From positions 1-36,393 of the forward strand of contig JAJRTK010000389.1 of assembly GCA_024278345.1 (NCBI GenBank): 36,393 nt of DNA, given 5' to 3'. The position numbers and the translations under genes were made by a program. The notes beneath the pieces are model-generated. The model worked only from the letters and a program-made list of their open reading frames with translations, was not told where the DNA came from and did not search any database. Each line of letters opens with the position of its first letter. The first letter of the stretch is position 1. Positions 1 through 36,393 of this stretch are shown piece by piece. This stretch comes from a bacterium. GTDB lineage: Bacteria > CSSED10-310 > JAJRTK01.

Positions 1-140
1 CTGGAACCCGGCGGAGGCTCCGCCTCCGGACCTCCGCTGGGAGCGCCGCTCCCAGACCCACGCCAGGGAGCCAGCTCCCTGGACCCACATCTTTGTGCGC
101 TGCGCGCTTTTTTCGGGTGGCCGGTACCATGACCGAGGCC
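1..140 (-). repeat. Partial multi-hairpin MITE-like element (GGCCTCGGTCAT-TIR class), cut by the window edge
   Basis: ATGACCGAGGCC terminus at 129-140. Reverse complement of the interior (ccagggagctggctccctgg, gcgcagcgcacaaag, gggagcggcgctccc, cggaggcggagcctccg) matches the element at 32117-32382. Confidence 0.75.
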
Positions 141-231
141 TTCGCATGATTTGGACCCGGCGCTAAACGGTTACCCTCCGCCCGTTCGCCTTCGGTGGTT
201 CTCCGCTGCGCTCCGGTTCTCATCCCGCGCC

Positions 232-1344
232 TCAGACTACCTCGTGACGATCCTCGATGAGATATCCGGGTCTATCGCGGACAAGTCTCTTCGTATCTTT
301 TCGCCTGGCCATCTTCTGTCCAATTCGCCGAAAAGCCCAAAACGGGGAAATGCCCAGCCGGGCCGCAAGCCACAATTGGGCGACCACTTTTCGAAGCGTG
401 GACAAGTTTGGCCTGGATCGTGAAAAAAAGAAAGCATCTAGGCTTCGCAGACTTCGTAGGCTCGCAAGAATCTTCTCGAAAAATACTTCCCGATCAGAGG
501 ATGAAACAGAAGCCGCACTGTTGAGATAATATCGACCTGCCGAAAAACGGTACCTTCGATCAAATTTCCGGAGATAGCTTGGAGGAAACAACTGACTCCC
601 ACTTTCCCGAATGAAATCCAATGCGTTCCGGAGATAGTCGAGGAAACTATCGATGTCCTTGTAGGTGGAATTGAGGTACCCTGAGGGTAGGTTTCTCCAG
701 GATGCCAGCGGCTCGGGAATGAAACAGGCTCCGTAGCGCAGCATGAGCGTTTGTTGAACGACCCCATCGCAGAAGGGGCCCAATTCAGGGCGAAATCCGC
801 CTGCTTCCATAAGCGCTGCCCTTCGGTAGATGACAGCACTCCCAGTGACCCAAACTCCGTGCCGGTACAGAATCTTCAGGCATCGTCCTGGAGGAATATA
901 ACCCGGTGCCTTTAACGGCGAATAAAGTGGAACCAGCCCTGTGGTTTTCCCGGCGGCATCAATTTCAATGGTTGGGCAGGCGCAAAGCCCCGCCTCGGGA
1001 TACTCCTCCAAGAGGTCCATGTACCGCTGAAAAAAACCGGGAAGAATCTTGTCGTCGGCGGCGGTTCCAAAAATATAATCACCCTTCGCCATTTCCACAA
1101 GATGTGCGGTTGCAGGGCCGACTCCGCGGTTGATTTCGTTCCGATGAAGATGGATATGGGAATACTGTTGGGCAAATTCCTCAATGATCGCGACGCTATC
1201 GTCAGTCGATGCATCATCCAATACCAAGATTTCCATCGGCTGATAGCTCTGACGAACCAGGGCCCCCAGCGATTCCCGCAAGTAGCGCCCATGATTGTAG
1301 TTGGGCATGAAGACGGACAACGTGGGCTTCTTTTTCGGATTCAT
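232..1344 (-). CDS. Family 2 glycosyltransferase (GT-A fold)
   Basis: LSVFMPNYNHGRYLRESLGALVRQSYQPMEILVLDDASTDDS N-terminus typical of GT2; start chosen at MNPKKK. Confidence 0.88.
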   Translation of the reverse strand: MNPKKKPTLSVFMPNYNHGRYLRESLGALVRQSYQPMEILVLDDASTDDSVAIIEEFAQQYSHIHLHRNEINRGVGPATAHLVEMAKGDYIFGTAADDKILPGFFQRYMDLLEEYPEAGLCACPTIEIDAAGKTTGLVPLYSPLKAPGYIPPGRCLKILYRHGVWVTGSAVIYRRAALMEAGGFRPELGPFCDGVVQQTLMLRYGACFIPEPLASWRNLPSGYLNSTYKDIDSFLDYLRNALDFIRESGSQLFPPSYLRKFDRRYRFSAGRYYLNSAASVSSSDREVFFEKILASLRSLRSLDAFFFSRSRPNLSTLRKVVAQLWLAARLGISPFWAFRRIGQKMARRKDTKRLVRDRPGYLIEDRHEVV

Positions 1345-1349
1345 CGGGT

Positions 1350-2417
1350 CTACACCTTGAAAAGCGCTTTCCAGTGGTCCGGATCGCCGTGGATCCAATC
1401 ACGGATCTCCGACGCGATCTCTAACACCTTTTTTCGCGGGCTCCAGCCGAACCACTGCCTTGCTTTCCCCGTGTCCGACACGTAGCAGGGAATATCCACG
1501 GAACTCGTCTCGGCCACCGAGGCGATGGGAATCTCCCGGCCCGTGACTTCCTTGCAATAACCCGTCCACTCCAATAGCGATGTCGAACACCCCCACCCAC
1601 CGCCGACATTGAAGACCTCCCCTGCGCATCGCTCCAACTGCTCCACCTGGAGGAGAAGCAGCCGGAACAGGTCCTCCGGATGCAAAAGATCCCGCACCTG
1701 CTTCCCCGTGCCTCCATACCCCGTGTACCGCAATGGCCTGCCATAGTAGTGCCGGGCGACCCAGTAGGTGAAGACTCCCTGCTCCACCTTGCCGAACTGC
1801 CCCGGCCCCGCGATGACTCCACAGCGGTCGATGACCGCCCGGAGACCATAGGTTTCCACGTATTCCTGGAGAATCAGTTCCGACGCGAGCTTTGTCGCGC
1901 CGTACAGGGATCGGGGAAGATGGGTGGGAAACGTCTCCGCAATCCCCGCCGGCCCGGCTCCCGGCACCGATTGTGCCCGCCGGATCTCGAAGCGGGTCTC
2001 CGTCTCCCGGATCCCTAGCTCCTGGAGCGGCCGGATGGAGTAGACACGGGAACTCGACAAGAAGACCAGGTTCTTGGCACGGTGTCGCGCCAGTTCCAGG
2101 CAGTTGAGCGTTCCGCACAGGTTGGTCTCCACCACGTAGTGGGGCGATCCATCGAGGCCAGCCAGAACGCTGGGCTCCGCCGATGCCTCCACGAACAGGT
2201 CGAACGTTCCCGGCAGCGCTTCGAGATCGCGCCAAGAACGGATGTCGCCGTGGACAAACTCGATCCCGCGCCGGGCAAAGCGCGACAGGTTTTCCTCCGA
2301 CCCACGCCGCCGAAGGTTGTCGAAAACGACCACCCGGTTCGCGGGATTCTCCTCCATGAACGCCAGCGCCAGCGACGAACCCACGAAGCCTGCGCCACCG
2401 GTAATGAGGATTCTCAT
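1350..2417 (-). CDS. NAD-dependent epimerase/dehydratase (extended SDR; CDP-paratose 2-epimerase-like)
   Basis: MRILITGGAGFVGSSLA Rossmann motif (GxxGxxG), YGATK catalytic motif; start at MRILITGG. Confidence 0.88.
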   Translation of the reverse strand: MRILITGGAGFVGSSLALAFMEENPANRVVVFDNLRRRGSEENLSRFARRGIEFVHGDIRSWRDLEALPGTFDLFVEASAEPSVLAGLDGSPHYVVETNLCGTLNCLELARHRAKNLVFLSSSRVYSIRPLQELGIRETETRFEIRRAQSVPGAGPAGIAETFPTHLPRSLYGATKLASELILQEYVETYGLRAVIDRCGVIAGPGQFGKVEQGVFTYWVARHYYGRPLRYTGYGGTGKQVRDLLHPEDLFRLLLLQVEQLERCAGEVFNVGGGWGCSTSLLEWTGYCKEVTGREIPIASVAETSSVDIPCYVSDTGKARQWFGWSPRKKVLEIASEIRDWIHGDPDHWKALFKV

Positions 2418-2493
2418 GCCACTTCGCTCCTGTCCCCCAATCTGCTTCCAACTTCTTCCCAAGGACCGTGACCTACCCCAAACAGGTTTCCTG

Positions 2494-3921
2494 TCAGCTT
2501 GAGGTCCGCTCACGTCGGGCGCCCTCCGGCTCCCGCCGCTCGCCCTCCAGGCCCCCCGGATTGCTCTCTCTCACCGCCCGGCCGCCTCCAGAACGCTTTG
2601 CCAGCGCCCGTTGGTAGGCGGCCTCCAGGAAATCGACGCTCCTCTCCCACGTCAACCAATTCGATACACGATTCCTGGCCTTTTGTCCAAGTTCCCTCCG
2701 TCGTTTCGGGTCTCTGGCGAGCCCCGCCAGTTTTTTGCCAAAATCCACGGGATCCCCGGTCTTCGCAATCTCGCCGCCCTCTCCCAGCATCCATCCCATG
2801 TCCCCCACGTCGCTGGTCACCACGGGCAGACCGCTGGCCATGCACTCCAAGAGAGTCAACGACGATTTCGAGCGGTTCAAGGGCGTGTCCGCCAGAGGAA
2901 CGGCCGCGAGATCGCACGACGCGATGTGGCGGGGCATTTCGTGGTGGGGAATGAAGCCCTGGGTCATGACGACGCACCCTTCCAGGCCTCGGACCCGGAG
3001 CAGAGCTTTGAGTTCGGATCTCCCGGTGCCGCCGCCAATCACCAGGCATTTTCCGGCTGGAGCTTCCCGGGAGAACGTTTCCAGGATGTCGGCGAAAAAG
3101 AAGAGGTCGGCGGTTCCGCCCAGATGTCCCGAGTAGAGAAAGGTGGGTCCATCGAGGCCCAGTTTTTCCCGGAGTCCCTCGTCGCGGAGCCCGGGTCCGA
3201 ACTTGTGGAGATCGACCCCGACTCTGGCGGGGAAGAGAGCGTCGAGGGGAGTTCCGAACCGGAGGCTCTTTCGGCGGAGCCACATACTGGCGCCTCCCAT
3301 GGTTTCCACGAGCTTCGGAACGAGCCATTCGAGAGGCGCGATGACGAAGAGGCCACCGATCCCTTTGATGGCGAGCTTGAGCCTCTTGCCCAAGGATGCG
3401 CCGGACGGGGCGAACGCATCTTGCAAAGTTTCCCAGCAAAAGGCCGTCTCGTCGTCGTCCCAGTCCTGGTGGAGAGGATTTCGGTGGAGGCGGGCGGCAA
3501 GAAACGCGGCGACGGTCGTGGCGGGGCGCATCTTTTGGAAGTGGATGAGATCGGCCCAGGCCGCAGACCGGCGGAGAGAATTCCAGGAGCTCTTGGAAAA
3601 GAGTTTCAGAGGTTCGACGGGAATGGAGGCGGGGAGTTGCTGGTGGATCGGCTTGGAACCGCGTTTCCTTTTGGGGAGCGGTCGATGGAAGATGCGGATG
3701 GCGTGCCCCCGGGAAACCAGGTGGCAGGCGAACATGATGGTGCGGATGGTGAAGGGCTGGTACCGGAGGTCGTAGGGGATGATCATCAGGATCCGGAGGT
3801 GTTTCCCGGGGGGATGGGACCTGGGCGGGATGTCTGCTAGGGGGGCGTGGGGCTTGACGGCCTCAGCCGATTGAGGGGCGTGTTGCCCGGGGGCGGGAAT
3901 CGATGGCGGATGGTCGTTCAT
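2494..3921 (-). CDS. Family 4-like glycosyltransferase (GT-B)
   Basis: LRILMIIPYDLRYQPFTIRT N-terminus; C-terminal SKSSLTLLECMASGLPVVTSDVGDMGWML donor-site motif; start at MNDHPPS. Confidence 0.85.
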   Translation of the reverse strand: MNDHPPSIPAPGQHAPQSAEAVKPHAPLADIPPRSHPPGKHLRILMIIPYDLRYQPFTIRTIMFACHLVSRGHAIRIFHRPLPKRKRGSKPIHQQLPASIPVEPLKLFSKSSWNSLRRSAAWADLIHFQKMRPATTVAAFLAARLHRNPLHQDWDDDETAFCWETLQDAFAPSGASLGKRLKLAIKGIGGLFVIAPLEWLVPKLVETMGGASMWLRRKSLRFGTPLDALFPARVGVDLHKFGPGLRDEGLREKLGLDGPTFLYSGHLGGTADLFFFADILETFSREAPAGKCLVIGGGTGRSELKALLRVRGLEGCVVMTQGFIPHHEMPRHIASCDLAAVPLADTPLNRSKSSLTLLECMASGLPVVTSDVGDMGWMLGEGGEIAKTGDPVDFGKKLAGLARDPKRRRELGQKARNRVSNWLTWERSVDFLEAAYQRALAKRSGGGRAVRESNPGGLEGERREPEGARRERTSS

Positions 3922-4074
3922 GGTGGGTCGTGGGAGGAGGATTGGGGTTACCGGGCGGACAGCGTGCGCCGGATGGCGTACGATGGGAGCAGGACGCAAC
4001 CTTGAGAAGATGGGTGGGGGGTCTTCTTGTGATTGGGGGCTTGGGAAGAGGATTCTGGTGGCTGCAGGTTTTCT

Positions 4075-5550
4075 TCAGCTTCGAGTGATGAATCCCGCCA
4101 GGTATTGTTTGGCCTGTTTTGGATTTGCCATGGCGAGCTTGAGGGATGCGACGGGGTTTTTCAGGACACGACGGAGAAAGCCCTTTCGGCGTGCTTCATG
4201 CTTGCGCCAGGTTTCGTAAGCGTGGCGGAGGAAGTCCTCGAGTTCTTGAGCAGAAACCCGGTCGGCTCGCACGACGCACTGGGACAGGCCATCATAGGCG
4301 CTGAAGTCCGTGGTCATGAGGAGGTTCCGTTCCCGGGCATACTCATAGAACTCCGTCCCTGGAAAGGGGGTGGAGATGGAGAACTGGACGGTATGAGGGT
4401 TGAGTTCCAGGGCGAGGTCTAGCGTTTCCTGCATGGTTTTGCGGGTTTCGCCGATGAGGCCGAAGGAGAAGGTCAGGTGGGTCTTGATGCCCAGGTCGTG
4501 GGTGAAGGCGACCGTATCCCGAAGAACCTGAAGGTTCAAACGCTTCCCGCAGTCATCGACGATCTTCTGGTTCCCCGATTCGACTCCGTATTTGACGGCG
4601 TGGAGACCGGCTTTTCGCAGTTTTTCCAGCACACTCTTTTTGAGTGTATCGGCGCGGCACATGGCGCCCCAAGGGATCTGCTCCAGGCCTCGGGAGATGA
4701 TTTCGTCGGCGAAGTCGCTGAGGCGCCTGTTGCCGATGTTCCACGTGTCGTCGTCGAAGTAGTAGGATTTGTAGGGGAAAGGATCGTGGCGGAACATCTG
4801 CTCGATTTCGTCGGCCATGTACTTGGCGGAAAAGACGCGGTAGCGGTGATCCTTGTAGACGACCTGGGGCCAGACGCAGAAGTTGCAGGTATAGGGACAG
4901 CCCCGGGAGCCGTGGAGCTGGAGAGAGGGGCTGGGGAGATCGCCGGGGTTGTCGTAGTAGAGGGACATATCCAGCGTCGAACGGTGGGGGAAGGGAAGCT
5001 GGTCCAGGGGCTCGATGTTGGGGCGGCGGGGCTCGTGGACGATGGAGCCGCCGGGGCCGTGGCGGTGGATGAGTCCCTGCAGGCCTTGCAAGTTCTTTTT
5101 GTCGCGGATGCGTTGGGCGGCTTCCAGAACGGTGTATTCCCATTCTCCACCGGCCAGGGCGTCGAGGAAGGCGTGTTTTTCGAGGCCGTCGCTCATTTGG
5201 TTCACGTGGTGGCCTGTCATGAGCAGGAAGGCGCTCGTCTTTTCCTTGATGCTCTTGGCCCACTGGAGGTCGGTCTCGATGGAAGCCGTGGCGTTTTCCT
5301 GGACGATGAAGTCGGGCGCGAAAGAGGTGACGTTGTGGAGGTAGGAGTCATCATTTTCCTTGGTGGCGCAGCCATCGAAAATCGCCACCTCGAAACCCTC
5401 CGGCTCCAAGAGAGCGGCGGCGTAGCCAAGGTAAAAGGGAAACGGCATGTAACGATTGCCATTTTCCATAAAATGCGGCCAGCGCGAACCGGCGCGAACT
5501 CCATAGTGGCCCGGTCGTTTCCACGGCGGGTTGAGAAGAGCTACTTTCAT
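4075..5550 (-). CDS. B12-binding-domain radical SAM protein
   Basis: MKVALLNPPWKRPG N-domain, then GSRGCPYTCNFCVWP (CxxxCxxC) and FSFGLIGET. Confidence 0.9.
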   Translation of the reverse strand: MKVALLNPPWKRPGHYGVRAGSRWPHFMENGNRYMPFPFYLGYAAALLEPEGFEVAIFDGCATKENDDSYLHNVTSFAPDFIVQENATASIETDLQWAKSIKEKTSAFLLMTGHHVNQMSDGLEKHAFLDALAGGEWEYTVLEAAQRIRDKKNLQGLQGLIHRHGPGGSIVHEPRRPNIEPLDQLPFPHRSTLDMSLYYDNPGDLPSPSLQLHGSRGCPYTCNFCVWPQVVYKDHRYRVFSAKYMADEIEQMFRHDPFPYKSYYFDDDTWNIGNRRLSDFADEIISRGLEQIPWGAMCRADTLKKSVLEKLRKAGLHAVKYGVESGNQKIVDDCGKRLNLQVLRDTVAFTHDLGIKTHLTFSFGLIGETRKTMQETLDLALELNPHTVQFSISTPFPGTEFYEYARERNLLMTTDFSAYDGLSQCVVRADRVSAQELEDFLRHAYETWRKHEARRKGFLRRVLKNPVASLKLAMANPKQAKQYLAGFITRS

Positions 5551-5587
5551 GGTGGCGGAATCCTCTCTTGTCCTAGCCCTGTGCTTG

Positions 5588-7129
5588 TCAATCCTTACCC
5601 AGCGCCATGGCGTGGAGACTCTCCGGCCACAAAAGCCCGAATCCCCGCTTCAGGCGTCCTTTGAATCCCTTCCAACCCTGTCCTCGGAAGACGCGGCCCA
5701 TGGTGCGCATCTGCCGCAGCACCCACCGCGGTTGCCGGAGTTTGCGCCGGAGCCAGCGGCCTCCTGCCGTGAGCTCGAACTCCTCCATGAAGCGGGGATC
5801 GACTTCCGTGTAGCGGACCACCGAGGTGCTGGCGCCGTCGAATTCCGCCCAGTTCTCCGTGAGGAGGCGGCCTTCCTTTTTGACCTTCTCATAGAAACGC
5901 GTGCCGGGAAAGGGGGTCGTAATGCTGAACTGGACTGAATCGACGTCCAGGCGGCAGGCGTACTCGAAGGTCCGTTCGATGCTTTCGCGGGTGTCGCCGG
6001 AGAGCCCGAAGCTCACCGTCATGTGGGTCTTGATCCCTAGGCTCGTCGCGGTTTTTACCACTCGTTCCAGCTTGGGAAGCTTCACAGGTTTCTGGATCTC
6101 CTTGAGGATCCTTGGATCCGCGCTCTCCAGCCCGAATTTCATGCCGATGCAACCCGCAGCGGCCATGGTTTCCAGCATCTTTTCCGTCGACGCCATGGCG
6201 TCACCCATGACGGACCAAGGCACCTTGAGACCCCGGGACCGAATCTCGTCGCATAAAGCAAAGACGTGCTTGGAATTGACCGTGAACGTATCGTCGTCAA
6301 AATAGATCTCCCTGGCGCCGTATCGCTCCACCGCCTCCACCATCTCGTCCACGACGCGCTTAGGCGAAAAGACCCGGTAGCGCCCGCCGCCGTACATCAC
6401 CTGGATCCAGAGACAGAAATCGCACCGGAACGGGCAGCCCCGGCTGGCGTGAAGCTGGACCGCCGGCCGGTGCTGGCAAAACCCGTCGTGGTAGAGGCTC
6501 AGGTCGTTGCACTCGTTGGAGGGAAACAAATGGCGCGCCGGATGCGGTAGCTCATCGACGGGGTTGATCTCCCTGCCCCGCCGACCACCAGCCGGTTTCC
6601 CATCCGCGGCGCGGTAGGCGATGCCGTCCAAGTCGTCCAGGGAATTGTCGTCTCTCAGCCGCCGAGCCAGTTCCAGGAAAGTCATCTCGTATTCGCCTAC
6701 CAACACGAAATCCACGTGCTCGTGCTCCGAGAGGGTTTCCGTGGGGAATTCCGTCACGTGCGGCCCTGCCAGGGCGATCCGAGCTCCCGTGGCCTCCCGG
6801 AGGCGGGCCGAGGTTTCCACGTCCCGGTGGATCGTCGGGGTGCTGGTTTCAAACAAGATGAGGTCGGGCTGGATCGCCGAAACCCTCCGGTGGAACTCCG
6901 GTTCCGTCAAGTTCAGCGGAATCCCGTCCAGGGCCTGGACGTCAAAGTCGTCCCGTTCCAAGAGTGCCGCGGAATAGGCCAGATAGAAGGGAAAAGGAGC
7001 GTAGCGAGGCAGTTCGTCCACCCGTTTGACCAGCGACCAGGGCCAACGGCTCCCAGCCCGGATGAAAAAACGCTCCTTGCCGCCGCCCAGCGAGGTTCGG
7101 CAAGGAGGATTGGCCAGCAGGATTCGCAT
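5588..7129 (-). CDS. B12-binding-domain radical SAM protein (paralogue of the adjacent gene)
   Basis: MRILLANPPCRTSLGGG N-domain, ASRGCPFRCDFCLW (CxxxCxxC), RAGSRWPW and TPFPGTRFYE shared with the neighbour. Confidence 0.9.
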   Translation of the reverse strand: MRILLANPPCRTSLGGGKERFFIRAGSRWPWSLVKRVDELPRYAPFPFYLAYSAALLERDDFDVQALDGIPLNLTEPEFHRRVSAIQPDLILFETSTPTIHRDVETSARLREATGARIALAGPHVTEFPTETLSEHEHVDFVLVGEYEMTFLELARRLRDDNSLDDLDGIAYRAADGKPAGGRRGREINPVDELPHPARHLFPSNECNDLSLYHDGFCQHRPAVQLHASRGCPFRCDFCLWIQVMYGGGRYRVFSPKRVVDEMVEAVERYGAREIYFDDDTFTVNSKHVFALCDEIRSRGLKVPWSVMGDAMASTEKMLETMAAAGCIGMKFGLESADPRILKEIQKPVKLPKLERVVKTATSLGIKTHMTVSFGLSGDTRESIERTFEYACRLDVDSVQFSITTPFPGTRFYEKVKKEGRLLTENWAEFDGASTSVVRYTEVDPRFMEEFELTAGGRWLRRKLRQPRWVLRQMRTMGRVFRGQGWKGFKGRLKRGFGLLWPESLHAMALGKD

Positions 7130-7192
7130 GGTCCATCTCCGGATGGTTCAGGGTTTCCGCCCGCGAGGTTTCCGTCGCGGTTCGACGGATCA

Positions 7193-7711
7193 TCAGACGA
7201 ATAAGTACCGGCGCCACTTGTCCACGTCGGTCCGGTTGCAGCGAGTCGCCAACATCATGCAACGGGAGCCCGGCCGCTTTGGCGGGGAGCGGAGCACGAA
7301 GCCGCACTCCCCGGGCAGACGGTTGGCCTTTTTCCTGTTACAACCCCGGCAACAGGTTACCACGTTTTCCCACGTTGTCCGACCACCCCGGCTCCTGGGC
7401 AGCACGTGATCGATGGTCAGCTCCCCGGCAGGCCTTGTGACCCCGCAATACTGACACTCGAAATCATCGCGGAGAAAGACGTTTCGACGGTTGAACACCC
7501 ATTCCAGATAGGGAATCCGAACGTAGGCCAGAAGGCGGATCACCAGCGGCACCACCAGTTCCCTGGAGGTGGATCGAATGACCAGCTCCTCCCGCTCTTC
7601 CACCACCATCGCCTTTTCAGAGAAGAGCATCAGGATCGCCCGCCGCACGGTGCAGATGTGGATCGGTTCATAGCTGGCGTTCAAAACCAAAACCGGCATG
7701 TGAGTCAACAT
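7193..7711 (-). CDS. HNH endonuclease
   Basis: LVLNASYEPIHICTVRRAI and FECQYCGVTRPAGELTIDHVLPRSRGGRTTWENVVTCCRGCNRKKANR. Confidence 0.88.
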   Translation of the reverse strand: MLTHMPVLVLNASYEPIHICTVRRAILMLFSEKAMVVEEREELVIRSTSRELVVPLVIRLLAYVRIPYLEWVFNRRNVFLRDDFECQYCGVTRPAGELTIDHVLPRSRGGRTTWENVVTCCRGCNRKKANRLPGECGFVLRSPPKRPGSRCMMLATRCNRTDVDKWRRYLFV

Positions 7712-7884
7712 GGCGCTTTCCTTCCACAACCAGAGTTCGAACCATCCACCGCCGGAAATGGTTCATTCTGTATTGTGCATCCTGCCCGGTATCTTCGGCA
7801 ACGGTAAGTTGTTTTTGTGTTGTATTCCGCTCGCATCAGGCGCCGTCCGACGCCCGCACCTCGCCCTAGAGCTACCAGAGCCTC

Positions 7885-8502
7885 TTAAATATTGACCCAT
7901 CGAAGATCTTCCGAAAGCCTGGAGATGGCCCTTCGCTTCCGCCCGATGGCCGCCCGGGCTCCCTCTTCATCCCCGGCCGCCGCCGCCTTCTCCGCCAACT
8001 GTTGTTTCCGAAGCACTACTCCATAGCGCTTCTCCGCAAACTCCCTCTCGATCCCCGAAAGACGCAAGATCCTGGCCTTCAAAGCCATGAGCTCCCGGAT
8101 GGGGTCCCGGTAGAGCCAATGGCAGGTCGGGCACTGGAGCCGCTCAAGGGGGGCCACCGAGTGGGAGATCTTCTGCTGGGCGCGACATCGCGGGCAGCGG
8201 CTAGAATAACCCTTGCCCGGAGACCTGTTGAGGTCGAATTCCAGGAGGTCGTCCCAGACGGGGTTGCCAGTGTTCACGCCAACCCTGGAACTTTTTTCGA
8301 TGCACCGGTCGTAGAGCCGCCGCCTCCGGGAATCCTTCAGGGTGTCATAGGCGAGGTTGATGAGCTTCGCCTGCTCCTCGTCGCCGCCCAGGTCCGGATG
8401 GTGCCGGAGCTCCTGCATCAAGACGCGGTACACCCGCTCGATGACTTGCTGGGAAGCCCGGCGATCAACCTGGAGAATCTGATAGTAATCGAGATCGGTC
8501 AT
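7885..8502 (-). CDS. J-domain (DnaJ-like) protein with zinc-ribbon-like region
   Basis: DYYQILQVDRRASQQVIERVYRVLMQELRHHPDLGG (HPD motif); CPRCRAQQKI...CPTCHWLY. Confidence 0.85.
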   Translation of the reverse strand: MTDLDYYQILQVDRRASQQVIERVYRVLMQELRHHPDLGGDEEQAKLINLAYDTLKDSRRRRLYDRCIEKSSRVGVNTGNPVWDDLLEFDLNRSPGKGYSSRCPRCRAQQKISHSVAPLERLQCPTCHWLYRDPIRELMALKARILRLSGIEREFAEKRYGVVLRKQQLAEKAAAAGDEEGARAAIGRKRRAISRLSEDLRWVNI

Positions 8503-8530
8503 GGGCCGGTTTCACATGTTGTCCTGAAGG

Positions 8531-11371
8531 TTATGCTTTCTGCAAGATCTTCTGGAGGAAACGGCCCGTGTGGGACTTCTCCACCTCCGCGACCTCTTCC
8601 GGGGTTCCCGCAGCCACAAGCCTGCCACCGCCATCGCCCCCTTCGGGGCCAAGATCTACAATATAATCCGCCGAGCGGATAACGTCCAGATTATGTTCGA
8701 TGACGATCACGGTATTCCCATATCCCACCAGGCGGCGGAGCACCTTCAAGAGCTTTTCGACATCGGCGAAATGGAGGCCCGTCGTCGGCTCGTCCAAAAT
8801 GTAGACCGTCCGGCCCGTGGAGGCCCGGGAGAGTTCCTTGGCCAGTTTCACCCGTTGCGCTTCGCCTCCCGAGAGCGTCGGTGCGGGCTGCCCGAGCTTG
8901 AGGTAGTCGAGCCCCACGTCGCGGAGAAGCCCCAGTTTGCGGCGGATGGCCGGATGGCTCTCGAACAGCTCCAACGCCTGCTCCACCTCCAGGTCCAGGA
9001 TGTCGGCGATGCTCTTTTCCTTGTAGCGGACATCGAGGGTCTCGCGGTTGAATCGCCTCCCCTTGCACTGCTCGCACCGAACGTAGACGTCGGCCAGGAA
9101 GTGCATCTCGATCTTCTTCATCCCGTCCCCCTTGCAGGCCGAGCAACGCCCTCCTTTGACATTGAAGGAGAAGCGGCCGGGCTTGTAACCCCGCATCCTC
9201 GACAGCGGCAACTTGGCGAAAAAGGCCCGGATATGATCGAAAATCTTGACGTACGTGACCGGATTCGACCGGGGAGTCCGGCCGATGGGCTTCTGATCGA
9301 TCCCGATGACCTTGTCGATCCGCTCCAGGCCGCGGATCTCCCGGTGCCGGCCAGGCCGCTTCCGGGCATTATGCAGCTTTTGCGCCAATGCGCGGTACAG
9401 GATCGCGTTCACCAGCGAACTCTTGCCCGATCCCGACACCCCCGTCACGCAGGTGAAGAGGCCAACGGGAAAGCGGACGTCGATTTCCCGCAGGTTGTTC
9501 TCGGCTGCGCCCAAGACTTCGATGTAACCGTTTTCACAGGGACTTTTTCGCTCCGCGGGCATGGGGATTTTCCTGGCGCCGGACAGATACTGCCCCGTGA
9601 GAGATGCCGGGTTCGTGGCGATCTCGTGAGGCGCTCCCGTGGCGACGATCCGGCCTCCACGGTGACCAGCGCCGGGCCCGAAATCCGCGATAAAATCCGC
9701 GCTCTCGATGGTCTCCGTATCGTGCTCCACGACGATCACCGTATTCCCCAACTCCTTGAGGGAGCAGAGCGTCTCCAACAGCGCCCGGTTGTCCCGCTGA
9801 TGTAGCCCAATGGATGGCTCGTCCAGGATGTAGAGAACCCCCATGAGGCCACACCCGATCTGCGACGCCAACCGGATGCGCTGGGATTCACCGCCGGAAA
9901 GCGTCGGCGCGCGGCGGTGGAGCGTCAGGTAGTGGAGTCCCACGTCTTCCAGAAATCTAAGCCGCCCGAGGATCTCTTTCAAAACCTCCCGGGCGATGGT
10001 CCTCCTCTGTCCTGTCAACTGGAGCTCCTCGAAGAACCGCCGAGCCTTGCCGATGGGAAGTTCCACGACCTCCGCGATGGATTTGCCGCCCACCCGTACC
10101 GCCAAAGCTTCCCGCCGGAGCCTGGTGCCCCCACACGCCTCACAAGGGAAGTCCCGCATCATTTCCATGCAGCTCTTCCGAACCGCGTCACTGGTGGATT
10201 GCTGGTAGAACCTCTGAATCTTTGGGATGACCCCCTCGAACTTCACCTGAAAGGTGCCCTTGCCATTTTTGCTCTTCCACTGGACCTCATACTTATTTCT
10301 TCCGGAACCGTGGAGAAGAATTTTCTTCGCCTCCTCCGGAATTTCGCGGTAAGCCGTGTTCAGGGTAAACCCGTATGCCTTGCCCAGAGATTTGATCGCC
10401 TGCCCCGTCCAGGACGACTTGCCATTCAGACTCTTCCACCAGCGCACGGCCCCTTGGGCCAGGGAGAGCGACTCATCCGGGACCAGGAGCGCCGGATCCA
10501 CCTCAAGGCCGGTTCCCAGACCTCCACACCCCTTGCAGGAGCCCTGAGGCGAGTTGAACGAAAAGAGCTGAGGCGCCAATTCCTCGTAGCTGATGGAACA
10601 ATGGGGGCAAGCGTTCTGCTCCGAAAAGAAGAGGTCTTCCGCGGCATGATGGTGGTGAACCAAGACCAGGCCATCGGACAGCCGAAGCGCCGCCTCCAGG
10701 GAATCGGCCAGCCGACTCTCCGTTCCCGGCCGCACCACCACCCGATCGACCACTGCCTCCAAGGAGTGCTTGAAATGTTTCTTGAGAGGCGGCAGATCCT
10801 CCAGGCGCACGATGGTTCCATTGTGCCGAACCCGGACGTAGCCCTGCTGGCGAACGCTTTCCAGAATCTGCTTGTGCTCGCCCTTCCGCCCCCGAACCAA
10901 CGGAGCCAGAAGACTCAGCTTCGAGCCTCCCCCAAGCTCCATGAGCACATCAACCATCTGACTGACGGTCAATCGGCTCACGGTCCGGTCACAGCGGTGG
11001 CAATACTGCGTTCCCACCCGGGCAAAGAGCACCCGCATGTAATCGTAGATTTCGGTGATGGTTCCCACCGTCGATCGCGGATTCGATCCCGCCGACTTCT
11101 GCTCGATGCTGATGGCCGGACTCAAGCCACCGATAAAATCCACCCGCGGCTTCTCCATCTGCCCCAGAAACTGCCGTGCGTACGATGAAAGAGATTCCAC
11201 GTAACGTCGCTGACCCTCGGCGTACAGCGTATCGAAGGCCAAGGAGCTCTTCCCAGAACCAGAAACCCCGGTAAACACAATGAACTGGTCCCGAGGCAGA
11301 TCGAGGTCGATCCCCTGAAGATTATGTTCCCGCGCCCCCCGGATCACGATCTTCTTCAATGCGGTTTGCAT
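8531..11371 (-). CDS. uvrA: Excinuclease ABC subunit A
   Basis: TGVSGSGKSSLAFDTLYAEGQRRYVESLSSYARQFLGQM, two ABC modules, CxxC zinc motifs; start at MQTALKK. Confidence 0.97.
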   Translation of the reverse strand: MQTALKKIVIRGAREHNLQGIDLDLPRDQFIVFTGVSGSGKSSLAFDTLYAEGQRRYVESLSSYARQFLGQMEKPRVDFIGGLSPAISIEQKSAGSNPRSTVGTITEIYDYMRVLFARVGTQYCHRCDRTVSRLTVSQMVDVLMELGGGSKLSLLAPLVRGRKGEHKQILESVRQQGYVRVRHNGTIVRLEDLPPLKKHFKHSLEAVVDRVVVRPGTESRLADSLEAALRLSDGLVLVHHHHAAEDLFFSEQNACPHCSISYEELAPQLFSFNSPQGSCKGCGGLGTGLEVDPALLVPDESLSLAQGAVRWWKSLNGKSSWTGQAIKSLGKAYGFTLNTAYREIPEEAKKILLHGSGRNKYEVQWKSKNGKGTFQVKFEGVIPKIQRFYQQSTSDAVRKSCMEMMRDFPCEACGGTRLRREALAVRVGGKSIAEVVELPIGKARRFFEELQLTGQRRTIAREVLKEILGRLRFLEDVGLHYLTLHRRAPTLSGGESQRIRLASQIGCGLMGVLYILDEPSIGLHQRDNRALLETLCSLKELGNTVIVVEHDTETIESADFIADFGPGAGHRGGRIVATGAPHEIATNPASLTGQYLSGARKIPMPAERKSPCENGYIEVLGAAENNLREIDVRFPVGLFTCVTGVSGSGKSSLVNAILYRALAQKLHNARKRPGRHREIRGLERIDKVIGIDQKPIGRTPRSNPVTYVKIFDHIRAFFAKLPLSRMRGYKPGRFSFNVKGGRCSACKGDGMKKIEMHFLADVYVRCEQCKGRRFNRETLDVRYKEKSIADILDLEVEQALELFESHPAIRRKLGLLRDVGLDYLKLGQPAPTLSGGEAQRVKLAKELSRASTGRTVYILDEPTTGLHFADVEKLLKVLRRLVGYGNTVIVIEHNLDVIRSADYIVDLGPEGGDGGGRLVAAGTPEEVAEVEKSHTGRFLQKILQKA

Positions 11372-11636
11372 GGTCGAATATCCCCTCTCTCTAACACGGC
11401 ATCCCATGCGGCTCTCCAGCCCTCCTTCATCAAAAAATACCAGAGGGCAGTCCATTCTCTCGACTTACTACCGTAAGAGCTTTTTCCGCGTTCGTCAACA
11501 CTGCAACAGGAAGAGGCGGTGAGGTGATGCCTCCGGCATCTCGCCCAAACCCGGCCACCGAAAAAAACGCCCAGCGCACAATGATAGGGGATAGAATCTC
11601 CTCGGGGCATCATTTTTCAAGAAGCGCTTTTGCTTC

Positions 11637-11692
11637 TTATGGTTGGGGTCCGCTCCCGGCGGCGGCAATCCGTCCGCCGCCGTCCGCCCCTC
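11637..11692 (+). repeat. Short 'CGCTCCCATCG' hairpin repeat (REP-like)
   Basis: ggttggggtccgctcccggcggcggcaatccgtccgccgccgtccgcc; related copies at 3946-3996, 16838-16889, 18480-18552, 27848-27911, 30886-30948, 35893-35966. Confidence 0.65.
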
Positions 11693-11781
11693 CTCCCCAG
11701 AAACCCGGGCTCTGTGCCCCAAAAGGTCCGCGAGTATCCGGCGGGACAGAGAACCACGTGGGTGGGGAACTCGTTGCCTTT

Positions 11782-12427
11782 GGGTATGCACCTAAGCCGG
11801 GACACACGACAAAACCAGAAAAAGCCGCGCAGCGTACAAAAATGTGGGCTGGGATCCCGTTGCCCTTCGTTGCAACGGGAAGATGAGCTAGCTCCCTGGT
11901 GGGTGCGGAGCAAAGCCCTGCCAGGGGACTGGGGACGGAGTCCCCAGACGACCGCCGGGGAACGCGAGGCGTGACCCTTCGAGTCACGGGGTATCCACGT
12001 AAGGCGGGACACTGAAGAAACGTAAGAAAAAGGCGTGCAGCGCACAAAATGTACGTCCAGGGAGCAAGCTCCCTGGTGGGTGCAGGGCGAAGCCTTGCCA
12101 GGGGACCGGGGACGGCGTCCCCGGACGACCGCCGAGCAACGCGAGGCGCCGGCAGAACGTAAAAGAGTATCGAATTGTCCCGCCTTAACGAGCATGATCC
12201 CGGCGACCACACCCCGGAAGATGAAAGTGGAAGGCGCGGAGCGCCATGACCACGCCGTCGAAGATGGATTCAACCATGTACTTTCATGGTACGTGGATAC
12301 CCGAGTCACGCAAACGTGACCCGCCGAGCAGCGCGAGGCGCTGCCCGGACGATTGGCATTACCACAATCCATGAAGTGTCCCGCTTTACGTGGATACCCC
12401 CCATTGTCCCGCCTTGAGTGGATACCC
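11782..12427 (+). mobile_element. Nested MITE-like element (level 2)
   Basis: TIRs GGGTATGCACCTAAGCCGGGACA 11782-11804 and TGTCCCGCCTTGAGTGGATACCC 12405-12427 (19/23); perfect 8-bp TSD TTGCCTTT at 11774-11781 and 12428-12435. Confidence 0.88.
11989..12302 (+). mobile_element. Nested MITE-like element (level 3) carrying about 89 bp of unrelated sequence near its right end
   Basis: GGGTATCCACGTA 11989-12001 and TACGTGGATACCC 12290-12302 perfect 13-bp inverted termini; perfect 8-bp TSD GAGTCACG at 11981-11988 and 12303-12310. Confidence 0.88.
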
Positions 12428-12613
12428 TTGCCTTTCATTGCAACGGGTCCCGCGAGCTCCCTGGTGGGTGCAGGGCAAAGCCCTAGGCGTGCGGGCCGGA
12501 AGGCCCGCACGCCAACCCCCGGTTTCCGGAGTCTCCGGACAACCGCTGAGCAAATCGAGGCGCCAGAGAGCCTCGAGTTGTCCCACCTTACGTGGATATC
12601 CGGGTCCGCCACA

Positions 12614-13786
12614 TTAATCCCAGGTCACCCTCTTTTCCATCGACATGAACTTGCCCTTCCCGGTCCCCACCAAAACCAGCTTTCCGTTGGCCAGAGCTGC
12701 TCCCGTCACCCATCTGGGAAGGCCTTTTTCAACGCTTTTCCATTGACCAGCCTCCAGGCGGTGGATGGAGGTTCCGCCGTCCCTGGACACCAGGAAAAGC
12801 TCGCTCAGCCCGCCAGGGATCCGGAGCCTTCTGGGAGAAAGAGGCAAAGATCCCTCTTCACCGGCATCCACCACGACCTCCGGAGGCTTGTCGGGACCGT
12901 GAGACGCCAACAGCCGCCAACGACTGGCGGACCCATCCTTCCAAATCGCCCGGCCCTCCACCAGGATCGGCCCTGCCACGGGGCAGCCCTCAATCTTCCA
13001 AACCGGCGGGCTGGAGGGAATCGGATCGCTCATTCTCCCATCGGATTCGCCGTGGATGAAATAGATGTCCCGATACCCTTCGCTGGTGTTGCGGAAGGCG
13101 ATCTCCAGACCCCCGTCCGCCTTGGCCTCCATGAAGGGACGGCAGCAACCGCAAACGGAAGAGTCTTGGCGGGCCGTGAGGTTTTGTTCCGTGACCTTGC
13201 CGTCGGCGACTCGAGCATAGTAGAGGTCCGCGGGCTCATCCATCCCCTCCGGCGCAATCCGAGCATCGAGCCAGATGGCGTGAACGACCCCGTCAGGCGT
13301 AATGGCCAGCCGGGGCATGGTCTGGAGCGCCCTCCCGCCGTCCCGGTTCAGAAGAAAGGGCTGGTTCCAGGCGGCTCCGTGGGCACTCCCAAGAGCGGCC
13401 AGGATGTCGTCTTTCTGATCGACCCATGCCACGGCGACTCTTCCGCCGGGTCCTACCGCGATAGAAGGGCGTGCCTCGTCGCCAGTGTACTTCGACAGAG
13501 GTTTGCCCGTTTCGTTGATCATGACCGGTTCAGAGAAACTCTTGCCCGTCTTTCGGTGGGCCGCGAAGAGGGCTGTGCCGGCGGCTCCTTTTTCCACCCA
13601 CACAAGGATCAGCGTGCCGTCGGCCTCCAGAGCCACCTGGGTTTGAGCGATTTTTCCCCTGGAGAACAGAAACGAGAAACCACTGCCGGAAGCTGGTTGG
13701 GACGTTGGGGCGGCGGGGCTCGCCATGAGCGGCGCGGCGCAGGTGAAGCACCACAAAGAAATGGGTAAGAAAATAAACCGGTTCAT
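12614..13786 (-). CDS. Exported sialidase/BNR-like beta-propeller protein with CxCC motif
   Basis: Signal peptide MNRFIFLPISLWCFTCAAPLMA; repeated PxxA..DG..HAIWLDAR / RDIYFIHG blades; SSVCGCCRPF. Confidence 0.7.
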   Translation of the reverse strand: MNRFIFLPISLWCFTCAAPLMASPAAPTSQPASGSGFSFLFSRGKIAQTQVALEADGTLILVWVEKGAAGTALFAAHRKTGKSFSEPVMINETGKPLSKYTGDEARPSIAVGPGGRVAVAWVDQKDDILAALGSAHGAAWNQPFLLNRDGGRALQTMPRLAITPDGVVHAIWLDARIAPEGMDEPADLYYARVADGKVTEQNLTARQDSSVCGCCRPFMEAKADGGLEIAFRNTSEGYRDIYFIHGESDGRMSDPIPSSPPVWKIEGCPVAGPILVEGRAIWKDGSASRWRLLASHGPDKPPEVVVDAGEEGSLPLSPRRLRIPGGLSELFLVSRDGGTSIHRLEAGQWKSVEKGLPRWVTGAALANGKLVLVGTGKGKFMSMEKRVTWD

Positions 13787-13964
13787 CTGGTTTTCCTGGT
13801 TCGAGGTGGAGGGAGTCGGTTCACGGCACGGGGATAAAAAGGCGACTGGCGGGCGGCGACCGCACGACGAGAACGGACCCAAATCCAAAAAAACACTCTC
13901 TCAGAGTTCTTCCTGAAAAAGCAACCAGCTCTTTCCCAAAAAATTCGCTACCCTATACATGGTT

Positions 13965-13983
13965 ATTGACAATGAATGTCAAT
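13965..13983. promoter_or_regulatory. Fur-box-like 19-bp palindrome in a divergent promoter region
   Basis: ATTGACAATGAATGTCAAT; core TGACAATGAATGTCA versus Fur 7-1-7 TGATAATNATTATCA; lies between divergent genes starting at 13786 (-) and about 14163 (+). Confidence 0.45.
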
Positions 13984-14162
13984 TGCAATATCAAGGATCA
14001 AACCAAAGAACCTGGTCTTCCAGGCTGGTGATTGGAAGAGACGAATCGTCACGTGAAAACGAAAAGGAAACGGGCGTGCATCCGATGAAAAGCGAATCAA
14101 GCTTGGAAACAATGGAAAGCCGAGGGAAAAACAACCCGGCAACAGGGAATGGAGTGAAGCTG

Positions 14163-15650
14163 ATGAAAAGCGATGGCGTAATAAGCTTGGCAGGAAGAAA
14201 ACAGACCGCCTTCGGATCGGGATTTTCCCTGAAGAATCGGTCCCCGGGCTCTATTTTCTTATGTTTTTTGTTCCTTTGGGGGGCCGCGCCGACCTCCATG
14301 GCGAAAAGTGGAGCTTCCGCGCCGAGCGCCGGGAGCGGCGATACGGCGGTGGCTACCGGTGCCGCAAGTCTGGAAGAACGGCTGGTGAAAATCGAAGAGG
14401 AGTTGGCGGAGCTTGAGCGCTCCCGCACCAAGGAGAGTCAGGAGCGAAGGATCTCCCAGTTGGAGGGGAAGATCGCCATTCTGGTGAAAGAGCTGGAGAA
14501 GCTGCGGAGAGGGGCGGAACCCGAAGCGGCGGAAAAGTTTATGGGCGCCCGTGGGTTAGGTCCAGCGGCTTCCAAGGTCTACAGGATCAAGCGTGGAGCC
14601 TCCCTTTCCGGATACGGAGAGATGGTCTACCAGAATTATTCGGCCAACAGAGAGGACGGTTCCGCCAGCGGGAAGCCGGATCGCCTTGATTTCTTGAGGG
14701 CGATTCTTTACGCGGGGTTCAAGTTCAACGACCGGATCACCTTTAATTCGGAGATAGAATTCGAACATGCCACCACGGGCAAGGGGGGCGAGGTTTCGGT
14801 GGAGTTCGCCTACTTGGACTTCGTGCTCACCGACTATCTTGGTGTGCGAGCGGGAATGGTCTTGATCCCCATGGGTTTTGTCAACGAGCTCCACGAGCCG
14901 CCCATCTTCCGCGGCGTTCTCAGGACTGAGACGGAGAGGGCGATTCTGCCCTCCACCTGGCGGGAGAACGGACTGGGTGTTTTTGGAGAGGCAGGCCCGT
15001 TCGCCTATCGTTTCTACCTGGTGAACAGTTTCGATGCCACGGGGTTTTCCGCGTCCGGAGTCCGAGGCGGCCGGCAATCTGGTTCCAAGGCCCTTGCGGA
15101 AAACTTCGCCTTGACCGGCAGGATCGATTATGTGGGGAAGCTCGGGCTCGTGGCGGGGGGAAGTTTCTTCACGGGCAAGACCGGCCAGGGCCGGCTTTCC
15201 AGCTCCGGCAGCGAGATTGGCGGGCGCACGACGATTCTTGACCTTCACGGCAAGCTCGAGATGCGAGGTTTTCAGCTTCGAGGCATCGTTGCCTTCTCCA
15301 GCATCGAGGATGCCGCGGAGATCAATGAGCTCAACGGATTGGCGGGCATGGATTCCGTAGGAAGCCGATCTTTGGGAGGTTTTTTCGAAGCTGGCTACGA
15401 TGTCATGACGCTGGCCTCCGCCGGCCGCTGGTCGGTGATTCCGTTCGTGCGGTACGAAAGGGTCAACACCCAGGACCAAGTCCCCGATGGATTCCTGGCG
15501 GACCCCAAGAATGACCGGACGATTTGGACGTTTGGCGTCGATGCCAAGCCCATTCCCAATATCGTCTTCAAAGTGGATTATCAGATTCGAACACGAGGAG
15601 ACGAATCCGGAATCAATCAAATCAACGCGGGACTCGGCTATCTGTTCTGA
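14163..15650 (+). CDS. Porin-like outer-membrane beta-barrel protein with N-terminal coiled coil
   Basis: Signal-like FLCFLFLWGAAPTSMAK; coiled coil LEERLVKIEEELAELERS...; alternating barrel strands; C-terminal INAGLGYLF (terminal Phe); start at MKSDGVIS is a judgement, 14085 also possible. Confidence 0.72.
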   Translation: MKSDGVISLAGRKQTAFGSGFSLKNRSPGSIFLCFLFLWGAAPTSMAKSGASAPSAGSGDTAVATGAASLEERLVKIEEELAELERSRTKESQERRISQLEGKIAILVKELEKLRRGAEPEAAEKFMGARGLGPAASKVYRIKRGASLSGYGEMVYQNYSANREDGSASGKPDRLDFLRAILYAGFKFNDRITFNSEIEFEHATTGKGGEVSVEFAYLDFVLTDYLGVRAGMVLIPMGFVNELHEPPIFRGVLRTETERAILPSTWRENGLGVFGEAGPFAYRFYLVNSFDATGFSASGVRGGRQSGSKALAENFALTGRIDYVGKLGLVAGGSFFTGKTGQGRLSSSGSEIGGRTTILDLHGKLEMRGFQLRGIVAFSSIEDAAEINELNGLAGMDSVGSRSLGGFFEAGYDVMTLASAGRWSVIPFVRYERVNTQDQVPDGFLADPKNDRTIWTFGVDAKPIPNIVFKVDYQIRTRGDESGINQINAGLGYLF

Positions 15651-15732
15651 GGCTCCTGCTCCCGGTGGTGAATCCCACGACCCAAACCAGGCCGCCAAAC
15701 GGTTCTTGATCTGCCTGACACAAGGAAAACCA

Positions 15733-16317
15733 ATGAAATATAGTGGGTTATGGAACCCTGCCGCCCAGTCGGCGAAAAGCATTTTCGCTGGCTTCTTCGC
15801 CCTTTCTATCGCCGTTTTCACTGCGTCTGGACCCGCGGAAGCGAAGTCCCTCCTGACTTTGGAGCAGGCCCTCAAGGAAACATTTTCCGGCCAAAGAATC
15901 CAAGAGGAAGCGCTCTTCCTCTCCGACGACCAGGTGCGACGGATCGAGAAAACGGCCCGGGCACGCCAAGAAAGTCGCGTCCTCACGCGGTACACAGCTT
16001 TTCAGGAACAAAAGATCGCCGGCTACGCCTACATCGACACCCACGTGGTCCGCACCATGCCCGAGACCCTCCTTGTGGTCCTCAATCCGGACGGCTCCAT
16101 CCGGGAGGTCCTCATTCTGGCCTTCGCCGAGCCCGACGACTACCGGCCCAGGCCCAGATGGCTCAAAACCCTCCGAGGCCGGGACCTTGGATCGGACCTT
16201 TGGCCCGGCCGCGGTGTTCCGAAAGTCACTGGGGCCACCTTGACGGTCCAGGCAATATCGGACGCGGTACGCCGGCTGCTCGCCCTCCATCAGGTCACTA
16301 TGGAGGATGGCTCGTGA
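15733..16317 (+). CDS. Exported FMN-binding domain protein (predicted covalent FMN-Thr acceptor)
   Basis: Signal peptide; VPKVTGATLTVQAI matches the [S/T]GA[S/T]x[S/T] ApbE target motif (16228-16245); apbE lies downstream in the same operon. Confidence 0.75.
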   Translation: MKYSGLWNPAAQSAKSIFAGFFALSIAVFTASGPAEAKSLLTLEQALKETFSGQRIQEEALFLSDDQVRRIEKTARARQESRVLTRYTAFQEQKIAGYAYIDTHVVRTMPETLLVVLNPDGSIREVLILAFAEPDDYRPRPRWLKTLRGRDLGSDLWPGRGVPKVTGATLTVQAISDAVRRLLALHQVTMEDGS

Positions 16318-16322
16318 ACTAC

Positions 16323-16799
16323 ATGGCGAATGGCGGATTTCGGCGCAACCCGCTCATGCGGCTCACCCTGGCGTTGACTCTGGTCTTGCTGGCGGGCTTC
16401 GCCATCACCATGGCGGCACTTTATTTCGCCAAGATGGGCTTCTCTCCGGAGTCAGTTGTCGATTATTACCGCGGTTCCAACATCAGTTATCGCCCTCCTC
16501 GATCCTATCAGTCGATGTTGGAGGTGACCCACGGCCACCTGGCCATGATGGCCATGGTTCTCCTGGTTTTGACTCACCTGGTGATTTTCCTGCCCACGCG
16601 CCGCGGCGCGAAGGTTGCCATCATCGTGGCCACCTTTGGAAGCGCCCTTTTCGGGGAAGCCTCCAGTTGGCTGGTGAGGTTCGTCCATCCCGGATTCGCC
16701 CTCCTCAAGGTGCTGAGCTTCGTCACTCTGGAGCTCTGTTTACTTGGGCTTCTGGGAGCGTTGGCGGCCTTTCTTTGGCGCGGAGGAAACCGGTCATGA
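16323..16799 (+). CDS. Small integral membrane protein, several predicted TM helices with conserved-looking His
   Basis: Hydrophobic segments LALTLVLLAGFAITMAALYF, LAMMAMVLLVLTHLVIFL, VATFGSALFGEASSWLV, LELCLLGLLGALAAFLW; ATGA overlap with apbE; alternative GTG start 16314. Confidence 0.7.
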   Translation: MANGGFRRNPLMRLTLALTLVLLAGFAITMAALYFAKMGFSPESVVDYYRGSNISYRPPRSYQSMLEVTHGHLAMMAMVLLVLTHLVIFLPTRRGAKVAIIVATFGSALFGEASSWLVRFVHPGFALLKVLSFVTLELCLLGLLGALAAFLWRGGNRS

Positions 16800-18460
16800 C
16801 CAAGATGAAGGGGGATCACCCCATGGGTTGCGCATTTCGTGTTGAGTTCCGCTCCCATCGGCGGCAATCCGTCCGCCGCTGTTCGCCATCTTCACCCCTC
16901 GTGGTATCCACTACCCTGGGGCCAAGGCACCATCGGGGTTTTTGCTCTCTAGCGGTGATTCCCCTTTTTCTGGTCTTCATGGCGGCCCACGCTTTCGCGG
17001 ATGGTGATGGCGGGGAACCGGTTCCCCGAAGTTCCGCGAAAGAGGAAGTCCCGCAACCCCAAAAGATGTGGGTCCAGGGAGTGAGCTCCCTGGTGGGTGC
17101 GGGGCAAAGCCCTGCCAGGGGCGGGAAGCCGAGCGTCAGCGAGACGCGGCCCACAGGGCCGCAGCCGGAGTCCCCGGACTCCCGCCGAGCAAAGCGAGGC
17201 GACGCTCCCGCACCCGAAAACGGAGGACTTATCCGAAAAAGAGAGCCTCCCCAAAAGATGTGGGTCCAGGGAGCGAGCTCCCTGGTGGGTGCAGGGCAAA
17301 GCCCTGCCAGGGGACGGGGGACGGAGTCCCCGGACTCCCGCCGAGCAAAGCGAGGCGAAAACCCCCGCCGAGCAAAGCGAGGCGAAAACCCCCGCCGAGC
17401 AAAGCGAGGCGAAAACCCCCGCCGAGCAAAGCGAGGCGCGGCTCAACGGGCCGCAGCCGGAGTCCCTGGACAACCGTCTTCTCCGGGGGGCCCGGGTGCC
17501 AAACTATTCAACCGAACCTGGTATATCATGGGGACATTGCTGGAAGTCCGTATAGAAGGCCTTCCCGCCCCGGTTGCCTCCAAGGCGGCCCGGATGGTAT
17601 GGAAAGCCGTCCATGAGGTGGATGGCAAAATGTCGACCTATCGTTCCGACAGCGACGTGAGCCTCCTCCAGGGGGACGAGTGCCGCCCGGTGAGCAAGGC
17701 GACGGCGGAAGTTATCCGTTTTTCCCTGGAGCTTTGTGAGAAGAGTGGCGGCGCCTTCGATATGACCGTGGGACCTCTGGTCCGGGCCTGGGGTTTCAAG
17801 GGCGGGAAGGGGCGGAGGCCTTCTCCCGTCGAACTGGAAACCGCCATGAAGCGGATCGGGTGCCACAAGGTAAGGCTTCAGTCCAGTCCGCTCGGTGTTT
17901 GTCTAGCCCGTGGCAGCGCCATCGACCTTGGAGGGGTTGCCAAGGGATATGCCCTGGATCGCGCCCGAGCCGTGCTCCGCCCACTTGGCGTGAAGCGGGC
18001 CCTTCTTGACTTTGGAGGGCAGATCCAGACGCTGGGAAAGAACCACGCCATCGCGGTGGCCGATCCTTTGGCGCCGGATCGAACACTGGCGGTTTTTGGG
18101 GTCTCGGAGCGTTCGGTGGCGACCTCATCGGCGGCGGAGCGATGGGTGGAGATTGATGGCGAGAGGTTCGGGCATTTGCTCGATCCCCGGACAGGCGGTC
18201 CAGCCAGCGGAATGCTGTCAGCGACGGTGGTTCATCCATCCGCCATGGTTGCCGATGGACTTGCCACGGCACTTTTCGTTTCGGGGTCCGCCGGTCTGGA
18301 ATGGGCCGTGGAGCAGTTTCCCAGGGCCGGATTCTTACTGGTCCGGGGCCAGCCCGGCCAAAGGTCCTTGGAACCTGAAGATATCGTTATCGCCGGGGTT
18401 CTCGGATCGGAACCTTCACTGAGACTTTTTCCCGGCGGCGAAAAATCTCTTGGACTTTGA
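16796..18460 (+). CDS. apbE: FAD:protein FMN transferase (ApbE) with a repeat-derived N-terminal linker
   Basis: MGTLLEVRIEG, GGAFDMTVGPLVRAWGF, IDLGGVAKGYALD, LLDPRTGGPAS, VADGLATALFVSG. The start is uncertain because the repeat lies in the N-terminus. Confidence 0.88.
   Translation: MTKMKGDHPMGCAFRVEFRSHRRQSVRRCSPSSPLVVSTTLGPRHHRGFCSLAVIPLFLVFMAAHAFADGDGGEPVPRSSAKEEVPQPQKMWVQGVSSLVGAGQSPARGGKPSVSETRPTGPQPESPDSRRAKRGDAPAPENGGLIRKREPPQKMWVQGASSLVGAGQSPARGRGTESPDSRRAKRGENPRRAKRGENPRRAKRGENPRRAKRGAAQRAAAGVPGQPSSPGGPGAKLFNRTWYIMGTLLEVRIEGLPAPVASKAARMVWKAVHEVDGKMSTYRSDSDVSLLQGDECRPVSKATAEVIRFSLELCEKSGGAFDMTVGPLVRAWGFKGGKGRRPSPVELETAMKRIGCHKVRLQSSPLGVCLARGSAIDLGGVAKGYALDRARAVLRPLGVKRALLDFGGQIQTLGKNHAIAVADPLAPDRTLAVFGVSERSVATSSAAERWVEIDGERFGHLLDPRTGGPASGMLSATVVHPSAMVADGLATALFVSGSAGLEWAVEQFPRAGFLLVRGQPGQRSLEPEDIVIAGVLGSEPSLRLFPGGEKSLGL
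17068..17475 (+). repeat. Two multi-hairpin cassettes inside apbE, the second with 4 tandem 27-bp hairpin units
   Basis: atgtgggtccagggag(t/c)gagctccctggtgggtgc(g/a)gggcaaagccctgccaggggc occurs twice; CGCCGAGCAAAGCGAGGCG five times, four at 27-bp spacing. Confidence 0.92.
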
Positions 18461-18479
18461 TCCGCTGAGGGGAACCAGG

Positions 18480-18552
18480 GCGAGCAGCGGCGGACGCGGG
18501 GAACTCGCGACGGAGGCGCGGGTCGGTGCCGATGGGAGCGGACCCAACCCAA
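18480..18552 (-). repeat. 'CGCTCCCATCG' hairpin repeat
   Basis: gcgagcagcggcggacgcggggaactcgcgacggaggcgcgggtcggtgccgatgggagcggacccaacc; 20 bp after apbE. Confidence 0.65.
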
Positions 18553-18622
18553 AGAAAGAATTTCGGTCTGCTTTTTCTTCGGTGGCGAAGCCAGGTTCAA
18601 GCTCTCTTGAGCCCGAGAGGTA

Positions 18623-21600
18623 CTAGCCCGGAAGCTTCTCCGACGGGAAATCATCGATCTCCGCCCCGTCAAATTCCGGTGGAGCGAGAGGTTGGGCGAT
18701 TTCCGATGCGCGGTCGAGCCATTCCAGGAGGCGATTCTTGAGCCGCCGACCGTCGTTCCAAAGATTGGGGAGTCCCATGGCGCGGCGCTGCGTCTCATAG
18801 TCCTCGATTTGCCTCAAGGATTCTTCCAGGGCGGAGGCCTCACTTGCCTCCAGGGGCTGGACTCGCCGATCGATGGAACCGATGGCTATCGCGGCGGTGA
18901 TTTCGGCTCCCACAAGCAGGCTTTGAAGCTGCAGCCAACGGTTTTCGCATTGATCGATCCTGGCTTCGAGGTGAGCCAGACGTTCAGCCGCCATGTCCGG
19001 CGACCCACTCCGGGCAAGAGCCGTACAGTTTCCAAGGCGTGCGTCCAACTCTAGGAAAGGGCAACCGGCGGCTCGGGTCCGCTTGGCCACGTGCTCGAAA
19101 ATTTGGATTGCCCGGGCGTAGTCCTGGGATTCCAGGGAGACATATCCAAGTTGTCCAAGTTGCTCCAGCGCTTCCAGAACGAGCTTGGATTCAAAGAGTT
19201 GCCGAACGGAGCGGTTGAAGCTCTGTCGTGCCACGGAGGTTTGGCCATGCTTGTTCAGAAGGCGTCCCATCAGTCCCATGATGCGGGCGGAGCCAGGGAC
19301 GCAACCCACTTGCTTGTAAAGGCGGCGCGCCTGTTTGATCTCGGCGAAGGCCTCCCTTTCGTCTCCCACGTCAAGAAGGAGCTTGGCTAGCGCTTCCCGA
19401 GCGCGGGCCTCTGGGATCTTGAGGCCTAGCGCTCCGAACTCCTTTCGGGCCTCCCGCAGGATTGCTTGAGCTTCGCGCCATTCTCCCAGGCTTGCGGCGG
19501 CGCGGCCAAGGCCAAGGCGTGCCCGGGCGGCTTCTTCTTTCGCCTTTTCCAGTTGTGTCAGGCGCTCGTTGGCTCGGCGGTAGGCCTCCATGGCACGGCG
19601 GATTTGCCCCGATCCCAGCCAGGCATCGGCTTGCCGGCGGCGCGCCATCTCGATTCCCTGCTTCTTGTTTTGGTCGCCGAATAGGACGAAGCCTCGCTTG
19701 GCAAGACGTTCCGCCTCGCTGATCCAGCCCCCCAGCAGGTGAGCTGACGACAGCTCCACAAGACAGCCTGCCTTTTCCGCTGCCGCCGAGCCAAGTTGCT
19801 GGTAGAGTTCATCGGCTTTTCGGAGGGTTTCCAGGGCAAGGGGCACACGTTCCATCGCCAGGTGGAGACGCCCGATGCGCCGGAGGACCGAGGCCTCTTT
19901 CGAGGTGTCGTCAAGCCAGAGCCGGATTTGGCGGCACTGGTCAAGGTAGTGGAGCGCTTCCCCGCTTTGGCCCGCCATGGAGTAGAGCTCGGAGAGGCTT
20001 TCCAGGGTCCAGGCTTCGGCGATGCGCGAGCCCATGGAGCGGAAGCCCTGTCGCGCTTCTTTCTGGACTTCTATTGCCCGATCAATGCGCCCCAACTCTT
20101 GAAGGAGCTCTCCGAATCGGCTGAGAGTTTGAGCCCTCAGGTTGGTTTTAGAGAGATCGGCGAAGAGATCGGCGGCCGTTTCGAAGCATTGCACGGCCTC
20201 CTCGAACCGCTGAATGCGGTGGTAGACTCGGCCGAGCTCTTTGAGCATGATCGCCTTCCAAAGCGGGTCGTCGGCCTGTTCGGCCCTTTGGAGCCCCTGC
20301 TCGTAGGTTTCCATGGAAACCTCGATTTCGCCTTTTTGGGCGCGGAGGCGGGCAAGTTGTTGCAGAGCCTTAGCTTCGGCGATAGGGTCGTCGAGCTGCT
20401 GCGACAATAGGCGCGCCCGGGTGAGGGAGCGTTGCGCCGCGGCAAGATCGCCGACTCGCCGGAGTAGGTTGCCCAATTCCAGCTCGGCTCGCTGCTCCAA
20501 GGCGCCGCCCTCGTGGGTCTTGGAGCGCCGTGCGGCTAAAACGGCCCAGCGCAGGTGGAAGCGGGCCGTTTCATCGGCGCGGGTTGCCGCGGCCCAGCTT
20601 CCCAGTTCCAGGTGGAGCTCGGCAGCGACGGGCCACCGTTCCGTCTGGAGCGCCAGGCGGCCAAGGAGATCGGCCTCGAAGGGGTCGAGTCCTCCAGATC
20701 GACGAACCAGGGTCCAGACAGTACGCTCCGGGAGGTCGTCGCCGGTCCCTTTTGGAGGAGTGCCTTCGCTGTGGCCTGGAGCCCCGATCTCCAGAGAGCT
20801 TTTCCCAGTGGGAGTGAGTAGATCGGCAATGGAAGCGTGGGTCAACCCTAGGACAGTTCCTTCCTGTCGCGTGAGCTCCAGGCGGTTGAGGCGTTCGATG
20901 GCATCCAGCACTTCTTTTTCCGGGATTTCCAGGATCTCGCCCAGCAGGGCACAAGGGATTCGGCCTCCCACGCGGATGATGGCGGAGAGCAACCGTTTAG
21001 AGGCCGAGTCCAGGCCTCGGATCTCGGTGCGGAAAAAGAATTTCCAAAGCTCGTTTCCCTGCTGGAGCGGTCGAGCATCAATTTGCAGGACAAAGCGCCA
21101 GTTTTTTCGGTGCGTCAAATAGCCGCTCCTGGCGAGCCATCGAACGTAGCTCATCGCCAGCGCGGGATTGCCTTCGCTTCCGGAAAGGATCCTGGTGACC
21201 AGCGATTCCGGCGCTTTTTCGCAAAGAACGGCAGCCAGGTAGAGCTCCAGTTCTTCCCGGTTCATGGGCTCCAGCTTGAGTTGCCGGCAGCCCGGTAGTT
21301 TTTCCAGTTTTCGTGCCAGCTCCGAAGAAGCCTCGGCCTCTCGATCCAAGCTCAAGACCAGCAGCAAGGGGGGCGGGCTTTTTGTGTCGTGCTCTTTTTG
21401 CAGGATTTGCCGTGCAAGCCGATACCAAAGTTGACGGCTTCTTTCGTCGGCAAGGTGGCAATCATCGAGCAGAAGGGCCACGGGGCCGTGGGAGGCAAAT
21501 CGCTGGAGAAGCTCGTGGGCCACGCCTCCGATTTCGGCGAAGATGTCCCGATCCGATTCGTCCAGGGGTCGCTCTTCCGGTTCGGGCCAAATCAGATCTT

Positions 21601-23089
21601 CAATGGGCCGGAGGGGAGCCAGGAAGCTTTCTGGAGGCCGGAGCCCTTCCCCCGGGTTTCCGTGGATGCGAAGGCTTGGAAGAGCACGAAGCCGGGTTGT
21701 GGAGGCTGAGCTCTTGGACGACCGGTTTTCCGCGGTGTGGCCGCCCCGCCCAAACAGGGAGCGGCGACCTGTCTCCCGCGGGACGGCCGCGGGCTGCTGG
21801 CTGGCGCGGACTGCTTCAGCGATTCGCCTGGGCCACCAGGCGGGCGGCTCTTGCCAAACCGGACTCTTTTCGGCGGAGTCATCTTCTTTCGCCGCGTCTT
21901 CTTCTCCAAGAAGAGCCTTTGTCGCGGCCTGTTTCTCCTGTCTGTGCCGCGCCCATTCGGGATCCTCTAGGGCTGCAAGTTGTTCCAGTAACTCCCGAAG
22001 AAGCGGCCGGACGGTGCTATAGGCCAGCTTATCAACGTTGCGGCAGACCAGCCGGAAGACCCGGCAATTCCGCGTGGAGAGCCAATCTTCCGCGGCATCC
22101 AGAAGCGCTGTCTTGCCCATCCCGGGAGATCCTTCAACCAGAAGCACCGTGCGCCGGCCTTCCAAAAACGCTCCCAGGCTCTGTCTCACCGTTTCCACGG
22201 CCAGGTTTCTGCCTGCCACCCCAGGATTGGCCACGCGGAAACTGGAATCGGGCTCGGGCCGAGTCCGGCGTTGCATGGGACGATGCGTTCCCAAGGCTTC
22301 GAGGAGCGCCTGTCCAAACGCCTTCGCTGACTCGTATCGGTCGTTTGGTTTCTTGGCCAGAGCACGGGCAATGAAGTCGTCGAAAACCTCCGGTAGCATC
22401 GGATTCAAACTCGTGGGCGCCGGCACCGGCGCCGTCAGGTGCCGCAACCGAAGACCTTCGCCCTCCTCCCCGTCGAAGGGGTGCTGACCAAGGAGAAGCT
22501 CGAACAAGAGAATACCCGCGGCATAAAGGTCAGCCCTGAGATCCACTCTCCGGCCGAAAACCTGCTCTGGCGCAGCGTATGCCGGATCGGCGGGCAGCTC
22601 TCCCCTCGCACCGAGCTCGCTGCCGTAAGCTCCGAGCCCAAAATCGACAATCTGCAAGTTGCCTTGGGAGTCTGTGAGGATGTTCGACGGCTTCAGGGCC
22701 TGGTGAATGAAATGCTTCCGATGGAGGTCGTCTAGGATATTCAGAAGATCGGTGATGGCCAGTAACGTCCCATGCCAGGCCTCGGCGGAAAGCGCCCGAT
22801 CCTGCCGTTGCACCGCAACCTGAGAAAGGCTGATCCCTGTTAGGAGCGGCATGCTGTAGCCGAATTCACCGCCCTCCTTCCAGGACTCCAAAATAGGTGC
22901 GACGCCGGGGACCTCCAAAGATCGAAAGGCGTGGAGCCGGCGCTGGAACGCCCAGACAGCCTCGGGCGGAAGAGGCCGGATGAGCTTGACGGCAACCGAC
23001 GACCGCCGTTTTCGGTCGTAAGCCTTGTAAACCATCCCCAGAGTGCCACTGCCAAGTTTTTCCACAAGCTCCAAGTGGGACGGAATCAT
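18623..23089 (-). CDS. Large Ser/Thr kinase-like (pseudokinase) - AAA/STAND ATPase - TPR protein
   Basis: LGSGTLGMVYKAYD, VAVK, HQALKPSNIL, VDFGLG; Walker A EGSPGMGKTALL, Walker B VALLLDDCHLAD; long C-terminal TPR region. Confidence 0.9.
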   Translation of the reverse strand: MIPSHLELVEKLGSGTLGMVYKAYDRKRRSSVAVKLIRPLPPEAVWAFQRRLHAFRSLEVPGVAPILESWKEGGEFGYSMPLLTGISLSQVAVQRQDRALSAEAWHGTLLAITDLLNILDDLHRKHFIHQALKPSNILTDSQGNLQIVDFGLGAYGSELGARGELPADPAYAAPEQVFGRRVDLRADLYAAGILLFELLLGQHPFDGEEGEGLRLRHLTAPVPAPTSLNPMLPEVFDDFIARALAKKPNDRYESAKAFGQALLEALGTHRPMQRRTRPEPDSSFRVANPGVAGRNLAVETVRQSLGAFLEGRRTVLLVEGSPGMGKTALLDAAEDWLSTRNCRVFRLVCRNVDKLAYSTVRPLLRELLEQLAALEDPEWARHRQEKQAATKALLGEEDAAKEDDSAEKSPVWQEPPAWWPRRIAEAVRASQQPAAVPRETGRRSLFGRGGHTAENRSSKSSASTTRLRALPSLRIHGNPGEGLRPPESFLAPLRPIEDLIWPEPEERPLDESDRDIFAEIGGVAHELLQRFASHGPVALLLDDCHLADERSRQLWYRLARQILQKEHDTKSPPPLLLVLSLDREAEASSELARKLEKLPGCRQLKLEPMNREELELYLAAVLCEKAPESLVTRILSGSEGNPALAMSYVRWLARSGYLTHRKNWRFVLQIDARPLQQGNELWKFFFRTEIRGLDSASKRLLSAIIRVGGRIPCALLGEILEIPEKEVLDAIERLNRLELTRQEGTVLGLTHASIADLLTPTGKSSLEIGAPGHSEGTPPKGTGDDLPERTVWTLVRRSGGLDPFEADLLGRLALQTERWPVAAELHLELGSWAAATRADETARFHLRWAVLAARRSKTHEGGALEQRAELELGNLLRRVGDLAAAQRSLTRARLLSQQLDDPIAEAKALQQLARLRAQKGEIEVSMETYEQGLQRAEQADDPLWKAIMLKELGRVYHRIQRFEEAVQCFETAADLFADLSKTNLRAQTLSRFGELLQELGRIDRAIEVQKEARQGFRSMGSRIAEAWTLESLSELYSMAGQSGEALHYLDQCRQIRLWLDDTSKEASVLRRIGRLHLAMERVPLALETLRKADELYQQLGSAAAEKAGCLVELSSAHLLGGWISEAERLAKRGFVLFGDQNKKQGIEMARRRQADAWLGSGQIRRAMEAYRRANERLTQLEKAKEEAARARLGLGRAAASLGEWREAQAILREARKEFGALGLKIPEARAREALAKLLLDVGDEREAFAEIKQARRLYKQVGCVPGSARIMGLMGRLLNKHGQTSVARQSFNRSVRQLFESKLVLEALEQLGQLGYVSLESQDYARAIQIFEHVAKRTRAAGCPFLELDARLGNCTALARSGSPDMAAERLAHLEARIDQCENRWLQLQSLLVGAEITAAIAIGSIDRRVQPLEASEASALEESLRQIEDYETQRRAMGLPNLWNDGRRLKNRLLEWLDRASEIAQPLAPPEFDGAEIDDFPSEKLPG

Positions 23090-23281
23090 CTCCTTGTCCT
23101 TTGCCTTCTCACCCAGTCCGCTCCTCCAAAAAATCCACCCCCATGCTCTATCATCTTATCAAGTTTGTCCATAGGCGTGTCCCACGGAAAAGGACTTGCA
23201 TCGAAAGAAGGAGGATCATCCAACAGCCATTGACTTTCAACAAATGGATTCCAACGGAAACCCGGCAAAATCAAGCAAAAC

Positions 23282-23472
23282 AGGTACCCACCCAAGGTGG
23301 GACACGGCCAGAAAACAAAAGAGAAACCCGCGCAGCGTACAAAGGAGTGGGTCCAGGGATCTCGATCCCTGGTGGGTGCAGGGCAAAGCCCTGGGGACGG
23401 AGTCACCGGACGACCGCCGAGCGAAGCGAGGCGCAAAGGAGTGTCCAACTGTCCCGCTTTGCGTGGATACCC
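23282..23472 (+). mobile_element. MITE-like multi-hairpin element (GGGTATCC class)
   Basis: Termini aggtacccacccaaggtgggacac and tgtcccgctttgcgtggataccc; interior ccagggatctcgatccctgg, agggcaaagccct, cgccgagcgaagcgaggcg. Confidence 0.78.
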
Positions 23473-23477
23473 GCGTA

Positions 23478-23718
23478 AGGTATCAACGTAAGCCGGGACA
23501 CCCGCCAAAACCAAGACGCAACGCGTCGTACATGAATGTGGGCAGGGATCCCGTTGCCCTTCGTTGCAACGGGAAGTTGAGCGAACTCCCTGGTGGGTGC
23601 AGGGCAAAGCCCTGCCGGGGACCGGGGCCGGAGGCCCCGGACGACCGCCGAGCGATAGCGAGGCGTTGGCGCTTGCAGTTCCACAGTCCTGGAATTGTCC
23701 CGCGTTGCGTGGATGCCC
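23478..23718 (+). mobile_element. MITE-like multi-hairpin element (GGGTATCC class)
   Basis: Termini aggtatcaacgtaagccgggacac and tgtcccgcgttgcgtggatgccc; near-identical interior to 35967-36302. Confidence 0.82.
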
Positions 23719-23835
23719 GCCAGAAGCGCGTTCGACGTTTCGATACGCCCGTTGGCGGCGGTGTAGGCCAAAGGCGTCTCCCCGATTGGCCGGCGAGGAT
23801 CCGCGCCGGATCCAGGAGCAGGGTGACGATACGAG
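23719..23835 (-). pseudogene. Ankyrin-repeat gene remnant (frameshifted, truncated by the adjacent element)
   Basis: Reverse strand reads IVTLLLDP(-1 frameshift)GADPRRPIGETPLAYTAANGRIETSNALLA, then element sequence. Confidence 0.65.
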
Positions 23836-23843
23836 GTTCGCGT

Positions 23844-24761
23844 CTACGGGCGACGGCGGGACAGCTCTTTGTAAAGGATCTGCTCTAGCGCCTCCAAAGC
23901 CTCCAAGGATGCCGCGCCGTCCAGGCGCCGTGCCCAGAATTCCTCCCGCTCCGGAGCGAGGTGGGCAACCAGTTTTCGTAACGTGTCGCGTTTGCCTTCC
24001 AGCTTGCCTTCCAGCTTGCCTTCCAGCTTGCCTTTCAGCTCGCCTTCCAGCTCGCCTTTTTTGAGCGCTTGTTCCCAGAGGACCTCGTGGGTGGTCTGGA
24101 GCAACTCCTCGATGTTCTCCAGTACATCCCGGTTAAGAAGCGCTTTTTCGCTTGGCGTCATGGCTCTCAACCTCCTGTCAAAGCTTCGCAAAAGTTTAGC
24201 ATAGGGTTGCAGCTCTTCGGAAAAGACCTCTTCGATGGCTCTTCTACGCACTCCACCTCGAATCAGCAATCTGAAGACCAGTGTGTCCCGCCGCTCTTCC
24301 AAGAGATCGCCGCGGATCAAATAGACGGGATGCCGGAAATCCCAGCGCTGGACGCCGGGCTCGATGGCACTGCTTTGCTCCGACAAAACCGCGTTCAAGG
24401 GTTTTTTGCACTGGCCGGGAGTCAGGACCAGGAGGCAGAGGTCCGGGAACGACTTCTTTCCCTGGCCGGCCTGCTGGCGCAGCGTCAACCGAAGGGCCAA
24501 ATAGAGCTTTGCCACGGCGCCTGCAAGCTCCAGCGAGTCTGGTGGTGACGAGTACGGCTCGATGACGGCAAGGCGGCTGCCAACGAGCCGAGCCAAGAGG
24601 CTTGCCCCAGGGAGATCCGGGGGCAATGCGCCTCGAGGCCGCACCCAGAGGTCTGCCTTCAGAGAGCCGGGAAGAAGTTCCGTGCCGATCTCGACGTCGG
24701 CGTAAGGCTCCAAGAGATTTCCCAGCAGGAACTTGCCCAACCGGTCTTCGAACTGGTGCAT
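23844..24761 (-). CDS. PD-(D/E)XK/Rpn-like putative nuclease-family protein with (KLEG)n tract
   Basis: MHQFEDRLGKFLLGNLLEPY..LKADLWVRP...LAVIEPYSS; C-terminal KGELEGELKGKLEGKLEGKLEGK from 12-bp tandem repeats. Confidence 0.45.
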   Translation of the reverse strand: MHQFEDRLGKFLLGNLLEPYADVEIGTELLPGSLKADLWVRPRGALPPDLPGASLLARLVGSRLAVIEPYSSPPDSLELAGAVAKLYLALRLTLRQQAGQGKKSFPDLCLLVLTPGQCKKPLNAVLSEQSSAIEPGVQRWDFRHPVYLIRGDLLEERRDTLVFRLLIRGGVRRRAIEEVFSEELQPYAKLLRSFDRRLRAMTPSEKALLNRDVLENIEELLQTTHEVLWEQALKKGELEGELKGKLEGKLEGKLEGKRDTLRKLVAHLAPEREEFWARRLDGAASLEALEALEQILYKELSRRRP

Positions 24762-25176
24762 TCCTTCTCCGTTTTTCTGACTCTTGTCGTCCTGATTTTT
24801 GGTCTTGCCGTGGCGTATGGAGCAAGGATCAGACACCCTCCAAACTGTGGCCGGCCCCGCTCCCGATCTTTCCATGGCACGCCAGAACAGGCAGGCAGAC
24901 GAAACAATACAGACCTATTGCCAGGCTGTCAATTGTAACCATGCCTAGCTGGTGTGGGGAAATGTTTTCCTCGCCCCTTCGAGAAGAAAGATCCTGGTGC
25001 TGGAAACGCATGGGTGGGACATCGAAAGCAGGGACTCTCATCACGGATCGTAGCGAGAGAGTCTGCGCGGCTTTCCGCCAAGGGCAGGGAGATGAATCTC
25101 CTCCTATTGCCCATGCGAGCGGATTTGTATACGGTATTGGTGGAAAATGTCCGCCCCAACATTCGAAGGTGATTTC

Positions 25177-27810
25177 ATGTTCACCACAAGAAGAATTGCC
25201 GTCCAGAGCTTGCTCCTCGGCTTCGTTGTCACTGCCGTTTCAGCTTGCGCCGCGGCGCCCGGGGATCGTGACGGGGAAGGCGAGAGCGCGGTCGGCGACG
25301 TTTCCGCCTCAAACCCTCGTTCGGTGCCAGAAAGAGATTCCACCGTGACCGACTTCCAAGACCCGTTGCCAAACTCCCAAGGGAAGCTCTCCGGTTCTCT
25401 TGATTCCGATTCGTTGATCACCGCCAATGATGCTGGCTGGGAGCCCCTTCCCGGCGCGACCGGTCTTTCCGCCGGCCTCCGGTCCAGACTTCAGCAGGCA
25501 CTCCAAGCGAAGGGCCCCGGCTACAGTCCCCGGACCGAAATCCGCCGGCCCAGCGGGGCTCCCCGTTTCATCAACCGGCTGATTTTGGAGGACTCCCCCT
25601 ACCTGCTCCAACACGCGCACAACCCGGTGAATTGGTATTCCTGGGGTCCCGAAGCCTTCGATGCCGCCCGGCTTGAAAACAAGCTGGTCTTCCTTTCCAT
25701 CGGTTATTCCACCTGTCACTGGTGCCACGTGATGGAGGTGGAGAGCTTTGACAACGTGGAAATGGCCCGCCTCATGAACGAACGGTTCATCAGCATCAAG
25801 GTTGATCGGGAACAGCGTCCCGATATCGACGAGGTTTACATGACTGCGGTGACGCTCATCTCCGGTCATGGCGGATGGCCGATGTCGAGCTTTTTGACTC
25901 CGGACGCCAAGCCGGTTTTCGGGGGGACTTACTATCCTCCCGACCGGTTTCGAGGGTTGCTCCTTTACATGAGCGGTGCCTGGGCGCAAAACCGTACCGA
26001 TCTCGAGGCGCAGGCCGACAAGATCGCCCGGGCCATCCAGCGGGTGACCGCTGCCCGGGGAGAAGCCGGGGAAGTGGGACGGCAAGCCATCGACCGTGCG
26101 GTTTCGCAGCTTCTGGAGAGGCATGATCCCTACGACGGCGGTTTTGGCGGCGCCCCGAAGTTTCCCCACGAATCCGAGCTCTTGCTGTTGCTCCAGACTG
26201 CCTTGCGAAACGGGAACGCTCGTGCCGTGAAAGCTGTAACGAAAACCCTTGACGCCATGGCCCGGGGCGGTATTTACGATCAGGTGGGCGGCGGGTTCGC
26301 CCGCTATTCTACCGATGGGCATTGGCTGGTGCCCCACTTTGAAAAAATGCTCTACAATCAGGCGCAACTGGCCCGAGTCTATCTTGAAGCCCATCGGCTG
26401 ACCGGAGCTCCATTCTACGAAAGAGTCGCCCGCCAGACACTGGATTACGTGCTCCGGGACATGACTTCGCCGGAGGGTGGCTTCTATTCCGCCACCGACG
26501 CCGACAGCGAGGGGGAGGAGGGACTCTTTTTCCTCTGGACTCCGGAACAGCTCGAAAAAGTGCTGACTCCCGATGAAGCTAAGCTGGCCATGGAGCTTTA
26601 CGCCGTGACCCGGGACGGGAATTTCGAAGGGAAGAGCATTCTGCACCTACCTCTCTCCTTCCGGCAGTTTGCCAAGAAGATCGAAACTCCCTTGCCGGAT
26701 CTACTCAGACGGGTTGACGCTATCCGGGAGAAGCTCTACCAGGCCCGGGAAAAGCGTGTTCATCCGTTGCGGGACGAAAAGATCCTCACATCCTGGAACG
26801 GAATGATGATCGCCACCTTTGCCATGGCGTACGAACAGTTGGGCGAGGAGCGTTACCTCGCCACCGCCCGTCGGGCCGCCGAATTTCTGTGGCGCGAAAA
26901 TCGCCCGGAGCCGGGCAAGCTCTGGAGAGTGCGCCTGGACGGGAGCTCGTCAGTGGCGGCGCTCCAGGAAGACTACGCCTATCTGGCCGATGCCCTTCTT
27001 CTTCTTCACGATGTCACCGGTGAAAGCCTCTGGCTAAGGCGATCCCGCCAGCTAGCCGACACCATGTTGACACAGTTTTGGGATGGGGAGCTCGGCGGCT
27101 TCTTCATGAGCGCGGTCCATGGCGATCCCCTTCTCATTGCCCGGCCAAAAAGTCCCAACGACGGGGCCATGCCTTCGGGGAATGGAGTGGGGCTTCGCTT
27201 GCTGGCCAGGCTGTTTGCGCGTACTGGCGTGGCCACCTACCGGATCCGCACGGAGGAAGGATTGGCGGCCTTCTCCGCGGCCATTGAGAAGCGCCCCTCG
27301 GCCCATTCCACCATGCTCATGGCCGCGGATGATCTGCTTCACGGGGAAGCCGGCCCCCGCCAATACGGGGCGTCCGGTCATCTGCTCGCCCTGGGGAACC
27401 TCGCCATCACCGAGCCGCGGAGCGGCCAACTGACCATCGACATCCGGATGGACGAAGGTTGGCACATCAACGCCCATGAGCCACTGGAGAGCGCCCTCAT
27501 TCCAACAACCCTGAGTATCGGGAAGAATCAACATGGATGGGAGCTCCGCCGAATCACCTATCCAGAGGCAAAGAATGTCCGCCTTTCCTTTAGCACGGGG
27601 CCGCTGGCCATCTACGAAAAGAGAGCCCGCATTACGGCTCAGGTGGCTTGGACGGATGCCGAGGAGAAGAACCCCGCGCCGGTTCTCCGGTTGGTGCTAG
27701 GTCTCCAGGCCTGTGATGAGAAAGCCTGCCTGAAACCGGAAAAGATGGTTCTGGAGGTTCCCATGGCCTTTGCGCGGGGGATGTCGGATTCGTTGTCTCA
27801 AGAGGATTGA
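25177..27810 (+). CDS. YyaL-type thioredoxin-domain (DUF255)/(alpha/alpha)6 protein, lipoprotein, with C-terminal DsbD-alpha-like domain
   Basis: Lipobox [17 protein letters not shown]...[29 protein letters not shown]-terminal GWHINAHEP...[17 protein letters not shown]. Confidence 0.88.
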
Positions 27811-27847
27811 TGCGCGGTCTTTCCTGCATCGGGGGCAGTGGAAGGCG

Positions 27848-27911
27848 AGGGGGGTGAAAATGGCGGACAGCGCCGGCCGGACGGCCGGCGATGGGAGCGG
27901 AACGCAACACA
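27848..27911 (-). repeat. 'CGCTCCCATCG' hairpin repeat
   Basis: aatggcggacagcgccggccggacggccggcgatgggagcggaacgcaacac, about 40 bp after the YyaL gene. Confidence 0.65.
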
Positions 27912-28435
27912 AGAAGCCGGAGGGGTTTCCTGGAGCGATGCTCGGGATCAAGAACACCACCGGAGCGATGCCCTGGCGGGGAACGGATGCTGAGAGAGCT
28001 TTGGGCCCTGAAGGAAGGTTGGCCGGTGTAACTATTCGATCTACAATTGTGGGTTTTTGGCTATCTCTTTCTTTTGTTGGAGATTTATATGGATTGGAGC
28101 GGCTTTTGGCGCGGTTTTTTTGGGAATGTCACCAGGAGACTGACAAGGTTCTTTTCTTCCTGATTTTCCATCTATCGCCTATTTAGGGTATCCGGCTCTC
28201 ATCTCATTGGCGCCGCCAAAGTTGGCCTGTCTTTTGCTGCTTCTCCCGGTTTTGATTGTTGCCGGATCAGGAATGGCCCGGAAATGGTAGGACCATTGAA
28301 CCAATTGATTTTTTTGGTTTTTTGCGGAATAGATTTTGGGGGGAAGGCGTTTTTCTGCTAGAGGGAAAGCTTGTCTGAATAACCGTTCACTCTTTTTTGC
28401 TGCCCCCACTACGACCAAGAAGCTGGGAGACGACG

Positions 28436-29683
28436 ATGGCCAACATGGAGAAGATGATCGCGGAGCGGTTCGAGCTAGAGCGTTTGGGCGGGCGGGATGT
28501 GTTCGCGCGTTCTCGCGTGTTTTGGAAGACAATCGATGCGCTTCAGGAAAGCGAGATTTACTCTTATTTCCAGCCTTTGGAGCGGAACGACGGAGCCACG
28601 GCCATCTACAATGGGCAGACCGTGGTGATGCTGGGATCGAATAACTACCTGGGGCTCACCACGGATCCCAGGGTCCGAGAGGCGGCCATTGCGGCTGTGC
28701 GAGAGCATGGGACCAGTTTTACCGGTTCGCGGCTATTGAATGGATCTTCGGTGCTTCACGAGCAACTTGAGGCGAAGTTGGCGGCTTTTGTCGGCACGGA
28801 GTCCTGCACGGTTTTCACGACGGGCTACCAGGCGAATCTTGGGGTCTTGACGGCCCTTTGCAACGAAATGGCGGTCTCTGTGCTGGACAAGCTGGACCAC
28901 GCGAGCATTCTTGACGGTGCGCGGATGGCCAAGGGCAAAGTGCTTCGTTTCGAGCACAACGACGTGGAAGACCTGGATCGGGTTCTTTCCGGGATCGACC
29001 CCGACGTGGGGATTCTTGTGGTTGTGGACGGTGTCTATTCCATGGAGGGCGATATCGCGCCCTTACCTGAGCTCCTGGAGACTTGCAAGAAACATGGCGC
29101 CCGCCTTGCGGTGGATGATGCTCACGCAATTGGTGTCATTGGGAAGGGCGGCCGTGGGACAGCGAGCCATTTCCAGCTCAAGGGAGTCGATCTCACGGTG
29201 GGTACTTTTTCCAAGTCCCTGGCCTCCATCGGTGGTTTCGTCTGTGGAGACAAACAAGTCATCAAGTATATTCAGCACCATGGGCGTTCGATGCTTTTCT
29301 CGGCCAGTTTGGCGCCGCCCAACATCGCAGCCGCCACCAAGGCGCTGGACATCATGCAGGAAGAGCCCTGGCGCACCGAGCAGCTTGCGGAGCATGCCAA
29401 CTACATGCGAAAGGAGTTGCGGCTCTTGGGCTTTGATGTTGGTGAAAGCTTGACCCCGGTGATTCCCGTGCGTACTGGCAATGAGCCCTTGACGATCCTG
29501 TTTTGGAAATGCCTGGTGGAAGAAGGAGTTTACACGAATCCGGTTCTTTACCCGGCGGTGGCGAGGGATCAAGGGGCGCTCCGGACGAGTTACATGGCCA
29601 CCCACGAGCAAGAGCACCTAGACAAGGCACTTGATGCCTTCAAGACCGTTGGTGAGATGTTGGGAGTGATCAACGCATCATGA
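28436..29683 (+). CDS. spt: Alpha-oxoamine synthase family PLP enzyme, probably serine palmitoyltransferase
   Basis: VMLGSNNYLGLTTDPRV, VVDGVYSMEGDIAPL, VDDAHAIGVIG, VGTFSKSLASIGGFV (PLP Lys), RTSYMATHEQEHLDKAL typical of SPT-like members. Confidence 0.72.
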   Translation: MANMEKMIAERFELERLGGRDVFARSRVFWKTIDALQESEIYSYFQPLERNDGATAIYNGQTVVMLGSNNYLGLTTDPRVREAAIAAVREHGTSFTGSRLLNGSSVLHEQLEAKLAAFVGTESCTVFTTGYQANLGVLTALCNEMAVSVLDKLDHASILDGARMAKGKVLRFEHNDVEDLDRVLSGIDPDVGILVVVDGVYSMEGDIAPLPELLETCKKHGARLAVDDAHAIGVIGKGGRGTASHFQLKGVDLTVGTFSKSLASIGGFVCGDKQVIKYIQHHGRSMLFSASLAPPNIAAATKALDIMQEEPWRTEQLAEHANYMRKELRLLGFDVGESLTPVIPVRTGNEPLTILFWKCLVEEGVYTNPVLYPAVARDQGALRTSYMATHEQEHLDKALDAFKTVGEMLGVINAS

Positions 29684-30822
29684 GCAATGGAGCTTCTTTT
29701 GAAATCCGCCCAGTCCGGAGCCGAAAAGAGCGGAAGGCCTTTTTGGAGCTGCCCCACCTGCTTTATCGGGATGATCCCGCCTGGATCGCGCCACTCGACA
29801 TGGAGCAGAGCGACCTCCTGAATCCCAAGAAAAACCCATGGTTCCAGCACGCGGAGGCCGAGCTTTTCGTTGCGTGGCGAGATGGCCGGCCCGTGGGCCG
29901 GATCACGGCGCAAGTTGATGGAGAGCATCTCCGGGTCCAGAACGAGAAGGCTGGTTTCTTTGGGTTTTTCGAGTCTATCGATGACCAGAAAATCGCGGAC
30001 GCGCTTCTGGATAGCGCGGAGAATTGGGTGCGCCAGCGGGGCATGGAGCTGATCCGAGGCCCCTTCTCTTTTTCTATCAATGAGTATGCCGGCCTTCTTA
30101 TTGAGGGCTACGACAAGCCGCCCTTCATTATGATGGGCCACCACTTGCCCTACTACAGGGCGCTCATGGAGAAAGCTGGCTACGAAAAGGCCAAAGACCT
30201 CATCGCCTTCTCTTACGATGCTATTCGCCCGCCGCCGGAGATGTCGGCCCAGTTTGCCGACGAAGTGGCCAAGCACCCGGGCCTTGTCGTCCGTGAGGTC
30301 GATAAGAGGAACCTTTTGGCAGACCTCAAGATCGTCCTTGATGTCTTTAACGAGGCCTGGTCGAGGAACTGGGGATTCGTTCCTCTCACCGAGCCCGAGG
30401 TAGAGAAGACAGCCAAGGATCTCTCGCTCATCTTGGAACCGAAGCTGGCCCTCATCGCCGAAGTCGATGGCGAGCCGGCCGCCATTTGTATCGCCGTCCC
30501 CAACATCAACGAGGTCATCGCCGACCTGCGGGGTCGTCTTTTTCCTTTCGGTTTCCTTAAATTGTTGTGGCGCCTCAAGTTTCGCCCGCCGAAAACCGCT
30601 CGCCTCATGCTCTTGGGGGTGCGGCCCAAGTTCAGGGGCTCGGTTTTGGGAGGCCTGTCGGTGCTTCTTTACGTGGAGGCCCATCGCCGAGGGCAGGAGC
30701 TGGGGCTCGTGGGCGGCGAGCTTTCCTGGACCCTGGAAGACAACGAGAAGATCAACGTCGGAATCGAGATGATGGGCGGGGAACGATACAAGAAATACCG
30801 CGTCTTCGAAAAGCGGTTCTAG
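29680..30822 (+). CDS. GNAT-superfamily N-acyltransferase, candidate bacterial ceramide synthase
   Basis: NPWFQHAEAELFVAWRDGRPVGRITAQVD; ATGA overlap with the upstream spt-like gene. Confidence 0.55.
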   Translation: MSNGASFEIRPVRSRKERKAFLELPHLLYRDDPAWIAPLDMEQSDLLNPKKNPWFQHAEAELFVAWRDGRPVGRITAQVDGEHLRVQNEKAGFFGFFESIDDQKIADALLDSAENWVRQRGMELIRGPFSFSINEYAGLLIEGYDKPPFIMMGHHLPYYRALMEKAGYEKAKDLIAFSYDAIRPPPEMSAQFADEVAKHPGLVVREVDKRNLLADLKIVLDVFNEAWSRNWGFVPLTEPEVEKTAKDLSLILEPKLALIAEVDGEPAAICIAVPNINEVIADLRGRLFPFGFLKLLWRLKFRPPKTARLMLLGVRPKFRGSVLGGLSVLLYVEAHRRGQELGLVGGELSWTLEDNEKINVGIEMMGGERYKKYRVFEKRF

Positions 30823-30885
30823 GAAGCCTCCGGCTGGAGAAAGCTCCTTGCCACGAGACGGCTCAAAACGCCCTCTTTTCTCTGG

Positions 30886-30948
30886 GTTGAGTTCCGCGCC
30901 TGGCGGCGGCAGTCCGTCCGCCGCCAGGCGCCTCTCCGGCCCCACGGG
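30886..30948 (+). repeat. 'CGCTCCCATCG' hairpin repeat
   Basis: gggttgagttccgcgcctggcggcggcagtccgtccgccgccaggcgcc. Confidence 0.6.
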
Positions 30949-31072
30949 AAGAGGCGCCTGGCCCCACGGGCCAAGCCAAATCCCCACTCCCCACGGACGG
31001 GATCTGGCGAGCTGCCTAGAAGACCGGAGGAGCCCCCGAAAAGGCGCCGGCGACGCCCGAGGGAGACGCCCT

Positions 31073-31810
31073 TCAGGATTCTTCCGGAACCAGCTCCGCG
31101 GGATCGAACCCCAGTTCCCGGAGCTTGCAGGCAAACCGCTCCGCTCGGATCTTTTCCCGCTCCGCTCGGATCTTTTCCCGCTCCGCGCGGGCTTTCTCCC
31201 GCTCCGCCCGTTCCGGGGAGGTCAGGAGCCTTTCCCCCGTAGCCGGATCGTAGAGGTAGAGCCAACCATCTCTTGCCTCCAGAAACAGATTCAGGCTCCT
31301 GGCCAGCAGGCGCCCCCGGTCCGTGGGCTCGATGGGCTGGTAATTTCGCCCGTCGAGGCGAAACCCCGCCAGGGGACCGTGGGGGAGCCATCCTCCCGTC
31401 CAGTCGAAAAGAAAGTACTCCGAAATCCCCAGGGAGTGGTAAAGAATCGGCTTCCGTACGTGGTCCGTCTGCCACGTCGTCTTGGAGGCCACTTCCAGGA
31501 CGAAATCCGGCGGCTTGCCCTCCTCCCAAAGCTTGTAGATATCGCGCCGGACCGCGGGGATCCCCATGGTCACCAGGACATCCGGGGCCACGCACTTCCG
31601 CGGGTTGCCTTCCTCGTAGTAGAGCAGGATATCTCCAGAGACATAGACGTTGGGATCGCTGGCGAAGTGGTGTTTGAGAGTATCGATGATGTCGAACATC
31701 AAGTCCCGGGCGGTATCGCTTTCAGCCATGGGTTTTCCATCTGATGAGGGATACTCAATCTCTGGCTCCCGGTGCGTCTTGGGTTTTTCCACCATCGCTT
31801 GGGCAGGCAT
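31073..31810 (-). CDS. Uma2 family (DUF820) putative endonuclease with charged C-terminal repeat
   Basis: CVAPDVLVTMG, PPDFVLEVASKTTWQTDHVRKPILYHSLGISEYFLFDW; C-terminal (AEREKIR)n from 21-bp repeats; start at MPAQAMVEKP. Confidence 0.85.
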   Translation of the reverse strand: MPAQAMVEKPKTHREPEIEYPSSDGKPMAESDTARDLMFDIIDTLKHHFASDPNVYVSGDILLYYEEGNPRKCVAPDVLVTMGIPAVRRDIYKLWEEGKPPDFVLEVASKTTWQTDHVRKPILYHSLGISEYFLFDWTGGWLPHGPLAGFRLDGRNYQPIEPTDRGRLLARSLNLFLEARDGWLYLYDPATGERLLTSPERAEREKARAEREKIRAEREKIRAERFACKLRELGFDPAELVPEES

Positions 31811-31861
31811 GACAGATCCCCTTGAGACAAAAGTGGACGATGAGGCTCTCCACCCAAGCCC

Positions 31862-32078
31862 GGAACTCTCATCACGGATCGTCACGAGGCGGTCCGAGGG
31901 GCGTTTCCACCAAGAGGAAGGCCCCACCGGAGGCATCGGGGTGGGGTTTTCAACCCACCCGTGCGCACCGTCGAGGAGCTGGCCGACGAGGACGCCGGTG
32001 GGGGCCGAGCGTCAGCGAGAGCCGCCGAAGGCGCCACCGATGGATCGGCCGCCGCGGTAGAGACGTGATGAGAGTTCC
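31862..32078. mobile_element. MITE-like element with 15-bp perfect TIRs (GGAACTCTCATCACG)
   Basis: GGAACTCTCATCACG 31862-31876 and CGTGATGAGAGTTCC 32064-32078; interior shares ccgagcgtcagcgagagccgccgaaggcgccaccgatg with the next element; related end fragments near 225-275 and 25030-25075. Confidence 0.7.
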
Positions 32079-32116
32079 CGCCATGGGTGGATATCCGACA
32101 ACTGTACTTAGATTAT

Positions 32117-32382
32117 GGCCTCGGTCATGGTACCGGCCACCCGAAAAAAGCACGCAGCGCCCAAAGAGGGGTCCAGGGAGCTGGCTCCCTGGCGTAGGTC
32201 TGATGCCGAGCGTAAGCGAGCCGCGGCCCAAGGGGCCGCGGCGCAAGCTCCCAGCGGAGGTCCGGAGGCCGCCTCCGCCGGGTTCCAGGGCTGGAAGCCC
32301 TGGCGCGGCGTTGAAATTCTGTACCGTGGCCGGGTCCGAGCGACAGCGAGAGCTGCCGAAGGCACCACCGATGACCGAGGCC
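32117..32382 (+). mobile_element. MITE-like multi-hairpin element with 8-bp TSD (GGCCTCGGTCAT class)
   Basis: GGCCTCGGTCAT 32117-32128 / ATGACCGAGGCC 32371-32382; perfect TSD TAGATTAT 32109-32116 and 32383-32390. Confidence 0.9.
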
Positions 32383-32495
32383 TAGATTATCATGGGCGGG
32401 CTCCAGCAAACAAAACAAGTCTGTTTCAGGCGCATCCAGGCCAGGCTCTTCGTCGCTTCGCCCCGAACATCTCGCCGCGGGTGGGTATCCCGGCC

Positions 32496-33662
32496 TCAGT
32501 GGCGGGCCAGGGAAGCGAGCAGCTCCACCAACCGCTCAAGCTCTTCCCGGGTGGTGCCGCGACCCAAGCTCAGACGGACGACGCGTCGCGCCTCTTCTTC
32601 GGAAAACCCCATGGCCAGAAGAACATGGGATGGCCCCATCGACCCGGATGAGCAGGCGGAACCGGTGGAAACATAGACCCCTTCGAGATCCAGAAGCACC
32701 AGAAGCTCGTCTCCGGGAAAGTTCGGCAAGGCCAGGGAAAGCGTGTTGGGAAGGCCGCCCTCCTCTTGCCCGTAAAATCGGATTCCGGCGACGCTCTCCC
32801 GCAGGTCGTCCACCAACCGGGCTCGGAGCCTCCGCATCTTCTCCGCCTCCGGTTCCACGTTCCGAGCAAAAAGCTCGCAAGCGGCGGCGAACCCGACGAT
32901 GGCCGGGAGATTCTCCGTACCGGCGCGACGGCCATCTTCCTGAGCGCCACCCACAAGAAGCGGCTCCAGGTCTACATTCGGCGCGATCCAGAGGGCACCA
33001 ATCCCAGGGGGCCCATGGATCTTGTGAGCGCTGACGGAAAGGAGATCGATTCCCAGGCTTTTCACGTCGATGGGCATTTTTCCCAAGGCCTGGATGGCAT
33101 CGGTATGAAAAAGAGCGCCCGCCTGATGGGCCAGCTCGGCCAGGCGACGGATAGGTTGCAGGCTCCCCACTTCGTTGTTGGCCAGCATGACGCTCACAAG
33201 AAAGAGGGTCTCGTCCATGAGGGGCGCGGCGGATTCAAGATCGACACACCCACGGGCATTGACGGGCAGATGCCGGATGCTCCAACCACGCCGCTCCAGA
33301 AGGCGGGCGGCGCCAAGGATGGAGGGATGCTCGACCCGGCTGATGGCGATGGAGTGACGAGCCCCCCCAGGCGCGGCACTACAACACCCCAGGAGCGCCA
33401 AATTGTTCGCCTCGGTCCCCGACCCGGTAAAAACGAGGCCCCGGGCAAGTTCCCGGCCCGTCCCGGCCGCTCCGTCCCCCAAGACCGCTGCCACCCGTTC
33501 CCGGGCGCGCTCCAGCTCCACCCGTGCCCGCCGGCCAAGAGCATGGACGCTGGAGGGATTGGCCGGAGAAAGCGAAAAAGCCGAGCTCATGGCCTGGAGA
33601 ACCTCTGGAGCCAAGGGTGTCGTGGCGTTGTGGTCCAGATAGATGGTGGGATTGGAGGTCAT
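32496..33662 (-). CDS. Cysteine desulfurase (NifS/IscS family)
   Basis: IYLDHNATTPLAPEV; VSAHKIHGPPGIGALW (PLP Lys); VSTGSACSSGSMGPSHVLLAMG. Confidence 0.95.
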   Translation of the reverse strand: MTSNPTIYLDHNATTPLAPEVLQAMSSAFSLSPANPSSVHALGRRARVELERARERVAAVLGDGAAGTGRELARGLVFTGSGTEANNLALLGCCSAAPGGARHSIAISRVEHPSILGAARLLERRGWSIRHLPVNARGCVDLESAAPLMDETLFLVSVMLANNEVGSLQPIRRLAELAHQAGALFHTDAIQALGKMPIDVKSLGIDLLSVSAHKIHGPPGIGALWIAPNVDLEPLLVGGAQEDGRRAGTENLPAIVGFAAACELFARNVEPEAEKMRRLRARLVDDLRESVAGIRFYGQEEGGLPNTLSLALPNFPGDELLVLLDLEGVYVSTGSACSSGSMGPSHVLLAMGFSEEEARRVVRLSLGRGTTREELERLVELLASLARH

Positions 33663-34957
33663 GGGCAATCAGCGAGGGGTTTGCCGTGGAGGGGCGGTTT
33701 CAGGTTCCAGGTTCCCAGGTAGCGGGAAACGAGCTGGGCGCCCAGGCCATTGCCAGCCTCGTTCCAGTGGGTATCCCAGGGTTTGTAGAGCCGTTTTTTT
33801 CTGGCGGCCCGCCGAAAAGCGGGGAGGGGATCGACGGAATCGACCTGCAAACAGCGGAGTGTTTCCTTGAGGATCTTCCGTGGAAGGTCCATGTCAAGGG
33901 TTTCACGAGAAAGTTGGGCTCGCTGAAGAACGAATTGCAGGCGGTCCTCGTGGACTTGCAGTTCGTCGGGAATGATGAGCACCACGAAGGGAATACCCCG
34001 CTTTCGAAGCAGTTCCGCGATCCGTTGCAGATAGGTGTTGGTGTTACTGATCGCCCTTTTCGGGAATTTTTTACGGTCGTAGATGGCCAACCGGGGGATC
34101 TGGTAGTAGAGGTAGAATTTTCGAGGGTTGTCCTTTTTTCGGGGGGCGGAGGGAGTAGGAGACACTCCCGCCGGTCCTGGTGTAGGCGGGGAGACGCGAG
34201 CAATCAGTGGGCGATTTCCCGTCGCTAACAAACGGCGGCGGATGAAACGGAGGAGATGAAGCCGGTAGAACCAGCCAGTGAACCCATGGAGGAAATCGGT
34301 CGTCCCGACACTTGCGGCGGATGGTTTTGGCCAGATTGTCTCGCGCCAGTGGACGGTGTCCAAAGGGGCTTCCCGGGGGTTGGGCGGCTCGAAATGGGTA
34401 TCTTCCACAGCCTTGAAGGAGAGGATCTCGCCGTTATTGGCTGTATGAGAAATCCCCCTGATATTCTCCAGGAAGTCGTTCCCCACAAAGAAGCCTAGAA
34501 TCACGATCTCCGGTTCCAACCGAAGAAGCGTCCGGGCGAGCATTCCGGCTTCCTGGTACGTGCTGAAGCCGGGAAACCCGCCGTTGATGACCTCGATTCG
34601 CCGGTCCGGGAAATGGCGAAGCAACTTCGATTCAAGGAGCTTTGGCCAGGTCTGTTGGAACTTCGTGACCCCGAAGGTGAAGGAATCTCCCAAGGCCAGG
34701 ATTCGCGTCGTTCCTTCCGGAGGATGCAGGGAAAACTCACGCTCTCTCAAACCCAGAGAATTGGTCATGGGCTCTCCGCTTCTGGCGACGAGCGGAGCGA
34801 GGCGGAAACCGAGATCCCGATCTGGCTGAAAGAGGCCGATACCCTCAAACAAAAGCCGCTGGGGCCACCAGAAACGGAACCCCATTTCCAACGAGGCAAT
34901 CCCAAGGAAAAGGGAAAAACCCACGGAACAAAAAATCAGGAGCCTTCGCCTTGACAT
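33659..34957 (-). CDS. SGNH/GDSL hydrolase-like protein, membrane anchored
   Basis: N-terminal TM; ILALGDSFTFGV (GDS); IVILGFFVGNDF (GxND). Confidence 0.75.
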   Translation of the reverse strand: MSRRRLLIFCSVGFSLFLGIASLEMGFRFWWPQRLLFEGIGLFQPDRDLGFRLAPLVARSGEPMTNSLGLREREFSLHPPEGTTRILALGDSFTFGVTKFQQTWPKLLESKLLRHFPDRRIEVINGGFPGFSTYQEAGMLARTLLRLEPEIVILGFFVGNDFLENIRGISHTANNGEILSFKAVEDTHFEPPNPREAPLDTVHWRETIWPKPSAASVGTTDFLHGFTGWFYRLHLLRFIRRRLLATGNRPLIARVSPPTPGPAGVSPTPSAPRKKDNPRKFYLYYQIPRLAIYDRKKFPKRAISNTNTYLQRIAELLRKRGIPFVVLIIPDELQVHEDRLQFVLQRAQLSRETLDMDLPRKILKETLRCLQVDSVDPLPAFRRAARKKRLYKPWDTHWNEAGNGLGAQLVSRYLGTWNLKPPLHGKPLADCP

Positions 34958-35749
34958 TCAAGCCTCCATTCCCGCAATCCGCCGGAGGTCGTAGGCCAGT
35001 CTGGATGCAATGAGGCCCATGAGAAGCTCCCCGGGCACGTGGACGGCCACGCCGAAGAGCAGGATCTGCCGGAAATCCGGAGCCGTGGCCCCAAGCTCGA
35101 TGAGTGCCAGAAGCGGCAAGGCTATCAGGTGGATGCTGAAGACCGCCGCCGCCATTAACCAGAAACGGTACCGCAGAGCGCTCTTCCCAAAGTAGACCAT
35201 GAGCGCCACCACCACGGTAGCGAACAAGATCATTGCCAGGTGGGGATAGAGCTGGCTCAACCAAAGAGCCAAGGTCACGAAACCTACGGAGCCTACGGCC
35301 ACAATCGCCTTCCCTGGAGCCGGAAGCCGGTTCTTCGTCCGGTACCGGCTCACCAGGGAGACGGTTCCGCAGTAGCTCAAGGCAAAGATGACCTCGGGGC
35401 GAAACAAGCCCGGGATCCCAAGGGCCCAGTACCAGACGATGGCCGTCCAGGCTAGGTGCAGAACCTGGGATGCCAGGGCCGGATTCGGTCCCAGGACCAG
35501 ACCCGCCAGAAAAACCGCCAACGGAGCCAAGGAGAACCGAGCATAGTCCAGCTCGACGTAGAGTAGACTTCCACAAATCGTCAGCGCCGCCAAAGCCGCG
35601 GCGCTCAGGGTGGCTCTTCTCCCCAGCGGTACATTCTCCCAAAAACGGAGCAAGATGTTTTCGGGGGGCATTTCCCGGATCGATGGCGTGTCCGATTCGG
35701 AATTGGGCCGAGTTTGCGGTGTCACTGAGACCTCCATGATCCCATCCAT
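34958..35749 (-). CDS. Polytopic integral membrane protein of unknown function
   Basis: Multiple hydrophobic helices; stop abuts the start of the SGNH gene. Confidence 0.65.
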   Translation of the reverse strand: MDGIMEVSVTPQTRPNSESDTPSIREMPPENILLRFWENVPLGRRATLSAAALAALTICGSLLYVELDYARFSLAPLAVFLAGLVLGPNPALASQVLHLAWTAIVWYWALGIPGLFRPEVIFALSYCGTVSLVSRYRTKNRLPAPGKAIVAVGSVGFVTLALWLSQLYPHLAMILFATVVVALMVYFGKSALRYRFWLMAAAVFSIHLIALPLLALIELGATAPDFRQILLFGVAVHVPGELLMGLIASRLAYDLRRIAGMEA

Positions 35750-35892
35750 TGAGTCCGGCCGTTCGGGTCAGGTCAGCGACTCGCCGACCAAACACTCTTC
35801 TACCAAGGTGGCCGTCACCGAGCAAAGCGAGAGTCGGTATTGCCCACCATCTGGCGTGAAAATCCGCTCTTCGGGCAATGGATCGAGAGCGG

Positions 35893-35966
35893 CGGCAATG
35901 GCGAGCAGCGGGTGCCGCGGGGAACTCGTGCCAAAGGCACGGGTCGATACCGATGGGAGCGGAACG
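35893..35966 (-). repeat. 'CGCTCCCATCG' hairpin repeat, target of the following insertion
   Basis: gcgagcagcgggtgccgcggggaactcgtgccaaaggcacgggtcgataccgatgggagcggaacg. Confidence 0.65.
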
Positions 35967-36302
35967 GGGTCTCAACGTAAGCCGGGACACCCGCCAAAAC
36001 AAAGACGCAACGCGTCGTACATGAATGTGGGCTGGGATCCCGTTGCCTTTCGTTGCAACGGGAAGATGAGCGAGCTCCCTGGTGGGTGCAGGGCGAAGCC
36101 CTGCCGGGGACCGGGGCCGGAGCCCCCGGATGACCGCCGAGTAACGCGAGGCGTGACCCGCCGAGTAACGCGAGGCGTGACCCGCCGAGTAACGCGAGGC
36201 GTGACCCGCCGAGTAACGCAAACGTGACCCGCCGAGCGATAGCGAGGCGTTGGCGTTTGCAATGCCACAATCCTCGAATTGTCCCGCGTTGCGTGGATGC
36301 CC
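35967..36302 (+). mobile_element. MITE-like multi-hairpin element (GGGTATCC class) with 8-bp TSD
   Basis: GGGTCTCAACGTAAGCCGGGACA 35967-35989 / TGTCCCGCGTTGCGTGGATGCCC 36280-36302 (17/23); TSD GCGGAACG 35959-35966 and 36303-36310; tandem 24-bp hairpin units 36135-36250. Confidence 0.92.
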
Positions 36303-36393
36303 GCGGAACGTAAAGAAAGAGTGAGTAAACTCTAATTTGACAACAAATTACGACGGTTCAGTTCTTGCGTACCCCTATGTATTTCTAATCCCA

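Follow-up and report, generated by a model that had tools for sequence, protein, structure and literature searches.

The nested locus

The window, by which we mean the whole stretch of DNA analysed (36,393 bp), is the complete contig C321 of a 6.06-Mb draft genome in 550 contigs. Between positions 11724 and 12609 it carries three MITEs, each placed inside the one before, and a fourth insertion of another kind lies within the innermost of them. A solo MITE of the same family is found near the end of the window. The features are listed below, with the strand where one applies.

11732..12601, no strand: level-1 MITE, outermost and oldest; own sequence 216 bp (11732-11781 and 12436-12601); flanks AGGTCCGC/GGGTCCGC
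11724..11731, no strand: level-1 target duplication, left copy AGGTCCGC; right copy GGGTCCGC at 12602-12609; 7/8 match
11732..11748, + strand: level-1 left TIR, degenerate; GAGTATCC then GGCGGGACA, six middle bases absent
12579..12601, - strand: level-1 right TIR
11782..12427, no strand: level-2 MITE; perfect 8/8 duplication TTGCCTTT at 11774-11781 and 12428-12435
12377..12399, - strand: extra right-end TIR copy of level 2, adjoining the true level-2 right end at 12405-12427
11989..12302, no strand: level-3 MITE; perfect 8/8 duplication GAGTCACG at 11981-11988 and 12303-12310
12188..12289, + strand: level-4 insert, 102 bp in the level-3 right TIR; TGTCCCGCCTTA, then the insert, then TACGTGGATACCC
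35967..36302, no strand: solo MITE of the same family as levels 1-3, 336 bp; perfect duplication GCGGAACG on its flanks

The level-2 MITE sits within the body of level 1 and the level-3 MITE within the body of level 2; level 3 measures 210 bp once the level-4 insert is subtracted. All three are bounded by one family of 23-bp TIR, and the first 238 bp of level 2 are 84% identical to the solo copy at 35967-36302. The boundaries and duplications of the outer element and of the two within it agree with those of the original prediction, which had also held that removing each insertion would rebuild sequence found intact elsewhere. This is borne out by many paralogues. The rebuilt level-2 empty site, made of the flanks and one copy of the duplication, corresponds to a paralogous sequence in L052 over 56/56 bases (98%), and the rebuilt level-3 site to sequences in L211 and L151 over 56/56 bases (96%). 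Dozens more paralogous copies have uninterrupted level-2 or level-3 junctions, and level 1 is surrounded by unique sequence.

The nesting itself gives the order of the insertion events, and the relative ages that had been proposed stand. Among the three duplications, only the outermost is imperfect. The count of three levels was too low: the three MITEs are real, and to them must be added the fourth insertion, inside the level-3 TIR. The first reading of the sequence had missed both this 102-bp insert, which splits the level-3 right TIR at a TA, and the tandem right-end TIRs of level 2.

These tandem TIRs (12377-12427) are 28 bp apart and close the level-2 element; back-to-back TIRs similar to the level-2 end are also present at L060 318-369 and L052 776-818. 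The bodies of the MITEs contain arrays of a unit of about 24 bp, GAGTAACGCGAGGCGTGACCCGCC, in variable copy number (36151-36236 in the window; L096, L108 and L116). Arrays of this unit are the landing site of level 3.

The TIR family in the genome

Genome-wide, the 23-bp TIR occurs 231 + 230 times with no more than 3 mismatches, against 0 occurrences of a reversed-sequence control. In about 1.34 Mb of the genome an 8-bp flanking duplication (at most 1 mismatch) is present at 20 of the 66 TIR pairs separated by less than 1 kb, proportions of this kind being those of a biased genome sample because the contigs were picked for holding these repeats. Shuffling of the right flanks gives an expectation of 0.5 duplicated pairs, with a maximum of 4 in 1000 shuffles, so that the duplications at paired TIRs are far above chance. 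If the ends are permitted a one-base offset, the duplication is seen at 30 of the 71 TIR pairs that lie within 5 kb. The usual length of the MITEs is 168-303 bp, and among the contigs examined no duplicated pair other than level 2 was found with its TIRs 500-6000 bp apart. A search of 40 other genomes, of which seven are from the same phylum and are its nearest relatives at phylum level only, did not find the TIR. Viral contigs and phages contained neither the TIR nor a relative of DUF6399, the protein family described below.

A second MITE family is also represented in the window.

32117..32140, + strand: second-family TIR GGCCTCGGTCATGGTACCGGCCAC; a DUF6399 insertion sequence of Thiodictyon has a related TIR
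117-140, - strand: another copy of the second-family TIR

Perfect 8-bp duplications flank 4/9 pairs of this family. It is present in high copy number (also L060, L067, L136 and L150), and the hairpin modules of its bodies resemble those of the first family. At L071 (contig C5; 335-535) a second-family MITE splits an ISL3-family transposase gene and is flanked on both sides by the repeat TTCAAGCG, the right copy following one extra G.

In many contigs (C1, C47, C80, C82, C96, C100 and others) the end falls within a MITE, 80-170 bp into it, which indicates that the repeats fragment the assembly. Such breaks could conceal intact copies of a transposase.

A candidate transposase family

What, then, moved these MITEs? 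The window itself holds no transposase, as had been stated from its sequence: none was found among the 16 major ORFs scanned with Pfam, and there was no tblastn match to DUF6399 (PF19936). The exact TIR pattern has 12 matches in GTDB contigs, all of them in Leptolyngbyaceae/Nodosilinea cyanobacteria. Four are MITEs of 136-150 bp with perfect 8-bp duplications (TCGCTACT, CAGATTAA, GTGATCGG and GGAGTTTG). A further two represent an element of 1331 bp in which the transposase gene is broken, present in two cyanobacteria at apparently the same site. The product of this gene matches DUF6399 proteins encoded on Acaryochloris and Crinalium plasmids.

The plasmid-borne DUF6399 elements have defined ends. 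That of Crinalium is 2505 bp long, with a TIR match of 24/24 and the perfect 8-bp duplication CGTTTTCT; that of Acaryochloris is 1751 bp, with TIRs and the perfect duplication TAAATTGG; and that of Thiodictyon is 1916 bp, with TIRs and the perfect duplication GTCCAACC. At 1.75-2.5 kb, they have either the TIR type of levels 1-3 (GGCTACCAATCTAAGGCGGGACA; GGGTATCAATTTAAGCCGGGAAA) or that of the second family, and so both types found in the genome of the window are carried by DUF6399 elements. They encode a protein, annotated as DUF6399 or hypothetical, whereas the elements of the window are gene-less. A perfect 8-bp duplication is present in 3/5 full-length elements (L239, L240 and L242). Two further Acaryochloris copies (L237 and L238) are without it, for which later recombination, the sole explanation we offer, may be responsible. 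The broken L229, a third other full-length TIR-bounded copy, likewise has no 8-bp duplication.

Remnants of the gene are present in the window's own genome. Between TIRs on C507 there is a DUF6399 match of 51% over 33 aa (E 1.5e-5), and between TIRs on C390 one of 31% over 85 aa (E 4e-6); both represent internal or C-terminal parts of the gene only. These TIR-enclosed fragments suggest that the genome formerly held an autonomous element. About a quarter of the genome (~1.47 of 6.06 Mb) was read base by base, and in this portion there was neither an intact DUF6399 gene nor a repeated transposase ORF.

Alignment of three full-length DUF6399 proteins reveals a conserved D in (G/A/E)DET, a D in SDxA and an E in EGRNG, an order that is DDE-like. 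A DDE-type transposase gene between the same TIRs, with 8-bp duplications, was what the original prediction had said should be sought; DUF6399 in other bacteria has this arrangement, and the two remnants in the genome in question lie between such TIRs. No solved structure was similar to DUF6399 by sequence. Pfam lists DUF6399 as a family of unknown function, and the open-access literature that was searched makes no mention of it. Because the TIR is common to DUF6399 elements and the genome retains DUF6399 remnants, levels 1-3 are most likely MITEs of this uncharacterised transposase family, with DUF6399 the most likely catalyst of their movement.

The level-4 insert

The 102-bp insert carries no gene. 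It is bordered by TA on each side, and it has neither an 8-bp duplication nor TIRs of its own; its sequence starts ACGAGC and ends TTTCATGG. When the level-3 unit was used in BLAST its last 128 bp recurred alone, because the insert splits the right TIR. Of the 40 copies in the genome, 34 near-full-length ones were analysed, and both flanks could be read in 32. The same TA inside a MITE TIR is the site of 17/32. A further 6/32 share one half-site, tandem dimers joined by TA included, and 9/32 are at other sites, several with CGCCCTA-like left flanks. TIR-like TA makes up 0.14% of the TA dinucleotides in the same contigs, against 17/32 of the insert sites. All 17 TIR-located copies have the same orientation relative to the TIR; the insert in L165, and probably that in L158, is in the opposite orientation. 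The occurrence of the insert is thus TIR-specific and orientation-biased.

The same TIR position is also occupied by inserts of other lengths (63, 163 and about 200 bp), which have related ends. In L145 (6006-6530) both TIRs of a single MITE are interrupted at the same TA, one by the 102-bp insert and the other by a different insert of 163 bp.

A possible link to the IS110 family is provided by the 63-bp insert, whose right end, AACAGGCGGAATCTTCCATGG then TA, shares 20/23 bases with sequence about 105 bp past the stop of an IS110-family gene on C136 (NF033542 match, E 2e-21). This C-terminal fragment is the only IS110 gene found. The profile search of the genome likewise gave one PF02371 C-terminal fragment of IS110 and no PF01548, and no intact IS110 gene was seen in the ~1.47 of 6.06 Mb that was read. 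A PF02371 match in C17 was rejected as IS110 because its ORF carries competence-type helix-hairpin-helix sequence. At L210 (2517-2785) a MITE lies directly against the C-terminal portion of the one IS110 gene fragment in the genome, an arrangement indicating that MITE and IS110 each landed in or beside the other.

Matches of the guide type were also looked for. The longest between the 102-bp insert and the TIR is 6 nt, a length reached by 48% of shuffles. One long relative of the insert (L151) has a match of 10 nt, and the IS110 3' region one of 8 nt (3.7% of shuffles). Rfam gave no match in the search for a guide RNA.

Comparison with known systems

Prokaryotic MITEs such as the cyanobacterial Nezha (PMC10969869) are, like those of the window, short, gene-less and TIR-bounded, make target duplications and outnumber their autonomous partner. 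The MITEs of the window differ from prokaryotic MITEs in general in their deep nesting and in having hairpin bodies common to two TIR families. Their probable transposase family is apparently undescribed in the literature searched.

For level 4 the closest likeness is to IS4321 and IS5075, of the IS1111 group of the IS110 family, which target the TIRs of transposons (Partridge and Hall 2003, as cited in PMC11187229). In both cases insertion into the TIR is oriented and site-specific, with no usual target duplication. However, IS4321/IS5075 are complete insertion sequences that encode a DEDD transposase and enter Tn21-family TIRs, whereas inserts of the level-4 type are 63 to ~200 bp long, gene-less, and have a MITE TIR as their target. 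The targets of IS110-family members are repetitive, with insertion taking place at a core dinucleotide, and for IS621 a 22-bp donor is sufficient if the RNA comes in trans (PMC11208160). Level 4 shares with IS621 and other bridge-RNA IS110 elements its dinucleotide-centred insertion and its repetitive targets. The core, CT in IS621, would here be TA, and no guide match beyond chance was found in the 102-bp insert. The level-4 insert would fit a non-autonomous IS110 element that targets TIRs as IS4321/IS5075 do. We class it as working like an IS110/IS1111 element, not as a member of the family. Its mobilisation was most likely by an IS110-family recombinase, and an RNA may have guided it.

Alternative explanations

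The MITEs might have been moved by a family already known to duplicate about 8 bp. The ISL3, IS1595 and ISAs1 families make duplications of this length, and genes or fragments of all three are present in the genome. Their ends are not those of the MITEs: the ISL3 copy apparently ends GATGGCGAAGAGCC, two IS1595 copies diverge at GGCTCTATATGCG and the ISAs1 fragment apparently ends near TGCGATTGCCATG. No IS256/Transposase_mut gene was found in the genome search, and matching TIRs are present on the DUF6399 elements instead. We consider this origin very improbable. ISL3, IS1595, IS256, rve and DDE_Tnp_1 were all searched for in the window's own genome, and none was bounded by the MITE TIR. That the nest arose by chance or as an artefact of a draft, metagenome-type assembly has a negligible probability in our judgement. 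The assembly is in 550 contigs, many of which end at these repeats, but the nest is interior to a 36-kb contig with unique flanks, and misassembly would not yield two perfect duplications and one of 7/8 together with paralogous empty sites for levels 2 and 3.

As for the 102-bp insert, could it be an immobile sequence, inherited by the descendants of a single interrupted MITE? Many copies do lie at the same TIR position. Against descent from one amplified MITE, the MITE ends that hold the insert are of the left type in some copies and of the right type in others, and belong to different bodies, L145 holds two different inserts, one per TIR, inserts from 63 to ~200 bp occupy the common position, and unit-TA-unit tandem dimers and non-TIR sites exist; descent alone is hardly credible. 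An IS200/IS605-type palindrome-associated element, or some other element outside IS110 that inserts beside a CCTTA motif, is unlikely too, while keeping an appreciable chance. The asymmetric ends, the conserved left-flank motif and the lack of an 8-bp duplication and of TIRs are also compatible with a Y1-type element, and the 102-bp insert has no guide-like match to the TIR. What speaks for the IS110 link is that the right end (CTTTCATGG then TA) occurs 3' of the C136 IS110 gene, that the TIR preference spans both half-sites, and that TIR-targeting relatives within IS110 are known (PMC11187229).

Proposed history

The nesting, the duplications and the paralogous empty sites are read directly from the sequence, as is the presence in other bacteria of DUF6399 genes between such TIRs with 8-bp duplications and of gene remnants in this genome. 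Taking these together with the IS110-type insert, we think it probable that the locus records four steps, in which MITEs moved by DUF6399 were followed by an IS110-type insertion in the level-3 TIR. A DUF6399 transposase would have moved levels 1-3 in trans through their 23-bp TIRs, leaving 8-bp target duplications, and the MITE bodies would have served as targets, each later MITE landing in the body of an earlier one. Either a cut-and-paste or a copying mode of movement would suit this sequence evidence. In the last event an IS110-type recombinase would have placed the 102-bp mini-element at the TA in the right TIR of level 3, the youngest MITE. The level-4 element would recognise the TIR sequence itself, and a guide RNA, if it has one, would be expected to match TGTCCCGCCTTACGTGG. 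The interruption of the TIR probably bars the level-3 MITE from further movement. More tentative is the general proposal that gene-less mini-IS110 elements of 63 to ~200 bp, probably steered by a guide RNA in trans, enter and silence the TIRs of DUF6399-moved MITEs, to which we give somewhat less than an even chance.

Significance

The locus is a layered and relatively dated record of insertions. Through its defined ends and 8-bp duplication, DUF6399, a family of unknown function, gains a probable role as a transposase, and it connects gene-less repeats of three distantly related bacterial groups. Level 4 would represent a mobile element that, in a gene-less miniature form, has become a specialist for the functional ends of another. 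If this is true, the mini-IS110 inserts are parasites of parasites, which disable the MITEs that they enter.
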